Source: Bacteroidales bacterium (GTDB lineage Bacteria; Bacteroidota; Bacteroidia; Bacteroidales; UBA932). From it: a stretch of 64,000 nucleotides of DNA. Below the pieces are notes generated by a model. It saw only the letters and a program-made list of their open reading frames with translations, made no database searches and was not told the origin of the DNA. Location of the stretch: the NCBI GenBank assembly GCA_017959005.1, contig JAGDBO010000009.1:62001-126000 (forward strand), in the 5' to 3' direction. Shown in pieces: positions 1 to 64,000 of this stretch. Position 1 is the stretch's first letter; each line of letters opens with the position of its first letter. The position numbers and the translations under genes are program-made.

Positions 1-253
1 AACTCAAGAAGCTGAGGTCTACGTTTGCAAGCTCCGGAGAGATCCAGGTAAGTGAACCAGGGGAGAGCAAGTATTTGTTAAGCAGGTAGTTGATAGGAAG
101 GGTAACTCCGAGAACGAAGATTACCGCAACTCCCAAACCTGCTGCCGTCTTTACATTTTTGGATACTGCCAGGAATGAACACATTCCAAGGAAGTATGCA
201 AAAATCATATTGTCTACAAAGATGGACTTTACGAATAAATTCAATGATTCCAT
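1..253 (-). CDS. nqrE: Na+-NQR subunit E (partial, C-terminus off the left edge)
   Basis: Only the first 84 codons are in the window. Translation starts at the ATG ending at 253 with M-E-S-L-N-L-F-V-K and continues into a hydrophobic helix containing the family-typical run [12 protein letters not shown]. NqrE is a membrane subunit of the sodium-translocating NADH:quinone oxidoreductase and, with NqrD, forms the central intramembrane part of the complex. It follows nqrD by 9 bases, in the canonical order A-B-C-D-E. nqrF would be expected further left. Family identity is clear. The only limit is that the C-terminus cannot be seen. Confidence 0.93.
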
Positions 254-262
254 AGTAATGTG

Positions 263-877
263 TTATTTATCTTCCTTTTGTATGCTTCTCTGAATCCAGA
301 TAAGGCATCCTATAAGTATCAACGCCATAGGCGGCATAATAAAGAGTCCGTTGTTCAGGTAAGCTCCTCCGTTTGCTACATACCAGCTTTGCGGAATTAT
401 CTGAGCGCCAAAGAGTGTGCCGCTTCCAATGAGCTCTCTGAAGAAGGCAACTACAATCAGAATGAGTCCGTAACCCAGACCGTTTGCCAGACCGTCTACC
501 AGTGAAGGGAGAGGTTTTTCAGTAAGACCGAAGGCCTCAATTCTTCCCATGATAATACAGTTGGTGATGATAAGTCCTACGTAAACGGAGAGCTGTTTGC
601 TCACATCGTAAACGTATGCCTTAAGTATCTGTTCTATAAGGATTACGAACATTGCAACAACTACAAGCTGTACAATGATTCTGATTCTGTTAGGTATGGT
701 CTTTCTGATGAGTGAAATCAGAAAACTTGAGAGTCCCGTTACCAGTGTAACGGAAATTGCCATAACTATTGCGGGTTCCAGTTTAACAGTTACCGCAAGG
801 GCAGAGCAAATACCAAGCACAAGAACCGTAATAGGGTTCTGCTTGAGGATTGGTGTTGTAAATACTTTCTTATCCAT
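263..877 (-). CDS. nqrD: Na+-NQR subunit D
   Basis: This 204-residue protein has about six hydrophobic segments and the usual family length. It is an integral inner-membrane subunit that pairs with NqrE in Na+-NQR, which oxidises NADH, reduces quinone and pumps Na+. The run [13 protein letters not shown] near residues 13-25 and [13 protein letters not shown] near 145-157 are typical of NqrD/RnfE. The neighbouring NqrA and NqrC, together with a NqrB at its side, fix it as NQR rather than RNF. It lies 12 bases after nqrC in a tight operon. Confidence 0.95.
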
Positions 878-889
878 TGCAATAACTTT

Positions 890-1753
890 TTAGAGTTCAA
901 TAACTTGAGGATCCTGCTCAAAGTCCTTAACCTCAATGGTTTGCTCAGGGGCGTTAGAGCCCTTTGATATATTCATAAGGTAAGGCTTGTAGTAGTTTGC
1001 CCACTGAGTCAGCATCTTTTGAACAGAGGTTGAGGTGATGGTTGCACCGCTGATTGCGTCAACTTCATGGAGCGGATCATCTGCTCCGTCCTTAACAACT
1101 CTAATCTCGGAAACCTCTCCGTTTTCAATTATAACCTTGTTTACAAACTGATTACGGAATTTCTCCGTTACAATCTCTCCACCAAGGCCGGGGGTCTCAC
1201 TGCTGTGATCAAAGATTGCTCCTGCAAGTGAAGTGGCATTCTGCTTAACTGCAATGTATGCCCAAATAGGACCCCAAAGTCCTGCTCCATAAGCAGATAG
1301 AATGTAGTACTGAGCTCCCTCCGGAGTGTTGCACACAAATACAGGGAGACGCAACTGACTGAGGATACTCTCTTTAGTGGCATCATCTTTTGCTGCATCT
1401 ATATCTCTCATCTTTGCATACTCATCCGCAATAGAGATTTTGAATGCATCGCTCTTTACTATATCCTCTGTGTAAGACTCTACTACCTCGCCTTTTGCGT
1501 TAACCACAAGTGCCTCTGTGATGTACTTTGCAAACTCGCCCTGTACATAGGAGTTCTTGTCACTTGCACTCTTTGCATCCTTTGCCAGGTTTGCACTTGA
1601 GAGGATGCTGAGCTGCTTCTCTACCTCAATATTGGTCTGCTGTTTTTGTTTCAATCCCATAGAAACCAGAGCCAGTATGGTAGCCACAATTGCCACAAGG
1701 ACAATGGTGTATATGACAGTGTAAGAATTTTTATTTGTATTCATACTCTTCAT
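890..1753 (-). CDS. nqrC: Na+-NQR subunit C (covalent FMN)
   Basis: This 287-residue protein has one N-terminal transmembrane helix (about residues 11-32) and a periplasmic FMN-binding domain. The flavinylation motif S-G-A-T-I-T-S is at residues 235-241; the family attaches FMN to the Thr of SGAT, here Thr238. That implies an ApbE flavin transferase elsewhere in the genome. The start overlaps the nqrB stop by one base (TAATG), which suggests translational coupling. A second in-frame ATG three codons later (at 1744) is an alternative start. Confidence 0.95.
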   Translation of the reverse strand: MKSMNTNKNSYTVIYTIVLVAIVATILALVSMGLKQKQQTNIEVEKQLSILSSANLAKDAKSASDKNSYVQGEFAKYITEALVVNAKGEVVESYTEDIVKSDAFKISIADEYAKMRDIDAAKDDATKESILSQLRLPVFVCNTPEGAQYYILSAYGAGLWGPIWAYIAVKQNATSLAGAIFDHSSETPGLGGEIVTEKFRNQFVNKVIIENGEVSEIRVVKDGADDPLHEVDAISGATITSTSVQKMLTQWANYYKPYLMNISKGSNAPEQTIEVKDFEQDPQVIEL

Positions 1754-2919
1754 TATTTTGCGGTTACAGCTCTCTTTTCCCTTCTGCGGATGTTACGTCT
1801 TACAACGCACCAGTCAATGAGTGGTGCCATTGTGTTCATCAGCAGAATGGCGAGCATCATTCCTTCTCTGTATCCAGGGTTAAACAATCTGAGTATTACG
1901 CATATAGCTCCAATGAGGAAGCCGTAGATCCACTTGCCCACCTCTGTCTGAGATGAGGAGACAGGGTCTGTTGCCATATATACCGCACCAAATGCAAAAC
2001 CGCCCATAACGAGGTGGTTTACAGCAGGGTATGCGGCAAATGTACCAGGCTCTGCACAACCGTTTGCAAGCAGTCCAACTGCAAGAGCACCAGCAACGCA
2101 GCTTACCATTATCTTCCAGCTTGCCACTCCGGTCCAAATCAGAATCACGGCGCCAATAAGTATCGCGATGGTTGAGGTCTCACCGAAAGATCCTGCAATG
2201 TTACCAATGAACATCTGCATGAAGTCCGGCGCACCAGCCACTCCGTCAGCAACTTGTGCCAGCGGGGTAGCACCTGAGAAACCATCTACCAACTTGTCTG
2301 CGTGCTTTCCCATTCCTCCAATCCACACGGAGTCTCCGGTGATGGTAGAAGGGTATGCAAAGAATACGAAGGCTCTTGCCAGCAGGGCAGGGTTCCAGAT
2401 GTTCATTCCGGTTCCGCCAAAGATCTCTTTTCCAAAGATTACTGCAAATGCAACTGCCAGTGCCAGTACCCAGAGAGGTACGTCTATAGGCATAATCATT
2501 GGAATAAGGAATCCTGTAACAAGGTATCCTTCATTTACTTCATGTCCTCTTACCTGTGCAACTGCAAACTCAATTCCGAGTCCTACAATGTATGATACAA
2601 GTATTAGAGGCAGAATTCTATAGAATCCGTACCAGACCTTCATCCAGAAGCCCCAGTCCAGGCCGAACGCTGCGGAGTGGAGGTCTCCGGTATTCCACAT
2701 TCCAAAGAGGAACGGAGGGATAAGTGCCACTATTACGGCGCTCATAACTCTCTTAATATCTACACAGTCCTTAATCTGAGTGCGTCCGGAAGTGACTGTG
2801 GCGGGAACGGCTGCAAAGCTCTCAAATGCATCAAATGATGAGTGGAGCCAGCCAAGCTTACCTCCCTTGGAGAAGGTAGGCTTCATCTTGTCCATCATTT
2901 TCAAAATAAAGTTTCCCAT
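1753..2919 (-). CDS. nqrB: Na+-NQR subunit B (covalent FMN, quinone site)
   Basis: This 388-residue membrane protein has about ten hydrophobic segments. The motif D-G-F-S-G-A-T-P-L at residues 212-220 is the NqrB flavinylation site, with Thr218 as the expected FMN-linked residue. Charged and glycine-rich loops such as G-K-E-I-F-G-G-T-G-M-N-I-W-N (163-176) are typical of the NqrB/RnfD family. NqrB carries riboflavin and FMN and contributes to Na+ translocation and quinone binding. It is two bases downstream of nqrA and overlaps nqrC by one base. Confidence 0.96.
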   Translation of the reverse strand: MGNFILKMMDKMKPTFSKGGKLGWLHSSFDAFESFAAVPATVTSGRTQIKDCVDIKRVMSAVIVALIPPFLFGMWNTGDLHSAAFGLDWGFWMKVWYGFYRILPLILVSYIVGLGIEFAVAQVRGHEVNEGYLVTGFLIPMIMPIDVPLWVLALAVAFAVIFGKEIFGGTGMNIWNPALLARAFVFFAYPSTITGDSVWIGGMGKHADKLVDGFSGATPLAQVADGVAGAPDFMQMFIGNIAGSFGETSTIAILIGAVILIWTGVASWKIMVSCVAGALAVGLLANGCAEPGTFAAYPAVNHLVMGGFAFGAVYMATDPVSSSQTEVGKWIYGFLIGAICVILRLFNPGYREGMMLAILLMNTMAPLIDWCVVRRNIRRREKRAVTAK

Positions 2920-2921
2920 AA

Positions 2922-4304
2922 CTAAGCCATTTCTTTAAGCATCAGGTTAATACCATCTTCCACAATCTTCTGAATCTCAATCTTGGAAGGGCAGATATAT
3001 TCGCAAAGAGCCAGGTCTTCACCTATAACTTCATAAATACCAAACTGTTCCATCTTCTCAATATCCTGTGCAAGGATTGCTTTGAGGAGGTAAACAGGGT
3101 AGATGTCCATTGGGAGAACCTTTTCGTAAACTCCGTTAACTATGAAGGCTCTCTCTCCGCCGTTGACGTTGGTGTCCGCCTTGTAGGCCTTCTTAGGACA
3201 GAGCCATGAGAAGTAGGTCTTTGAGGTAGAGAACTTCTTTGGTCTGAAGATTTTTGCCCATCCGAAGAGCTCTCTGTAATTGCCTTCAGTTAAGAGGGTT
3301 ACCTGGTCATCATAGAATCCCAGATAGCCGTTACGTCCAACGTTTTCTCCGCTGAGCGGATTGCCGCTTACATATCTTACGCCGCACTCCTGTCCGTAGA
3401 GGGTCTCTTCCTCTTTGACTCCCACAGCCTTAACTATGCTCTCAATTGAGCAGCCCGGGGTGCACTTTACGTAAGCAGGGTGAATTGCTCTAGGTCCTGT
3501 AACCGCAACCAACCTTGTAACATCATAGATTCCCTTTGAGAGGAGTCTGCCTATTGCTGCAAGATCCTGAGGTTTAAGAGTCCAGACAACCTCTCCCTTT
3601 CCAATAGGGCAGATGTGAGAAATCTGTACTCCAACGCATCCTGCCGGGTGTTTACCCTTAAAGAGGGTCTTCTCCACGTTTCTGAGCATGCTCAGTGGGC
3701 AGGCGTTATCATCTTTAGCACTGATGTTTACGTAAACCTTTCCGCTAGTCAGTTTTGCCAATGCATCCACTGCAATCTGCATTGCATCCACATCATTCTT
3801 TACGGTGAACTTTGTGTCTGCTGCCAAAGGAGCGGAGTTAAAGGCGGATATGACTATTGCCTTTGGTGTATCTGCGGGATTTGCTATAATCCCATAAGGG
3901 CGCTGAATGATGCAAGCCCAAAGTCCGCTGTCCAGCAGTATCTTCTGAATCTCACTGCGAGTAGCTTTGGATGGCTCTTTAACCGGTTCAAACTGAACGT
4001 ATTCGGTCTTGGCATCCGGCGTAATCTCCACTGCCAGAAGTTTTCTCTTCTCGCCTCTGACTATGGCTTTTACGGTTCCGCTAACAGGAGATGAGAAACA
4101 GATTTCCGGTCTCTTCTTGTCTGAGAAGAGGAACTGGCCCGCCTTTACAACGTCACCCTCCTGAACCAGAAGTTTAGGGGTAACCTGCTTGTAATCTGAC
4201 GGTCTGACTGCTACGACTTCAGGAGATAGGGTCTGCAAGATTGTCTTCTGGGCTTCACCCTGCAGGTGAATGTCCAAACCCTTGCGAAGTCTTATTGTCT
4301 CCAT
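2922..4304 (-). CDS. nqrA: Na+-NQR subunit A
   Basis: This 460-residue, mainly soluble subunit is the promoter-proximal gene of the operon. It opens with I-R-L-R-K-G-L-D-I-H-L-Q-G, the usual NqrA start, and contains a biotinyl/lipoyl-like segment near residues 60-95 (E-G-D-V-V-K-A-G). NqrA sits on the cytoplasmic face of Na+-NQR and is implicated in quinone interaction. Length matches the family (about 445-460). The operon probably starts from a TATATTTG -7 box at 4355-4362 on the minus strand, giving a leader of roughly 45 bases. Confidence 0.95.
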   Translation of the reverse strand: METIRLRKGLDIHLQGEAQKTILQTLSPEVVAVRPSDYKQVTPKLLVQEGDVVKAGQFLFSDKKRPEICFSSPVSGTVKAIVRGEKRKLLAVEITPDAKTEYVQFEPVKEPSKATRSEIQKILLDSGLWACIIQRPYGIIANPADTPKAIVISAFNSAPLAADTKFTVKNDVDAMQIAVDALAKLTSGKVYVNISAKDDNACPLSMLRNVEKTLFKGKHPAGCVGVQISHICPIGKGEVVWTLKPQDLAAIGRLLSKGIYDVTRLVAVTGPRAIHPAYVKCTPGCSIESIVKAVGVKEEETLYGQECGVRYVSGNPLSGENVGRNGYLGFYDDQVTLLTEGNYRELFGWAKIFRPKKFSTSKTYFSWLCPKKAYKADTNVNGGERAFIVNGVYEKVLPMDIYPVYLLKAILAQDIEKMEQFGIYEVIGEDLALCEYICPSKIEIQKIVEDGINLMLKEMA

Positions 4305-4354
4305 ATCTGTTGTAAATAATTTTAACGTATACTTCTATTAAAAATATATCCGGG

Positions 4355-4362
4355 CAAATATA
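4355..4362 (-). promoter_or_regulatory. Probable -7 box of the nqr operon
   Basis: On the minus strand this reads TATATTTG, an exact match to the Bacteroides -7 consensus TAnnTTTG, about 50 bases upstream of nqrA. I see no clear TTTG element 19-21 bases further upstream, so this is a half-match. Confidence 0.45.
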
Positions 4363-4396
4363 GTTAAGAAATCGCATAAAACCTTAAATAATTCAT

Positions 4397-4404
4397 TACA
4401 TTTG
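4397..4404 (+). promoter_or_regulatory. Probable -7 box of the helicase gene
   Basis: The plus strand reads TACATTTG, matching TAnnTTTG, and ends two bases before the ATG at 4407. If real, transcription would begin almost at the start codon, which would favour the second ATG (4413) and a nearly leaderless message. No convincing -33 element is visible. Confidence 0.35.
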
Positions 4405-4406
4405 CT

Positions 4407-6890
4407 ATGAATATGGAAAATGAAGGGAATAAAATTTTAGAAGGGTTGAATGAGGCTCAGAAAGAGGCAGTTATGTGTCTGACAGGGCCATCTCTCATAG
4501 TTGCAGGGGCGGGTAGCGGAAAGACAAAAGTTCTTACTTGCAAGATTGCTAACATACTCTCTCACGGATATAAGCCCTACAGTGTTTTGGCTCTGACCTT
4601 TACCAATAAGGCGGCCAGGGAGATGAAGAAGAGGATTGCAGATATGGTGGGTGAAAAGTCTGCCCGTATGATCTATATGGGCACATTCCACTCCATCTTT
4701 TTGAGATTTTTGCGTCAGTATGCGGAGTTGCTGGGTTTTCCCCCCGGCTTTACCATCTATGATAAAGATGATTCCAAGTCTCTGATTAAAAGAATCATAA
4801 AAGAGAAACAGCTGGATGACAAACTCTACAAGCCATCTGAGATCAGCAGCCGTATCTCTCAGTGTAAGAACAACTTTATCACTCCGAGTGACTACGGGAG
4901 CCATCCAGAGTTGGTAGAGAGTGACAAAAGAACCCGCCGAGTGGCCATCGCGGAGCTGTATGCTGCATATCAGGCACGCTGCAAAGAGCAGGGGGTGATG
5001 GATTTTGATGACATCCTTCTGAACACTTACCGCCTCCTGGCTAGCTTCCCTGAGGCTTTTGCAGAGATTAAGGCAAAGTTCCAGTTCATATTGATAGATG
5101 AGTATCAGGATACCAACTACCTTCAGTATGTGATTCTCAGGGCACTGGCGGAGGATCATCAGAACATTACCGTGGTAGGGGATGACGCTCAGAGTATCTA
5201 CGCTTTCCGCGGGGCCCGTATTGAGAACATTCTCAACTTCCGTAAGGATTATCCTAAGGCCAACGTTTTCCGTCTGGAGCGTAACTACCGCTCTACACAG
5301 AACATTGTTAACGCCGCCAACTCTCTCATTAGCAAGAATAAAGGCCGTATCACCAAGGAGTGTTACTCCAAGAGGGACGAGGGTAGCAAGATTGAACTTC
5401 TGCAGGCCTACACGGAGCAGGAGGAGGGGCTTATGGTTGCCTCTTCCATTCAGCACGTTAAGCAGGTTCAGAGGGCTCACTTCAAGGACTTTGCGGTGCT
5501 TTACCGCACCAACGCCCAGAGCCGTGCCATTGAGGAGGCGCTTCGTAAAAAGAACATTCCGTACAAGATATATGCGGGCCACTCATTCTATGAGCGTCAG
5601 GAGATTAAGCACATGGTTGCCTATCTGCGCCTGATTGTCAACCCAAAAGATGACGAGTCCTTTAAGCGTTGCATAAATTACCCTTCCAGAGGAATAGGGG
5701 CTTCAACTATGGAGCGTGTGATTGCTTTTGCTACGGAGATGAAAAAGCCTATCTGTGAGGCTGTTACTACGTTCACGGCGGAGCAGTTCGGCCTTCAGCC
5801 TTCCAAACTTGCAGCACTGCAGGAGTTTACGCTCAAGCTGGCTCAACTCCGTGAGAAGGTGAACGAGCTGGACGCCTATCAGATAGCCACTGAGATGGAC
5901 AGACTGTTTGCCATCACCGCTTCACTGAAGACGGATACCTCTCTTGAGGGACAGAGCCGCCTGGAGAACGTTCTGGAGTTCTTAGACAGTATTAAAGAGT
6001 TTGTAGATGAGGGAGTTGAGGAGTTTAAACAATACTCTGATGAGGGAGAGTTCGGTCCGGAGCAGGTTACTCTGGATCTCTTCCTTCAGAATATTGCCCT
6101 CATTGCAGATTCAGACTCCCCGCAGGAGAGTTCCGAGGTTAGCCGTCCGGTATCCAAAGAGGATGAAGAGAAGAATGATGACCGCGTTTCACTTATGACG
6201 GTTCACTCCTCCAAGGGACTTGAGTTCCCGTTCGTCTATGTTGTGGGTATGGAGGAGAACCTCTTTCCAAGCGGCTCAACATCAGGGGCTACGGAAAAGG
6301 AGATTGAGGAGGAACGCCGCCTCTTCTACGTTGCCGTTACAAGGGCGGAGAACTTTGTTAACCTCTCCTTCTGCCGCTCAAGATTCAAGTGGGGCAGCTA
6401 CGTCAACAATCCTATAAGCCGCTTTATCAGGGAGATAGATGCCAAGTATCTGATGAATCCGGAGCTTATTGCAGATACAAATCAGACTCCAGGTTTCGTT
6501 TACTCATCCTTCGGAGCCAGCGGCTTCTCCTCATTCCCGCATACAGAAAAGCGCGTCTACACTCCAGGTTCCACGCCAACTCGCACCGGCTCAGTCTATT
6601 ACGGCTCACGCAGGGCTGCATCATCCTATGGCTCAACTCCTTCCGGCGGCGCAGAAAGGCCTTCCTTCACGCCGGCATCACAGCTCAAACCTAAGAAAGA
6701 GGACTTTGTTGCGGATGCTCCTACCCGTATGCGCGTAGGGCAAACCGTAGAGCATGAGCGCTTTGGTAAGGGCAAGATTCTGACCCTTTCCGGCAATGCA
6801 TCAGACCTCAAAGCCGTTGTGGAGTTTGAAGAATTTGGCCGCAAAACGCTCCTCCTCAAGTTTGCCAAGATGAAAATCCTCCAAGGTTAA
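4407..6890 (+). CDS. pcrA: UvrD/PcrA-type DNA helicase
   Basis: This 827-residue superfamily 1A 3'-5' helicase would unwind DNA with ATP in repair and in removal of stalled replication or transcription complexes. Walker A is A-G-A-G-S-G-K-T at residues 33-40. Motif II reads D-E-Y-Q-D-T-N near 231-237. Later come G-D-D-A-Q-S-I-Y-A-F-R-G-A, R-N-Y-R-S-T-Q-N-I, T-V-H-S-S-K-G-L-E-F and a V-A-V-T-R-A motif VI. The last 50 residues (H-E-R-F-G-K-G-K-I) form the small Tudor-like domain typical of PcrA/UvrD. The 120 residues before it are a low-complexity Ser/Gly/Pro linker. It stands alone and is divergent from nqrA. The other good starting ATG is at 4413. Confidence 0.93.
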   Translation: MNMENEGNKILEGLNEAQKEAVMCLTGPSLIVAGAGSGKTKVLTCKIANILSHGYKPYSVLALTFTNKAAREMKKRIADMVGEKSARMIYMGTFHSIFLRFLRQYAELLGFPPGFTIYDKDDSKSLIKRIIKEKQLDDKLYKPSEISSRISQCKNNFITPSDYGSHPELVESDKRTRRVAIAELYAAYQARCKEQGVMDFDDILLNTYRLLASFPEAFAEIKAKFQFILIDEYQDTNYLQYVILRALAEDHQNITVVGDDAQSIYAFRGARIENILNFRKDYPKANVFRLERNYRSTQNIVNAANSLISKNKGRITKECYSKRDEGSKIELLQAYTEQEEGLMVASSIQHVKQVQRAHFKDFAVLYRTNAQSRAIEEALRKKNIPYKIYAGHSFYERQEIKHMVAYLRLIVNPKDDESFKRCINYPSRGIGASTMERVIAFATEMKKPICEAVTTFTAEQFGLQPSKLAALQEFTLKLAQLREKVNELDAYQIATEMDRLFAITASLKTDTSLEGQSRLENVLEFLDSIKEFVDEGVEEFKQYSDEGEFGPEQVTLDLFLQNIALIADSDSPQESSEVSRPVSKEDEEKNDDRVSLMTVHSSKGLEFPFVYVVGMEENLFPSGSTSGATEKEIEEERRLFYVAVTRAENFVNLSFCRSRFKWGSYVNNPISRFIREIDAKYLMNPELIADTNQTPGFVYSSFGASGFSSFPHTEKRVYTPGSTPTRTGSVYYGSRRAASSYGSTPSGGAERPSFTPASQLKPKKEDFVADAPTRMRVGQTVEHERFGKGKILTLSGNASDLKAVVEFEEFGRKTLLLKFAKMKILQG

Positions 6891-6913
6891 CCTCTTTTTT
6901 TACCTGCAAAAAA

Positions 6914-6966
6914 GTAAAATTGTACCAACGGGTAAAATGTATCCTCAAAAAAGGTCAATTTTACCC
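6914..6966 (+). promoter_or_regulatory. Mutually exclusive inverted repeats upstream of the lipoprotein gene
   Basis: Two left arms compete for one right arm. GTAAAATTG (6914-6922) is complementary to CAATTTTAC (6956-6964), and GGGTAAAAT (6930-6938) is complementary to ATTTTACCC (6958-6966). Only one pairing could form at a time, an arrangement that resembles an attenuator or a multi-site operator. It sits in the 150-base gap between the helicase and the lipoprotein gene. The function is unknown. Confidence 0.35.
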
Positions 6967-7040
6967 AAATGCTTGGAGGTAAGTCAATTACCCTTTATAT
7001 TGCCTCTCAAATATTAACCATTAAAAAGAGGAGGATGAAT

Positions 7041-8264
7041 ATGAAGGGAACAAGTTTCTCCGGATGCCTTCCAAGATTAGAAAGGGCATTCATCTTTTTA
7101 GCACTAGTTGCAACGTTCTTATTTTCACTGTTTTCATGCATTAAGCCGTTGAGTGAAGAGGGAAAAGAGGAGAATCAGAAAGACACCACGGAGGGTAAAG
7201 CCGCCCTCTCGTTTGTTTTGAACAAGGCTTCATTTGACAGCTGCCTTGTTATTGTAGAGGATTTAAATGCAGATAGTTACAGCGGGACTTGCTCCGTTGA
7301 ATCCGGTGCAATAAACAATGTACTGGATTCAACTAAGTACATTCTGACAATTGCAAACAGTTCAGGTGCAGTCTTTTATGAGGGCTTGTATGTGAACCGT
7401 CCGGAGATGCTGTATGTAAAACCGGGCAACTACAAAGTGCGCATTACATCTGAAGAGTTCAAGGAACCTGGAACACTCAGGCCGCTGTTCGGGCAGGAAG
7501 TAACGGTGAAGGCAAAGAAAGACAGCACAATTTGTATCTCATTGCTCTCCAGGCAGATGACAGGAGGCGTCCGCTTTGAATTTACCTCCGGTTTCCTCTC
7601 CTGGTTTAAGGGAACTGGCCTTTATTTAAGCAGAGATACCATATCCTTCAAGTACATTTACGGTTCAAGAGATTATGTCTACTTCTATCCCGGTACCATC
7701 ACCGTAAAGTACAAGAACAAAGACGGTTACCCAACCTACACTCCGCCAGATAAGCCGGGCTATGAAGATACTGTTCTCTTTACCAGGAAGTTGAAGGCAA
7801 CTGAACTTGTAACCATTAAACTTGATTATGATCTTACAAAGGTTCCGTCAACCGGGCTCTCAATGAAGGTGGACACCACAAGGACCAGAGTATCCGAGTA
7901 TTACAACGTTCCCGGCATTGCACCGTACGGCTGTCAATCCGTCTGGTATGCACAGAACCACGTGGGTGATACTTTAAAACTCTTTGGCTACATAGTAGGG
8001 GGAGATGCAACCTCAACATCCTTCAGCAGGGTAAAGCCCTTTAAGTCAAAGACAAACATAGTGGTTGCGGCCAATGACTGGCAGACGCTCAAGGAAAAGA
8101 CAATAGCTATTGAACTCACAGAAGGGCCAATCAGAAACGCCCTCAATCTTGTAGACCATCCTGAACACCTAAAGAAACCCATTGCCATAACCGGCGTCAT
8201 AGTAGACCTTTACTTCGGTTACCCCGGCATGAAAAAAGTCACAGACTACCAACTCCTAAAATAA
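7041..8264 (+). CDS. Lipoprotein with DUF4493-like and OB-fold-like (DUF6359-like) regions
   Basis: The open frame begins at 6969, but the ATG at 7041 is preceded six bases earlier by AGAGGAGG (7027-7034), so I place the start there. The protein (about 407 residues) has a lipoprotein signal ending in L-F-S-C. The first two thirds resembles the Bacteroidales surface domain DUF4493 (G-N-Y-K-V-R-I, then a beta-rich stretch). The last 110 residues (G-Y-I-V-G-G-D-A-T-S-T ... K-P-I-A-I-T-G-V-I-V-D) resemble the OB-like DUF6359 that occurs in secreted Bacteroidales proteins. No catalytic residues are evident. A cell-surface or adhesive role is inference only, and the domain names are from memory of the families. 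Confidence 0.6.
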   Translation: MKGTSFSGCLPRLERAFIFLALVATFLFSLFSCIKPLSEEGKEENQKDTTEGKAALSFVLNKASFDSCLVIVEDLNADSYSGTCSVESGAINNVLDSTKYILTIANSSGAVFYEGLYVNRPEMLYVKPGNYKVRITSEEFKEPGTLRPLFGQEVTVKAKKDSTICISLLSRQMTGGVRFEFTSGFLSWFKGTGLYLSRDTISFKYIYGSRDYVYFYPGTITVKYKNKDGYPTYTPPDKPGYEDTVLFTRKLKATELVTIKLDYDLTKVPSTGLSMKVDTTRTRVSEYYNVPGIAPYGCQSVWYAQNHVGDTLKLFGYIVGGDATSTSFSRVKPFKSKTNIVVAANDWQTLKEKTIAIELTEGPIRNALNLVDHPEHLKKPIAITGVIVDLYFGYPGMKKVTDYQLLK

Positions 8265-8276
8265 CCTGATTTGTTA

Positions 8277-8284
8277 TATCTTTG
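8277..8284 (+). promoter_or_regulatory. Probable -7 box of the uracil/xanthine permease gene
   Basis: TATCTTTG matches TAnnTTTG and lies 18 bases before the ATG at 8303. An upstream in-frame TTG at 8282 overlaps this box and is therefore unlikely to be the start codon. Confidence 0.5.
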
Positions 8285-8302
8285 CCTTGTAAAGAAAGAG
8301 AT

Positions 8303-9541
8303 ATGAAAAGCTCATCGAAATCCGTTTCTGAGAATTTGAATCCGCTGACTAAAACTGTTGTTGGAGTTCAGTTTCTGTTTGTTGCATTCGGGGCAACAGT
8401 TCTAGTTCCTATTCTTGCGGGGTTGGATCCTGCAACGGCTTTATTCTCAGCAGGTATAGGCACACTTATCTTCCACTTAGTAACAAAGGGGATGGTCCCA
8501 ATCTTTTTGGGCAGCAGCTTTGCCTACATTGCTCCAATCATTCTATCTTCCCAAAAGTGGGGACTTAGCGGAACATTGACCGCATTCATTGGAGTTTCAC
8601 TGGTATACTTTGTTGTCTCTGCCGTAATCAAATGGAGAGGCACAGGATTCCTTAACAAGGTCTTTCCTTCTGTGGTTGTGGGTCCTACTATCATGCTCAT
8701 TGGATTTTCTCTTGCTCCAACCGCAGTCAATATGGCAAGTAGTGACTGGCTTATTGCAATCATCTCTCTGGTAGTTGCAATCATAGTTATGACATTCGGG
8801 AAGGGCCTTTTCAAACTCTTTCCCGTTATGGTGGGCATATTTGCAAGTTACATTGTAGCAGCGTGTTTGGGCAAGGTAGACTTCACTACAATTCAGAACG
8901 CACCGTGGTTTGCTCTTCCCAAGAACATTGCAGAGTATCATCTTCCGAGTTTCAAATGGCAGCCGTTCCTCTGTATGCTCCCAATAGCATTTGCCTCTAT
9001 CATTGAGCATGTTGGGGACATCTATGTGATTGGAAACGTGGCAAAGAAGGACTTCATAAAGAACCCAGGTCTTCACCGTACTTTGCTCGGCGATGGTCTT
9101 GCTATTCTTGCAGGAGCTTTTGTGGGAGGTCCTCCCGTCACCACTTACAGCGAGGTGACCGGTGCGGTGCAGATTACCAGAGTTACCAATCCTCAAGTGT
9201 TGAGAATCACTGCAATAACCGCCATACTTTTTTCAGTAGTGGGCAAACTTAACGCCTTTCTTCAGAGTATTCCGAGCGCAGTACTCGGAGGAATTATGAT
9301 TATACTCTTTGGTTCTATAGCCTCTGTAGGAATGAGGAGCATTGTTGAGAATAAGGTTAATTTTGAGGAGTCTAGAAACATTTTAATTGCAGGAGTTATG
9401 ATAGTTCTCGGGATTGGAGGAGCTGTTATTAACGCTGGCTCATTAACTCTCAGCGGCTTAGCTCTCTCCTGCCTTGTGGGTATCCTCCTCAACCTTCTCC
9501 TCCCCTCCAAAACAACTGAGAAACCAGAGAAGGAGTCTTAA
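8303..9541 (+). CDS. uraA: Uracil/xanthine permease, NCS2 family
   Basis: This is a nucleobase:cation symporter-2 protein of about 412 residues with 12-14 hydrophobic segments. It imports a nucleobase, most likely uracil, with H+ or Na+. NCS2 landmarks are visible: the early segment [14 protein letters not shown], the G-S-S-F-A-Y-I loop, [10 protein letters not shown] (the substrate-site glutamate region), and [13 protein letters not shown]. The start at 8303 is preferred over the TTG at 8282, because the latter would lie inside the promoter. Substrate choice between uracil and xanthine cannot be settled here, so the gene symbol is tentative. Confidence 0.85.
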
Positions 9542-9577
9542 TATTTTTTAACTTTGAGGAGTTAAAAATCATTTGGT

Positions 9578-10171
9578 ATGGATGAGAAGTATTTTGTACA
9601 CCCAACAGCGGTGATAGATGAGGGTTGTTCCATTGGTGAGGGAACAAAGATCTGGCACTTTTCTCACATTATGAGCGGTGCCGTTGTGGGTGAGGGCTGC
9701 AACATTGGGCAGAATGTGGTTATCTCTCCGGGTGTTACTCTGGGGAAGAACTGCAAGGTGCAGAACAATGTATCTGTCTATACCGGAGTAAGTTGCGCAG
9801 ATGACGTTTTTCTTGGACCTTCCTGCGTCTTTACAAATGTGATTAATCCGCGCAGTGCGGTCAACCGCAAAAACGCTTATAAAGAGACCTTTGTGGGTAA
9901 GGGTGCAACCATTGGTGCAAATGCTACCATTGTATGCGGCAATAACATAGGGGAATATGCCTTTATTGGTGCGGGGTGCGTTGTAACAAAGGACATCCTT
10001 CCGTACGCTCTTGTTGTGGGAAATCCTTCACGTCAAATTGGTTGGATGAGCCGTTACGGCTGCCGTCTGAACTTTAAGAAGGAGAAGGACGGTTCTATGA
10101 TTGCGGTGTGCCAAGAGAGCGGTGAGCGCTACCGTCTCTACAATAACACAGTCTATAAAATCGAAGAATAA
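9578..10171 (+). CDS. Left-handed beta-helix N-acetyltransferase, WbpD/WlbB-like
   Basis: This 197-residue protein consists mostly of hexapeptide repeats ([24 protein letters not shown]). It contains the family block F-T-N-V-I-N-P-R-S near residues 87-95, the A-T-I-V-C-G turn near 112-117 and a [10 protein letters not shown] end. WbpD/WlbB enzymes acetylate the 3-amino group of UDP-2-acetamido-3-amino-sugars during O-antigen sugar synthesis. No partner dehydrogenase or aminotransferase gene is adjacent, so it is an orphan here. TAACTTTG at 9549-9556 could be its own -7 box. Confidence 0.8.
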
Positions 10172-10172
10172 C

Positions 10173-11096
10173 CTATAGCGCCAGACCTTTCTTCTCCGCC
10201 CAGCCACGTGCATAAGTAGCAAAGCCGGGGATCTCTTTGCCGGCAGCCTGGGCAATGCAGTACCTTCTTGTAGGCGGTGTCTGATCCTGCAACTCGGTTA
10301 TGTTTACCGGCGTAACTATATTGCTATTCAGCATTTTGGCAACCTGGCTCTTCCAGAAGAATCCAATTAACGGATAGGTGGTTCCTTTGTTTCCGGAGCC
10401 GTATTCAGCCATAAATCTGAGAGCGGAGGTTGGGTCTTTCATTGTGGCGGCAACGGTTAGGTTGTTGAGGTTGTGCCCGGAGTTGGAGATTATGGAGGTT
10501 ATCTCTGCACTAGTCTCAGGATCACCGTCGTAGAGCAGGAGTTTGGTCTCCTGTAGATCATAGTAGAGGTCACTCTTTACAGGTGAGGAGGTAAGGGCAA
10601 TGAGTCTGTCCGTAAAGAAACCGCCGGCCTCCTCTTCCGGTGTTGGAGGAGTATGTGAAACGGTAATGCCTACGTTTACCTGCTGGTTCTTTACAGCATC
10701 GTTTATCTCTTTTAGCTTCAGAATCTTATGGTAGATGGTGGCCTTTGGAGAGAGGCGGCAGTAGTCTGCCGTGAAATCCGGGAATATGCCGTAGTAGATT
10801 GGCTCGGGTACTCCAATGGTGAATACTCCCTCCGCCACGTTGGAGAGCAAAATGCTCTCTTGCTCAATCTCCTTATAAATTGAAAGTATTTTTTTTGCTC
10901 TCTCCAGAAAGATTTCTCCGCTATAGGTTAGGGTAAATCTGTTGCCTTTGCGGGAAAGAAGCTGAAGGCCGTACTGTTCCTCTAAAAGCTTGATATGGTG
11001 CGTTACAGCGGGCTGTGTTATGTTCAGCTTCTCTGCCGCCCTGGAGTAGTTTAGCTCCTCTGCAGCTGTTACAAAAACCTTAAGTCTGAAATCCAT
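10173..11096 (-). CDS. LysR-family transcriptional regulator
   Basis: This 307-residue protein has an N-terminal winged helix-turn-helix (residues 1-60, with N-Y-S-R-A-A-E-K-L-N-I-T-Q-P-A-V-T) and a periplasmic-binding-protein-like effector domain from about residue 90. It has the normal LTTR length. It is convergent with the acetyltransferase (stops one base apart) and divergent from the XRE-cupin gene. LTTRs often control the divergent neighbour, so regulation of the XRE-cupin/acyl-CoA synthetase pair is a reasonable inference. A TATCTTTG box (11101-11108, minus) lies four bases before its ATG. Confidence 0.88.
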   Translation of the reverse strand: MDFRLKVFVTAAEELNYSRAAEKLNITQPAVTHHIKLLEEQYGLQLLSRKGNRFTLTYSGEIFLERAKKILSIYKEIEQESILLSNVAEGVFTIGVPEPIYYGIFPDFTADYCRLSPKATIYHKILKLKEINDAVKNQQVNVGITVSHTPPTPEEEAGGFFTDRLIALTSSPVKSDLYYDLQETKLLLYDGDPETSAEITSIISNSGHNLNNLTVAATMKDPTSALRFMAEYGSGNKGTTYPLIGFFWKSQVAKMLNSNIVTPVNITELQDQTPPTRRYCIAQAAGKEIPGFATYARGWAEKKGLAL

Positions 11097-11186
11097 AAAG
11101 CAAAGATAATAATTTTGGTTAGCATATTTTTTGCTTACATATCATAAATTATTACTATTATTGCTGAAATTTTTAAGGAAAGTACC

Positions 11187-11762
11187 ATGGACAAGATTGA
11201 AACAAAGATTGGAGACCGCATTAAATCTGCCAGAAAAGCAAAGAAAATCAGTGTGGGAGATGTGAAGGATAAAACAGGGATTGATGATGCTTTCTTAAAA
11301 AGGCTTGAAAATGACAACTTTACACCAACAATTGGTGATGTTGATAAAATTTCAAAGGTTTTGGGTATAAGACCGGGAACTTTCCTGGACGGTGAGGAGG
11401 ATCTGAAACCGGTTGTTTCTTCCGTAAATACAGGCAGAAGAATTCCTGCTCTGCGTAAGCTCAGAGAGGAGAGTCCGTTCATGCATTTTTACTCTCTCTG
11501 TTTTGACAAGAAAAACCGTCAGATGGATGCCTATATGATTGAAATGGAGCCTTATACCGGCCCTAAGAGTCATTCATCTCATGAGGGAGAGGAGTTCATT
11601 TATGTTATGGAGGGAAAGGTTGAGGTTCAGTACGGAAAGAGGACATACATCTTAAAGGCCGGTGACACAATCTATTATGATTCCATAGTTCCACATTATG
11701 TGGGCTCCGCATACAAGACAAAGCCGGCTAAAGTGCTTACAGTTATTTATTTCCCAGCATAA
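11187..11762 (+). CDS. XRE-cupin transcriptional regulator
   Basis: This 191-residue two-domain protein has an N-terminal Cro/C1 helix-turn-helix at residues 5-65 (I-K-S-A-R-K-A-K-K-I-S-V-G-D-V) and a C-terminal cupin barrel at about 115-185. The cupin contains H-S-S-H-E-G-E-E-F-I-Y-V-M-E-G-K-V, the first cupin motif with His, His and Glu ligands, and later D-S-I-V-P-H-Y. Such proteins sense a small molecule in the cupin and control a neighbouring gene. The acyl-CoA synthetase begins 12 bases after its stop, so the pair probably forms one operon; this pairing is common in Bacteroidales. Confidence 0.88.
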   Translation: MDKIETKIGDRIKSARKAKKISVGDVKDKTGIDDAFLKRLENDNFTPTIGDVDKISKVLGIRPGTFLDGEEDLKPVVSSVNTGRRIPALRKLREESPFMHFYSLCFDKKNRQMDAYMIEMEPYTGPKSHSSHEGEEFIYVMEGKVEVQYGKRTYILKAGDTIYYDSIVPHYVGSAYKTKPAKVLTVIYFPA

Positions 11763-11774
11763 CAAATCTTTAAA

Positions 11775-13556
11775 ATGAGAGAATCCGCTAAGAGAGTCCG
11801 TCCGGTTAAAAATACCGGAAGAGGACAGACAGTTGAGCAGATAAAGAAAAGTTCCAATAAGATTCTTGCAGAGATTCAGAAAAGACTACGCCGCAAGAGC
11901 AAGCAACTGCCTCTAAGCGAACTCACTATAGGTCAGTGGATGGAGAAATGGGCCACTGAGACTCCGGACAAGGAGGCTATAGTCTATTCAGACAGAGATT
12001 TACGTTTTACATACAAGCAGTTCAATCAGAGAATTGACACCATGGCCAAGGGTCTGATTGGCATTGGTGTTACCAGAGGAACCCACGTGGGAATCTGGGC
12101 TACCAACGTACCGGACTGGCTTACAATAATGTACGCCTGCAGCAAGATTGGAGCGGTAAGCGTTACCGTCAACACCAACTACCAGCAGAGCGAGTTGGAG
12201 TATCTCTGCAAGGATGCTGACTTGCACACTCTCTGTGTTATAGACAGGGATAGGGATACAGACTATTTGAGTATGGTCTATCAGATGCTGCCGGAGCTAC
12301 GCACCTGCCCCCGCGGAGAGCTTAAGAGTGAGAGGTTTCCGTGCCTGAAGAATGTTGTTTATATTGGTCAGGAAAAGTTCCGTGGAATGTATAACACCCA
12401 GGAACTTATGATTCTGGGAGAAAATACCGGAGATTCTCTTCTCAACGGACTCAAGGAAAAGACCAATTGTCTTGATGTGGTAAACATGCAGTATACCTCC
12501 GGAACAACTGGTTTTCCAAAGGGCGTAATGTTAACTCATTACAACATTACCAACAACGGATTCCTGACGGGCGAGCACATGCGTTTTACCTCAGAGGATA
12601 AACTCTGCTGCTGCGTGCCACTCTTCCACTGCTTTGGCATTGTGCTGGCTACAATGAACGTGCTTACTCACGGCTGTACTCAGGTAATGGTGGAACGCTT
12701 TGATCCTCTGGTAGTTCTGGCTTCCATTCACAAAGAGAGATGTACCTCCGTTTACGGAGTTCCTACAATGTACATAGCAATGCTTAACCATCCTATGTTT
12801 GATATGTTCAACCTCAGGAGTCTGCGAGTAGGCATAATGGCGGGCGCCCTCTGTCCTATTGAACTTATGAAGGAGGTTGAGGAGAAGATGTTTATGAGGG
12901 TGACCAGCGTTTACGGTCTTACCGAGGCCTCTCCGGGAATGACTCACACAAGATTTGAGCAGACGTTTGAAGAACGTTGTACCACAGTTGGTTACGAGTT
13001 TGAACATACGGAAGTTAAGATTATAGATCCGGAGACCGGACACTTCTGCAAGCAGGGTGAAGTTGGAGAGTTCTGCAACCGCGGATACAACACAATGAAG
13101 GGTTACTACAATAATCCGGAGGCAACGGCTGAGGCTATTGACAAGGACGGCTGGCTCCATTCAGGAGACCTGGGAGTGTTGGACGAGGATGGTAACTTCA
13201 GAGTAACAGGCCGTATTAAGGATATGATAATCAGAGGCGGAGAAAATATCTACCCAAGAGAGATTGAGGAGTTCCTTTACAAACTTCCTGGCGTTAAGGA
13301 TGTACAGGTTGCCGGCATTCCTTCCAAGAGATACGGAGAACAGGTTGCCGCTTACATTATTCCGGCCGAGGGTGCAAACCTCACAGAGGAGATTGTAAAA
13401 GACTTCTGTTTTGGAAAAATAGCACGCTTTAAGATTCCTAAATACGTTCTCTTTGTTGAGGAGTATCCTCTTACCGGCAGCGGCAAGATTCAGAAATTCA
13501 AACTGAAAGACATTGGTCTCAAGATGCTTCACGAGCAAGGGGTAAAGATTGAATAG
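11775..13556 (+). CDS. AMP-binding acyl-CoA synthetase
   Basis: This 593-residue ANL-superfamily enzyme activates a carboxylic acid with ATP and loads it onto CoA. The P-loop-like motif is [12 protein letters not shown] (residues 239-250). Y-G-L-T-E-A-S-P lies near 379-386, G-W-L-H-S-G-D-L-G near 459-467 and the C-terminal lysine motif G-S-G-K-I-Q-K-F near 570-577. The region resembles medium/long-chain fatty-acid-CoA ligases. The first 45 residues are an unusual, very basic extension before the conserved core, which starts near L-T-I-G-Q-W. No ATG lies between the extension and that core, so at least part of it should be translated. Confidence 0.87.
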
Positions 13557-13581
13557 GGTGAGATAGTTCGTCACATACAAC

Positions 13582-13617
13582 AAAAAAAGAGAGCTGCGTT
13601 TGCAACTCTCTTTTTTT
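13582..13617. terminator. Bidirectional rho-independent terminator
   Basis: A 15-base stem with one mismatch (A-run plus GAGAGCTGC, pairing with GCAACTCTC plus T-run) is flanked by A and T tracts, so it can act in both directions. It separates the plus-strand acyl-CoA synthetase from the minus-strand tRNA-Asp. Confidence 0.85.
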
Positions 13618-13618
13618 G

Positions 13619-13693
13619 CGGTGCGTACGAGGCTCGAACTCGTGACCTCCTGCGTGACAGGCAGGCATTCTAACCAAACTGAACTAACGCACC
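13619..13693 (-). tRNA. tRNA-Asp (anticodon GTC)
   Basis: Read on the minus strand, the 75-base gene has acceptor arms GGTGCGT and ACGCACC, discriminator G, anticodon stem CCTGC/GCAGG with loop CTGTCAC (anticodon GTC), and TTCGAGC in the T loop. CCA is not encoded. A terminator follows directly. Confidence 0.97.
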
Positions 13694-13708
13694 TTTTGTT
13701 TGGGAGTG

Positions 13709-13738
13709 CAAATATAGATAACTTTTTTTATTCTGCAA
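13709..13738 (-). promoter_or_regulatory. Promoter of tRNA-Asp
   Basis: On the minus strand TTG (13736-13738) is followed after 19 bases by TATATTTG (13709-13716), which fits the Bacteroides -33/-7 promoter. The tRNA 5' end lies 15 bases further on. Confidence 0.65.
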
Positions 13739-13752
13739 GTCCTATTTGAGAA

Positions 13753-14310
13753 TTATTTGAAGAAGGAAAAGTGGACGTTTCCGTAGTGGCGTTCCTTCAC
13801 AAAGTGAGGATGGTTGGAAAAGTCATATTCTGCTCCGTGCTCCAGGATAAAATAGCATTCTGCGCGTTGTTCAGCAGCCTCCTGAACAAGGATTGCAGGT
13901 TGGTGGGCGAAGATTTTATCCGGTAGTGTATCCAATCCTTCCAGCTGGTAGGGAGGGTCTGCAAAGATGAAGTCAAAATCTCTGTTGCAGAGTTCCAGAA
14001 AATCAAAGACGTTGCAATGAACAGTCCTTATGGTTTTTATGCCCAGGCTGCGGTGCATCTTGCTGATGAAGGTGGCGTTTTTGCGGTTCATTTCAACGCA
14101 CACGGCTTCAGCTCCGCCTCTGGAGATGAACTCTGCGCTAATGCTTCCGGTTCCTCCAAACAGGTCTAAGAGCGAGCGGTTTGCAAAGTCAAACTCGTTC
14201 TCCAGAATGTTGAACAATCCCTCTTTTGCAAAGTCTGTGGTTGGTCTTGCAGGATAGCCTGCAGGCGGCATTATGGTTTTGCCCTTCAGATATCCGCCTA
14301 TAATTCTCAT
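13753..14310 (-). CDS. rsmD: 16S rRNA (guanine-N2)-methyltransferase RsmD
   Basis: This 185-residue SAM-dependent methyltransferase is expected to methylate G966 of 16S rRNA. It starts M-R-I-I-G-G-Y-L-K-G-K, the typical RsmD opening, followed by R-P-T-T-D-F-A-K-E-G-L-F-N. The SAM-binding motif is L-D-L-F-G-G-T-G near residues 48-55 and the catalytic motif D-P-P-Y is near 117-120. Its ATG overlaps the stop of the DUF3822 gene by four bases, so the pair is translationally coupled, an arrangement common in Bacteroidota. Confidence 0.92.
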   Translation of the reverse strand: MRIIGGYLKGKTIMPPAGYPARPTTDFAKEGLFNILENEFDFANRSLLDLFGGTGSISAEFISRGGAEAVCVEMNRKNATFISKMHRSLGIKTIRTVHCNVFDFLELCNRDFDFIFADPPYQLEGLDTLPDKIFAHQPAILVQEAAEQRAECYFILEHGAEYDFSNHPHFVKERHYGNVHFSFFK

Positions 14311-14816
14311 AAGCAGATTTTTATCTCTTTAACGTAATCCTTAAGGCGCCTAAGTTCCTCATCCGTAGTCTTGCCGTAGAGGTTTACCGTGGTCTGCTGA
14401 GGGTTTATCTGGCTCTTTCTCAGCAGTTCCAGCATATAGTAGATGGCGCTTCCGAAATCTACGGTGTGGTAGCTGTTGGCAAGGATAAGCCTCTCTCCCT
14501 CCGCCAGAAGAAGGGTGGTCTTCTTTCTTGTGATGTCAAAGTCCAGGATTAACTTGTTGTGTTCCTTAATCTTGGAGAGAGATTTAAGGTGTTTTAAAAC
14601 GGTGGGCTTGAGTGAGGCCATTGGGGAGAGGGCCTGATTATGCTCTCTTTCCCAGCAATATACAAGGGTGGCGTTATACTCGGGAACATCCTCCGTAAAG
14701 ACTTCCGTCTCTTGCGGGAGGTTGAATAACTCCACAAGAATCTGCTGCAGAGACATTTTAAGGCTGCCCTCTGCAGGTACTAGCGTGAAGAGTGATGTAG
14801 GTGAGTAATCTGCCAT
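14307..14816 (-). CDS. DUF3822 family protein (short)
   Basis: This 169-residue protein of unknown function was recognised mainly by its coupling to rsmD and by the Y-N-A-T-L-V-Y-C and N-L-Y-G-K-T motifs. DUF3822 proteins have an actin-like or ROK-like look, but no biochemical role is known to me. From memory most members are nearer 250 residues. A terminator hairpin directly upstream argues against a missed upstream start, so it may be a shortened form. A TATCTTTG box (14824-14831, minus) ends seven bases before its ATG. Confidence 0.65.
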   Translation of the reverse strand: MADYSPTSLFTLVPAEGSLKMSLQQILVELFNLPQETEVFTEDVPEYNATLVYCWEREHNQALSPMASLKPTVLKHLKSLSKIKEHNKLILDFDITRKKTTLLLAEGERLILANSYHTVDFGSAIYYMLELLRKSQINPQQTTVNLYGKTTDEELRRLKDYVKEIKICL

Positions 14817-14823
14817 AGTTTTA

Positions 14824-14831
14824 CAAAGATA
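14824..14831 (-). promoter_or_regulatory. Probable -7 box of the DUF3822-rsmD pair
   Basis: The minus strand reads TATCTTTG (TAnnTTTG) just after the terminator of the preceding gene. Its upstream element would fall inside that hairpin, and no clear TTTG is visible there. Confidence 0.4.
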
Positions 14832-14832
14832 A

Positions 14833-14863
14833 AAAAAAGAGGGCGCTTAACACCCTCTTTTTT
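14833..14863. terminator. Terminator after the membrane-anchored hypothetical gene
   Basis: An 11-base stem (A-run plus GAGGG, pairing with CCCTC plus T-run) surrounds a nine-base loop. On the minus strand it ends in a run of T. It terminates the gene at 14892-15572 before DUF3822. Confidence 0.8.
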
Positions 14864-14891
14864 GTTTCTTCTGCAATTTGAATGCAGTTTT

Positions 14892-15572
14892 TTACTCCCA
14901 GTTACCTGCGTTGTTGTTAGGAGAATCAATGCTACCAACCTTAATACCAGGGAATTTAGAGATGTTCTCTCTCTCTGCGTTAAGGTTGACAATAAGCTGA
15001 TGATCCATTCCGCGGAGGAGGTCATTGAAAGGAATAGATGCCTCAAACAGAGGAACGTCAACCCCGGAAACCTGCTTTACAACAGACTTCATCTCAATCA
15101 TCTTACCGCCTGAGAATGGGATAACTCCAATTGAATCAATGTTAAAGTCCTCTCTCTTGAGGAGGGTGTCCTTAACAAGGATGTCGCTAGGAAGTGAGAA
15201 TACCAGGTTGTGGTCTCCCTTAAGATAGAGCTCATAGAGTCCCTTATCTGTAATGCCCTTGTGAGCCTTCTTTACAGCCTCTGTGTGAGCCATCATAACT
15301 GAGTCATTGGCACTACCCATCTGCTTTACGATAGTCATCTTGCCGTTCTTATAAAAATCTATAAGAGAGTCAATTGCAGTGGCGAATTTACCATACTTGT
15401 TCTTGTAAGCAACCTGGAGCGTACGGATATCCTTAAGCTTCTGAATTGCAAACTCACTTCTGAAATCTTTCTCCTTGTTAAAGGCGATAGGTTTTCTGAT
15501 TCCGCTGTAAATCAACCATGCAAGGAGCAGGATGATGATAGGGAGAATAACAACTGTTAATAATTTTTTCAT
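14892..15572 (-). CDS. Conserved hypothetical membrane-anchored protein
   Basis: I do not recognise a named family. The 226-residue protein has one N-terminal transmembrane helix (about residues 4-23, rich in Ile/Leu/Val) and then a soluble, charged domain. The stretch L-K-D-I-R-T-L-Q-V-A-Y-K-N-K-Y-G-K-F near residues 46-63 recalls proteins I have seen in Bacteroidota as conserved hypotheticals. It has its own promoter (TTG, 20 bases, TACTTTTG at 15614-15644) and its own terminator, so it is a single-gene unit. Orientation of the soluble domain (probably periplasmic) is inferred. Confidence 0.7.
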   Translation of the reverse strand: MKKLLTVVILPIIILLLAWLIYSGIRKPIAFNKEKDFRSEFAIQKLKDIRTLQVAYKNKYGKFATAIDSLIDFYKNGKMTIVKQMGSANDSVMMAHTEAVKKAHKGITDKGLYELYLKGDHNLVFSLPSDILVKDTLLKREDFNIDSIGVIPFSGGKMIEMKSVVKQVSGVDVPLFEASIPFNDLLRGMDHQLIVNLNAERENISKFPGIKVGSIDSPNNNAGNWE

Positions 15573-15613
15573 ATACGTGACTATTATTTTATCCGTAGTT
15601 TAAATATCAGAGA

Positions 15614-15644
15614 CAAAAGTAAAAAAAATCTTCTCATCAAGCAA
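15614..15644 (-). promoter_or_regulatory. Promoter of the membrane-anchored hypothetical gene
   Basis: On the minus strand TTG (15642-15644) precedes TACTTTTG (15614-15621) by 20 bases. It faces away from a plus-strand TAATTTTG box at 15653-15660, which probably serves the DHH phosphoesterase gene, so two divergent promoters sit within about 50 bases. Confidence 0.5.
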
Positions 15645-15652
15645 TATATTTT

Positions 15653-15660
15653 TAATTTTG
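15653..15660 (+). promoter_or_regulatory. Probable -7 box of the nrnA-like operon
   Basis: TAATTTTG matches TAnnTTTG, 14 bases before the ATG at 15675. No clear -33 element is seen at the usual distance. Confidence 0.4.
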
Positions 15661-15674
15661 CAGGGGATATTGAT

Positions 15675-16706
15675 ATGATAGTAACAAAGGAGAGTGCCCG
15701 GGCCTTCAAAGCTATGGTCCTGGCGGCAAAAAAGGTAGTGATAGTGGGTCATCTTCATCCGGACGGGGACTGCGTAGGTTCCGTTACGGGCATGAAGAGT
15801 TGGATTCGCTCGCTCTGCCCTGCGGAGTGCTCCATTGTGCTTCCAAACGTAACTCCGGACTATCTGAACTTTTTGGATCCAAATGGGGAGATTGTCTATT
15901 TCTTTGACAATAAGGAGAAAGGAGTGGAACTCATTGGGGGTGCGGATTTAATCATCGCGATGGATTTTAACACCCTCTCCCGCACCGAGTGGATGAAAGA
16001 ATATATTGCCTCCAGCTCCGCCAAAAAAGTGCTGATAGACCACCACCCATCTCCGGAGGCCTTTGCAGACCTTACCATATCTACCACTGAAATCTCCTCA
16101 GCCTCAGAGCTTACCTGGTGGCTGCTGAAGGAGATAGGGGAGGAGATTCCTATGGAGAGCTGCGTCTCTCTCTACACCGGTATGATGACAGATACCAACA
16201 ACTTCTCCAACTCTGTATTCGCCTCCACCTTCCTGATGGCCTCCCAGATTGAGGAGCGTAAGGTGGACCGTGAGTGGATTCAGATGAAGGTGCTGAACAG
16301 TTTTTCTGAGAGCCGTATGAGGCTGATGGGCAAGATGTTGCTGGAGAATATGAAGGTTTATCCTCACCTTAAGGCTGCGGTGATGGTGATGGATAAAAAG
16401 ACGCAGAGTGAGTTCAACTACAAGGAGGGAGACTCCGAGGGGTTTGTAAATCTGCCTCTGAAGATAGCGGATGTGGAAGTTTCCGGCTTTTTTACGGAGA
16501 CTCAAAACTATATTAAAGTATCTTTGCGCTCCAAAGGTGCCGTCTCTGTAAATGCCCTATCCAGAAGGTTTTTCAACGGCGGCGGGCATGAGAGGGCTGC
16601 CGGCGGAAGGATTTTCATACCGGTGGAGCAGGTGGAAGAGTACTTTGAAAAGTCGCTGGAGAGCTTTCTGAAGGAGATTAACGGCACACCTTTTGATACA
16701 AAATGA
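15675..16706 (+). CDS. DHH-family phosphoesterase, NrnA-like
   Basis: This 343-residue protein has the DHH domain (H-L-H-P-D-G-D-C-V-G-S near residues 26-36, A-M-D-F-N near 94-98 and D-H-H-P-S near 121-125) and the DHHA1 domain with F-N-G-G-G-H-E-R-A-A-G-G near 299-310. NrnA-type enzymes degrade nanoRNA and dephosphorylate 3'-phosphoadenosine 5'-phosphate using Mn2+. Metal-site residues are intact. Its stop overlaps the start of the first FKBP lipoprotein (ATGA), so it leads an operon that continues to tcdA. Choice between nanoRNase, PAP phosphatase or cyclic-dinucleotide activity is not possible here. Confidence 0.87.
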   Translation: MIVTKESARAFKAMVLAAKKVVIVGHLHPDGDCVGSVTGMKSWIRSLCPAECSIVLPNVTPDYLNFLDPNGEIVYFFDNKEKGVELIGGADLIIAMDFNTLSRTEWMKEYIASSSAKKVLIDHHPSPEAFADLTISTTEISSASELTWWLLKEIGEEIPMESCVSLYTGMMTDTNNFSNSVFASTFLMASQIEERKVDREWIQMKVLNSFSESRMRLMGKMLLENMKVYPHLKAAVMVMDKKTQSEFNYKEGDSEGFVNLPLKIADVEVSGFFTETQNYIKVSLRSKGAVSVNALSRRFFNGGGHERAAGGRIFIPVEQVEEYFEKSLESFLKEINGTPFDTK

Positions 16707-17239
16707 GACTGTTTATGAGAAGATATTGCCTTTTGCTGGTGGCTGCGGCCTTTACGGTTCTCTCCTGTGACAAGGAGGACCGCAAGAACACATATGCCAA
16801 TCAGGAGGCTGCAATAGATTCCTACGTAGCTGGATTCAGCGTTGAGAACAGGGTTGTTTACCGCAAAGGGTCCGTAAGAGTGGTAATACAGGAGGGAACC
16901 TCAGTAGATACTCTGAAGAGGGGAGATTCTCTCTATTTTTACTTCAGCGGCTACACCTTCAACTACGGCAGGGGCTCTCTCTTTGCAACTAACGTTAAGG
17001 AGGTTGCGGAGGCTGCAGATTTCTATACGGACGGTCTTCCTAAGAAGATAAAGTATGGAAGTGACGCTATGATTGAGGGGCTGAAGAACGGACTTGAGGG
17101 GATGAGAGTTGGGGAGAACAGTTACATAATGTTCTCAGGCAAATACGGTTACGGAAACCAGATTATGTTTAATATACCAAAGATGACACCGCTCTTCTTT
17201 GATATTACTATTGATAAGATTATAAAGAATGACAAATAA
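16703..17239 (+). CDS. FKBP-type peptidyl-prolyl isomerase-like lipoprotein
   Basis: This 178-residue protein has a lipoprotein signal (lipobox L-S-C-D-K, cysteine near residue 22) and a C-terminal FKBP-like fold: R-G-D-S-L-Y-F-Y-F-S-G-Y near 74-85, then M-I-E-G-L-K-N-G-L-E-G-M-R-V-G near 124-138, then a Y-G-Y-G flap. Periplasmic FKBPs assist folding of envelope proteins. The usual F-D-S-S signature after the first strand is absent and replaced by a G-R-G-S-L-F loop, so activity may be weak. It overlaps the DHH gene by four bases and is followed by a second FKBP lipoprotein. Confidence 0.8.
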   Translation: MRLFMRRYCLLLVAAAFTVLSCDKEDRKNTYANQEAAIDSYVAGFSVENRVVYRKGSVRVVIQEGTSVDTLKRGDSLYFYFSGYTFNYGRGSLFATNVKEVAEAADFYTDGLPKKIKYGSDAMIEGLKNGLEGMRVGENSYIMFSGKYGYGNQIMFNIPKMTPLFFDITIDKIIKNDK

Positions 17240-17243
17240 TAAG

Positions 17244-18323
17244 ATGAGTAAGATCAACTATCTGCTTATAGCTCTGGCCTTTACAACGCTTTTCTCCTGT
17301 GCCAGAGAGAAGGAGGAGAGCAGCCGAGAGATTCAGGAGAGAATATTGGACGCCTATATCAATACCCATTGCCCTAATGCTACAAGACTCTCTTCAGGTC
17401 TGACAATCATTCAGTTATCTGAGGGAAGCGGAGTGAAGCCGGGAGATTATGACGGAATTTACATCCACTACAACACCTTTGACCTTAACGGAACCTGCCA
17501 GAGTACTACAGACTCCCTAGAGTCTCGTCTGCTCGGAACTTATGATCCTGCAAAATATTATGGTCCTTCACTCTTCGTTTTGGACGGTACCGTTACCAAG
17601 GGTATGACTGAGCTTCTGAAGAAGATGAACAAGGGTGCTACTGCAACTGCTATCATCCCGCCTTGGCTTACAGTTGCAACTAATTCAAATACAAGCGGAT
17701 ATACGGATAAGGGACAGCAGAGTCAGGTCAGTATGATCTACAACATCAAAGCAGGTCTTGTTATTGATGATGTTGAGAAGTTCCAGATAGATTCCCTGGA
17801 GAGCTACTCCCGTCTGAACTTCATTCCCAAAATTGACTCTACAAGCAAGGGATATTATTTCCGCAACTTCATCCATCCTAACGGCGTTCCTGCAAAAGAT
17901 ACAATTGAGTCCGGTACAAAGGTAAATATCTGGTATGTAGGACGTTTGCTGGACGGATACGTATTTGATACAAACATTGCGGATACTGCAAAGAAGTATA
18001 AGATCTATGACTCTTCCAATGATTATGAGCCGCTGAGTGTTACCATGAAGGCTACCTGGGAGGAGATGGCTGAGTATTCAAACAACACCGGATCAAGTAC
18101 TTCCTCAAATGCAGAAGGTTCTCAGAGTTTTGTTCCGGGTTTCTGCCGCGCCATTAAGAGCATGACTTACAAGGATAATGCAGTTTCATTCTTTATGTCC
18201 GGTCTCGGTTACGGTTCTTCCGGAAAGATGGAGTCCGGAAAGGGTGTTCCTGAGTATGCAATGCTGAGATTTGATCTTTGGATGGGTCTTGCTACAGACA
18301 GCAGATTCCCTCCTACTAAATAG
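17244..18323 (+). CDS. Double FKBP-like lipoprotein
   Basis: I take the ATG at 17244 rather than 17229, because it gives a clean lipoprotein signal (lipobox F-S-C-A-R) and avoids overlap with the previous stop. The mature part seems to hold two FKBP-like units: residues about 55-165 (Y-D-G-I-Y-I-H-Y-N-T-F-D, later V-T-K-G-M-T-E-L-L) and about 190-350 (K-V-N-I-W-Y-V-G-R-L-L-D-G-Y-V-F-D-T-N, later Y-G-S-S-G-K and Y-A-M-L-R-F-D). The second unit is closer to active FKBPs. A Ser/Thr/Asn-rich insert lies before its C-terminal half. A role in outer-membrane or surface protein folding is inferred. Confidence 0.75.
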   Translation: MSKINYLLIALAFTTLFSCAREKEESSREIQERILDAYINTHCPNATRLSSGLTIIQLSEGSGVKPGDYDGIYIHYNTFDLNGTCQSTTDSLESRLLGTYDPAKYYGPSLFVLDGTVTKGMTELLKKMNKGATATAIIPPWLTVATNSNTSGYTDKGQQSQVSMIYNIKAGLVIDDVEKFQIDSLESYSRLNFIPKIDSTSKGYYFRNFIHPNGVPAKDTIESGTKVNIWYVGRLLDGYVFDTNIADTAKKYKIYDSSNDYEPLSVTMKATWEEMAEYSNNTGSSTSSNAEGSQSFVPGFCRAIKSMTYKDNAVSFFMSGLGYGSSGKMESGKGVPEYAMLRFDLWMGLATDSRFPPTK

Positions 18324-18334
18324 CTCCTTAAGTG

Positions 18335-19129
18335 ATGGAAAATAAGAGAGAAAAAGAACTGGCGGCCTTTTCCAGGCTGCTGGACGTTATGGATACGCTC
18401 CGTGAGAAGTGTCCATGGGATCATAAGCAGACAATGGAATCTCTTAGGCCTCAGACAATTGAAGAGACCTATGAACTAACAGAGGCTATCCAGAAGGGAG
18501 ACCTTCACGAGGTGAGCAAGGAGCTGGGAGATCTTCTGCTTCATATAGTCTTTTACGCTAAAATTGGAAAGGAGAAGGGGGAGTTTGATATTGCAGATGT
18601 TTGTAACCGCATCTGCGATAAGCTTATATACCGCCACCCTCACGTTTACGGAGAGGTTGCAGTTAAGGGTGCAGAGGAGGTTATAAAGAACTGGGAGCAG
18701 CTGAAAACCAAGGAGAAAGATGGAAACAAGAGCGTGCTGAGCGGAGTGCCCAACTCTCTGCCGAGTATGATTAAGGCCTACAGGATTCAGGATAAGGCGC
18801 GTGCAGTGGGGTTTGATTGGGAAAAGAGAGAGGATGTGTGGGATAAGGTATATGAGGAGTTGGGAGAACTGAGAGAGCAACTCTCTAAGGATGATAAGGT
18901 TGCTTCTGAAAAGGAGCTGGGAGATTTTATCTTCTCCGTTGTGAATGCGGCCCGTTTGTATGATCTTAATCCGGACAGCGCACTGGAGAGTACCTGCGCA
19001 AAATTCCGCAGCCGCTTTGACTATCTGGAACAGAAGACAATCAAGCAGGGGCACAGTCTCAAGGAGATGTCTTTAGAGGAGATGGATAAGATTTGGGAAG
19101 AGGCTAAATCTTTGGAAAACAATCAATAA
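18335..19129 (+). CDS. mazG: Nucleoside triphosphate pyrophosphohydrolase MazG
   Basis: This protein of about 264 residues has two MazG repeats. The first contains C-P-W-D-H-K-Q-T near residues 24-31 and E-E-T-Y-E-L-T-E-A-I near 43-52, then E-L-G-D-L-L-L-H-I-V-F. The second contains E-L-G-D-F-I-F-S-V-V-N-A-A-R. These E-x-x-E and E-x-x-D residues bind Mg2+. The enzyme hydrolyses NTPs or dNTPs to NMP and PPi and may limit misincorporation. The ATG at 18335 is preferred over the GTG at 18332. It lies between the FKBP pair and tcdA in one transcription unit. Confidence 0.92.
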   Translation: MENKREKELAAFSRLLDVMDTLREKCPWDHKQTMESLRPQTIEETYELTEAIQKGDLHEVSKELGDLLLHIVFYAKIGKEKGEFDIADVCNRICDKLIYRHPHVYGEVAVKGAEEVIKNWEQLKTKEKDGNKSVLSGVPNSLPSMIKAYRIQDKARAVGFDWEKREDVWDKVYEELGELREQLSKDDKVASEKELGDFIFSVVNAARLYDLNPDSALESTCAKFRSRFDYLEQKTIKQGHSLKEMSLEEMDKIWEEAKSLENNQ

Positions 19130-19132
19130 TAG

Positions 19133-19876
19133 ATGGATAAGAGTTGGCGGGAACGGACAATTCTCCAGGTTGGAGAGGAGGGAGCGGAACGTTTGGCCCG
19201 CTCCAGGGTTGCCGTCATAGGGCTGGGAGGCGTGGGTGCCTTTGCAGCGGAGATGATAGTAAGAGCTGGTGTTGGTGAGATAATCATCGCGGATTCAGAC
19301 GTTTACAACATCACAAATAAAAACCGCCAGTTGGGGGCTTTGGATTCCACAATAGGGAAAAAGAAGACGGATGTGATGAGTAAGAGGCTGGCGGATATCA
19401 ATAAAGAGCTTAAAATCACTGCAATAGATGAGTATCTGACGGAGGAGAATATGAGGAGCGTGCTGCCGTTTTGGGATAAAGAGGGGAAGGTTTGCGTAGA
19501 TTTTGTGGTGGACGCCATAGATACTCTCTCTCCCAAAATTGCCCTTATCTCCCTCTGTATGAGTGAGAAAATTCCACTCGTGAGTTCTATGGGGGCGGGT
19601 GCAAAGTATGACGCCACAAAGGTCCGCCTTACAGATATAAGCAAATCTTTCAACTGCCCTCTGGCCTACATGCTCCGCAAGAGGCTGCGTAAAGTGGGCA
19701 TTCACAAGGGGTTCCAGGTGGTCTTCTCTGAGGAACTGCCAATTAAGGAGGCCATTATTCCTTTTGAGGAGCAGAACAAGAAGTCCCGTACCGGTACAAT
19801 CTCCTATCTTCCTGCGGTATTCGGTTCAGTGTGCGCACAGGCAGCGGTCAAATCTATTTTGACTCTTGACCTATAA
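19133..19876 (+). CDS. tcdA: tRNA threonylcarbamoyladenosine dehydratase TcdA (ThiF/E1-like)
   Basis: This 247-residue member of the E1/ThiF superfamily carries the ATP-binding glycine loop G-L-G-G-V-G-A-F-A-A-E near residues 29-39 and the R-A-G-V-G turn. N-R-Q-L-G-A-L near 63-69 and V-D-A-I-D-T-L near 126-132 are typical of TcdA (CsdL/YgdL), which converts t6A37 of tRNA into cyclic t6A. It is the last gene of the nrnA-mazG operon and lies three bases after mazG. The next promoter overlaps its 3' end. Confidence 0.88.
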   Translation: MDKSWRERTILQVGEEGAERLARSRVAVIGLGGVGAFAAEMIVRAGVGEIIIADSDVYNITNKNRQLGALDSTIGKKKTDVMSKRLADINKELKITAIDEYLTEENMRSVLPFWDKEGKVCVDFVVDAIDTLSPKIALISLCMSEKIPLVSSMGAGAKYDATKVRLTDISKSFNCPLAYMLRKRLRKVGIHKGFQVVFSEELPIKEAIIPFEEQNKKSRTGTISYLPAVFGSVCAQAAVKSILTLDL

Positions 19877-19888
19877 ATGTTAACTTTG
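19858..19888 (+). promoter_or_regulatory. Full -33/-7 promoter of the GNAT-prfA-uvrA unit
   Basis: TTTG (19858-19861), a 19-base spacer and TAACTTTG (19881-19888) match the Bacteroides consensus exactly. The -33 part lies inside the end of tcdA. The first start codon is 20 bases downstream. Confidence 0.75.
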
Positions 19889-19907
19889 CACGCTTTGCTA
19901 ATTTTTT

Positions 19908-21038
19908 ATGCCGATTACTGTTAAAGAGGTCTCAACCTCAAAGGAGTTGCGCGCTTTCTACAAGTTCCAAAACCGCTTGTACCGTAAGTGCAAGGTCTAT
20001 GTCCCTACGTTGGACGTGGACCAGAGGAACTCTTTGACCAAAGATCCCGCTCTGAAGTATTGCAAGAGAAAACTTTTTCTGGCCTACAACGAGCAGGGCA
20101 AAGTGGTTGGCAGAGTGCAGGGTATTATTAATCCCAGATATAACGACTATTACTCCCTTAAAAGGGTAAGATTCGGATGGTTAGATTTTATTGAAGATGA
20201 AAAGGTTGCACAAGCTTTAGTTGAGGCGGTTGAGAAATGGGGCGCCTCTGAGGGTATGACGGAAATCCACGGCCCTCTGGCATACAACACAATGGGCAGG
20301 CAGGGTATGCTTGTTGAGGGTTTTGACAAGATGCCTCAGGCCAACTGCCTTTACAACTACCCTTACTACGTGGATTATATGGAGAAGATGGGGTTTGAGA
20401 AGGAGTGTGACTGGGTTCAGTTTGAGATGGATCCGCAGCAGGGACTGCCGGAAAAACTGGGCCGTATCTCCAAGTTGCTAATGGAAAAGTATGGACTGAG
20501 AGTGCTTAAACTCAAGGAAATCAGAAAGAATAAAGAACTTAAGGAGAATCTTCTGCAGCAGTTCTTTGCTCTCTATAATGATGCCTTTAAGACGGTTCAT
20601 AACTTCATCCCTTACACCGAGGATGAGCAGAAGGAGATTGCGGAGCACTACTTCCCGTTTATGAAAGACGGACTCACCTGTATGGTGGTGGACAAGGAGA
20701 ACAACCTTGTCTCCTTTGGAGTCTCAATCCCTTCTCTTTCAAGGGCTTTACAGCGTGCAAACGGAAAGCTTTTCCCTCTGGGATTGCTCTATTTACTGCT
20801 GGCTTTCAAAAAGTTCAAGGTTGTGGATCTGATGCTGATTGGCTCCGCACCCGCCTGGCAGTCAAAGGGTCTCTCCTCAATACTGCACACCGTTATGGAG
20901 GGAACTTACTATAAACTAAAACTTAAGAGTGCAATAAGCAATCCTCAACTTGAGGATAACAACGCCATAAAAGTATGGGACACTTACAATAAGGAGCCTT
21001 ATATGAGAAGGCGTTGCTGGATTCGTAAAATTCAATAA
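19908..21038 (+). CDS. GNAT-like N-acetyltransferase family protein
   Basis: This 376-residue protein is of a type widespread in Bacteroidota and annotated as GNAT-like. The N-terminal part (F-L-A-Y-N-E-Q-G-K-V-V-G-R-V-Q-G near residues 54-69) looks like the acetyl-CoA-binding beta strands, and residues 230-330 form a second similar half, so it may be a double GNAT fold. Substrate is unknown. It sits eight bases before prfA and is the first gene after a strong promoter. The pairing with release factor 1 hints at a translation- or protein-modification role, but that is only inference from position. Confidence 0.65.
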   Translation: MPITVKEVSTSKELRAFYKFQNRLYRKCKVYVPTLDVDQRNSLTKDPALKYCKRKLFLAYNEQGKVVGRVQGIINPRYNDYYSLKRVRFGWLDFIEDEKVAQALVEAVEKWGASEGMTEIHGPLAYNTMGRQGMLVEGFDKMPQANCLYNYPYYVDYMEKMGFEKECDWVQFEMDPQQGLPEKLGRISKLLMEKYGLRVLKLKEIRKNKELKENLLQQFFALYNDAFKTVHNFIPYTEDEQKEIAEHYFPFMKDGLTCMVVDKENNLVSFGVSIPSLSRALQRANGKLFPLGLLYLLLAFKKFKVVDLMLIGSAPAWQSKGLSSILHTVMEGTYYKLKLKSAISNPQLEDNNAIKVWDTYNKEPYMRRRCWIRKIQ

Positions 21039-21046
21039 GAGAGATT

Positions 21047-22132
21047 ATGGCAGACAACAATACATTACTGGAAAAGATAGCGGGTCTTAAGACCAAGCTG
21101 GAAGAGATACAGGCGCAACTCTCAGACCCTGAGGCCATGAGTGATATGAAGCGCTATGTTCAACTCAACAAAGATTACAAAGAGATTGAGCCTATTGTGA
21201 AGGCGGGCGCAAAGTACCAGAAGATGGTGACAGATTACAACGCCGCTAAAGACCTCATCGTGAATGAGAAAGATGAGGAACTGAAGGAGATGGCAAGAGA
21301 GGAGATGGTCACTTTAGAGGAGGCGCTTCCAAAGATGGAGGAGGAGATTAAACTTCTTCTGATTCCTTCAGACCCGGAGGATGGCAAGAACGCCATTATG
21401 GAGATCCGCGGCGGTACCGGCGGAGACGAGGCTGCAATCTTTGCTGGAGACCTCTTCCGTATGTACTCCAAGTACATTGAGAGAAAGGGTTGGAAACTGG
21501 AGATAACCTCGCAAGCCCCTGGAACTGCAGGCGGTTACAAGGAGATTATCTGCACCGTTTCCGGTGACGGAGTTTACGGACTTTTAAAGTATGAATCCGG
21601 AGTTCACCGCGTTCAGAGAGTTCCGCAGACTGAGACTCAGGGAAGAGTTCACACCTCCGCTGCTTCTGTAGTTGTGCTTCCGGAGGCGGGAGAGTTTGAC
21701 GTTGAACTCAATGAGAAGGATATCCGTAAAGATATTTTCTGTGCTTCCGGTCCTGGCGGACAGGGAGTTAACACCACATATTCCGCAATCCGTCTGACCC
21801 ACATTCCTACCGGAATTGTAGTTCAGTGTCAGGATGAAAGAAACCAGTTGAAGAACTACGAGAAGGCTCTTAACGAGCTGCGTACCAGACTCTACAACAT
21901 GGAGTACCAGAAGTATCTGGATAACCTTTCATCCAAGAGAAAGACTATGGTTTCCACCGGAGACCGCAGTGCAAAGATTCGTACTTACAACTATCCGCAG
22001 AGCCGTGTGACAGACCACCGCATCAACTGGTCTACCCACAATCTGCCTGTCTTTATGGACGGTGAAATTCAGGAGGTTATAGATCAGCTCCAGATTGCAG
22101 AGAACGCAGAGCGCCTTAAGGAGGCACAATAA
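21047..22132 (+). CDS. prfA: Peptide chain release factor 1
   Basis: This 361-residue class I release factor recognises UAA and UAG. The stop-codon tripeptide of RF1 (P-x-T) is seen as R-V-P-Q-T-E, and the catalytic G-G-Q lies in S-G-P-G-G-Q-G-V-N-T-T. R-V-T-D-H-R-I-N near the C-terminus confirms RF1. No programmed frameshift is present, which distinguishes it from most RF2 genes. The GGQ glutamine is the usual PrmC methylation target. It is between the GNAT-like gene and uvrA (14-base gap). Confidence 0.96.
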   Translation: MADNNTLLEKIAGLKTKLEEIQAQLSDPEAMSDMKRYVQLNKDYKEIEPIVKAGAKYQKMVTDYNAAKDLIVNEKDEELKEMAREEMVTLEEALPKMEEEIKLLLIPSDPEDGKNAIMEIRGGTGGDEAAIFAGDLFRMYSKYIERKGWKLEITSQAPGTAGGYKEIICTVSGDGVYGLLKYESGVHRVQRVPQTETQGRVHTSAASVVVLPEAGEFDVELNEKDIRKDIFCASGPGGQGVNTTYSAIRLTHIPTGIVVQCQDERNQLKNYEKALNELRTRLYNMEYQKYLDNLSSKRKTMVSTGDRSAKIRTYNYPQSRVTDHRINWSTHNLPVFMDGEIQEVIDQLQIAENAERLKEAQ

Positions 22133-22146
22133 TCACCCACTATCTG

Positions 22147-24897
22147 ATGGCAGAGAGGGAGTATATCACCATAACAGGCGCACGGGTTAACAATCTGAAA
22201 AACATCTCATTAAAGATCCCGCGCGGAAAGTTGTGCGTTGTTACCGGTGTTAGCGGAAGCGGTAAATCCTCCCTTGCCTTTGATACCCTCTATGCTGAGG
22301 GACAGAGACGTTTTGCAGAGAGTCTCTCCTCCTTTGCCCGTCAGTTTTTGGGCAGGATGAGCAAGCCTGATGTAGATAAGATTGAGGGGATTCCTCCCGC
22401 TATTGCCATTCAGCAGAAAGTCACCAGCAAGAACCCTCGCTCCACCGTTGGTACAACTACGGAAATCTATGATTATCTGAGGATTCTATTCTCCAAAATA
22501 GGACATACATACTCTCCTGTAAGCGGCCGTGAGGTAAAGAAAGAGAGTGCAGAGGATGTGATGGAGTTCATAAACACTCTGCCTAAGGGTGCAAAAGTGT
22601 ACATTCTTTCAAAGGTTCCGTACAATGAAAATGAGAGGATTGAAAAGATTCTCTCTCTTACCAAAGAGGGTCACACCCGTTTTTTTGAAGACGGCAAAGT
22701 GGTTAAGGCTGAGAAACTTGTAACGGATGAGGATGAAAAGGGCGGAGGCCATCTTACCCTTCTTATTTCCCGATTGGTAACAGGAACTGAGAGGGATGAG
22801 TCTGAACTGAGAAGTTACATTGAGGATGCCTTCAAACTTGGTGAGGGAAGAATGACCGTAGCCTGGGAAACAACAGACCTGAAGGAAAGAGCTTTCTCTC
22901 AACTTTTTGAGTGTGACGGTATTACTTTCCAGGAACCTAACGAGCAGATGTTTTCCTTCAATAGCCCTATTGGTGCCTGCCCGGTATGCGGCGGATTCGG
23001 AACAACCATAGGAATAGATGAGAAACTTGTTATTCCAAACGCATCGCTGAGCTTATATGAAGATGCTGTAGCTCCCTGGAGGGGCAAGATAATGGGCTGG
23101 TATAGAGAGCAGTTCATCTACGGTGCGGAGAAGTACGGCTTCCCGGTTCACCGTCCTTACGCCTCGCTTACCCAAAAGCAGAAGGATCTTCTTTGGAACG
23201 GCAATAAGGAGCTTAAAGGGATAAATGATTTCTTTGATTGGGTAGATACCAAAAAATATAAGATTCAGTTCAGATATATGCTTGCAAGATACTCAGGCAG
23301 AAGCACTTGCCGTGAGTGTGGCGGAAGCCGTCTGAAGCGTGAAGCGCTCTACGTTAAGGTGGGCGGAAAGAACATTATGGAGATGACCTCCATGGATGTT
23401 ACCTCTCTGCTCAAGTTCTTTAAGAAGATAAAACTCTCTGCGTATGACAAGAAGGTGGGAGAGCGTACTCTGAAGGAGATAGTTCAGCGTCTGGAATACA
23501 TTGAGGGAGTGGGGCTTGGATACCTCACCTTAGACCGTCAGAGCAATACCCTGAGCGGCGGAGAGAGCCAGAGAATCAACCTTGTAAGTTCTCTAGGCAG
23601 TTCTCTTGTAGGTTCTCTTTACATATTGGACGAGCCAAGTATAGGCCTCCATCCTAAAGATACTCAGAACCTTATAGCGGTACTAAAAAAACTGAGAGAT
23701 TTGGGCAACACCATTGTTGTGGTGGAACATGATAAGGAGATAATTAAGGCGGCAGACCATCTGATAGATATAGGTCCGCTTGCCGGAGAGGAGGGAGGAG
23801 AGATTGTCTTTGAGGGAAAGATAGGCAGCGGAAAGCTTTATAAAGAGTCACTTACGCTTGATTACCTTACCGGAAAAAGGCGTGTGTTCGAGACAAGAAA
23901 ACCAAGAGAGTGGAGTAAAAAGATAACAATTGAGGGGGCAATGGAGCACAACCTCAAGGATATCACAGTAGACTTCCCGCTCAACACTCTTACGGTAGTT
24001 GCAGGAGTTAGCGGCAGCGGTAAATCCTCTCTTGTTGGAGACATTCTATACCCTGCCTTATGCCGTCATTTTCAGATAGGTTGCCAGACAACCCCGGGTG
24101 CATTCCGTTCGCTTGGCGGAGACCTCAAATATGTAACGGGAGTGGAGTATGTAGATCAGAACCCTATGGGAAAATCTTCCCGTTCCAACCCTGTTACTTA
24201 CCTTAAGATTTATGATGATATCCGTAAACTCTTCTCTGAGCAGCCATACGCAAAGATGAACGGTTACACCAACTCCTACTTCTCATTCAACATAGACGGC
24301 GGGCGTTGTCCGGTCTGTTTGGGAGAGGGGTATGTGACTGTGCCAATGCAGTTTATGGCAGATGTGAAGATGGTGTGCGAGGAGTGCGGCGGCCACCGTT
24401 TCAAGAAGGATATACTTGAGGTCCGTTATCACGGAAAGAACATAGACCAGATTCTGGATATGAGCGTAGACTCCGCCAAGGCTTTCTTTGAATCTAAGAA
24501 AGAGCCTGCTGCAAAGAGAGTTGCACAAGGATTGGAGATTCTGCAAAGAGTTGGACTTGGATACGTTAAGTTGGGACAGAACTGCTCAACGCTCAGCGGC
24601 GGTGAGAGTCAGAGAGTTATGCTGGCTCAGTTCTTAAGCAGAGACGCATCCTCCGGCGGAAAGTTCTTCATCTTTGATGAACCTACCACGGGTCTTCACT
24701 TCAATGATGTTAAAAAGCTTCTCTATGCCTTTGACGCTCTGGTAGATGCGGGTAACACCATCCTGGTGGTTGAGCACAATACGGACGTTATCCGTGCAGC
24801 AGACTGGGTTATTGATCTGGGTCCCGGAAGCGGAGATAAGGGAGGCGAGGTTGTCTTTACCGGAACTCCAAATAACTTTACTATATTTGCTATATAA
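22147..24897 (+). CDS. uvrA: Excinuclease ABC subunit A
   Basis: This 916-residue damage-recognition ATPase of nucleotide excision repair contains two ABC modules. Each has a Walker A of G-V-S-G-S-G-K-S-S (near residues 33-41 and 619-627) and a signature L-S-G-G-E-S-Q-R. Zinc-binding cysteine pairs are C-P-V-C-G-G plus C-R-E-C-G-G in the first half and C-P-V-C-L-G-E-G plus C-E-E-C-G-G in the second. The C-terminal tail after the last strand is short. UvrB is encoded on the opposite strand at 36418-38445, so both subunits are in this window but not in one operon. Confidence 0.96.
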
Positions 24898-24908
24898 AGC
24901 TTACCGTT

Positions 24909-25748
24909 ATGAAAAGGACCCTTATACTTCTTGCCGCTCTCTTTGTGAGCACCTTCACCTTCAGTCAGAAAGTTGTGGTTCGCGCTGCAAAAGAGGGAGA
25001 TGCAATAATCTCCATTATGACCTACAACATCCGTCACGGCAAGGGTATGGACGGCAAGGTAGACTTTGACAGAATAGCAAAGGAGATCTCCCTTGTCTCT
25101 CCGGATGTTGTTGCTCTGCAGGAGGTAGATGTCAACACCAAGAGAATAGGGGGCATCCCTTCAGACTCTGTAATTGCCGCAAAATCAGGTGGTTATAATT
25201 ATTACTTTGCCTCCGCGATGGATTTTAACGGCGGCCAATACGGCAACGCCGTCCTTTCAAAAACACCTGCCCTCTCCGTAACACCCGTCCCTTTAAAGGG
25301 AACGGAAGAGCCTCGCGTTATGCTTGTTGCAGAGTTTGAGAACTACTTCTTCTGCTCACTTCACCTCTCCCTGGATTCTCTCAGCAGAATTGAGGCCTGC
25401 AAAACTATCTGTGAGACTGCAGAAAAGATGGCAGACGGCAAACTCTTCTTCATTGCCGGAGACTTCAATACATCAGTCTCTTCCGTTGAGATGAACATAC
25501 TGCTCAACCACTTTGATATTCTCTCTCCATACCAACTTAAGACCTTCCCTTCAGACAAACCGGACCGGACTCTTGATTATGTAATGGTTTACAAAAACTC
25601 TAAGGGTAAGAGACTTGTAAGAGAGCTCAACTTCAAAAAGACCCTCTCCTCCTGGGTTCAGCCGGAGCCAATGGCATCAGACCACCGCCCGGTCTTTGTT
25701 GTAATCATCAAAGGAGACCTCCTCTACAGCGCCACTGTAAAAGAGTAA
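24909..25748 (+). CDS. Secreted endonuclease/exonuclease/phosphatase-family protein
   Basis: This 279-residue protein begins with a signal peptide (M-K-R-T-L-I-L-L-A-A-L-F-V-S, cleavage near F-S-Q). The EEP fold is shown by M-T-Y-N-I-R-H-G-K-G near residues 38-47, A-L-Q-E-V-D near 73-78, the L-H-L-S-L-D strand, A-G-D-F-N near 182-186 and S-D-H-R-P-V near 259-264. All catalytic Asn, Glu, Asp and His positions are present. Substrate could be nucleic acid, sphingolipid or an inositol phosphate; Bacteroidales carry many such secreted proteins. It is 11 bases after uvrA and may be cotranscribed. Confidence 0.82.
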   Translation: MKRTLILLAALFVSTFTFSQKVVVRAAKEGDAIISIMTYNIRHGKGMDGKVDFDRIAKEISLVSPDVVALQEVDVNTKRIGGIPSDSVIAAKSGGYNYYFASAMDFNGGQYGNAVLSKTPALSVTPVPLKGTEEPRVMLVAEFENYFFCSLHLSLDSLSRIEACKTICETAEKMADGKLFFIAGDFNTSVSSVEMNILLNHFDILSPYQLKTFPSDKPDRTLDYVMVYKNSKGKRLVRELNFKKTLSSWVQPEPMASDHRPVFVVIIKGDLLYSATVKE

Positions 25749-25997
25749 ATTGAAAAGTGCTTCGATGGCTACTTTGGCCTTAAAGGCCGCACTATGCCTT
25801 GTCCGATTGCCCTTCATAAAGGTTGAAGTTATTAAGATTTGTTAAACTTAACCCGTGGTCTGTTTTTTCGGTACCACTACAGTAGTACTGAATATATTCA
25901 TTAATACCTCTTCTTAGAGCCTCAACATCGTCTTGAGGGTTTGTAGTGGTCCCATGGTCTGTTTTCATGGGACCACTATACTCAATCACTATTATAA
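25749..25997. other. Non-core gap with hairpins and a doubtful 65-codon ORF
   Basis: This 249-base AT-rich stretch lies between convergent genes. It has a perfect 13-base hairpin at 25944-25978 and a related weaker one at 25855-25877. A minus-strand ORF at 25792-25989 encodes 65 residues in which S-G-P-M-K-T-D-H-G and S-G-T-E-K-T-D-H-G repeat, because it translates the two hairpins. I see no family match and no ribosome site that convinces me. It may be debris of an earlier RHS tip or immunity gene. Confidence 0.4.
25944..25978. repeat. Perfect 13-base inverted repeat
   Basis: TAGTGGTCCCATG (25944-25956) and CATGGGACCACTA (25966-25978) are exact reverse complements around the loop GTCTGTTTT. 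The loop plus right arm resembles 25856-25879 (TGGTCTGTTTT ... ACCACTA), so the element occurs as a diverged pair. There is no T tract after either arm, so a classical terminator is unlikely. Confidence 0.8.
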
Positions 25998-26471
25998 TTA
26001 TAAACCGTATTGTGAAATAATTGAATCAGGTGGGTGTTTTATCCTATTTTGGGGCTTAATTAAGTAACGACCAAAAAGGTTATTTGCTCTATAGATAGAG
26101 TAGTGTACATTTCTTTTTGGTACTATTTCTTCATTATTAGGAAGACCAATTCCAACAATACCAAGATTCCAAATCATAGGCACTCCAAAAATGGAATCGT
26201 GAGGAAATACTTTCTTGAGTTCAAAATTATAATAATGTCCAACTTTAATCCTTGTAGCATCCTGGTTTATAGGGGGATTATCCTTTGAACTCATTATCAA
26301 ATAAGTAGAATCTCCTTTTTCAGCGTATATGAGATATACAGATTTTTTCTCCTTTATGCGTATTACTTTGTAATGACTTTTGAGAAATACTCTAACATTA
26401 CTTCTCGTAAAAAACGAACAAGATCCTAATAAGATGATTAATAATGAAAAAACGATTGATAGACCTCTCAT
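25998..26471 (-). CDS. Small lipoprotein, candidate immunity protein of the RHS tip
   Basis: I do not recognise a family. The 157-residue product has a lipoprotein signal (I-I-L-L-G-S-C-S-F-F, lipobox cysteine at residue 18) and a soluble domain with several aromatic strands. It starts seven bases after the stop of the RHS gene on the same strand and shares its AT-rich composition, while the RHS core does not. A small, unrelated gene immediately after a polymorphic-toxin tip is the standard place for the cognate immunity gene. An envelope-anchored immunity protein would suggest a toxin met in the periplasm. That function is inference. Confidence 0.6.
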   Translation of the reverse strand: MRGLSIVFSLLIILLGSCSFFTRSNVRVFLKSHYKVIRIKEKKSVYLIYAEKGDSTYLIMSSKDNPPINQDATRIKVGHYYNFELKKVFPHDSIFGVPMIWNLGIVGIGLPNNEEIVPKRNVHYSIYRANNLFGRYLIKPQNRIKHPPDSIISQYGL

Positions 26472-26478
26472 ACTATTA

Positions 26479-29400
26479 TTATTTTCTAGGATAAGTTTGT
26501 ATAATTGTTATATCCTTACCATTTTCTATATACCATTCCACTTGATTTGCCTCATACATATTATCCGTTATTTCTCCATTGTTGTAATATCGATTTTTGA
26601 TAGTGTGTTGTTTTCCGGCTTTTCTGTGGGCTTCTTTGAAAGTTCTATTGTTTGATTCGGAATAGGCCGGGGAAGCATCTTGTTTAGTACTTTTTGAAAT
26701 CTCTGCTCCAATAAAGGCTTCAGTAAGTTCATGCCATATTGATTGTCCAGGTGTTTCAAAAAATTCATCAATTGTATCTAAAATTCTTGTATTAACAAGC
26801 TGAAAAGCATCTACAACGGTCTCTCCTAATTGATTGGTTGAAACTCTATTCCCCATGAATGCTCCACCAATGAATATATTACCTTCAGGTGTTTTTTCTT
26901 CATCAGTAGTTCCCATTACAACAAATACGTCATTTCTATCAATCATTTTGGCCATTGTTTTAACAATCCCCCTTAGCTTTTCTCTATTCTTCTCATAAGA
27001 GACTTTTCCTTCTGGATTTATAGATAACGTTATTGACTTACCAACTTTTTCCTGCAACTGCAAGAGAGCTTCAAAAGAGTACTCCCCAATTATTGTCAAA
27101 GAGTCACCGATTATATCTGTGAATAATATAGGATTCCCGCTGCAGTAGTTGTACGGTGTGAGTGTCAGATATTTCTCTGCTTTTGGATCTATAGCCATCC
27201 ACCTTGCTGTAACGGGGTCGTATTGCCTGAACCCATAATCCAGGTAGTCTGTCCCTGCCACGGTTTGGATTTCTTTTCCGTTGTAAAGGTCTCTTTTTGC
27301 CTGTGTTGCAGAGACTCTGTTTGGATAGAGCGCATTCAGTGAAGTGTTTATTGTAGGGTAGCTTTCTCCCTGGTTTGTTTGCAATCCGAACGGATAGTAG
27401 CTGTTCCTCTCCAGTATGTTTCCCTGGCTGTCACTTACTGCTCTTGTGCTTCCCAGATGATCCTTTACCAGGAATAGAGTTGTGTAAGAAGTATTTGTGG
27501 AAGCTCCGCTCATCTGCCTTACAGCTAAAATCCTTCCGCTTTCAGCCTCAGCGCTTTCCAGGTATTCTTTTGTGGTGTTGTTTGAAGCGTCTACCTCCAA
27601 TGTGAACGGTCCTACGTATGCTCTTCCGTTTCCGTCTTTGTCTATGACCTTGTACTTTGTACCGTCTGCCAGATAGGTGTAATTGGAAAGCAGAGTGTCG
27701 TTTCTGGAAACGGTCTTGACCTGGTTGTTCAGGTCGTATGTCATGACAACGTTTCTTAAAGCATCCTTTGTCATGTTCCCGTTTCCGTCATAGAGATACT
27801 CCCCGGTCCCAGCCAGATGTCTTATCCTGTTTCCCGTATAAGAGTAAGTGAAGTCATCTTTAGGGTTGGATGCGTTCTCACTGAACCTTCTGAGTGTAAG
27901 TATGTTTCCGTTACGGTCATAGGAGAGGTTTTTCTCTGTGAACGTGTCAGAAGATGTGGTACTTGTACCGATGTACCTTACCCCCTGCGTTAGCCGTCCC
28001 TGGCCGTCATAGGAGAAGGCATAAGAGCTTCTGCTCTCCGTGCTACCCGGATTTGTCCAGTCACTTGCGTCTTTCCACTGACTTGCCTCCCACTCCGTTA
28101 TGAGTCCGTCATACGATTTTGCAGTAGATGCTTTTACTGCATCATGATAACGTAGCGTCTGAGAGTAGAGGTTATAGTTGTAAGCCGGTTCACTTCCTTT
28201 CTTCAGTATGTCACTCTGAGAGTTTATCCAGCCTTGTATGTTGTAAGTGAGGCTGTTCTCCAATACCGGTGTTGCCGTAGACGGATTGAGTGAAGCGGAA
28301 CCCTGCGCAGCTGTCTTTCCTCTTTTTGTATTAACCAACCTTCCGAGGTTGTCATAGCTGTAATTTACTGCGGCGTATGTGTCTGAACTGTTGTTCAGAT
28401 CTGCCGTAGCTGTGAGTTTTCTTGCCCGTGAGTCGTAAGTAAATGTCTGAGTGAGCGTGTTCTCGCTCTCCTGGAGAGTTGCATTGGTTCCCACAGAGAG
28501 TGTCTGCACGCTCCTTAGGTTGTTCCCTACAAAATCATAAGAAGCGGAACTTCTCAGAAGTTCTCCGTCCGGCATCTTAGTGACCGTCTGAATTGTCCTT
28601 CCTTTTTTGTCATAGAAGTAACTCTCTTCCCTGTATCTTCTCAGATTCGGTGTCATGCTGCTTGAAGAGAGGTCCAACACTTTTGAATATGTTAAAAGTC
28701 CTTTTACCCTGCCGTCCACGTCATTACTTGTAACTGTGCCTGTTACCGGTGAGAAGGCCAGCGCTGCCGGTGCACTCTTCCCGTACTCGGAGTAAGAGAG
28801 GAGGGTGTTCTGCTGGTCGCTAAAGATCTGCGGGTAAGGTGTTTGGAAGGCTGTCTCCACTTCCGCTCTTGTCTTCTGCGCAGATAGGTATGTAGCCGTC
28901 ACTCTGGAAAGTGAGTCATAACGTGTTAAAATCCAGCGGTTCTCTTCTCTGAGCAAGGAGTCCTGCGTTGCCACACTCCTTCCTGCCGGGTCATACACAA
29001 TGAATTCCCACCCTTTCCCCGGTATCTTTTTCTCAGAGACTCTTCCCAATCCGTCATAGTTGTAAAGGAAGGCAAAGAGTATGGCTGTAGAGTCCGAGTT
29101 GGCTATGGTATAAGGATTTGCAGCAGAGCTGTTTGCCGCCAAGGTTTTTACTCTTGCCGTTCCTTCCGGCTGAATGACCCACCTTAGCTGCCTTCTTCCG
29201 TCATAGACGTAGTAAGTCTCACTGATGCTGTTACCCGTTCCGCTCTGAGCAAGGTAAAGTGTCCCTTCCGAGTCTTTGAACTCCGTAGACACCCTCCCGT
29301 CCGGAGAGGTAATGGTGTTCTTGAAAAGTTTTCCTGCTGAAAGATAGCCTTTTACCGTCAGTACTCCGTTTTCATTGCAGGACATATCTAAAACCTCGTT

Positions 29401-31110
29401 GCTTGCGTTGGCATCATAACTGAAAGCAGAATAGTGGTTTACCCCCGTGCTCACAGCTCTGAACGCCGCTCCCGGAGTATATTCCTTCTTTACCCTGTTC
29501 AATGGAGATGATTCATACTCTTTCTCTGTAAAGGCAAAGGCGGCATCACTGCTTCCGTAGAGTGAGTTATAAAACGCTTGCTGTGAAGAAAGTGGCGTCT
29601 CTTCCGGTCTTGGTGAAGCAAAGGAAGAGACCATAGGCAGATAGCTTTTTGCATCCTCTCTTCTCATCACGTCATACCAGATAGGCGTTACTATGTTCTT
29701 CCCGTTAGGTGCTGCTGCCACATTTACCGTCTGGGCGGGATATCCCAACCCGTCATAGTAAGTTACGTCCAATATGTATGACTGTGCATTGGCAGAGGTG
29801 AAAGACTGCTTTAGTATCCAGTTTTCTCCCAGTACCGCCACCCCTTCGTTTACCGTTAGGCTTCCCTTCATCAGCTTTTGTAGCCCTTTATAAGAGGCTG
29901 CAACGGCGTATTTTCCGGAAGCGTCCGGTATGTTGAAGCGTAGGGTATCTCCGTTTCCCACTCTGGTGTTCCCGTACGGAACGCCGTCTTTTAGGAGCGT
30001 ATAACGTACCCTGCACTGCGAGCCTTCTAGAATGATAAACCCTGGTGTTGCGTTTCCCTCCGGGAATGTTACGTTGAAGGCGTTGAGCGCTCCACCTCCG
30101 GGTTGAGAGAAGATTATCTCCGATGCGTTCTGATTCTTAAAGTAGGTGTTATTGTTTATTGTGTTGTAAGATATGTTCGGTCCGCACTCAGCGGTGATGG
30201 TGACATAAGAGTCGTTGGGAAAAGCTCTTTGATAGGAGAGGTTTATTGTGCTGTCCCACGTTGTGGCCTTTCCGCTGTTATAGAAGTTTATTATGCGGTT
30301 CAGAACGCTGTCCTGCGCGGCAGTTACGGCATAAGTGAAGGATATTTTCCCTCCGTCTTTGCTGAAGGTGTAGGGGTTAGGGGAGAGGGAGCAGTTGCGC
30401 TGCGTGTCATAGAACGGATGCCACTGTACCGTTCTGGTTCCGTTCATCAGCACTTCCGTAGGGTAATAAGCTATGCAGTAGTATGCTCCGGGGAGGGTGA
30501 TTGGGAATTTCAGCTGACGGTTTCCCTCGCTCTTTCCGTTTACATCTGCAACTGTAATCGTGTAGCCCAGAGAGTCTTTCAGGAGCCTGTAAGAGGCGAA
30601 TCCGTCCGAACTGCTGAGAATCAGTGCGTTCTTTCCTCCATGGAGAAGATAGAGTGCTGATACGTTCGGCAGCAGCGTATATACGTTTGGAGTGTGAATG
30701 TCCTGGTAAATGACGGCCGAGGCGTTACTTGCCGTGATGGTCACCTCCCGCATCTCTGTTCCGTTATTTGCTGCGAAAGTAAGGTTGAGGTCCGCCTCAT
30801 AGATTCCTTCTTGGTTAGTAAGGAAAACCTCTGTGATCCAGTCCTCTGCACCGTTATAAGCTATCTGATTTTCAATAGAGGAAATGAGTGTTGCGGCATT
30901 GAATCCGTTATTGCTGAGAATATGAATTACCGCCGTCTCTCCGTTTGGGCTGAGATAGATCTCCTGCTCGTCAATATAATCAATGCTTATGGTTATCTCA
31001 AACTGAGAGGTCTGGGCAGAGAGGGTTGTTCCCGGCTTAAGGAGCCAGAGAGCCATCATCAAAAAGAAAGCTCTTATAAGTAAGGAATTATATGATTTAA
31101 TCTTCTTCAC
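26479..31110 (-). CDS. RHS/YD-repeat protein with variable C-terminal tip
   Basis: This 1543-residue secreted protein has a GTG start and a signal peptide (residues 1-33). A beta-rich N-terminal third is followed by a DUF6443-like block (Y-Y-D-G-L-G-Y-P-A-Q near residues 450-460), many YD repeats (about 650-1150) and the RHS core (D-H-L-G-S-T-R, Y-P-F-G, Y-L-D-Y-G-F-R-Q-Y-D-P, ending P-Y-N-Y-C-S-G-N-P near 1318-1326). Residues from about 1327 form a separate AT-rich tip with W-H-E-L-T-E-A-F-I-G-A (H1460, E1461, E1464) and a later E-A-H-R-K-A, a pattern I have seen on other Bacteroidales RHS tips. RHS shells encapsulate a toxin or effector. Activity of this tip is unproven; metal-dependent hydrolysis is only suggested by the His/Glu pattern. 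Confidence 0.85.
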   Translation of the reverse strand: MKKIKSYNSLLIRAFFLMMALWLLKPGTTLSAQTSQFEITISIDYIDEQEIYLSPNGETAVIHILSNNGFNAATLISSIENQIAYNGAEDWITEVFLTNQEGIYEADLNLTFAANNGTEMREVTITASNASAVIYQDIHTPNVYTLLPNVSALYLLHGGKNALILSSSDGFASYRLLKDSLGYTITVADVNGKSEGNRQLKFPITLPGAYYCIAYYPTEVLMNGTRTVQWHPFYDTQRNCSLSPNPYTFSKDGGKISFTYAVTAAQDSVLNRIINFYNSGKATTWDSTINLSYQRAFPNDSYVTITAECGPNISYNTINNNTYFKNQNASEIIFSQPGGGALNAFNVTFPEGNATPGFIILEGSQCRVRYTLLKDGVPYGNTRVGNGDTLRFNIPDASGKYAVAASYKGLQKLMKGSLTVNEGVAVLGENWILKQSFTSANAQSYILDVTYYDGLGYPAQTVNVAAAPNGKNIVTPIWYDVMRREDAKSYLPMVSSFASPRPEETPLSSQQAFYNSLYGSSDAAFAFTEKEYESSPLNRVKKEYTPGAAFRAVSTGVNHYSAFSYDANASNEVLDMSCNENGVLTVKGYLSAGKLFKNTITSPDGRVSTEFKDSEGTLYLAQSGTGNSISETYYVYDGRRQLRWVIQPEGTARVKTLAANSSAANPYTIANSDSTAILFAFLYNYDGLGRVSEKKIPGKGWEFIVYDPAGRSVATQDSLLREENRWILTRYDSLSRVTATYLSAQKTRAEVETAFQTPYPQIFSDQQNTLLSYSEYGKSAPAALAFSPVTGTVTSNDVDGRVKGLLTYSKVLDLSSSSMTPNLRRYREESYFYDKKGRTIQTVTKMPDGELLRSSASYDFVGNNLRSVQTLSVGTNATLQESENTLTQTFTYDSRARKLTATADLNNSSDTYAAVNYSYDNLGRLVNTKRGKTAAQGSASLNPSTATPVLENSLTYNIQGWINSQSDILKKGSEPAYNYNLYSQTLRYHDAVKASTAKSYDGLITEWEASQWKDASDWTNPGSTESRSSYAFSYDGQGRLTQGVRYIGTSTTSSDTFTEKNLSYDRNGNILTLRRFSENASNPKDDFTYSYTGNRIRHLAGTGEYLYDGNGNMTKDALRNVVMTYDLNNQVKTVSRNDTLLSNYTYLADGTKYKVIDKDGNGRAYVGPFTLEVDASNNTTKEYLESAEAESGRILAVRQMSGASTNTSYTTLFLVKDHLGSTRAVSDSQGNILERNSYYPFGLQTNQGESYPTINTSLNALYPNRVSATQAKRDLYNGKEIQTVAGTDYLDYGFRQYDPVTARWMAIDPKAEKYLTLTPYNYCSGNPILFTDIIGDSLTIIGEYSFEALLQLQEKVGKSITLSINPEGKVSYEKNREKLRGIVKTMAKMIDRNDVFVVMGTTDEEKTPEGNIFIGGAFMGNRVSTNQLGETVVDAFQLVNTRILDTIDEFFETPGQSIWHELTEAFIGAEISKSTKQDASPAYSESNNRTFKEAHRKAGKQHTIKNRYYNNGEITDNMYEANQVEWYIENGKDITIIQTYPRK

Positions 31111-31115
31111 AATAA

Positions 31116-31135
31116 CTTATCTTGTCTTATCTTGT
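31116..31135. repeat. Tandem 10-base duplication across an RHS stop codon
   Basis: CTTATCTTGT occurs twice head to tail (31116-31125 and 31126-31135). The second copy contains the stop codon of the partner RHS gene on the minus strand, and the first lies in the 16-base gap before the next GTG start. Confidence 0.75.
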
Positions 31136-34100
31136 AACGGTCTGATAATAATATCTCTCCAGCGGGTTTAGGTCTTCATCCAAGATGTAGTTCAGCCTCT
31201 GAGCCTGATCGTATGTATAATGTGTTACCCTTCCTGTAGGGTCTGTCACCTGAGCCGGTAGTCCGTAAGCATGCCATTTATACCACGATACCTCACATTG
31301 CGGAATTGCGTTTTTTATAGAAGCCGCTCTTGCTTCTACATTCTCCTCAGTGGTAGAGCTGAAACAGGTGCTTCCTAAGATGTTCGTTATCTGCTCATTA
31401 GTGGCATTATCAATCCTCATGGCAACCCCTTTATTGTTGTTATACCAGATGAATGTTGTTGAAATGGCGTTTGCATCTGTTTTTTGAATGATATTTCCCT
31501 GACTGTCATATGAGTATGTGGCATATACTTTCCAGCTGCCGTCATTTACGTTGCGCTTGAGCCATTGTGTAGGGAGATATAGTGTGCGGTTTTCAGTCCC
31601 TGTTATGGCGCTGAAAGTAAGTGAGTCACAACTTATTATCTTCTCCTGCTGGGAGTCATGTTGTCTTACCTTCACCGTCACTCTTACCGGACTGGTTATA
31701 TGGTTTGCTGTGATCATTGCCTGCTGAACGGCCGTTCTGGCAGCCGCAGGTATCTCCGAGATGAAGATATATGATGTTGTAATTCTGTCTCCGTTGGAGA
31801 GGGTTTTCGTCTCCTGGATTTTTTGTCCGTTGCTGTTATAAGTGGATGAGACGTAGGATGTTGGATCTCCTGAATTGAAGAAGTCTTTTTCCGATGTCTG
31901 TGAAGGGCGGAATTCGGCCGTCTGCCTCTGAATCTGAGCTATAGCCTCTCCCACGTAAATGGTTTCATAGAACGCCGGCTTTCCTTCTTCTACTGCAAAA
32001 GATGTCTGAGAGGAATGGAGGAGGTTCCCCTCTGAATTGTAAATCTCTGATTTCTTTTCTCTTCCTCGTTTATGCTGCTGGCTGGAAGTAGGGCAGAGTA
32101 TGTTATGAACCGCCGTTGCACCGCTTCCGGTTCCGTTTGCTCCTCGGATCTGCATATAAGAGGCCTGATTTTGAAAACCGTCATTGTAACTATGCAGAAT
32201 GGACATAAAATCTCCTTCTACTATATCATCCGGGTAATCGTCCCAATCGGTAAAGAAGTGTACCACTTTGGATTTATCCGGCAGTATCTCTTCTACCCTG
32301 CTGTATTCCACCGGTGTAGCCTCGTAGTTGGATATACCTGAAGAAGAGGCGAGTTGGACGTAAATTGTATGATTCGTCAGATAACCCGAGTAGTTCAGTA
32401 CGTAACGCGGGTATACCAGGAGCGATCCGCTGGTTGTGCTGCTTGCTGCCAGGGTATAACGGTAAGAAGTGGTATCTGTAGGAATCCCGTTTTCATCTAT
32501 GTTGATTATCTGCGAAATACGGCTTCCCGGTCCGGTTGCTAGAAATCCTGGAGACGAGGCATCCATGGTAGGGGAGAAGAAGTTAGAAGATTTCTTACGT
32601 AGGTTCCTTCTTACGGTGTTGCTCTCGTAAACCAGTTCTGTGCTTCCTCCTGTAGGATACGTAATTTTTTTCATAATACCGATGGAAGAGCATCCGCTGT
32701 TTGCGTTTCTGTATGAACTTACCGTCTCGTCAAAGCTGTTGGGTTCCTGTGTGCCGAGTTGGTTGAGTGCTATGGTGTTATGATTCATGTTCGTTGAATC
32801 ATTCCTATTGAGGAAACCCCAGTGGTCTGTGGCCGTAGTGCCGAAGGCCGGGAAGAAGCTCTCTTCAAGCCCTTCATAATCAAAGGTGTATCTACCCACC
32901 TGCTCAATATCTACACTTGAAATGAATGGATACGTGTTTCCGACTTTGTTGAAGATGTAGCTTATACCCATAGACCCGGCGGGAGTCTTTATGCTGTCCA
33001 AAAGAAGGTAGGAATACACTGCATTCATATCTCTTCTGTTTGAGCCGTTCATGTAAGACCCTTGCTTTCCGTTAGGCTTGGAGAGGTAAGTGAACTCAAT
33101 AGACTCTCCGTTAGAGAAGTCAATGCTGCTGAGATAACTGGCTGTGTTATGCTCCTCGTTATATTGGAGCATAGAAACAGGGTCTTCATTTGTCTCCCAT
33201 GAAAGCCAAAGGTTTGTGCTGTAACTGACTATATCTGAATAACCATCGTGAGTGTTATATCTGAATAAAGCGGCAGCACCGTCCGGACTCTCTATTGTGC
33301 TGAGCAGGAATGCGGTAGCACGGTATGTGGAGTGTGCCTCGGGATTCTCTTTGTCATACCCCTGAGGTATGTTTCGTTCAATAAAGTTGAACTTTCTCTC
33401 TGTTCCCTGGCTTTGCGTATCCTCTCCTCCAAAGATATATCGGTACCCGTCAGATGTGGTGATGATGAACTGAGAGGAGACATTTCCGCTGCCGTCACCG
33501 TACGGCGTGTTTATCTTCTCTATTTTGTAATTGCCGTCAAATGAGGATGTGTGAAAGACTGTAAAAGAGCCGTCTGTGTTTCTGTAGAAAGAGCCGCTGT
33601 GCCCCGGAAAAGAGAAGTGGTAGATATCCGGCGTAGTCTCGTAAAGAGTCATAAGATTGTTGGGCCCTTCCAATTCATAGGCTGTCTTTAGCACGTTTCC
33701 CGGAGTAGGTCTGTTGACTACCTCATAGGTAGGCATAGGTAAGTAACTGACTATAGGTAGATAATCAAATCCGAGCACATCTCTGGCACTCCAGGAAGTA
33801 GAGGTTGAATAATTGAAAGAGCCTTGCAGTTCATCCGGGATACCTCTGACTTCTCTTGTTATGCTGCCGGCGCAGCTAAGTGTCCATCCCAGGCCCAGGA
33901 TACCGGTCTGCCGGTTAGGAATCAGACCGTTATAGCTGTAATCCAGAGAGATAGGAAGAGTAAAACGGCTGTTGCGGTAGGTATAAATGGGAACAGTAAC
34001 GGATACCTTACCTGTATAGAGTTGCGGAGTAAGTTTGCCATAACGAGTCATCTCACTTGCCTGAACGGAAGGCTTATCCGGCTCGTTGACAAGGGTGAGC

Positions 34101-34174
34101 TGGGCGTAAGATGTTAAAGGATAGAATCCTATGAGACATAGGATTAAAGTAAGGGTTCTGAAGATTGTTCTCAT
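31127..34174 (-). CDS. RHS-partner YD-repeat secreted protein
   Basis: This 1015-residue protein has a signal peptide (cleavage near S-Y-A-Q, residue 25). Its N-terminal half has the Bacteroidota pattern P-Q-L-Y-T-G-K-V-S-V-T-V-P-I-Y, then L-P-I-S-L-D-Y-S-Y-N-G and G-L-G-W-T-L-S-C-A-G-S-I-T-R, which resembles the SpvB/TcB-like beta-propeller entry of RHS shells. The C-terminal end carries YD repeats (T-H-Y-T-Y-D, D-P-T-G-R-V) and stops without core or tip. It is cotranscribed with the full RHS protein 16 bases downstream. The two together probably build the secreted shell, or the first acts as a scaffold. Exact role unknown. Confidence 0.8.
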   Translation of the reverse strand: MRTIFRTLTLILCLIGFYPLTSYAQLTLVNEPDKPSVQASEMTRYGKLTPQLYTGKVSVTVPIYTYRNSRFTLPISLDYSYNGLIPNRQTGILGLGWTLSCAGSITREVRGIPDELQGSFNYSTSTSWSARDVLGFDYLPIVSYLPMPTYEVVNRPTPGNVLKTAYELEGPNNLMTLYETTPDIYHFSFPGHSGSFYRNTDGSFTVFHTSSFDGNYKIEKINTPYGDGSGNVSSQFIITTSDGYRYIFGGEDTQSQGTERKFNFIERNIPQGYDKENPEAHSTYRATAFLLSTIESPDGAAALFRYNTHDGYSDIVSYSTNLWLSWETNEDPVSMLQYNEEHNTASYLSSIDFSNGESIEFTYLSKPNGKQGSYMNGSNRRDMNAVYSYLLLDSIKTPAGSMGISYIFNKVGNTYPFISSVDIEQVGRYTFDYEGLEESFFPAFGTTATDHWGFLNRNDSTNMNHNTIALNQLGTQEPNSFDETVSSYRNANSGCSSIGIMKKITYPTGGSTELVYESNTVRRNLRKKSSNFFSPTMDASSPGFLATGPGSRISQIINIDENGIPTDTTSYRYTLAASSTTSGSLLVYPRYVLNYSGYLTNHTIYVQLASSSGISNYEATPVEYSRVEEILPDKSKVVHFFTDWDDYPDDIVEGDFMSILHSYNDGFQNQASYMQIRGANGTGSGATAVHNILCPTSSQQHKRGREKKSEIYNSEGNLLHSSQTSFAVEEGKPAFYETIYVGEAIAQIQRQTAEFRPSQTSEKDFFNSGDPTSYVSSTYNSNGQKIQETKTLSNGDRITTSYIFISEIPAAARTAVQQAMITANHITSPVRVTVKVRQHDSQQEKIISCDSLTFSAITGTENRTLYLPTQWLKRNVNDGSWKVYATYSYDSQGNIIQKTDANAISTTFIWYNNNKGVAMRIDNATNEQITNILGSTCFSSTTEENVEARAASIKNAIPQCEVSWYKWHAYGLPAQVTDPTGRVTHYTYDQAQRLNYILDEDLNPLERYYYQTVTR

Positions 34175-34175
34175 A

Positions 34176-34214
34176 CAAGAATTGCTTTTTACAAAGGTAT
34201 AAAAACAATTCTTG
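34176..34214. promoter_or_regulatory. Inverted repeat around the RHS-operon promoter
   Basis: CAAGAATTG-C-TTTTT (34176-34190) and AAAAACAATTCTTG (34201-34214) are reverse complements apart from one extra base. Their ten-base centre holds the minus-strand box TACCTTTG (34192-34199), a match to the -7 consensus TAnnTTTG. The RHS partner ATG is just outside the left arm. An operator or cruciform over the promoter is the simplest reading. Confidence 0.55.
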
Positions 34215-34234
34215 AATATGCTTTTAGGATAAAG

Positions 34235-36418
34235 CTATTTTTTCTTATCGGAGGTGCGGAGGACGGTGGTGACCTCTTTGATCTTTTTGAGGGCGGAGAT
34301 CACTTTGTCTAAGTGGTTGTTGTTGCCAACGGAAATCTCCATCTCTGCAACAAACTCCAGCTTGTTTTTGTTTCTCTCTGAGATTCTGAAGGCACGGATG
34401 TTTGCACCCTGAGTAACAACGCATTCCATAAGGGCGTTGGAGATGCTAGCATCTCCGTTCCCAATCACTTTTATTCCGGTTTGGAACTGAGAGGAGGTGG
34501 AGAGTTGTCTCCATCTTACCTTCTGAATTCTGTAAGGATATTTGGAGATAAGACGGGCGGCATTAGGGCAGGAGATTCTGTGAATGCTTATGCCTCCGCT
34601 CTGTGTTACAAAGCCGAATACGTCATCTCCGAATATAGGGTTGCAACACTTGGCCATCTTAAAGCCAATGTTGTCTAATTTATCACTTATAACAAGATAA
34701 TCCTTGCCGGTATAAGAGGCTTTTTCTGAGAGTTTTGTAGGGAGCGGTTTCTCCGCCTCTTTATTATCTTTATTATTATCTTTATTCTCCTTTACTTCTG
34801 CTTCTTCTCCTATAGTGAGGAAGTCTTTGATGTCCTGCAGGTTGATGCTTTCATCGTTTACGGCAATGAAGAACTCTCCGGCAGACTTCATCTTAAAGTG
34901 CTTTACAAGCTGCGTAAGTCTCTCATCTGTAAGCTCTATCTTCCAGTTCTTCATTCTCCTCTCCAAGGTCTCCCTTCCCAGGTGGCCCATCTTTCCCTCC
35001 TCCTCTTTGAGCTTGTTCTTAATATGGCTTCTTGCCTTTGAAGAGACAACAATGTTGAGCCAGTCTCTGGATGGCTTCTGGTTCTTGCTGCTCATTATCT
35101 CCACAACGTCTCCGGTGTGAAGTTCCTCTCTGATGGATTTGATTTTACCGTTGACTTTTGCACCGTTGCAACTCATTCCCAGGTTGGAGTGGATTGAGAA
35201 GGCAAAGTCCAGAACGCTCGCTCCCTTAGGGAGTTGCTTAAGGTCACCGTTAGGGGTGAATACAAAGATTTCATCCAAGTCTTTACCTTCCGTGTTCTCT
35301 GAAATGAGGCCCGGAGTCTCCAGCATCTTCTTCACATTCTCCAGCCACTCGTCCAGTCCGTGAACGGATTTGATTCCCTTGTAACTCCAGTGGGAGGCGT
35401 GGCCGTTCTCTGCAATCTGGTCCATACGCACGCTCCTTATCTGAACCTCAACTCTGGCTCCCTCCCTGCTTTGAACCGTGGTGTGGAGTGACTCGTATCC
35501 GTTTTTCTTAGGATTTGAAATCCAGTCTCTTAAGCGCTCGGTATCCGGTTTGTACTCCTGGGTTACCAGAGAGTAAACCTTCCAGCAGGCCTCCTTCTCT
35601 CTCTCAGGTTCAACATCCAGAATGAAGCGGATTGCAAAGACATCATGCACTCCCTCAAACGGAACCTCCTGCCTTTGCATCTTCTGCCAGATAGACCAGG
35701 CGGTTTTGGTTCGGACCTTCAAAATATACTTTATGCCCGCCTCCTTAAGACGCTTCTCCAGAGGGCGTATGAACTCTGAAATTAGATGCTCTCTATCTTT
35801 CTGAGTGGCAAGGAGTTTATTGGTTATGCTACGGTAGTTCTCCGGGTCTGAGTAACGGAAGAAGAGGTTCTCCATCTCTCCCTTTATGTTGTAAAGTCCC
35901 AGCTGGTGAGCCAGTGGAATGTAGAGCATCTGACTCTCCGTAAGCTTACGCATTATCTTGTTCTTTGGGAACATTCCCAGGTTGCGCATTACCTCCAGAC
36001 GGTCTGCAATCTTTATTAATGTAACTCTTGGATCCTTTGAGTATGAGACTATTAACTTGCGGTAGTTCTCTGCCTGAAGACGTGTCTCCTTTGGAGTAAT
36101 TTTGGAGATGTTGTTGAGTCCTTCAACTATGTTGATAATCTCCGCAGGATACTCCTTTTTGAGTTGGCTGAGCTGCTCCTCCTTTCCTCTTGTAGACTCA
36201 TGGAGAAAGACGGCAGATACGGAGTCTGCTCTTAAGGCCAACTCCTCTGCAACTATAAGTGCCACATTAAGAGGGTGTTCTATGAATGGATGATGATTCT
36301 CCCTCTCCATTCCCATTAAAGAGTTATTGGCAACGTTAAAACTCTTCTCAATAAGTTCACGCTCTTTTCCCTCATACAATGTGAGCAATCTCTCTTTTTT
36401 CTTCTCTACGTTCTCCAT
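34235..36418 (-). CDS. relA: RelA/SpoT-family (p)ppGpp synthetase with degenerate hydrolase domain
   Basis: The 727-residue protein has the full RSH layout: pseudo-HD hydrolase (about 25-160), synthetase (about 225-345), TGS (about 383-445) and C-terminal ACT (about 650-727). The synthetase keeps H-D-V-F-A-I-R (258-264), G-Y-E-S-L-H-T (308-314) and V-E-V-Q-I-R (323-328). In the hydrolase, the first His (H48) and the distant Asp (D139 in I-K-I-A-D-R-L) remain, but the central H-D-x-x-E-D is L-H-E-S-T-R-G (72-78), so the metal-binding Asp and the catalytic Glu-Asp are lost. It should make but not degrade (p)ppGpp, as in RelA. Its ATG overlaps the uvrB stop (TAATG). Confidence 0.88.
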   Translation of the reverse strand: MENVEKKKERLLTLYEGKERELIEKSFNVANNSLMGMERENHHPFIEHPLNVALIVAEELALRADSVSAVFLHESTRGKEEQLSQLKKEYPAEIINIVEGLNNISKITPKETRLQAENYRKLIVSYSKDPRVTLIKIADRLEVMRNLGMFPKNKIMRKLTESQMLYIPLAHQLGLYNIKGEMENLFFRYSDPENYRSITNKLLATQKDREHLISEFIRPLEKRLKEAGIKYILKVRTKTAWSIWQKMQRQEVPFEGVHDVFAIRFILDVEPEREKEACWKVYSLVTQEYKPDTERLRDWISNPKKNGYESLHTTVQSREGARVEVQIRSVRMDQIAENGHASHWSYKGIKSVHGLDEWLENVKKMLETPGLISENTEGKDLDEIFVFTPNGDLKQLPKGASVLDFAFSIHSNLGMSCNGAKVNGKIKSIREELHTGDVVEIMSSKNQKPSRDWLNIVVSSKARSHIKNKLKEEEGKMGHLGRETLERRMKNWKIELTDERLTQLVKHFKMKSAGEFFIAVNDESINLQDIKDFLTIGEEAEVKENKDNNKDNKEAEKPLPTKLSEKASYTGKDYLVISDKLDNIGFKMAKCCNPIFGDDVFGFVTQSGGISIHRISCPNAARLISKYPYRIQKVRWRQLSTSSQFQTGIKVIGNGDASISNALMECVVTQGANIRAFRISERNKNKLEFVAEMEISVGNNNHLDKVISALKKIKEVTTVLRTSDKKK

Positions 36419-38445
36419 TATTCTCTTTTTCCTTTGCTTCTGGTTTCCAGTAATTTCTTTAATGCGTTCATCTCATCTCTGAACCTGGCTGCAACAATAA
36501 AGTCCAGGTTCCTTGCTGCATTTTCCATCTTTATTCTTGAACTCTCAATGCTCTTTTTAAGAGCCTCGTCATTCATTGAGGAGATGACAGGGTCTTCTGC
36601 AACGCTCTTAAGATCAATGGTTTCTCTGGAGGCTATGCTGGCCAGGGTGTTGTCTCTTCCAAGGATGTTGCGCTCCGTCTTCTCAATCTGAGTAGGGGTA
36701 ATATGGTGCTCCTTGTTGTACTCCTGCTGCTTTTTGCGCCTGCGGTTGGTCTCATCTATTGTCTCCTGCATGCTCCTTGTTATGGTGTCTGCATACATTA
36801 TGACGCAGCCGTTAATGTTTCTTGCGGCACGGCCGGCAGTCTGGGTGAGTGCGGTGGTGCTTCTTAGGAATCCCTCCTTGTCTGCATCCAGAATGGCAAC
36901 CAGTGAAACCTGCGGCAGATCAAGGCCTTCCCTAAGAAGGTTCACTCCAACCAGCACGTCAAATCTTCCGGCCTGGAAATCCTCCAGTATCTCAATTCTC
37001 TCCATTGTGTCCACATCCGAGTGGATGTAACGGCATCTTACTCCGGCCCTTGTGAGGTATTTTTCAAGGTCTTCACTCATTCTCTTGGTGAGAGTTGTAA
37101 CCAGCACTCTCTCATCCTTTTCCACTCTTTTGGCAATCTCTTCCAGAAGGTCATCCACCTGGTTCTTACTTGGTTTTACAACAATAGGTGGGTCTAACAA
37201 TCCGGTAGGACGAACAACCTGCTCTACTATAACTCCCTGGGACTCTTCCAGTTCAAAGTCTGCAGGAGTTGCACTTACATAGACGGTCTGGTTGGTAAGA
37301 GATTCAAACTCCTCAAATCTCAGAGGACGGTTGTCTGCTGCAGCGGGGAGACGGAAACCGTACTCAATGAGTGTGGCTTTACGTGAACGGTCTCCTCCGC
37401 TCATAGCTCTGATTTGTGGTACGGTTACGTGGCTCTCATCTATGAAGGTGACGTAATCCTTTGGAAAATAGTCCAATAGACAGAAAGGTCTGGTGCCGGC
37501 AGCTCTGCCGTCAAAGTAACGGGAGTAGTTCTCAATTCCCGGGCACCATCCCAGTTCCTTTATCATCTCAAGGTCATACTCCACTCTCTGCTTAAGACGG
37601 TTGGCCTCATGGTTCTTGCCAATAGCCATAAAGTAGTCATACTGCTTTACAAGGTCATCCTGTATCTGCTTAACAGCCAGTACGGTACGTTCCTTGGTGG
37701 TGGAGAATATGTTGGCAGGATAGATGGAGAGAGAGTCTCTGGTTTCAATTGAGGTTCCAGTTGCCGGGTCAAAAATCTCTATCTCATCTATCTCATTTCC
37801 AAAGAATACTACACGTGCAGCCTCCTCACCGTAAGCCAGATAGATATCTACGCTCTCTCCGCTTACACGGAAGGTTCCTCTCTTAAACTCAATATCGTTA
37901 CGGGAGTACATACTGTCTACCAGACGGTAGAGAAGAGAGTTGCGGCTTATGGCCTCACCCTGGTGAATCTCTATTGTGTTGGCGTGGAAATCTGCCGGGT
38001 TGCCTATGCCGTAAAGGCAGGAGACAGAGGAGATTACAATGATATCTCTGCGGCCGGAGAGAAGGGCGGCGCTGGCTGCAATTCTCAAACGGTCTATCTC
38101 ATCGTTGATGGAGAGATCCTTCTCAATGTAGGTATCCGTTGTAGGGATGTATGCTTCAGGCTGGTAATAGTCATAGTAGGAGACAAAATACTCTACGGCA
38201 TTATCCGGAAAGAAAGATTTGAACTCCCCGTAAAGCTGTGCGGCCAGAGTCTTGTTGTGGCTCAGAATAAGAGCGGGGCGGCCCAGTCTCTCTATGACGT
38301 TGGCCATGGTGAAGGTCTTTCCGCTGCCTGTTACTCCCAGCAGAGTGACGGCTTTATCTCCCTCACTTACAGCCCTTACCAGTTGCTCTATGGCTTCCGG
38401 CTGGTCTCCCGTTGGTTTATATTTTGAGTCTATTCTGAACTCCAT
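36418..38445 (-). CDS. uvrB: Excinuclease ABC subunit B
   Basis: This protein of about 675 residues is the damage-verifying helicase-like subunit of nucleotide excision repair. Walker A is L-G-V-T-G-S-G-K-T-F near residues 36-45. The beta-hairpin tip is S-Y-Y-D-Y-Y-Q-P-E-A-Y, then D-E-S-H-V-T, and the helicase motif Q-T-A-G-R-A-A-R-N. A C-terminal UVR motif (A-R-F-R-D-E-M) binds UvrC/UvrA. The frame opens at 38463, but the ATG at 38445 starts the conserved M-E-F-R-I and avoids overlap with the upstream gene. It is translationally linked to relA. Confidence 0.95.
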   Translation of the reverse strand: MEFRIDSKYKPTGDQPEAIEQLVRAVSEGDKAVTLLGVTGSGKTFTMANVIERLGRPALILSHNKTLAAQLYGEFKSFFPDNAVEYFVSYYDYYQPEAYIPTTDTYIEKDLSINDEIDRLRIAASAALLSGRRDIIVISSVSCLYGIGNPADFHANTIEIHQGEAISRNSLLYRLVDSMYSRNDIEFKRGTFRVSGESVDIYLAYGEEAARVVFFGNEIDEIEIFDPATGTSIETRDSLSIYPANIFSTTKERTVLAVKQIQDDLVKQYDYFMAIGKNHEANRLKQRVEYDLEMIKELGWCPGIENYSRYFDGRAAGTRPFCLLDYFPKDYVTFIDESHVTVPQIRAMSGGDRSRKATLIEYGFRLPAAADNRPLRFEEFESLTNQTVYVSATPADFELEESQGVIVEQVVRPTGLLDPPIVVKPSKNQVDDLLEEIAKRVEKDERVLVTTLTKRMSEDLEKYLTRAGVRCRYIHSDVDTMERIEILEDFQAGRFDVLVGVNLLREGLDLPQVSLVAILDADKEGFLRSTTALTQTAGRAARNINGCVIMYADTITRSMQETIDETNRRRKKQQEYNKEHHITPTQIEKTERNILGRDNTLASIASRETIDLKSVAEDPVISSMNDEALKKSIESSRIKMENAARNLDFIVAARFRDEMNALKKLLETRSKGKRE

Positions 38446-38446
38446 T

Positions 38447-39451
38447 TTACTCCCTGTTTGCAAAACTCCAGAGGGCTTTAAAGAGCAGACGGCAACGCTC
38501 CGTTAAAGCGTTGAAGTTTATGATCTTAAAATCATCTGAAGGTTTATTGGTGTATTTGTGTATTCCGCTGGTAATAAGTACGCTCGGAATGTTCTCACTC
38601 TTAAAGAGGACCTGGTCTCCCATTGGGTAGAAGAGGCCGTAAAAGAGAGGTGAGGATTCAAAGGTGTTTTCCAATACTAACGGATTTGTGCTTTGGTTGT
38701 TACACTCTTTAAGCTGGCTGTAAAACTCTCTCTCCCTGCTTGTTTCTCCCATAAAGCAGAGGTAGTTCTTAGGTATAAGTTTCTCTGTTTTAGCCTCTTT
38801 TGGAGGTGAGAGGGTAGTGCCTATCTGGCTGAGGTTTATCATAAGTGATATATCCTCCGGTTTCAATCCGCTGTTATTAAGAAAGTAACGGGCTCCCTCC
38901 ATTGAGGAGTGGTGGGCATCAAAGGCCACAAACCAGAGGTTGCTGATGAGGCTCTCTCCTCTTTGCTTCATCTTTGAGGCGGCGTTACATATTGAGAGCA
39001 AGGCGGCTACGCCGGAGGCGTTGTTGTCAGCTCCCGGGTAAATCTGGCCTGCTATCTCCCCCCGGCTGTCATAATTTGCTCCAATTATGATGTTTTTAGG
39101 AGAGGTAACTGTGCTGTCCGCTCTGATTACTCCAATGAGGTTCACTCCCAAAAGCATCTTTTCCTCCCTCTCAGAGTAGAAGTAAAAGCCGGAGGCATAG
39201 CTGCTTCCAAAGGTATCGGCATTGCTTTGATACAATCGGGATATAACGGAACTTCTTGCCTGGGCCATCTCAGGCGAGCCGGTAGCCCTTCCTTTTAAAG
39301 AGGGGTCCGTGAGCTCTTTTACAATGCCTTTCAGATACTCCTTGGTAATGGAGAGGGCTGCGGAATCTGCATAATTTTGAGAATATGCACTCCCAAAAGG
39401 AAGCGCACTCAAAAATAGCACGAATATTGCAGCCTTTATCTTTGTCAGCAT
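38447..39451 (-). CDS. M28-fold secreted protein with lost zinc ligands
   Basis: The 334-residue protein has a signal peptide (cleavage near A-Y-S-Q, residue 25) and an M28 aminopeptidase-like fold: N-L-I-G-V-I-R-A, I-I-I-G-A-N-Y-D-S (121-129), Y-P-G-A-D-N-N-A-S-G-V-A (138-149) and an S-G-I-H-K-Y end region. Compared with active M28 enzymes, the first His of G-A-H-Y-D-S is Asn126, the catalytic E-E pair is replaced by H180-H181, the L-D-M-x-G Asp is replaced in L-S-Q-I-G (207-211), and the final Y-H-T-P His is missing in Y-T-N-K-P (300-304). Only D142 clearly remains. A non-catalytic binding role is likely. It precedes uvrB by one base. Confidence 0.75.
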   Translation of the reverse strand: MLTKIKAAIFVLFLSALPFGSAYSQNYADSAALSITKEYLKGIVKELTDPSLKGRATGSPEMAQARSSVISRLYQSNADTFGSSYASGFYFYSEREEKMLLGVNLIGVIRADSTVTSPKNIIIGANYDSRGEIAGQIYPGADNNASGVAALLSICNAASKMKQRGESLISNLWFVAFDAHHSSMEGARYFLNNSGLKPEDISLMINLSQIGTTLSPPKEAKTEKLIPKNYLCFMGETSREREFYSQLKECNNQSTNPLVLENTFESSPLFYGLFYPMGDQVLFKSENIPSVLITSGIHKYTNKPSDDFKIINFNALTERCRLLFKALWSFANRE

Positions 39452-39471
39452 GGCCTGTTTTGGTATCTTTG
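39441..39471 (+). promoter_or_regulatory. Full -33/-7 promoter of the TPR gene
   Basis: TTTG (39441-39444), a 19-base spacer and TATCTTTG (39464-39471) match the consensus exactly. Transcription from it would begin near 39476, after the ATG at 39473, so the gene must start later, at 39518. The -33 part lies inside the first codons of the divergent M28-fold gene. Confidence 0.75.
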
Positions 39472-39517
39472 TATGAAGTTTCCAAATTTAACCAATTTGG
39501 CCCATTTAAGAGAGTAT

Positions 39518-41536
39518 ATGAGGAAAAATAGTTTGACCTTAACATTATTGTGTTTTCTCTTCCTCTCCCTTTTTCCAACAAAGGGGGCGGCTCAGTATGA
39601 TTTGGGTCAGTTCTTTTTGAAGGGACGCCAACTCCTTATAGACGGCCGATACTCCTCCGCGATAGAGAACTTCAACACTCTTGTAAGGTTGGACACCACT
39701 CTCTATGACGCCTACTTCTTCCGCGGGATTGCCAAATATAACCTCGGAGATTTTATAGGTGCGGAGAGAGACTTTGACAAGGCGCTGGAACTCAACCCTA
39801 TATACACTCCTGCATACCATTACCGCGCCATCACTCTCAGCCGCACAGGAAAGTATGAGGCGGCGCTGAAAGATCTGGCGGAGGCGGTGGATTTAAGGCC
39901 GAGTTATACCGGTCTTTACTTCAGCCGCGGAGTTACCTATTTCCTTTCCCAGCAGTTTGATAAGGCGGTGAGTGACTTTAACAAGTTCATACGCCAGGAG
40001 TCCAACGAGCCGGACGCTTATCTTAACCGCGGAGCCTGCTATCTCTTTTTGGGAGATACTCTTAAGGCGCTGGATGATTACAATAAGGCCATCTCCATAA
40101 ATGTCTTTGACCCTGAGGGTTATATACGCCGCTCCAGAATCTGGGCGCTGCAGAATAAAGATTCTCTGGCCCTTACGGATCTGAACAAGGCCATCTCTCT
40201 GGATTCCGTAAACACCTTTGCATACTTTAACCGCGCTTTTGTACGTTACAACCTTAAGGATATTAACGGTGCTCTGGATGATCTGAACAAGGTGTTGGAG
40301 GAGGAGCCGGGGAACGCCCTTACTCTCTACAACAGAGCCTTAATCCGCTCTCAGATAGGGGACTACAATAACGCTCTGGATGATTATGACCGTGTAATCA
40401 GGGTCAACCCTCAGAACGTTCTGGCCTACTTCAACCGTGCCGCCGTCTACCTTCAGATGCGCCGCTTTAAGGATGCAATGGATGACTACTCTCAGGCAAT
40501 TAATCTCTATCCGGATTTTGCCAAGGCATATATGAACCGCGCCTATGCAAAGAGCCAGTTGGGGCAGTACAACTCCGCCCGCAGAGATGAGGAGATTGCT
40601 CAGGAGAAGGTAAAGGAGTACCGCACCAAGACCTCAGATTCTCTTTCCGCTCAGAACTTTGCAGATACGGCAAAGAGGTTTGACCAGATGATTGCTCTGG
40701 ATTCTGACTTTGCCAAGAGGGACTTTTCCAACAACGAACTTCTGCAGTACAGAGATGTGGACATACGTCTGAAACCTCTCTTCAAGTTCAATCTTTCAGA
40801 GGAGAAACAGCGTAAGATAGCTCTGGATAACCGCTTTGAATCCAAGACATTGGAGGCCTTCCTGGATAAACTTCCTCTCTACGCAAACCTAAGTTCCATA
40901 AAGCATAACGAGGCGGATATCTCCTCCTTCACGGCAGATTCTCTTATGAAACTTATTCCGCCGTCTTCTAAAGATGCGGCAATTCAGGCACTTATACACT
41001 TCTCCAGGGCTCTTGTGGAGGATTCTCAGAACCGTTACAACGAGGCGCTGGAAGATTATGACAAGGCTCTGAACCTAGATAAGGATAACGCATTCTTATA
41101 TATTAACCGCGGAGTTTTGCAGGCGGAAATGATAGACTTTATCTCCTCCATGGAGCGTAATGTTCAGACACTTACGCTGGATAACTCCCGTACTGCAAGG
41201 GCGCGTGTAAATGACAGTTACGCTCACTATGACTACACCGCAGCCATTCATGATATGAAACGTTCTCTGGAACTTATGCCTAAGTTCCCGTTCACATACT
41301 ACAACCTTGGTAACCTCTATTGTCTCTCTTCAGATTTGCCTGAGGCTATCCTTCAGTATACCAAGGCTATACAACTCTATCCAAACCTCAAGGAGGCCTA
41401 CTACAACCGCGGTCTTGTGCTCATTTATCTTAAGGACAGCGAGAAAGGATGTTTGGATATGAGTAAGGCGGGTGAGTTGGGAGTGCCTGAGGCATATAGC
41501 GTTATAAGTAAATATTGCTTGAAGAAAAATCAATAG
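39518..41536 (+). CDS. Secreted TPR-repeat protein
   Basis: The start at 39518 gives a proper signal peptide (M-R-K-N-S-L-T-L-T-L-L ... G-A-A-Q) and is demanded by the promoter position; the frame itself is open from 39473. The mature protein, about 645 residues, is a string of tetratricopeptide repeats. Residues A-Y-F-x-R-G, Y-L-N-R-G and Y-F-N-R-A recur every 34 residues in the first 400. A second group lies near the C-terminus, with a non-TPR middle (about 410-490). TPR arrays act as protein-binding scaffolds in the envelope. It is three bases before the DPP-IV-like gene, so they are probably coexpressed. Partner unknown. Confidence 0.85.
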   Translation: MRKNSLTLTLLCFLFLSLFPTKGAAQYDLGQFFLKGRQLLIDGRYSSAIENFNTLVRLDTTLYDAYFFRGIAKYNLGDFIGAERDFDKALELNPIYTPAYHYRAITLSRTGKYEAALKDLAEAVDLRPSYTGLYFSRGVTYFLSQQFDKAVSDFNKFIRQESNEPDAYLNRGACYLFLGDTLKALDDYNKAISINVFDPEGYIRRSRIWALQNKDSLALTDLNKAISLDSVNTFAYFNRAFVRYNLKDINGALDDLNKVLEEEPGNALTLYNRALIRSQIGDYNNALDDYDRVIRVNPQNVLAYFNRAAVYLQMRRFKDAMDDYSQAINLYPDFAKAYMNRAYAKSQLGQYNSARRDEEIAQEKVKEYRTKTSDSLSAQNFADTAKRFDQMIALDSDFAKRDFSNNELLQYRDVDIRLKPLFKFNLSEEKQRKIALDNRFESKTLEAFLDKLPLYANLSSIKHNEADISSFTADSLMKLIPPSSKDAAIQALIHFSRALVEDSQNRYNEALEDYDKALNLDKDNAFLYINRGVLQAEMIDFISSMERNVQTLTLDNSRTARARVNDSYAHYDYTAAIHDMKRSLELMPKFPFTYYNLGNLYCLSSDLPEAILQYTKAIQLYPNLKEAYYNRGLVLIYLKDSEKGCLDMSKAGELGVPEAYSVISKYCLKKNQ

Positions 41537-41539
41537 ATT

Positions 41540-43978
41540 ATGAAAAGAGTTTCCCTTCTTATTTCTCTCCTTTTGTTTGTTTCTCTCTCTTTTGGACAGG
41601 TGACAACAAAGGTTGAGAGTTTCAACCATTGTGGCCCTTACACTGTTAATACTCCTTATTTTACAGATTCCTTGGGAGTTAAAGGCAAGGCGTTTGATGA
41701 GAAAAATCTTATGGACGCCCTCTCATTTTCAATTGAGCGTTCAACGCCTTTTTCAGAGAAACTCATCCCGGCAGATGAAAATGAGAAGACGCTCAATCTC
41801 TTTTCATTCTATATCAACAACCTTAATTTCATAAAGGCTAAACTTAAGGTAAAGACTTCTGCAGAGTACAAGGCTTTTGTAGACGGTAAACCTGTTACGC
41901 CTGAGATGAAACTGGAGCCCAAGCAGCACCGCATAGATATCAAGACTCTCTCAAAGAAGGGGGCTACAGACTCTCTATCTGTATCTCTCTCAAGCGATAA
42001 GGAAATAGAGACCACTCTCTCTCCTAAGCACGGCTTCTCTATGGATGAGGTGCTTTACGGAAAGAATGTCACCTCTGCCCGCATCTCTCCGGATGGCAAG
42101 TACATCATTGTGGGATACAGTGATACTGATCAGACGGGAAGATCTTTGGTCTCCACTCAGATGAGGGAGGTTAAGAGTAACCGCCTGATTTTGGAGAAGA
42201 ACGGAATCAACTGGCTTTCAAACGGCAACGAGTTCTACTATGAGAGTAACAGGGGCGGGGTGAGAAGACTTTATAAAGCCTCTGCAGAGGATCTCACTCC
42301 TGTTCTTATCTGCGAGAACATTCCTAAGGGGCGCATAACTATAAGCCCGGATGAGAGTTACCTTATTCTCACAGACTCTGAAGAGGGACCAAAGGAGGAT
42401 CCTAACGTATTCCAGATTGTTTATCCGGATGACCGCCAACCGGGTTGGAGAAACCGTTCTTTCATTACCAAGTATGATATTAAAACAGGTGTAAACCAGA
42501 GGATTGCATTTGGCACTGATAATTTCAGCCTTATAGACATCTCTCACGATTCTAAAAAACTTCTTTTAGGCTCCTACCACAACCGTATTCAGAAGCGTCC
42601 TTCCAGAGGTATTGATGTCTTTCTTTTGGACCTGAATACCAATACAATAGACACTCTTATAAAGGATGAGGGTTTTGTAGACGCTCTCTTTTTCTCTCCG
42701 GATGACAAGCAGCTTTTGGTTGCCGGCTCGCCGGAGGCTTTTGGCAAGATAGGGGAGAACTTGGAGGAGGGGCAGACTGCCAATATCTATGACAAGCAGC
42801 TCTTTATCTTTGATATTGCTACTAAGGGGGTTAGATGCCTTACCAAGGATTTCAACCCTTCTGTAGACGGAGTAGTATGGTCTGTAAGGGACAATCAGAT
42901 CTATGCTCAGGTTACGGAGAGCGAGTACAGCAATCTCTACCGTTTCTCTCCGGATGGAAAGAAGATAGTCAAACTTCCTACTTCTGCAGAGGTGGTTTCC
43001 AACTGGTATCTTCCTAAAAACGGTCAGTATCTGAGTTATACAGGGCTTGGCGCCTCTTCTCCAAAGAAGAGTTACATTATGGATCTTAAGGCATTGAAGG
43101 ATTATATGTGGGAGGATTGCACTCAGCAGCGTTACAAAGATGTTGTTATGAACGAGTGCATCCCTTACACTTTTACCAACCGTCTTGGAGATAAGATAGA
43201 GGGACGTTTCTACCTTCCTAACGGCTTTGATCCTAATAAGCAGTATCCTCTGATTGTCAACTACTACGGAGGCTGCTCCCCAACTACCAGAAGTCTGGAA
43301 TCCAGATATCCTCACCAGTATTACGCTTCATTGGGCTATGTTGTCTATGTTGTTCAGCCTAGCGGTGCGGTAGGGTTCGGCCAGAAGTTCTCCGCCCGTC
43401 ACGTTGAGACCTGGGGGCAGTATGTTGCAGATGATATCATTGAGGGAGTAAAGAATTTCTGCAAAGACCATCCATACGTAAACTCTGCCAAAATTGGCTG
43501 TATTGGAGCAAGTTACGGCGGCTTTATGACTATGTACCTGCAGACTGTTACAGATATCTTTGCTTGCGCCGTCAGCCACGCCGGAATCAGTAACATTGCA
43601 AGTTACTGGGGGGAGGGCTATTGGGGCTACTCATACGGTCACGTTGCAAGTGGGGAGAGTTACCCTTGGAACAATCCTGAGATGTACACCCGTCAGTCTC
43701 CTCTCTTTAATGCAGACAAGATTCATACTCCTCTGCTTCTGCTGCACGGTACGGCAGATACCAATGTTCCTCATATTGAGAGTATTCAGATGTTTACCGC
43801 TCTTAAGATGCTGGGTAGAGAGGTTGCTTTTGTAGAGGTTAAGGGGGAGAACCACTGGATTTTGGATTACCCAAAGAGAATCAAGTGGAGCAACACCATT
43901 ATGGCCTGGTTCCAAAAGTACCTTAAGGATGATCCATCCTGGTGGGATGAGCTCTACCCTAATAAATATCTTGAGTAA
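41540..43978 (+). CDS. S9-family prolyl oligopeptidase, DPP-IV-like, secreted
   Basis: This 812-residue protein has a signal peptide (M-K-R-V-S-L-L ... S-F-G-Q). An N-terminal beta-propeller (about 160-510) is followed by an alpha/beta-hydrolase domain. The catalytic triad is visible: Ser658 in G-A-S-Y-G-G, Asp740 in H-G-T-A-D-T-N-V-P and His772 in G-E-N-H-W-I. S9 peptidases cut after Pro or Ala near the N-terminus of peptides and serve peptide use in asaccharolytic Bacteroidales. S9B and S9C subfamilies cannot be separated by eye. It follows the TPR gene and overlaps the next ORF by one base (TAATG). Confidence 0.88.
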   Translation: MKRVSLLISLLLFVSLSFGQVTTKVESFNHCGPYTVNTPYFTDSLGVKGKAFDEKNLMDALSFSIERSTPFSEKLIPADENEKTLNLFSFYINNLNFIKAKLKVKTSAEYKAFVDGKPVTPEMKLEPKQHRIDIKTLSKKGATDSLSVSLSSDKEIETTLSPKHGFSMDEVLYGKNVTSARISPDGKYIIVGYSDTDQTGRSLVSTQMREVKSNRLILEKNGINWLSNGNEFYYESNRGGVRRLYKASAEDLTPVLICENIPKGRITISPDESYLILTDSEEGPKEDPNVFQIVYPDDRQPGWRNRSFITKYDIKTGVNQRIAFGTDNFSLIDISHDSKKLLLGSYHNRIQKRPSRGIDVFLLDLNTNTIDTLIKDEGFVDALFFSPDDKQLLVAGSPEAFGKIGENLEEGQTANIYDKQLFIFDIATKGVRCLTKDFNPSVDGVVWSVRDNQIYAQVTESEYSNLYRFSPDGKKIVKLPTSAEVVSNWYLPKNGQYLSYTGLGASSPKKSYIMDLKALKDYMWEDCTQQRYKDVVMNECIPYTFTNRLGDKIEGRFYLPNGFDPNKQYPLIVNYYGGCSPTTRSLESRYPHQYYASLGYVVYVVQPSGAVGFGQKFSARHVETWGQYVADDIIEGVKNFCKDHPYVNSAKIGCIGASYGGFMTMYLQTVTDIFACAVSHAGISNIASYWGEGYWGYSYGHVASGESYPWNNPEMYTRQSPLFNADKIHTPLLLLHGTADTNVPHIESIQMFTALKMLGREVAFVEVKGENHWILDYPKRIKWSNTIMAWFQKYLKDDPSWWDELYPNKYLE

Positions 43979-44349
43979 TGACTCTCGGTCTTAAAAAGAT
44001 AGATAAATATGCCGCAGCCCTGGTGGTACTCATACTGTTAGGGCTGGTGGGGCTTAATATCTACGTTCACTGCAAAAAGTCTTATCATGAGGATAACATA
44101 GTCCTTCAGGATATTGACCGTATGCTCAATCGGGAGTATTTTGGCATTCCTCAGAACTACAGCAGTGATGCAACGGAAAGGGTAGATAAGGTAAAAATAA
44201 AGAGCCGCGTTCAAAACGCAGACTCTTCAATAACTTACAACTTCAAATACCGCATCTGGCACAAGAAGGGAAAGAACCTCCACGGCAAGGGTACTGTCAC
44301 CTTCAAAGGGCTCACCCCTATATCTTTCTGTTCTTCTTGTTCTTTTTGA
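43978..44349 (+). CDS. Small membrane-anchored hypothetical protein
   Basis: I do not recognise this 123-residue protein. It has one transmembrane helix near residues 10-28 (A-A-L-V-V-L-I-L-L-G-L-V-G-L) and a charged soluble part. Its ATG overlaps the stop of the S9 peptidase gene, so translation is coupled. Its last 32 bases overlap the end of the convergent gene at 44318-44713, and the final residues (S-F-C-S-S-C-S-F) are encoded opposite the basic tail of that protein. The C-terminus may therefore be poorly conserved. Confidence 0.6.
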   Translation: MTLGLKKIDKYAAALVVLILLGLVGLNIYVHCKKSYHEDNIVLQDIDRMLNREYFGIPQNYSSDATERVDKVKIKSRVQNADSSITYNFKYRIWHKKGKNLHGKGTVTFKGLTPISFCSSCSF

Positions 44350-44713
44350 GCACCTTCATAAGCCCCTCTGCAGCAATGTTTTTGCGGAGCAGGGTGATGG
44401 AAATTATTGTGAGTATTGCGGCAATGCTCGGGAAAATCATTGAAACCGGGAACTTTACAAGAGAGACCTTCAGTTGGTGGAATACTATGAAAATCCATAC
44501 CTGAAAGGCTATTAAGACTATGGTGTTGTAAATGCAGAGCCTAAGCTGGAGATTCTTATGGTTTATAAGGAAGAGGTTTATGAGGTTTATTCCAAAGGTT
44601 ATCACCAAAAGAACCAAAAAAGGGGTATAAGCGGTATAAATTTTTCCAAAGAACATTATAAACAGCAATACCGCTGAAATGAGCAAAAGTGTAAGGTAAT
44701 TGATATTTTTCAT
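44318..44713 (-). CDS. DUF4293-like four-helix membrane protein
   Basis: This 131-residue protein has four predicted transmembrane helices (about 5-22, 28-48, 60-80 and 90-110) and ends in a very basic tail (K-K-N-K-K-N-R-K). Its pattern is like the Bacteroidota family DUF4293, of unknown function. It is convergent with, and overlaps by 32 bases, the 123-residue gene. No clear promoter is visible, although CTAAGTTA at 44718-44725 on the plus strand is near the -7 consensus when read on the minus strand. Confidence 0.65.
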   Translation of the reverse strand: MKNINYLTLLLISAVLLFIMFFGKIYTAYTPFLVLLVITFGINLINLFLINHKNLQLRLCIYNTIVLIAFQVWIFIVFHQLKVSLVKFPVSMIFPSIAAILTIISITLLRKNIAAEGLMKVLKKNKKNRKI

Positions 44714-44747
44714 AGCGCTAAGTTAATATTTCTCGGACATTTTTTAT

Positions 44748-44755
44748 TAAATTTG
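44748..44755 (+). promoter_or_regulatory. Probable -7 box of the nucleoside phosphorylase gene
   Basis: TAAATTTG matches TAnnTTTG and lies 25 bases before the ATG at 44781. No clear -33 element is visible. Confidence 0.4.
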
Positions 44756-44780
44756 AACAAAATCAAAACATTCATTAAGT

Positions 44781-45725
44781 ATGAAAAGTAAAAAGATTGC
44801 CGCTTCAGAACTGCTGCTCAACGCAGACGGTTCCATATATCATCTTAATTTACGTCCGGAGGAACTTGCAGATACTGTGATTCTTGTGGGAGACCCTGGC
44901 AGAGTTTCTCTGATTGCAAAGCATATGACCGCCATTGAGTTTACCAAACAGTCACGTGAGTTCGTTTCAACCACCGGTATGTATAACGGCAAGAGAATCA
45001 CCGTATTGTCTACAGGTATAGGAACAGATAACATTGACATTGTGATGAACGAGTTGGACGCCATTGCAAACATTGATTTCAATACCAGAGAGATTAAGAA
45101 GGAGAAGAGAAGTCTTACTTTGGTCCGTATTGGAACAAGCGGCGCGCTGCAGCCTGAGATTCCACTGGGATCCTTTGTACTCAGCCACGTATCAATAGGT
45201 TGTGACGGTCTGGTTAACTGGTATGCAAACAGAGATTCCGTTACTGACAAGGAGATGGAGAACGCTCTGGTTAAACACATGAACTGGGACAAGAATCTTC
45301 CTCGCCCTTATCTTATCAAGAACTCTGAGAGACTTATCAAACTCTTTGAAAAGAAGACAATAAAGGGTATGACAATCTCTGCTCCCGGCTTCTTTGGTCC
45401 TCAGGGAAGAGTGCTCCGTCTGCAACTGGCTATGCCGGATATGAATGCAAAATTTGAGAGTTTCCGCTCAAAGGATTACAAGATTACAAACTATGAGATG
45501 GAGGGAAGTGCTATTGCCGGTCTGGCAAAGGAGATGGGACATGAGGCAATTACCGTATGTTGCATCATAGCAAACCGTTACAGAAAAGAGGCTATCACAG
45601 ATTACCATCCATATATTGAGAAACTTATCCTCCTTGTTCTTGATACTCTCACCGGTAAAAAGAGAAGAGAAAAGAAAAGTTCAACAAAGAAAGTTGCCGT
45701 TAAGAAGGCTCTGAGAAAAAAATAG
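44781..45725 (+). CDS. Nucleoside phosphorylase (uridine phosphorylase-like)
   Basis: This 314-residue PNP/UDP-family enzyme would cleave a nucleoside with phosphate to base and ribose 1-phosphate. Visible landmarks are L-V-G-D-P-G-R near residues 36-42 (phosphate loop), S-T-G-I-G-T-D-N near 75-82, R-I-G-T-S-G-A-L near 115-122 and N-Y-E-M-E-G-S-A near 238-245. The last 25 residues are a Lys/Ser/Arg-rich extension beyond the catalytic fold. The gene is 20 bases before proline dehydrogenase. Uridine is the likeliest substrate from the length and motifs, but this is not certain. Confidence 0.82.
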   Translation: MKSKKIAASELLLNADGSIYHLNLRPEELADTVILVGDPGRVSLIAKHMTAIEFTKQSREFVSTTGMYNGKRITVLSTGIGTDNIDIVMNELDAIANIDFNTREIKKEKRSLTLVRIGTSGALQPEIPLGSFVLSHVSIGCDGLVNWYANRDSVTDKEMENALVKHMNWDKNLPRPYLIKNSERLIKLFEKKTIKGMTISAPGFFGPQGRVLRLQLAMPDMNAKFESFRSKDYKITNYEMEGSAIAGLAKEMGHEAITVCCIIANRYRKEAITDYHPYIEKLILLVLDTLTGKKRREKKSSTKKVAVKKALRKK

Positions 45726-45745
45726 TTAGGGTAAAATAGAGAATT

Positions 45746-46918
45746 ATGTTAGACTTTAACAATCTGGAAGTTGCATTCTCATCAAAGAGCAAATCCGAGC
45801 TCAAGAATGCATATCTGCTTTTCAATACCATTAAGAGGCCGGGAATGGTTAAGTTCCTTAAGGGGGCCTCAAACCTTGCGCTCAAGATTAAATTCCCTAT
45901 AGGATGGGCGGTGAAACCTACTCTCTACAAGCAGTTTGTGGGAGGTGAGACACTTCTGGACTGCGAGAAAACAATCTCTCATCTTAAGCAGTTTAACGTA
46001 AAATCCACTTTGGATTTCTCTGCAGAGGGAGAGCAGACTCCTGAGGGAATTCAGTACACCTTTGAGGAGACTATGCGCTCCATAGATTTTGCAAAGGACA
46101 ACCCTAATCTTGCATACGCGGTATTCAAACCATCCACCATAACAACGGACTATCTATTGAGCAAAGCCTCCGAGAGAAGAGCGGAACTCACTGAAGACGA
46201 GAAGAAAGAGTTTGAAGCCTACAGGGAAAGATTTGCTGCCTTTTGTAAAAGGGCATACGACAATGACGTCCGTCTGATTATTGATGCTGAGGATTACTGC
46301 TTCCAGGATGCTATAGATGAGCAGACAGATGAGATGATGCGTCTTTACAACAAGAAGAGGGCTATCATTTTTGCAACTCTGCAGATGTACCGTCATGACA
46401 GAATGCCTTATCTGGAAAGGATTTACAAGGATGCCTGCGAGAAGAACTATATTGCGGGAATCAAGTTTGTGCGCGGTGCTTATATGGAGGAGGAGAGAGC
46501 ACGCGCCGCTGCAATGGGCTACCCGGATCCTATCTGCAAAGACAAGGCTGCTACAGATGCAAACTACAACGCCGGCGTTAAGTATGTGATGGACCGTTTG
46601 GATCACTTTGAGCTCTTTATGGGAACTCACAATGAGGAGAGTAACCACCTGCTGGCCAAACTGATAGATGAGAAGGGTCTGGCTCATAATGATCCTAGAA
46701 TCCACTTTGCCCAGCTGCTGGGAATGAGTGACAACATCTCCTTCAACCTTGCTCACGAGGGTTACAACGTTACCAAGTATGTGCCTTACGCAAAGGTTAA
46801 AGATGTGGTTCCTTACCTTGTAAGAAGGGCGGAGGAGAACACCTCAGTTGCCGGTCAGACCGGACGTGAACTCTCACTTCTGCAGAAGGAGATGAAACGC
46901 CGCAAAGAGAGTAAGTAA
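45746..46918 (+). CDS. Proline dehydrogenase
   Basis: This 390-residue monofunctional PRODH has an FAD-dependent beta/alpha barrel and oxidises proline to pyrroline-5-carboxylate. The flavin/substrate motifs are I-D-A-E-D-Y near residues 176-181, K-F-V-R-G-A-Y-M near 242-249, and G-T-H-N-E-E-S-N near 292-299, with R-R-A-E-E-N-T near the C-terminus. The partner P5C dehydrogenase is not adjacent. A basic lipoprotein gene follows 18 bases later. Confidence 0.9.
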   Translation: MLDFNNLEVAFSSKSKSELKNAYLLFNTIKRPGMVKFLKGASNLALKIKFPIGWAVKPTLYKQFVGGETLLDCEKTISHLKQFNVKSTLDFSAEGEQTPEGIQYTFEETMRSIDFAKDNPNLAYAVFKPSTITTDYLLSKASERRAELTEDEKKEFEAYRERFAAFCKRAYDNDVRLIIDAEDYCFQDAIDEQTDEMMRLYNKKRAIIFATLQMYRHDRMPYLERIYKDACEKNYIAGIKFVRGAYMEEERARAAAMGYPDPICKDKAATDANYNAGVKYVMDRLDHFELFMGTHNEESNHLLAKLIDEKGLAHNDPRIHFAQLLGMSDNISFNLAHEGYNVTKYVPYAKVKDVVPYLVRRAEENTSVAGQTGRELSLLQKEMKRRKESK

Positions 46919-46936
46919 TTAAAAAAACAAATAATT

Positions 46937-47473
46937 ATGAAGAAGCTTCTGTTATCCGTTGCCACTGTAGCAATGGCAGTTTTATTGGTTTCCTGCAAGG
47001 GAAAACCAGCTCAGACCCAGGAACTTGAAACTATAACCTTCAACATTACACCAGACAATCTGACTCAGCTGGCCCTCAATTACGGCGGAGACGTTAAGAA
47101 CATTCTGGACAGTATGGGCATTAAGGAGTTGAACCATTTCTTCAAAGAGGGAGGTCCTAATGCACAGTGTGACAACGAACAGTTCTATTATGGATTGGGA
47201 ACTACTTTGGAACTCAACGATGTAGGCGGAACAACCAAGGCAAATCTTGAGGCAAAGAACGCTGTGATTATTCATCTCTCCTCAGAGGGACCCGTTTGCG
47301 GCTATATGCTTTTCCACAGTGAAGAGGACTACAACAACTTTGTGAAGATGATTCCACAAGAGGTTACTCAGGAGGCGGATTATCTTGAATTTGAGCCAAA
47401 AGGAAACGACACCTCCTGGATGGAGGGATTTGAGGAGGGCTGGTATCTAGTAGATTTTATGCTGAGGGAATAG
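46937..47473 (+). CDS. Small lipoprotein of unknown function
   Basis: This 178-residue protein has a lipoprotein signal (V-L-L-V-S-C-K-G-K, cysteine near residue 20). The rest is acidic, with no family that I recognise. It lies in line with proline dehydrogenase and ends at a hairpin, so it is probably the last gene of the transcript. The end of the transcript faces the Fic gene. Confidence 0.65.
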   Translation: MKKLLLSVATVAMAVLLVSCKGKPAQTQELETITFNITPDNLTQLALNYGGDVKNILDSMGIKELNHFFKEGGPNAQCDNEQFYYGLGTTLELNDVGGTTKANLEAKNAVIIHLSSEGPVCGYMLFHSEEDYNNFVKMIPQEVTQEADYLEFEPKGNDTSWMEGFEEGWYLVDFMLRE

Positions 47474-47477
47474 GCGC

Positions 47478-47497
47478 GTCTCCCCATTAATGGAGAC
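47478..47497. terminator. Hairpin between convergent lipoprotein and Fic genes
   Basis: GTCTCC (47478-47483) and GGAGAC (47492-47497) form a perfect 6-base stem around an eight-base loop. There is only a weak T-rich tail, so termination is plausible but not certain. Confidence 0.4.
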
Positions 47498-47501
47498 TTA
47501 T

Positions 47502-48488
47502 TTAATGTTTCTGTAAATCAACGATTTCCCAATAACCATTTCTATTGGCTCCCACTCGGAGGATGATTCCTTTCTTCTTTAAATCAGAAAGAATCCTTTC
47601 AGCTTGGCGTGCACTGATTCCAGCCTCTTCTGCAATCTTTGCTGCCGATAAATGTCTGTTGGCCCGCAAATACCCAAGTATTTTATCCTGCTGAGTATTA
47701 AGACCTTTTTCATCTAGAGTTTCCTCATTTGATTTACCTTGATGACATAATAGTGCACTGAGTATTTCTTCTAGCATATAATCAATGAACGGACTGCTGT
47801 TTCCAAGGTTAGAGCTCTTGTTAATTGCTTGATAATAAGCTTTTTGATTTGCGTAGACTATATTTTCTACGGGCAGATGCTCGAATACCGAGTTTAGCTG
47901 GCCGAGAATTAGAGACTGCCATAAACGGCCGATTCGTCCATTGCCATCTACAAAAGGATGGATAAATTCAAGCTCATAATGGAAAACACAACTGCGAATC
48001 AGAAGATGGTCATCTGCCTTTTTCAGCCAATTGAACAGATCATCTATCAGAGTCTTTACACGTTCGGCAGCAGGAGCTATGTGAATGGGTTTATTTCCTT
48101 CAAATACCCCAACTCCGCCTTTTCTGAATTTTCCTGGTTGATCAATAAGGCCAGACATCATAGTCTTGTGAGCAAGTAAAAGGTCTTGTACAGAGAATGG
48201 ATTCAGTTTAGAAAACAACTCATAGGTCTTTATAGCATTGCGAACTTCCTGTATTTCCTTCAATGGTGCCACAACCTTCTTACCATTCAAAATAGCTTGT
48301 ACTTCTCCTTCAGACAAATTGTTACCCTCAATGGCCAAAGAAGAATGAATGGTTTTTATACGGTTGGCTCTCCTTAATTTATGCAAATCTCCCTGCTCCA
48401 TATTTATGGTATATCTCTCTATCTGACTGGAAATCTCAGCAATCAGATTAATGGCTTTGGAAGAGACAGTGAACGGTGGTTTATACAT
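47502..48488 (-). CDS. Fic-domain AMP-transferase with winged helix-turn-helix
   Basis: This 328-residue class II Fic protein has an N-terminal inhibitory helix S-S-L-A-I-E-G-N (residues 49-56, S-x-x-x-E-G-N) whose Glu54 would block ATP. The core motif H-P-F-V-D-G-N-G-R-I-G-R (177-188) is intact, so AMPylation or de-AMPylation is expected. The last 65 residues form a winged HTH (L-S-A-A-K-I-A-E-E-A-G-I-S-A-R-Q-A), suggesting that it binds DNA. It lies downstream of the LolC/E gene but has its own repeat-rich promoter, so autoregulation is likely. Targets are unknown. Confidence 0.88.
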   Translation of the reverse strand: MYKPPFTVSSKAINLIAEISSQIERYTINMEQGDLHKLRRANRIKTIHSSLAIEGNNLSEGEVQAILNGKKVVAPLKEIQEVRNAIKTYELFSKLNPFSVQDLLLAHKTMMSGLIDQPGKFRKGGVGVFEGNKPIHIAPAAERVKTLIDDLFNWLKKADDHLLIRSCVFHYELEFIHPFVDGNGRIGRLWQSLILGQLNSVFEHLPVENIVYANQKAYYQAINKSSNLGNSSPFIDYMLEEILSALLCHQGKSNEETLDEKGLNTQQDKILGYLRANRHLSAAKIAEEAGISARQAERILSDLKKKGIILRVGANRNGYWEIVDLQKH

Positions 48489-48489
48489 A

Positions 48490-48556
48490 TTTATTCCGAC
48501 ATTTATTCCGACACAAATATAGCATTTATTCCGACATTTAGGTATGTCGGAATAAA
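48490..48556 (-). promoter_or_regulatory. Operator-like repeat array upstream of the Fic gene
   Basis: TTTATTCCGACA occurs three times on the plus strand (48490-48501, 48502-48513, 48525-48536) and once inverted as TGTCGGAATAAA (48545-48556). The last two copies form a perfect 12-base inverted repeat with an eight-base centre. The minus-strand box TATATTTG (48514-48521, TAnnTTTG) lies between copies two and three, and the Fic ATG begins one base after copy one. A repressor bound here would cover the promoter and the ribosome site; the HTH of Fic is the obvious candidate. Confidence 0.8.
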
Positions 48557-48582
48557 GGTTGTTCTTCTTTGAGTTACTGTTT

Positions 48583-49827
48583 TTATTTTATGTTCAGGGT
48601 TTTGGAAGGTTGGATACGGCTGATGTAGTGGGCGGGGATGAGGAGGATCAGCATCAGTGCGGCAAAGCAGATGATGTTAGCAAGAAGGATGGTCCACCAG
48701 GAGATGTCAATAGGGACGTAGCTGATAAAGTAGTTGTCCGGGTTAAGGTGGAGGAACTTGTATTTTGCCTGCAACAGGCAGAATGCTATGGATAAGATGT
48801 TGCCCAGGACGAGACCGTAAAAGACTGTCTTGGAACACTTTGCAAGGAAGACTCTCTTGATGCCGGAGTTTTTCATACCAAGAGATTTAAGGACTCCAAT
48901 GGAGGAGATGTTCTCAAAGAGAATAATCAGAACGCAGGAGACCATATTGAATCCGGCAACTGCAATCATCAGTATCAGTATGATGAGAACGTTCATATCC
49001 AGCAGTTTAAGCCAGTCTATAAGATGGCCTAAATCTTCATAAACTCCGCTGATCCTCACTGCATATCCATTATCCGGAATAGCCTCATAAACCAGTTGGG
49101 ATATCTGATTGCGTCTCTCTTTAAAGAGTTTTTCATTGTGGTCATTAAAGAGAATCTGATAGTTGCTGCACTCTTCCTCCTCCCAGCCGTTAAGCTTGTT
49201 AATCAATGCCTTGGAACAGATTAGATAGAGTTTGTCATAGTTCTCCAACTGTGCGGAGTAGATACCGGATATTGTAAGACGCCTCACCCTAACCTCAGAT
49301 GAGACAAAGTAGACGGTTATCTTATCATTCAAAGAGAGGGAGAGCATATCTGCAACTCTCTTGGAGATAAGTACCTGGGCCTCCTCCTCCTCTGCAACGG
49401 ATGGAACCGTTCCCTCCAACATGCTGCTTTGAAGGAAGTTCCAGTCAAAGGTGGAATCCACTCCCTTGAGCACCACTCCCTGAATCTGATCAGATGTCTT
49501 AATCATTGCGGGACGGAGAGATACTCCCTGAATGCTTTTAACGTATGGAAGATTGAGAATCTCCTCTCTGTTTGGAAGAGCCCCCAACTTCATAACGCTC
49601 AAGTCTGAAAAGCCGTAACTTCCGGCAGGAGACACTGTTACATCTCCCATAAAGCCGGTCATCTTCTCTTTAAGTTCATAACGGAATCCTTTGGAAACGG
49701 CAAGCGCAATGATTATTATAAGGATACTTATTGCTACTGAGATTATTGCAATGATATTGCCAACGGAGCCGAGCCCTTTGCCCTCTCCGTTACCCAACCT
49801 CTTTGCAATAAACCAGCTAAGTCTCAT
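48583..49827 (-). CDS. LolC/LolE-type ABC transporter permease
   Basis: This 414-residue FtsX-like permease has four transmembrane segments (one near 22-48 and three in the last 150 residues) around a large periplasmic MacB-like domain. The opening F-I-A-K-R-L and the first periplasmic motif G-F-R-Y-E-L-K-E-K are typical of LolC/LolE, which release lipoproteins from the inner membrane for transport to the outer membrane. The ATPase LolD is not adjacent. Many lipoproteins in the window would use this route. It is 42 bases from the divergent tRNA-Gly. Confidence 0.85.
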   Translation of the reverse strand: MRLSWFIAKRLGNGEGKGLGSVGNIIAIISVAISILIIIIALAVSKGFRYELKEKMTGFMGDVTVSPAGSYGFSDLSVMKLGALPNREEILNLPYVKSIQGVSLRPAMIKTSDQIQGVVLKGVDSTFDWNFLQSSMLEGTVPSVAEEEEAQVLISKRVADMLSLSLNDKITVYFVSSEVRVRRLTISGIYSAQLENYDKLYLICSKALINKLNGWEEEECSNYQILFNDHNEKLFKERRNQISQLVYEAIPDNGYAVRISGVYEDLGHLIDWLKLLDMNVLIILILMIAVAGFNMVSCVLIILFENISSIGVLKSLGMKNSGIKRVFLAKCSKTVFYGLVLGNILSIAFCLLQAKYKFLHLNPDNYFISYVPIDISWWTILLANIICFAALMLILLIPAHYISRIQPSKTLNIK

Positions 49828-49843
49828 CTATGAGAAATTTTAC

Positions 49844-49851
49844 TAAATTTG
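49844..49851 (+). promoter_or_regulatory. Probable -7 box of tRNA-Gly
   Basis: TAAATTTG fits TAnnTTTG and lies 18 bases before the tRNA. It is also divergent from the LolC/E gene, whose ATG ends at 49827. Confidence 0.5.
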
Positions 49852-49869
49852 TCTTCCCAAAACCAAACT

Positions 49870-49942
49870 GCGGAAATAGCTCAGTTGGTAGAGCATCAGC
49901 TTCCCAAGCTGAGGGCCGCGGGTTCGAGTCCCGTTTTCCGCT
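49870..49942 (+). tRNA. tRNA-Gly (anticodon CCC)
   Basis: The 73-base gene has acceptor arms GCGGAAA and TTTCCGC, discriminator T, anticodon stem TCAGC/GCTGA with loop TTCCCAA (anticodon CCC) and TTCGAGT in the T loop. CCA is not encoded. The stop of the next convergent gene lies nine bases after it. Confidence 0.96.
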
Positions 49943-49950
49943 CTCCAAAA

Positions 49951-50868
49951 CTAGTCAGAAACAGGCCGTATTGCCAGACCTAAATGACGTAAGGTGTAGC
50001 CCCAACGCTTCTCTTTTGAACTGAACCATACAATGTTAGCATAACAAGGAGCGTCATCAGCTTTCTTTGCTAAAAGAGAAGATGTCCAATAATACCCTTC
50101 ATCTGTAGCCCAGAGAACATCCTCGTAACGCTGACCGGTAACAGGCAAAAAAATACTGTTTCCGTTTATTCTGCTTTTAACATTATATCCGCCACTGTTT
50201 CCATTTAGAGTTACCCAAGACCAATCACACTTCTCCAAAAGATCATTTAACTCATCAACCGTTGGCATGCGCCATTTATTTCCGTATGTAATACTTGCAA
50301 TGTCATCAGATGGTTCTAGAATTGTCTTGTTGTCAACCTTACCAAACTCGGTATATCTATTATATTTTGTTAGATTTCTGTAGTCTCCTCCGGTACACCA
50401 CTTGTATTTATCCAAGTCGTAAATAGATTTCACGGATGTCTCTCCCCATGCATAGTAAGCGCCAACGCTTTCAGGCCTATCGGCGCCTATGTTACGGTCT
50501 GCCCATTTGACAGACAAACCCAAATCAACCATTGTCAATGAACGCACAGAAACACGGCAACTGGCACTCTTTCCTTTATACTTAGCAGAGATAGTGGCAG
50601 AACCGGTTTCTTGTCCTGTTACCACTCCCCCCTCATTTACAACTGCTATAGATGAATTAGATGAAGACCACTCTAATTTCTGCCCTAAAGCAGGCAATCC
50701 AGAAATGTACACTTTAGGCTCTAACTTAAGGGATTCATGGATGGCCAGATTGATCTCTGTAACATCAAATTCCACTGAAGTCATAACATTATCTTCATCA
50801 TTCTTGGAACAGCTGACACAAATCAGCAACATGAACAGGATTGAGAACTTGTAGAAATTTTTCATCAA
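49951..50868 (-). CDS. Lipoprotein with BID_2 and FSMP-type domains
   Basis: The 305-residue protein has a lipoprotein signal (L-L-I-C-V-S-C-S-K-N). Residues about 30-108 form a BIG2-like immunoglobulin domain (L-E-W-S-S-S-N-S-S-I-A-V-V-N-E-G-G-V-V). Residues 112-305 look like the Fibrobacter-succinogenes major paralogous domain: V-D-L-G-L-S-V-K-W-A, Y-Y-A-W-G-E-T, W-R-M-P-T and a final R-P-V-S-D. Both domains are typical of surface-exposed Bacteroidales proteins. The ATG at 50865 is an equally good start. It ends next to tRNA-Gly, and its base composition is AT-rich compared with the neighbours, so it may be an acquired gene. Ligand unknown. Confidence 0.78.
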   Translation of the reverse strand: MMKNFYKFSILFMLLICVSCSKNDEDNVMTSVEFDVTEINLAIHESLKLEPKVYISGLPALGQKLEWSSSNSSIAVVNEGGVVTGQETGSATISAKYKGKSASCRVSVRSLTMVDLGLSVKWADRNIGADRPESVGAYYAWGETSVKSIYDLDKYKWCTGGDYRNLTKYNRYTEFGKVDNKTILEPSDDIASITYGNKWRMPTVDELNDLLEKCDWSWVTLNGNSGGYNVKSRINGNSIFLPVTGQRYEDVLWATDEGYYWTSSLLAKKADDAPCYANIVWFSSKEKRWGYTLRHLGLAIRPVSD

Positions 50869-50923
50869 ATAGTACGGTTAAACGATTGCAAATTATAAAT
50901 AAACATTCAATTATCCAAGTTCT

Positions 50924-52003
50924 TTATTCCGCTACGGTTTTCTTGTAGATTTCATACTGTGACATAACCTTTTTAGGGTAGTCCAGTGTCTGCTGGGCGC
51001 CTTTGAAGGAGGAGACGTTTACGCCGTCTTTAGAGTAGCCGTCTATCATAAGAGGAATAACGGAGGCTACCTCTTCCCAGATTAGAGGGTTCTTGCCCTC
51101 TGCTCTTGCAACCTTCTGGCACTGAAGGATTCTGCCCTCACCGGCATTGTATGAGGCAAGGGTAAAGAGCAGGGCGTTCTCATCATCCATTCCCTGGGAT
51201 TTAAAGGTCTTCTGGGTCTTTGCCAGGATAGAGCAACCGGCCCTTATGTTCTGCTCAGGGTCATAGATATCTTCTACTCCCATAGAGTTGGCAATGGATT
51301 GCAGAACCTGCATAAGACCTACGGCTCCCATACTGGAGACCACTCCGGTATTAAAGCCGGACTCTTTGAAAATCAAAGCGCTAAGCAACATCCAATCCCA
51401 TCCTATATTGGCAGCGTACTTCTTTACAAGGTTGTCATAAGGGGAGATGGAGTATCTTGTCATCGGGAGAGAGAAGGTATGAGTTGTCTCCAGTTTGTGG
51501 AGTTTTGCATAGAGCCTCTTATACTCCGGGGTAGGCTTAACGTGTGCTATCCAGAAGTTTACGTTGTCTATGACGGAGTCGTCATCATATCTCATTACGC
51601 AGTGGTAATCCTTCTCAACGGGTATGCTGACGGTAAGATAATCTCTGAAAGGCTCTGGTATTGAGTCTGTTCTGGCGTTGAAGATAATGACATCCAACTG
51701 TCCGTTGGTAAGATCTTCCCATACCTCAAGGGAGGATTGTTCTACACCCACCTTAACTTTGCAATGGTTGTTGTTTGAGAACTGGCGGATAAGGTCAGTG
51801 GCAAACTTAAGGGCCGGGTTACCCGGGTTCAACTTATTGTCTATAAGGATGGTACAGTTGAGGGTGTCTCCGGTAAGAGGTCTTATAACGTTGCTTGTGG
51901 AGTACTTTGGATGAAGTCCGGATAGGGTAAATAGCAAAACCAGCAGAAGTGCCATTGTTGCAATGACACCTACACGTACTATTTTTGTCTTCCAAAACTT
52001 CAC
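50924..52003 (-). CDS. Membrane-bound lytic transglycosylase, MltF-like
   Basis: This 359-residue protein has an N-terminal transmembrane helix (about 12-31), a substrate-binding-protein-like domain (about 45-185) and a C-terminal SLT lysozyme-like domain (about 190-340). The catalytic Glu lies in F-K-E-S-G-F-N near residues 213-219, followed by S-S-M-G-A-V-G-L-M-Q-V and A-S-Y-N-A-G-E-G. The enzyme cleaves peptidoglycan to 1,6-anhydro-muropeptides, which feed sugar salvage such as that encoded at 55876-58098. It lies 19 bases after the Porin_10 gene. Confidence 0.85.
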   Translation of the reverse strand: MKFWKTKIVRVGVIATMALLLVLLFTLSGLHPKYSTSNVIRPLTGDTLNCTILIDNKLNPGNPALKFATDLIRQFSNNNHCKVKVGVEQSSLEVWEDLTNGQLDVIIFNARTDSIPEPFRDYLTVSIPVEKDYHCVMRYDDDSVIDNVNFWIAHVKPTPEYKRLYAKLHKLETTHTFSLPMTRYSISPYDNLVKKYAANIGWDWMLLSALIFKESGFNTGVVSSMGAVGLMQVLQSIANSMGVEDIYDPEQNIRAGCSILAKTQKTFKSQGMDDENALLFTLASYNAGEGRILQCQKVARAEGKNPLIWEEVASVIPLMIDGYSKDGVNVSSFKGAQQTLDYPKKVMSQYEIYKKTVAE

Positions 52004-52022
52004 CTTAACTTATTGTTAGTCT

Positions 52023-54281
52023 CTATTTTAAGTAGAATGGCCACCAAATGCCAAACTTAAGAGCTCTCTGAGGTCTGATATATCTGTATGCGGAGTAGTA
52101 CTCTCTGTTAGGCCAACCCATCAGTATGTTCTCGCCCTTTACGAATATGCAGGCTCTCTTCCACTGAAGGTTGATGAAGACATCTACGTAAGGGTTGTTT
52201 CCCACCTTGTAACGCTCCTGATTATAGAACATTCCCAATGCAGGATCAAATGCCTGAGCGTAGTACTTTGTGTTGTAGGTCATATCCGCTCCAATCTGTA
52301 CGTTCAATATATTTTTGACCGCATAGAACTGCAGATAGTACCTCAAGTTCAGTGCCAGCTTCGGCAGAGGAATAATCTCCTGCTTTGAGGAGAGTTGGAA
52401 GAGAACTCTGTTTTCCAGGTGTAACGGTCCTATAGCCAGGTTCTTGGAGATATATCCGCTAAGGACGCTCATTGCCGTTCCGTTCTGGATAGGGGTGCAG
52501 AGAGAGTCCAGATAGATGTTCTTGTTCAAAAGCGAGTAACCTACGGATGCCTCCAATCCCCAGTGAGGAATCTGAAGCAATCCCTCAATCTTGGTTGTCT
52601 GGGTGTTGGCAAAGTCGTAGTTCCAGATGTAGTGGTTACTGTATAGGTTGTTATAGAAGTAGTTAGGCCTGCGTGAAGAGGCGTGGAATTTGGCGGTAAG
52701 GTGAACTCCCTTCTTAACAATCCAGGAGGAGAATTTCATTGCAGCATCCAAAGACCAGTTCCCTTTGTAGTAGCCCACCATGTCTATCTTTCCCATTGCG
52801 TTCCAGGCAAAGTACTTACGGAACTTACCTCCCGCTCCGAAGTATGCGTAAACGTTGTTGTACTTCTTGTTCTGGTTTCCGGAGATGAAGTAATCCGGCT
52901 TAAAGCCGTAGATATTAACAAGTTGGTGTCCCACTCCTCCGCTGAGGTTGGAGACAACGGCATCTGCATTCCACGGCTGTACCTTTATGAAGAAACGGTT
53001 CTCCAGGTTCATCACCCTTGTGGAATCGTAAGTGTTGTAAGGGTTTATGTAGAACTGGTTATGGTAGAGAGAACGTCCTACTGAGTCTGAAATGTAATCC
53101 GTATAACCTCTGGAGAATACGGTATACTCTCCGTGGTGACCAAAGTAGGTAGCAGTTCCCTGGCTGGTCTTAAGTGAATCGTGAATTACGTTTCCAAGAG
53201 AGTCTCTCTGTCTTGTCCATCTGATTGGAAAACCGTAAGAGTGGGTGATAAAGAAGGTGTTACGTCTTATGACGGAGTTGGCGTCATTTAGGAAAACCGG
53301 CACCGTTCTTACGTCAATGGTGGTATCACTTATCATCTTCAGATCCGTAACTCCGCCGTTCTCCTCTCTCTTAAGTCTGGAGTAGAGATAACCACCGTGA
53401 GCCACATAGTTTTTACCAAGGTAGTTACCGGTAAAGGCAAGGGTTCTGAAGTCTGTCTTCTCGTTCTGCAGCAGGCCTCCGCCTCCGTTTCTCTGATAGA
53501 GGAATGAGAAGTTGAAGGCGGGTGTAAAGTTCTGAGTATGAAGGAACTTTATGTTATCCTCAGACTTCTGACGGTTGGCCAGGAGAGTTCCCGTATAGGC
53601 CAACTCAGTGTAAGGAGTCTTGGTGTTGTAGAACGGAAGATTATCCTGTGAGTATGAATAGGTCTTGTATGGGGTGAAGAATGGGAAGAGTTCCTCACTC
53701 TCTCTCTTAAAGTAGTTGAAAGGAAGAGCGGCACTTCCGCTTACTCCAAGATATTGTCCGTTGATATCGTCACGCTGGAAAGGAAGATCATGGAAGCGGT
53801 AGTTGAATGTGGTATCTATCTTTGTAAGTGTCTGATTATTAAGATAGGTGTCATGTTCCCAGGAGAAGATGCGGGTAAAGACCACGCTGTCCGGGAAGAC
53901 ATATGTATCCAAAACTCTTGGGGTGTGGGCAATTATGCTGTCTTGTCTTCTGCGGATGCTGTCCCTTCTCATCCGTCTGAGTTCCTTAGGAGTATAGACC
54001 TTAATGTTGGCAATGGAGTCTGCCTTGTATAGGGAGTCTATGGCTGCAAGAACTCTCTCATCCAGCCCCATCTTTTTAAGGGAGTCCGGGCTTATGTTCA
54101 AAGCCGCAAGGGAATCTACCAATCTCTGGAAAGCGCTGTCTGTTACAACGGTATCTCTGAGGTTGATACTGTTCTTAAGGATATGAGTTGGCCTGCTCCA
54201 GCTCTCCAAAAGTATTATGGAAGAGAGGGCGAGCAGAAGCAGTGCCGGATTTCTTAATCTGTTTTTTAAGTTATGTGGCAT
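52023..54281 (-). CDS. Outer-membrane beta-barrel protein, putative Porin_10
   Basis: This 752-residue protein has an N-terminal export signal and an acidic, Arg/Asp-rich leader domain, then a long alternating aromatic and polar pattern in which nearly every strand ends in Phe, Tyr or Trp. It closes with K-F-G-I-W-W-P-F-Y-L-K. From memory this matches the Bacteroidota family called putative porin (Porin_10), which is found at about 650-800 residues. Channel activity is not shown. It sits two bases after pncB and is probably cotranscribed with it and mltF. Confidence 0.75.
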   Translation of the reverse strand: MPHNLKNRLRNPALLLLALSSIILLESWSRPTHILKNSINLRDTVVTDSAFQRLVDSLAALNISPDSLKKMGLDERVLAAIDSLYKADSIANIKVYTPKELRRMRRDSIRRRQDSIIAHTPRVLDTYVFPDSVVFTRIFSWEHDTYLNNQTLTKIDTTFNYRFHDLPFQRDDINGQYLGVSGSAALPFNYFKRESEELFPFFTPYKTYSYSQDNLPFYNTKTPYTELAYTGTLLANRQKSEDNIKFLHTQNFTPAFNFSFLYQRNGGGGLLQNEKTDFRTLAFTGNYLGKNYVAHGGYLYSRLKREENGGVTDLKMISDTTIDVRTVPVFLNDANSVIRRNTFFITHSYGFPIRWTRQRDSLGNVIHDSLKTSQGTATYFGHHGEYTVFSRGYTDYISDSVGRSLYHNQFYINPYNTYDSTRVMNLENRFFIKVQPWNADAVVSNLSGGVGHQLVNIYGFKPDYFISGNQNKKYNNVYAYFGAGGKFRKYFAWNAMGKIDMVGYYKGNWSLDAAMKFSSWIVKKGVHLTAKFHASSRRPNYFYNNLYSNHYIWNYDFANTQTTKIEGLLQIPHWGLEASVGYSLLNKNIYLDSLCTPIQNGTAMSVLSGYISKNLAIGPLHLENRVLFQLSSKQEIIPLPKLALNLRYYLQFYAVKNILNVQIGADMTYNTKYYAQAFDPALGMFYNQERYKVGNNPYVDVFINLQWKRACIFVKGENILMGWPNREYYSAYRYIRPQRALKFGIWWPFYLK

Positions 54282-54283
54282 AA

Positions 54284-55798
54284 TTACTCTTGTCTGAATG
54301 ATTCCTTTAGTTCCTCTATCTCACGCATCAGATTGTTAATCAGCTTCATCTTAAGGTCATAGAGCTCGTCTGATATATCCACCTTGTAAACGTGCGGGTT
54401 AATCAGACGTCTCTCAGTCTCGTTAAAGCAGCTCAGATTCTTAAGGTAGCGCTCTCTCTTCTTCTCAACCGGCTCATCCTCGTAGCAGATTTTGCCATCC
54501 TTCATTGTCTGAATCTGAAGCGTTTGGAAGGTGTAACTTCCCTTGGCAAACTTCTTACGCTGAGTCTCGTCAAACTCGTTCTGTATGTGAAGTTCCTCTG
54601 CCTTCTCAATCTTTTTGCTTGTGGCATCTCCCCTTAAGCAGGTAACGTCAGCCTTGAAGACTCCGTTCTGAATGATTCTGTAAGTGATTTGGAATCCAGG
54701 GTTTATGAGCTTTATCTTATCCTCTGATCTCTTGAGTACAGGCTCAGAGTCTACCTGAACCAGTTTGTAAACGTTGCCAAAGCAAGGGTTGTGTTTGCTG
54801 GTTGCAATGGCATCTCCCACGCCGTAGGAATCTATCATGGCACCCTGCTTTTCCAACTCTGCAATCAGGTACTCGTCCAGTGAGTTGGTAGCAAAAATCT
54901 TACACTTCTTAAAGCCCGCCTCATCCAGAATCATTCTGCACTTGCGTGAGAGGTAGGCGAGGTCTCCGCTGTCCAATCTTACTCCGTAACCCTGTGGATA
55001 TGAGTCATCTATGCCGCACTCACGGTAGGCTTTGATGGCGTTTCTGATTCCGCAGTTTATGGTATCGTAAGTATCAATCAGGAGAATAAGAGGTTCTCCA
55101 ATGTGAGTCTTTATGTAGTTCTTAAAGGCAGTGTACTCACCTTTTATTGAGCATCCGAATGAGGTTACGTAACTGTGAGCCATGGTTCCGGAGGCCGGTG
55201 TTCCGAATATCTCAGTTGTAAGAATGTTGGAAGAGTTGGCGCAACCTCCTATATATGCGGCCTTTGCTCCGTAGGTGGCGGCCCATGGACCGTGGGCACG
55301 GCGGCTTCCAAACTCACTTACAGGCTTTTGGGTGCTTCTGCAAACTCTGCTGGCCTTTGTGGCAATAGCCATCTGATGGTTCATAATGCAGAGCAGAGGA
55401 GTCTCAAGTACCTGAGCCTCAATGATTGGAGCCTCTATGGTGATGACCGGTTCCCTTGGGAAGGCAATCTCTCCCTCTCTCATAGCATAGACGTTTCCGG
55501 TAAACTTCATCTGTGAAGCATATTCGCGGAAAGCCTTGTATTCCTCTCCCGGGAGAAACTTCTCAAAGAACTCCGGAGATTTACCTCCCAGGTTGGCAAT
55601 CATCTCCATAGCCTCTCTCACTCCGCTAACCACGGCCCAGTTGTTATTGTCCGGTGCCTTGCGGTAGAAGAGGTTGAAGTAGGCGGTTTTATCCTTCATT
55701 CCGCACTCCAAAAATGACTTTCCCATAGTGTACTGGTACTTGTCGGAGCAGTAGGAAACATCGCTCATTACCTTGCAGAGGTTATCGTTATTCTCCAT
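54284..55798 (-). CDS. pncB: Nicotinate phosphoribosyltransferase
   Basis: The frame opens at 55822, but a TATCTTTG promoter box overlaps that ATG, so the start at 55798 is better (about 504 residues). The enzyme joins nicotinate and PRPP to form nicotinate mononucleotide in NAD salvage. Family motifs are Y-Q-Y-T-M-G-K, E-F-G-S-R-R-A-H-G near residues 164-172, F-G-T-P-A-S-G-T-M-A-H-S and G-V-R-L-D-S-G-D-L-A-Y. It is slightly longer than most PncB proteins, with a charged C-terminal tail. The porin gene starts two bases after the stop, a tight link with no obvious functional reason. Confidence 0.9.
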   Translation of the reverse strand: MENNDNLCKVMSDVSYCSDKYQYTMGKSFLECGMKDKTAYFNLFYRKAPDNNNWAVVSGVREAMEMIANLGGKSPEFFEKFLPGEEYKAFREYASQMKFTGNVYAMREGEIAFPREPVITIEAPIIEAQVLETPLLCIMNHQMAIATKASRVCRSTQKPVSEFGSRRAHGPWAATYGAKAAYIGGCANSSNILTTEIFGTPASGTMAHSYVTSFGCSIKGEYTAFKNYIKTHIGEPLILLIDTYDTINCGIRNAIKAYRECGIDDSYPQGYGVRLDSGDLAYLSRKCRMILDEAGFKKCKIFATNSLDEYLIAELEKQGAMIDSYGVGDAIATSKHNPCFGNVYKLVQVDSEPVLKRSEDKIKLINPGFQITYRIIQNGVFKADVTCLRGDATSKKIEKAEELHIQNEFDETQRKKFAKGSYTFQTLQIQTMKDGKICYEDEPVEKKRERYLKNLSCFNETERRLINPHVYKVDISDELYDLKMKLINNLMREIEELKESFRQE

Positions 55799-55819
55799 AT
55801 CAGAATAGTTATAAACATC

Positions 55820-55827
55820 CAAAGATA
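55820..55827 (-). promoter_or_regulatory. Probable -7 box of pncB
   Basis: The minus strand reads TATCTTTG. It overlaps the distal ATG at 55822 and therefore supports the ATG at 55798 as the true start of pncB. Confidence 0.5.
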
Positions 55828-55849
55828 CGTTTTTTTGGATATTATTTCC

Positions 55850-55857
55850 TAAATTTG
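55850..55857 (+). promoter_or_regulatory. Probable -7 box of the amgK-like gene
   Basis: TAAATTTG matches TAnnTTTG on the plus strand and precedes the ATG at 55876 by 18 bases. It overlaps an in-frame TTG at 55855, which is thus a poor start. Two divergent boxes lie 22 bases apart here. Confidence 0.45.
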
Positions 55858-55875
55858 TTAGACAGTTATACTCTT

Positions 55876-57294
55876 ATGAAACAACTTAAGGATCTATTTG
55901 AACAATATACCGGTCAGAAGTGCATCTCCTGTGAGGAGTTGCCGCAGTCCGGAAGTAACCGCAGATATTTCAGGCTCAAGTCTGAGCAGGTCTCCCTAAT
56001 AGGAGCAATGGGAACCAGCGTTGAGGAGAACAACGCATTCATCTCTCTTGCAAGACATTTCAAGGAGGTGGGATTGAACGTTCCGGAGGTTTATATCTCC
56101 AGCAAGGACGGTATCTATTACCTTCAGGAGGATTTGGGAACCGTATCCCTCTTTGATGCAATAAAGAACGGAAGAGAGAAGGGAAGTTACACCCAGAAGG
56201 AGGTTACCCTCTTAAAGCGCACAATGGCGCTGCTGCCTAAGTTCCAGTTCATTGGAGGAAGAGATCTGGACTACTCCAATTGCTATCCGCAGCCTGAGTT
56301 TGACGAGAAGAACATCTGGTTTGACTTCAACTACTTCAAATACTGCTTCCTTAAGACCAGCGGCGTGGAGTTCAGTGAAATCCGCCTGCACACGGATATG
56401 GAGAAGATGGCAAAGGACCTGCTCTCCGTTATGAAGGGTAATACCTTTATGTACAGAGACTTCCAGGCAAGGAACGTGATGCTGGTTAACGGCATTCCGT
56501 ACTTCATTGACTTCCAGGGCGGAAGACGCGGCCCGTTCTACTATGACATTGCATCTTTCGTATGGCAGGCCAGAGCCAACTATTCAGACGAACTCAAAGA
56601 CACCCTCATAGCCACTTACCGTAAGGAACTTAAGAAGTACCTGATGGTCTCAGAGAAGGAGTTTACTCACAACCTCCGCCTCTTTGTACTCTTCCGTACC
56701 CTTCAGGTTTTGGGAGCCTACGGTTTCCGCGGATACTTTGAAAAGAAGCCTCACTTCCTTCAGAGCATACCGTTTGCAATTGAGAATTTGCGCAAACTCA
56801 TAAAGAAACCTTTCAACGAGTATCCATACCTCCAGCAGGTTTTGACAGCGCTCACTAAGATGCGCCAGCTCAAGGACTTAAGAAGAGAGGTAACACTGGA
56901 GGTGCATGTCTTCTCCTTTGCCTATAAGAAGGGTATCCCGATGGATGACAGCGGCAATGGCGGCGGGTATGTATTCGACTGCCGTGCCCTGGAAAACCCC
57001 GGCAAGTATGAGCGCTTCCGCCTCTTTACAGGATTGGACGAGCCGGTTATCAAATATCTGGAGGACGAGGGTGGAATCAAGAAGTTCCTCTCCAATGTCT
57101 ACGATATGGTAGACCCTCACGTTAAGAGGTTTATAGAGAGGAAGTTCACTCACCTGCAGGTATGCTTTGGCTGTACCGGCGGGCAGCACCGTTCCGTTTA
57201 TTGTGCAAAACATCTGGCAGATCATATAGCCAAGAAATTCAACGTCAGGGTGAAACTCACCCACAGAGAACTTGGTATAGAAGAGGAGGTATAA
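55876..57294 (+). CDS. AmgK-like sugar kinase fused to a RapZ C-terminal domain
   Basis: This protein of about 472 residues has two parts. Residues about 15-300 are an aminoglycoside-phosphotransferase-like kinase with M-Y-R-D-F-Q-A-R-N-V-M-L (catalytic Asp and Asn; the usual Brenner His is Tyr) and F-I-D-F-Q-G-G (Mg2+ Asp). Residues about 335-470 are a RapZ C-terminal-like domain: D-D-S-G-N-G-G-G, R-L-F-T-G-L-D and C-T-G-G-Q-H-R-S. AmgK phosphorylates MurNAc and GlcNAc at C1. In E. coli the RapZ C-terminal domain binds glucosamine 6-phosphate. MurU follows at once, so this is a muramic-acid salvage pair with a built-in amino-sugar sensor (inference). Confidence 0.78.
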   Translation: MKQLKDLFEQYTGQKCISCEELPQSGSNRRYFRLKSEQVSLIGAMGTSVEENNAFISLARHFKEVGLNVPEVYISSKDGIYYLQEDLGTVSLFDAIKNGREKGSYTQKEVTLLKRTMALLPKFQFIGGRDLDYSNCYPQPEFDEKNIWFDFNYFKYCFLKTSGVEFSEIRLHTDMEKMAKDLLSVMKGNTFMYRDFQARNVMLVNGIPYFIDFQGGRRGPFYYDIASFVWQARANYSDELKDTLIATYRKELKKYLMVSEKEFTHNLRLFVLFRTLQVLGAYGFRGYFEKKPHFLQSIPFAIENLRKLIKKPFNEYPYLQQVLTALTKMRQLKDLRREVTLEVHVFSFAYKKGIPMDDSGNGGGYVFDCRALENPGKYERFRLFTGLDEPVIKYLEDEGGIKKFLSNVYDMVDPHVKRFIERKFTHLQVCFGCTGGQHRSVYCAKHLADHIAKKFNVRVKLTHRELGIEEEV

Positions 57295-58098
57295 TTGAAA
57301 GCTCTCATTTTTGCCGCAGGATTGGGTACCAGACTCAAACCTCTGACTATCAATAAGCCCAAAGCGCTGGTTGAGGTTGGAGGGGTAACCTTTTTGGAGT
57401 GGCAGATAAGGCGTCTTTTATCCTTCGGCTTTAAGGATATAGTGATAAACGTTCACCACTTTGGAGATAAGGTGGAGGAGTTTGTCAGAGAGTTCTTTAG
57501 AAAAAATCCTCATTGCGGTCTTAAGATTCAGTTCTCTGAAGAGTTTGATTTGCTGAGAGATACGGGCGGAGGAGTGCGTCATGCGGCAAAACTCTTGAAT
57601 GACAAAGAACCCTTTCTCGTTCACAACGTAGATATTCTCTCAGACCTGGATCTGAAATCTTTTTATAGTTCATCCGTAAGGAGAATTGAGGAGGGAGTTC
57701 TTGCATCTGTAGTTGTGAGCGGACGTTATAGCGACCGCCGCCTGCTCTTTGACTCCAATAATCTTCTGGCCGGATGGGAGAATCTGAAGACATTTGAGGT
57801 AAAGTCTCCATATAAAAAGTATGCATCGCTATCCGGAAGAGAAGATGCTCATAAAATATTGGAAGAGAGGGGGCTAAAGCCTTTTGCATTTGGCGGAATC
57901 CACGTGCTCTCTCCAAAAGTTTTTGAACTGATGGAGAGTTGGGAGGAGAAATTCTCAATTGTAGATTTCTATCTTAAGAACGCAGCAAAGTATAAAATTG
58001 AGGGGCGGTACTTTGAGAATCTACGCCTGATTGATGTTGGAAGATTGGAGCATCTTCCAAAGGCTGAGGAGTTTATGAAAGAATTATCAAATAAGTAA
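57295..58098 (+). CDS. MurU-like sugar-1-phosphate nucleotidyltransferase
   Basis: This 267-residue enzyme has the nucleotidyltransferase signature A-A-G-L-G-T-R-L-K-P-L-T at residues 7-18 and K-P-K-A-L-V-E-V, with V-H-N-V-D-I-L-S near residues 105-112 as the metal site. Next to the AmgK-like kinase it is best read as MurU, which turns MurNAc-1-phosphate plus UTP into UDP-MurNAc, bypassing fosfomycin-sensitive MurA. The start codon is TTG at 57295, directly after the TAA of the previous gene, with AGAAGAGGAGG just upstream. Other sugars are possible. Confidence 0.78.
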   Translation: MKALIFAAGLGTRLKPLTINKPKALVEVGGVTFLEWQIRRLLSFGFKDIVINVHHFGDKVEEFVREFFRKNPHCGLKIQFSEEFDLLRDTGGGVRHAAKLLNDKEPFLVHNVDILSDLDLKSFYSSSVRRIEEGVLASVVVSGRYSDRRLLFDSNNLLAGWENLKTFEVKSPYKKYASLSGREDAHKILEERGLKPFAFGGIHVLSPKVFELMESWEEKFSIVDFYLKNAAKYKIEGRYFENLRLIDVGRLEHLPKAEEFMKELSNK

Positions 58099-58102
58099 AA
58101 AT

Positions 58103-58831
58103 ATGAAATACGCACTTGTAACAGGAGGTTCAAGAGGTATAGGAGCCGCAATCTGCAAGGCTCTTGCAAAGGAGGGTTATCCTATACTGATTAATTATGT
58201 AAGCAGAGAGGATGCAGCGCTTGCAGTTAAGAAGGAGATTGAAGAGGCCGGCGGAGTTGCCGAGCTTCTAAAGTTCAACGTATCAGAGCCTAAGGAGGCA
58301 GAGGATGCGCTGGATGGTTGGATGGCCGCTCATCCGGATGATTACATTGCAGTGCTTGTAAACAATGCCGGCATAAGAAGAGATACCCTTATGATGTGGA
58401 TGGAGGATAAGGATTGGTATGACGTTATAAATACCCACCTGAACGGTTTCTTCCACGTTACCCGCAAGGCCATTACTCCAATGGCTAAAAAGAAGTGGGG
58501 CAGGGTGATAAGTGTTGCTTCATTATCCGGAATAAAGGGAATGCCCGGCCAGACAAACTACTCCGCAGCCAAGGGAGGAGTGATTGCCGCAACAAAGGCG
58601 CTCGCTCTGGAGGTGGCAAAGAGGAGGGTTACGGTTAACGCCGTGGCTCCGGGCTTTGTGGAGACGGATATGACTAAAGAGTTGGATCAGAACAGTTTGA
58701 AAGATACTATTCCTGCAGGAAGATTTGGAACCGCTCAGGAGGTGGCAGATTTGGTTGCCTTCCTGGCCTCAGAGAAAGCGGGTTACATCACCGGCCAGGT
58801 TATTGAGATTAACGGCGGACTTAACACCTAA
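58103..58831 (+). CDS. 3-oxoacyl-ACP reductase, FabG-like
   Basis: This 242-residue short-chain dehydrogenase has the NADP loop T-G-G-S-R-G-I-G (residues 6-13), N-N-A-G near 88-91, and the catalytic Ser, Tyr and Lys in V-A-S-L-S-G and Y-S-A-A-K (about 136-156). It reduces 3-oxoacyl-ACP to 3-hydroxyacyl-ACP. It starts four bases after the MurU-like gene. Since acyltransferase, ACP and ketosynthase genes follow, it probably serves the dedicated polyketide/fatty-acid pathway rather than housekeeping synthesis. Confidence 0.88.
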   Translation: MKYALVTGGSRGIGAAICKALAKEGYPILINYVSREDAALAVKKEIEEAGGVAELLKFNVSEPKEAEDALDGWMAAHPDDYIAVLVNNAGIRRDTLMMWMEDKDWYDVINTHLNGFFHVTRKAITPMAKKKWGRVISVASLSGIKGMPGQTNYSAAKGGVIAATKALALEVAKRRVTVNAVAPGFVETDMTKELDQNSLKDTIPAGRFGTAQEVADLVAFLASEKAGYITGQVIEINGGLNT

Positions 58832-58834
58832 AGG

Positions 58835-59737
58835 ATGGATTGGAAAGGTAAAACCGGCGGAGGAGAGGCCAAGCAGGGGCTTCTGATGCGCATACTTAAG
58901 TATGTGGATATCAGAGTCATATACTGCTTTCTGCCCTTTGTGGTTATAGGTTACGTAATCTTTGCTCCGCGCAGGGCATACGCCATCTACTCCTATCTTA
59001 GAAGAAGGCAGAAGTTCTCCTTTGTCAAGTCTCTTTGGGGTACCTTCAAAAATCACCTTCTCTTTGGAAAATTCCTTCTGGACCGCTTCTATATCTATGC
59101 CGGGCATATAAAGAAGTATAGTGTTGCAAGGATAGAGAAGGATTTGGTTTTCAAGTATTTTACTACGGAAAAGCCGCTGGTTATGGTTTCTGCCCACGTG
59201 GGAAATTTTGAAATCTCCTCATACCTCTGCGGCCACCTTCCTAAGAAACTGAACGTTCTGGCCTTTGCGGGAGAGACAGCTCAGATGCAGAAGTTCCGCA
59301 AGGGGGCAATGGAGCAGAACAACATTGAGATGGTGGAGGTGAGTGACAGCATGGAGCACATCTTTAAGATCAACGATGTGATAAGAGACTGTGAGGCAAT
59401 CACTTTGGCGGGAGACAGAACCTTCACCGGACGCCGCAACCACAAGTTCACCTTCCTGGGTGCGGAGGCGGAGTTCCCCATCGGGATATACAATATAGCA
59501 GACCGCTTCCAGGCAGATTTCATTGCAATGTTCGTTCTGGGCACCAATAAGTGGTTCCATTACAGGGTTCACGTTGAGCAGATTAAGATAGATCCTCAGA
59601 TTAAGGGGCGTGAGGCGCGCGCAATTGCATACGGGCAGAAATATGTGGAGATACTGGAGCGTGTCATTAGAGAAAACCCTTACCAGTGGTTCAATTTCTA
59701 CGATTTCTGGGGTCAGAAGTCAGTGGATGAAAAATAG
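58835..59737 (+). CDS. LpxL-like lysophospholipid acyltransferase
   Basis: This 300-residue protein has one hydrophobic segment near residues 28-48 and an acyltransferase core with the H-x4-E motif S-A-H-V-G-N-F-E near residues 114-121, then A-G-D-R-T-F near 191-196. It belongs with lipid A lauroyl/myristoyl transferases. In aryl-polyene and flexirubin clusters, related enzymes move the finished polyene acyl group to a lipid. It follows fabG by three bases. Confidence 0.82.
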   Translation: MDWKGKTGGGEAKQGLLMRILKYVDIRVIYCFLPFVVIGYVIFAPRRAYAIYSYLRRRQKFSFVKSLWGTFKNHLLFGKFLLDRFYIYAGHIKKYSVARIEKDLVFKYFTTEKPLVMVSAHVGNFEISSYLCGHLPKKLNVLAFAGETAQMQKFRKGAMEQNNIEMVEVSDSMEHIFKINDVIRDCEAITLAGDRTFTGRRNHKFTFLGAEAEFPIGIYNIADRFQADFIAMFVLGTNKWFHYRVHVEQIKIDPQIKGREARAIAYGQKYVEILERVIRENPYQWFNFYDFWGQKSVDEK

Positions 59738-59742
59738 TCTTT

Positions 59743-59774
59743 TTTGATGTTTTGGGCGTTTTTTTGTAAATTGC
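59743..59774 (+). promoter_or_regulatory. Possible promoter before the ACP gene
   Basis: TTTG (59743-59746), 20 bases, then TAAATTGC (59767-59774), which differs from the -7 consensus in two positions. It sits in the only gap of the cluster (59738-59794), so an internal promoter is possible but weakly supported. Confidence 0.3.
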
Positions 59775-59794
59775 GCCTTCAAACCTAGAATGAT

Positions 59795-60043
59795 ATGGAT
59801 GTACAGAAATTAAAGGCCCAAATTATAGAAGCCCTCAACCTGGAGGAGCTTACTCCTGAGGATATTAAGGATGACGCACCGCTTTTTGGTAAAGAGGGGC
59901 TTGGGCTTGACTCAATAGATGCACTGGAACTTATTGTGATGCTTGAGAAGAATTACGGTATCAAACTTACAGATCCTGCTCAGGCTAAGGGTATTATGAC
60001 CAGTGTAAATTCAATTGCAGAATTCATAGAGAGCAAAAAATAG
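59795..60043 (+). CDS. Acyl carrier protein
   Basis: This 82-residue acidic protein has the 4'-phosphopantetheine attachment Ser in G-L-D-S-I-D-A-L-E near residues 37-45. The sequence differs from housekeeping AcpP (which has D-S-L-D), as expected for a cluster-specific carrier. It precedes the ketosynthase gene by five bases. A phosphopantetheinyl transferase is not seen in the window. Confidence 0.93.
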   Translation: MDVQKLKAQIIEALNLEELTPEDIKDDAPLFGKEGLGLDSIDALELIVMLEKNYGIKLTDPAQAKGIMTSVNSIAEFIESKK

Positions 60044-60048
60044 CCCCT

Positions 60049-61248
60049 ATGTCCTCTGGGATTGCAATAACAGGCATGGGGATAATCTCTGCGTTGGGTA
60101 TAGGTTTGGATAAGACCTATACTTCTCTTTTAGAGGGTCATTGCCCCATTGCATCTCCCAAATATCTTAAAACCGTTCATACAAACCTTCCTTGCGGGGA
60201 GGTGGAGTTTTCTGATTCTCAGCTTCTTGAACTAATAGAAGAAAATAAGGAGAAGGTCATTCCGCGTTCCGCTTTGCTGGGTATTGTTGCGGCCCGCGGG
60301 GCCGAGGAGGATGCCCGTTTAAAGGAGGGAACAAAGGTTGCGCTTATAAGCGGCACTACAGTTGGAGGTATGGACATTACTGAGCGATATCTCAAGCACT
60401 ATCTGGAGGGGCCGGAGCACTCAAATCAGATTTTTCTTCATCTCGATGGTGTATGCAATGATCTCATTGCAGGCTCTTTAAAGAGCCGTGTTGTCTTTAC
60501 GGACGTAATCTCCACCGCCTGCAGCGCCGCCGCCAACGCCATTGCTTTTGGTGCGGAACTGATTGAGAGCGGACGTTATGACGTTATCATAGCGGGTGGA
60601 ACAGAGTCACTTACAAAGTACCACTTTAACGGCTTCAACTCCCTTATGATTTTGGATGATGCCCCTTGCCGCCCATTTGACGCCTCCAGAAAGGGACTTA
60701 ACCTTGGAGAGGGGGCAGGTTTTATAGTTCTGGAGAGTGTGGAGCACGCTAAAAAGCGTGGAGCAAAGATCAGAGCGCTTCTTTCCGGATGGGGCAACGC
60801 CTGTGACGCCTTCCACCAGACCGCTTCATCATCGGACGGCAGAGGGGCGTTACTGGCTATGACTAAGGCTCTTAAGATGGCGGGTTTGACTGCCGGGGAT
60901 ATAGATTACGTTAACGCTCACGGAACGGGAACGCAGAACAATGACCTCTCGGAGGGGACGGCACTTATGACTCTCTTTGGAGAGAAGATGCCCTATGTGG
61001 GTTCTACCAAGTGCTTTACGGGCCACGCCACAAGTGCGGCCGCCGCTTTGGAGGCAATAATCTCTCTGCTGGTAATTGAAAAGAGATTCATTCCGGCAAA
61101 CCTGCGCTTTGAGACAAAAGATCCGGAACTCACTTTCTCTCCTGTTACAGAGACTGTTACAGACGTTGATGTTAAACATATAATCTCCAACTCCTTTGGT
61201 TTTGGAGGAAACGATACATCACTTATTTTCTCAAAATACTGCCAATGA
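60049..61248 (+). CDS. Beta-ketoacyl-ACP synthase, FabF/KAS II-like
   Basis: This 399-residue condensing enzyme keeps the full triad: Cys158 in S-T-A-C-S-A-A, His291 in N-A-H-G-T-G-T-Q and His326 in F-T-G-H-A-T-S, with Lys321 nearby. It elongates an ACP-bound chain with malonyl-ACP. Next to a dedicated ACP and a chain-length-factor-like partner, it is probably the polyene-forming ketosynthase. Its stop overlaps the start of the next gene by four bases. Confidence 0.9.
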   Translation: MSSGIAITGMGIISALGIGLDKTYTSLLEGHCPIASPKYLKTVHTNLPCGEVEFSDSQLLELIEENKEKVIPRSALLGIVAARGAEEDARLKEGTKVALISGTTVGGMDITERYLKHYLEGPEHSNQIFLHLDGVCNDLIAGSLKSRVVFTDVISTACSAAANAIAFGAELIESGRYDVIIAGGTESLTKYHFNGFNSLMILDDAPCRPFDASRKGLNLGEGAGFIVLESVEHAKKRGAKIRALLSGWGNACDAFHQTASSSDGRGALLAMTKALKMAGLTAGDIDYVNAHGTGTQNNDLSEGTALMTLFGEKMPYVGSTKCFTGHATSAAAALEAIISLLVIEKRFIPANLRFETKDPELTFSPVTETVTDVDVKHIISNSFGFGGNDTSLIFSKYCQ

Positions 61249-62207
61249 AGAGGGGAAAAGCATATATAATCTCTGCGGCTGCAATCTCCGCTCAGGAGCC
61301 GTTCAAAGGGGTGAACTCCTTTGAAGCGCTTCCAATGGAGGGTGGCAGAGTACTCTGCAAAGACCCAGACTTTAAGCAGTTTATACCTCCAATGGAGGCC
61401 CGCAGAATGAGTTCTATTCTAAAGAGAACTCTGGCGGTTTCAAAATATGTGATGGAGAACTCTCCGTTAAAGAGCCCGGATGCTATAATCTCAGGAACCG
61501 GTAACGGCTGCGTTGGAGATACGGAGAGCTTCCTGCTTAAGATGATTGATGAGGGAGAGAGTATGCTCAACCCTTCAAAGTTCATCTGCTCAACCCCTAA
61601 CACCTGCGCCTCTCAGATTGCTATTGCACTGGGTTGCAACGGTTTCAACTCCACTCACGTAAACGATATCTTCTCAATGGAGGGGGCGCTTACAGACTCC
61701 ATGATGCGTTTTGAATGGGGCGATGCCTCATCCATTCTGATGGTTGTGGCAGATCAGATGACGGATGCTCTCTACAAGATGTTGAGCTTTATTCCAAAAC
61801 TCTCCTCAATTCCTCTCTCAGAGGGGGCAACCGCCTTCCTTTTGGAGAACAAACCTTCCGAGAGGGCCTTTGCAGTTATTGAGGATACCGTTCAGCTGCG
61901 CGGAGAAGTTTCTGAAGGATTGAATAATTTCCTATCATCCAATAATTTAACCTGGAATGATATAGACCTTGTAATGACCTCGGATTTCCCTAACACAGAG
62001 AGGGAAAACTTCTCCTTCATTCCTAAGGAGAAGGAGCGTCTTACATACAAGCAGTGGTGCGGAGAGTATCTTTCCGCCTCCGCCTTTGGGCTCTTCTGCT
62101 GCTCGGATATTTTGAAAAACTCCGCCGCACAAAAGAGAATACTTCTTGCTGTGCGCAGCGGAGCCAACTATTCATTTACCTTAATAAGTAACTTATGTAC
62201 AAACTGA
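61245..62207 (+). CDS. Ketosynthase-like (chain-length-factor-like) protein
   Basis: The 320-residue protein aligns by eye with the N-terminal thiolase half of a ketosynthase (I-S-G-T-G-N-G-C near residues 82-89, C-S-T-P-N-T-C-A-S-Q-I-A near 115-126), but it lacks the H-G-T-G-T and G-H motifs that hold the two active-site histidines. It is also about 80 residues short. Such proteins act as partner subunits to the active ketosynthase in aryl-polyene-type pathways. The cysteine at 121 (N-T-C) is worth noting, because I expect a non-cysteine there in this group. It overlaps its neighbour by 13 bases. Confidence 0.72.
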   Translation: MKRGKAYIISAAAISAQEPFKGVNSFEALPMEGGRVLCKDPDFKQFIPPMEARRMSSILKRTLAVSKYVMENSPLKSPDAIISGTGNGCVGDTESFLLKMIDEGESMLNPSKFICSTPNTCASQIAIALGCNGFNSTHVNDIFSMEGALTDSMMRFEWGDASSILMVVADQMTDALYKMLSFIPKLSSIPLSEGATAFLLENKPSERAFAVIEDTVQLRGEVSEGLNNFLSSNNLTWNDIDLVMTSDFPNTERENFSFIPKEKERLTYKQWCGEYLSASAFGLFCCSDILKNSAAQKRILLAVRSGANYSFTLISNLCTN

Positions 62208-62551
62208 TACTGCTCTCCATAGTTCAAAGTACTCTGCTGGTTCTGGGTCAGATGTTTTTGAAGTTTACAATGCAGAAGGTAGACAAACTGGCCTTTACCT
62301 GGAGTTGTATCAAACAGTTGTTTACGGATATCAACTTCCTTCTCTGCGGTCTCTGCATGGGAGGAGGCTCCGTTCTATGGTTCTATATCTTAAGGAATTA
62401 TCCGTTCAGTGCAGCATACCCTATGATCAGTTTCAGTTATGTTCTGGGACTTGTGGTTGCTGCGGTTGTCTTCCATGAGCACATTCCGTTTGTAAGGTAT
62501 GTGGGTGTTGCTCTGATAATTATAGGTGCAATTCTAATTGTACAGAAATAG
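62195..62551 (+). CDS. SMR/EamA-type small membrane transporter
   Basis: This 118-residue protein has four transmembrane helices (near 5-25, 38-58, 68-88, 98-116). It is ArnE/EmrE-like, with G-G-G-S-V-L-W and A-A-Y-P-M-I-S-F-S-Y. It overlaps the chain-length-factor-like gene by 13 bases. In this setting it could move a lipid-linked sugar or the polyene, perhaps with the following GT2. No substrate can be read from the sequence. Confidence 0.75.
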   Translation: MYKLILLSIVQSTLLVLGQMFLKFTMQKVDKLAFTWSCIKQLFTDINFLLCGLCMGGGSVLWFYILRNYPFSAAYPMISFSYVLGLVVAAVVFHEHIPFVRYVGVALIIIGAILIVQK

Positions 62552-62557
62552 AGTGTG

Positions 62558-63289
62558 ATGGAGGGAGTTTGTTTTATAGTACCGTTTTACAACAATACAA
62601 ACTCCGTAGGCGGAGTGGTACGCTCTATAAATGAAATCGGTTATAAGGTAATTGCGGTAAATGACGGTTCTACGGATGATAGCCTTGCAAAAGCGGAGGC
62701 TGCAAATCCTTATGCTACAGTTTCTTACCAAAAGAACAGAGGAAAGGGTTATGCAATCCGCGCCGGCTTTAAGAAGGCGTTGGAGCTGGGCTTTGAGTAT
62801 GCGCTGGTCTTTGATGCAGACGGGCAGCACACAATTTCCGGAGCGGAGAAGATGATGGCTTTGGCACAGAGCCTTACAGAGAAGGAGCGCCAGAGAAGCA
62901 TAATTGTTGGAAGCCGCTCTCAAAGGGGAATAGACTCCGGCGGAAAGTTTGCCAACAACTTCTCAAACTTCTGGCTTACAGTTCAGACCGGCCGTAAACT
63001 GCCTGATACCCAGAGCGGCTGCCGTCTCTATCCACTAAAGAAAATTGCAAAGATTCATTTCTTTGGAAACAGATATGAGTTTGAAACAGAGGTACTTGTA
63101 CGCTCCGCCTGGCGCGGAGTAAAACTTCTGGTGGCTCCGGTAGATGTAATCTACGGACCGGACAGGGTGACCCATTTCCGTAAAGGTGCGGACTTTACAC
63201 GCATCAGCATAATGAATACCTTCCTCACCTTGGGCGCTATCTGCTACGGCTATCCGAGAATGGCTCTTCAAAAGTTGTTTGAGAAATAA
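62558..63289 (+). CDS. Family 2 glycosyltransferase, DPM1-like
   Basis: This protein of about 243 residues (ATG at 62558 preferred over GTG at 62555) has the GT-A fold: I-A-V-N-D-G-S-T-D-D-S near residues 32-42, R-G-K-G-Y-A-I-R near 65-72, and D-A-D-G-Q-H near 90-95, the DxD-type metal site. It resembles polyprenyl-phosphate mannosyl/glucosyl transferases. In related polyene clusters a GT2 probably modifies the lipid. It lies seven bases after the small transporter and overlaps the MMPL gene by one base (TAATG). Confidence 0.82.
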   Translation: MEGVCFIVPFYNNTNSVGGVVRSINEIGYKVIAVNDGSTDDSLAKAEAANPYATVSYQKNRGKGYAIRAGFKKALELGFEYALVFDADGQHTISGAEKMMALAQSLTEKERQRSIIVGSRSQRGIDSGGKFANNFSNFWLTVQTGRKLPDTQSGCRLYPLKKIAKIHFFGNRYEFETEVLVRSAWRGVKLLVAPVDVIYGPDRVTHFRKGADFTRISIMNTFLTLGAICYGYPRMALQKLFEK

Positions 63290-64000
63290 TGGAGAGATTC
63301 TTTTTAAAGATATATGATTTCTTTGCAGGCGGAAGGCGTTATCTTGCCCTCCTTCTCCCCATTCTTCTGGCAGGTTGCTTCTATCTCTGCATGCGTCATA
63401 TTGCTCTGAACGAGGATATTGCAGCCTTCCTGCCATACGGTTCAGGAGAGAAGAGCCGTCAGAGCCAGTTCGTTTATAAGAATCTCAGAATGCAGGATAA
63501 GGTTGTCTCCCTAATGACTCTTAAGGAGAAACCTAAAGATACTCAGGAGGGTATAGAGCGTCTGACTCAGGCGGCGGACGAGTACTCGGAGCGTTTCTTC
63601 TCAATGGAGGCAGAGGGAATCAAGGAGCCTACGGTAAGAATAGACCCAACCTCATTCCTTGCAACCGCCTCATTTGTAGCGGAGAACATGCCATACTTTC
63701 TGGAGGAGGAAGATTACTCCAGGATGGATTCAATCATAGCAGCAGGCAACTATTCAGAGTTGCTGGAGCAGGACAAGGAGTCTATGATCACCTCCAACGG
63801 CCTCACTCAGAGTATAGTGGCGGCAGATCCGCTTCAGTTCTCCTCACTGCTTCTGAAGAAACTCAGAACCCTAGGAACCGAGAGCGGCTTTAAGGTGATA
63901 GGGGAGTATCTCTTCACACCGGACTCATCTGCAATTATGATGAACTTCTCATCCGAGTTCGGCGGCAGCGAGACGGGCAACAACTCAGAACTCTTAAAAC
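63289..64000 (+). CDS. MMPL/RND-family exporter (partial, continues right)
   Basis: The first 237 codons are in the window. The protein opens with a transmembrane helix (Y-L-A-L-L-L-P-I-L-L-A-G-C) and continues into a large extracytoplasmic loop (R-H-I-A-L-N-E-D-I-A-A-F-L-P), typical of MMPL-type lipid exporters. In aryl-polyene/flexirubin clusters this is the usual exporter gene, found in the same order after GT2. The remaining transmembrane segments lie beyond the right edge. Confidence 0.78.
   Translation, partial: MERFFLKIYDFFAGGRRYLALLLPILLAGCFYLCMRHIALNEDIAAFLPYGSGEKSRQSQFVYKNLRMQDKVVSLMTLKEKPKDTQEGIERLTQAADEYSERFFSMEAEGIKEPTVRIDPTSFLATASFVAENMPYFLEEEDYSRMDSIIAAGNYSELLEQDKESMITSNGLTQSIVAADPLQFSSLLLKKLRTLGTESGFKVIGEYLFTPDSSAIMMNFSSEFGGSETGNNSELLK

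What the first reader, a model, noticed from the sequence alone, without database searches (positions are those of the whole stretch)
26482..27135. RHS C-terminal tip with an H-E-L-T-E-A motif, possibly an uncharacterised toxin family
After the RHS core ends near residue 1326, about 215 residues form an independent domain with W-H-E-L-T-E-A-F-I-G-A (H1460, E1461, E1464), a downstream E-A-H-R-K-A and several aromatic strands near the end. I have seen this pattern on other Bacteroidales RHS proteins, but I know of no tested activity. The His/Glu spacing is not the canonical zincin HExxH, so a different metal site or a non-protease function is possible.
Basis: partly seen in the sequence, partly recalled or inferred. 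Interest (0 to 1): 0.72.

Follow-up and report, generated by a model that had tools for sequence, protein, structure and literature searches.

The report
RHS toxin tip with lipoprotein immunity
A gut-type bacterium carries, on the end of a large RHS protein, a swappable domain that is probably an antibacterial toxin of a family not listed in the databases searched, next to a lipoprotein that is probably its antidote; an unusual His-Glu...Glu...His motif suggests a metal-dependent enzyme acting in the cell envelope.

Summary
In detail: H1460, E1461, E1464 lie on a separate ~207-residue C-terminal tip of a 1543-aa RHS protein. The tip has only chance-level matches in Pfam, NCBIfam, PHROGs, PADLOC and PDB sequences. 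It belongs to a family of Bacteroidota RHS tips (20 loci in named genomes). In a 29-member alignment H1460 is kept in 28, E1461 in 28, E1464 in 29, H1495 in 28. At 32 of 35 tip loci the neighbouring gene belongs to one family of small, mostly exported proteins (18 of the 32 built the model, six others are weak). Similar RHS cores in the genus carry other tips; tip and partner gene have 34% and 31% GC against 48% for the rest of the RHS gene and are over 99% identical to a rumen MAG beside a diverged stretch of core. Best reading: an unlisted polymorphic toxin-immunity family acting outside the cytoplasm, perhaps a metallohydrolase with an HExxE...H site. Enzyme class, metal and toxicity are inferred; structure prediction was off, and no link to M91 zincins was found.

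The parts
26479..31110 (-). RHS protein, 1543 aa; signal-like N-terminus (by eye), DUF6443 at aa 437-559, RHS core at aa 1270-1335
26482..27102 (-). C-terminal tip domain, aa 1337-1543 (207 aa), probable toxin
   Evidence: chance-level library matches only; homologous tips on other RHS proteins
26719..26733 (-). HELTE: H1460, E1461, E1464
   Evidence: 28/29, 28/29, 29/29 conserved
26626..26628 (-). H1495 of the Y/FxxAH motif, putative third ligand
   Evidence: 28/29 conserved; the one member lacking it (L034) also lacks H1460
26848..26868 (-). GGAFMGN (aa 1415-1421), glycine-rich motif
   Evidence: position; G1420 29/29, G1416 28/29
25998..26471 (-). 157-aa lipoprotein, probable cognate immunity protein
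   Evidence: same family next to the tip at 32 of 35 tip loci; LGSC lipobox; the window member has no Pfam or NCBIfam match
25990..27680 (-). block (end of RHS core, tip, immunity gene) that stays 90% or more identical to L032 beside a diverged stretch of core; approximate, possible exchange unit
   Evidence: which block moved is not certain
31127..34174 (-). upstream RHS-repeat protein, 1015 aa, ending 16 bases before the tip-bearing gene; possible partner of the RHS shell
   Evidence: PF05593 and TIGR01643 matches

Best explanation
Residues ~1337-1543 are the toxin tip of an RHS polymorphic toxin, and the next gene (25998-26471) is its immunity lipoprotein. Shown by sequence: a modular tip, one recurrent partner gene family, foreign base composition of both, and a fixed H-E-x-x-E ... 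H set. Inferred: the RHS shell delivers the tip to related cells; the tip is a metal-dependent hydrolase in which H1460, E1464 and H1495 bind the metal and E1461 is the general base (an HExxH-like layout with Glu in place of the second His); it attacks a protein or peptidoglycan target in the periplasm, where the exported immunity protein blocks it.
For: The four residues are kept in 28, 28, 29 and 28 of 29 members, while the best Cys, Asp, Lys and Arg columns reach 2/28, 17/29, 14/27 and 8/26. L034 loses H1460 and H1495 together, as expected for one site. Nine same-genus ORFs (two from the own genome) carry other tips on cores 44-71% identical. Partner gene at 32 of 35 tip loci and in 1 of 61 other loci. 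16 of 18 partner proteins have a strongly hydrophobic N-terminus and 12 of 18 a lipobox-like Cys (counted by eye from its table). Tip 34.4% and partner 31.0% GC against 47.7%. Tip and partner 99.2% and 99.6% identical to L032 beside core at 64-80%. Tip and partner distances correlate, r 0.47, 0 of 9999 permutations as high (shared descent not removed).
Against: No link to any zincin: hhalign with M91 tips Prob 1.4 (wrong register) and 0.3; the consensus matches M91 only at E 2.3, behind four unrelated families. HExxE is not an established zinc motif in what I read. L015 has HAALE, lacking the supposed base. One Ser column reaches 21/29, so a Ser role is not excluded by conservation alone. L014, a divergent member, has 1263 bases downstream and no partner found. 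Six of 14 independent partner matches are weak, E 0.0019 to 0.064. By eye, exported small proteins also follow unrelated tips in this genus, so export may be general. The L032 mosaic is ambiguous: core identity rises again to 87-100% in the last ~190 aligned bases. Toxicity was not tested.
Confidence: 0.5

Rival explanations
1. It is a polymorphic toxin tip with cognate immunity, but not a metallohydrolase: the H/E set is a non-metal active site (for example general acid/base on peptidoglycan glycan or lipid) or a structural core.
For: No zincin similarity by any search made; Glu in place of the second His in 29 of 29; one member has HAALE.
Against: Two His and two Glu in HExxE...H spacing; the other conserved polar positions are few: Q1437 27/29, N1440 25/29, N1421 22/29, and Tyr at positions 1466 and 1491 in 26 and 25 of 29 (Phe in the window). 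A metal site is the simplest reading.
Confidence: 0.3
2. It is a relative of the M91/HopH1-like zincin tips that has swapped the second metal His for Glu, possibly inactive as a peptidase and acting as a binder or decoy.
For: M91 tips occur in the same order, and an M91-like tip (by eye) sits on a similar core in the same genus (L098). The consensus aligns over 118 residues with M91 positions 27-135, E 2.3. A second HExxE tip family with an N..R motif (L020, L053) gives hhalign E 1.1e-4, Prob 29.5 (global) and E 0.0038, Prob 8.7 (local) with this family; reversed controls 0.32 and 0.57.
Against: Direct profile comparison with M91 fails for both families. The second family is two sequences, one of them found through this family's profile, so the link is selected. 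Strict conservation of E1461 and H1495 argues against loss of function.
Confidence: 0.12
3. The tip is a structural or adhesive end of the RHS protein and the lipoprotein a surface partner, with no toxic function.
For: No toxicity data; RHS proteins can have other roles (general knowledge).
Against: Other tips on similar cores, recurrent partner gene, tandem tip/partner pairs in L041 and a spare partner domain in the window's own genome (L097).
Confidence: 0.08

Closest known systems
RHS polymorphic toxin systems (Zhang et al. 2012, PMC3482391, passages read)
   Same: RHS core, variable C-terminal tip, immunity gene just downstream
   Different: this tip family has no Pfam/NCBIfam match; the terms HExxE and HExE do not occur in the held text, which is the first 300,000 of 357,715 characters
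Peptidase_M91 / HopH1-like tips (PF14891)
   Same: RHS-borne tip, HE-helix motif, similar size; occurs in the same order
   Different: M91 tips fetched here have invariant HExxH plus EN..R (A7); here HExxE plus AH; no profile similarity
Tox-MPTase1-5 zincin-like toxin tips (PMC3482391, passages read)
   Same: small RHS-borne predicted metallopeptidases
   Different: listed there with HExxH or HEELH; no Pfam match to any such family here
Second HExxE tip family (L020, L053), found here
   Same: RHS tip, HExGE motif, some profile similarity
   Different: N..R and YDxxH motifs instead of AH; only two members seen

Membership tests
RHS polymorphic toxin | RHS repeat-associated core directly upstream of the tip | tested here: met
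   TIGR03696 at 1270-1335 in the window protein. In relatives judged by eye; the ORFs of L018, L019 and L025 start inside the tip and L005 at its edge
RHS polymorphic toxin | tip varies while the core is conserved | tested here: met
   9 ORFs in 8 fetched same-genus loci, cores 44-71% identical over 66-275 aligned residues, none with a convincing match to this tip; 2 of 30 core-bearing loci match it, the window and a re-fetch of L004
RHS polymorphic toxin | cognate immunity gene immediately downstream | tested here: met
   partner family at 32 of 35 tip loci; 18 of the 32 built the model, 6 of the other 14 weak
RHS polymorphic toxin | tip is toxic and neutralised by the immunity protein | not testable with these tools
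   bench assay needed
Zincin metallopeptidase (HExxH) | HExxH motif | tested here: not met
   HExxE, E1464 in 29 of 29
Zincin metallopeptidase (HExxH) | zincin fold | not testable with these tools
   structure prediction switched off; no PDB sequence relative
Zincin metallopeptidase (HExxH) | third metal ligand downstream of the helix | tested here: inconclusive
   H1495 in 28 of 29; position in space unknown
Peptidase_M91 (PF14891) | score over Pfam gathering cut-off | tested here: not met
   no M91 match for 10 members (E up to 1) and 8 more (E up to 10); consensus 9.0 bits against 25
Peptidase_M91 (PF14891) | profile-profile similarity to M91 tips | tested here: not met
   hhalign Prob 1.4 and 0.3

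The most novel reading that the evidence does not exclude
A new clan of envelope-acting metallohydrolase toxins whose catalytic metal is held by His-Glu-His (HExxE...H), with a new class of periplasmic immunity lipoproteins, some fused into multi-immunity proteins.
Probability: 0.3. Interest if true: 0.72.

Novelty: new member of a known kind. Interest (0 to 1): 0.52.

Why it matters
It adds a toxin tip and an immunity family, both without a match in the searched family libraries, to the weapons of Bacteroidota. If the HExxE...H set binds metal, it would be a variant of the commonest metalloprotease motif kept across a whole family. Tip and antidote are small and directly testable.

Tried and rejected
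Named-family searches of tip and lipoprotein gave nothing convincing. Weak single-member hits that I set aside: tip family, TIGR04078 E 0.0032 in 1 of 14; partner family, LolB1_Flavo 4.6e-4, FTN_0290 lipoprotein 6e-4, PRK08651 7e-4 and Pfam DUF5425 0.0036, each in 1 of 18, none in the window member, and a PDB hit at 0.019. No confirmed relative in viral contigs (pattern scans), plasmids (15, 87) or phages; the lipoprotein gene has no plasmid match. M91 kinship was tested and not supported. The NHEIDHA-type tips (A8) show no link. The second HExxE family gave no match in 198 genomes of the class. T9SS PorV and T6SS TssC were not found in the window's own genome, but the controls were silent and the genome is 86% complete, so delivery stays open. 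'HEXXE' precedents were followed in passages: the M35 paper also writes HEQSH, and three papers give CLCA as HEXXE (84-86) while PMC3650047 treats it as HExxH. Of PMC3890501 only abstract and outline were seen.

Rows left out of the 29-member alignment A6: L014 (divergent; HEILES and a downstream SH visible by eye), L020 and L053 (other family), L021 (contig-end fragment), L029 (near copy of L028), L032 (three residues from the window), L038 (frame broken), L016 (tip identical to L013), duplicates L024, L033, L037, and re-fetches of the window and L004. L018 and L021 are fragments from one genome and may be one locus.

Full report
What is there. The minus-strand ORF 26479-31110 encodes a 1543-aa RHS protein with DUF6443 at 437-559 and the RHS core at 1270-1335. 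The last ~207 residues are a separate tip. H1460, E1461, E1464 and H1495 are at the stated places. A 157-aa lipoprotein gene follows 7 bases after the stop codon.

No known family. The best tip matches are at chance level: Pfam E 0.12, NCBIfam 0.084, PHROGs 0.048, none in PADLOC, PDB 0.22. Ten family members scanned against Pfam, eight further ones (two of its ten proteins belong to another family), 14 against NCBIfam (best 0.0032 in one member) and profiles against PDB gave no convincing hit.

Relatives. tblastn found the tip in 7 of 393 genomes of the order, own genome included. A profile found it in 4 of 395 of the phylum, own included, and 5 of 99 of the family (own included, and one of the five, L020, is a different family). 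A scan of named genomes gave 20 loci out of 102 pattern-matching stretches; three of the 20 repeat contigs already seen. Hosts include Bacteroides faecichinchillae, four Flavobacterium, Moheibacter, Mesonia, Xanthomarina, Hymenobacter, Flavihumibacter and rumen MAGs. No confirmed relative in viral contigs, plasmids or phages.

Conservation. In 29 aligned tips (A6) H1460 is kept in 28, E1461 in 28, E1464 in 29, H1495 in 28, Q1437 in 27, G1420 in 29. The best Cys, Asp, Lys, Arg, Ser and Thr columns reach 2/28, 17/29, 14/27, 8/26, 21/29 and 19/27, so a Cys nucleophile or a PD-(D/E)xK-type site is unlikely and a Ser nucleophile less likely. L034 has lost both histidines, and L015 has Ala for E1461.

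Partner gene. The next gene belongs to one family (A5, 18 members) with a core YxIYAxxNDSxFKIIS...LYxAxNLxGLCL and no convincing Pfam or NCBIfam name (weak single-member hits are listed under Tried and rejected). With its profile (10 bits or more, same strand, within 700 bases), 32 of 35 tip loci have it. Eighteen of the 32 built the profile. Of the 14 others, eight have E below 1e-3 (one is a near copy of L028, one of the window) and six lie between 0.0019 and 0.064, two of these with identical tips. The three without are L009 and L021 (contig ends after 121 and 34 bases) and L014. Of 61 loci without this tip, one (L097) has a match. By eye, 16 of 18 members have a strongly hydrophobic N-terminus and 12 of 18 a lipobox-like Cys; L025 and L037 have doubtful starts. 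An exported antidote points to an envelope target, with the caution that exported small proteins follow other tips too.

Modularity and mobility. Nine same-genus ORFs (two from the own genome) have cores 44-71% identical up to the same boundary and then other tips. Single-sequence searches of those tips with the A6 profile gave E 0.004-0.097 in eight of nine and nothing in one, and BLAST a 34-residue match at single-subject E 0.003 in L099; I take these as chance. Of 30 core-bearing loci from 98 genomes of the family, only the window and a re-fetch of L004 carry this tip. GC is 34.4% (tip) and 31.0% (partner) against 47.7% (rest of the RHS gene) and 45.6% (window); 4 of 317 windows of 633 bases are as low, which may include the cassette itself. 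Against L032 (rumen MAG RGIG8120) the tip is 99.2% and the partner gene 99.6% identical at DNA level and the core 64-80% from about 27.68 to 28.73 kb; the core then rises to 87-100% for the last ~190 aligned bases, and on the other side the alignment ends at 25882. So the locus is a mosaic, and whether tip and partner or the core stretch moved is open. The tip differs in three residues of 207.

Mechanism. The most economical reading is a metal-dependent hydrolase: H1460 and E1464 one helix turn apart, H1495 about 30 residues on, E1461 as base. This is inference. Profile comparison with M91 tips from the same phylum failed, and Pfam M91 scored the consensus only at E 2.3, over 118 residues, behind four unrelated families. 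A second, rarer tip family with HExGE (L020, L053) may be a remote relative (hhalign global E 1.1e-4, Prob 29.5; local E 0.0038, Prob 8.7; reversed controls 0.32 and 0.57). Searches for HEXXE listed M35, CLCA, mucus and one clostridial paper (the last seen as a listing only); the passages read do not establish an HExxE zinc enzyme. PMC3650047 reports that zincins which lose the second His mostly have Lys, Arg or Leu there (passage), so a fixed Glu is unusual.

Prior description. Listings of six library searches (at most 20 titles each) and passages of PMC3482391 showed no description of this tip. Most subscription journals are not held, and supplements were not read.

Noticed in passing
L097:963-2009 (own genome, contig C18) and L032:3301-4392: About 350-aa lipoproteins whose C-terminal part is this immunity domain (46 and 58 bits) behind another N-terminal part; L097 follows a different RHS tip. 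They look like multi-immunity proteins.
   Followed up: partly
L020:1213-1806 (-) and L053:1471-2148 (+): A second, rare RHS tip family with HExGE, an N..R motif and YDxxH.
   Followed up: partly
L098, L099, L100, L102: Same-genus RHS cores with other tips: M91-like (HEMAH), papain-like, and two mutually similar unnamed tips, all judged by eye.
   Followed up: no
L041:5998-6582 and 7601-8212: Two different copies of the tip, each followed by its own partner gene, in tandem in Flavobacterium circumlabens.
   Followed up: no
L034:933-1580: Member that lost both conserved histidines (SEVTE, AN) but keeps its partner gene; possibly an inactive toxin.
   Followed up: no
25720-25850 (-): Remnant resembling the start of an IS3-type transposase OrfA (RHSAAFKAKVAIEALF), by eye, just beyond the partner gene.
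   Followed up: no
31127-34174 (-): 1015-aa RHS-repeat protein ending 16 bases before the tip-bearing gene, perhaps the other part of the shell.
   Followed up: no
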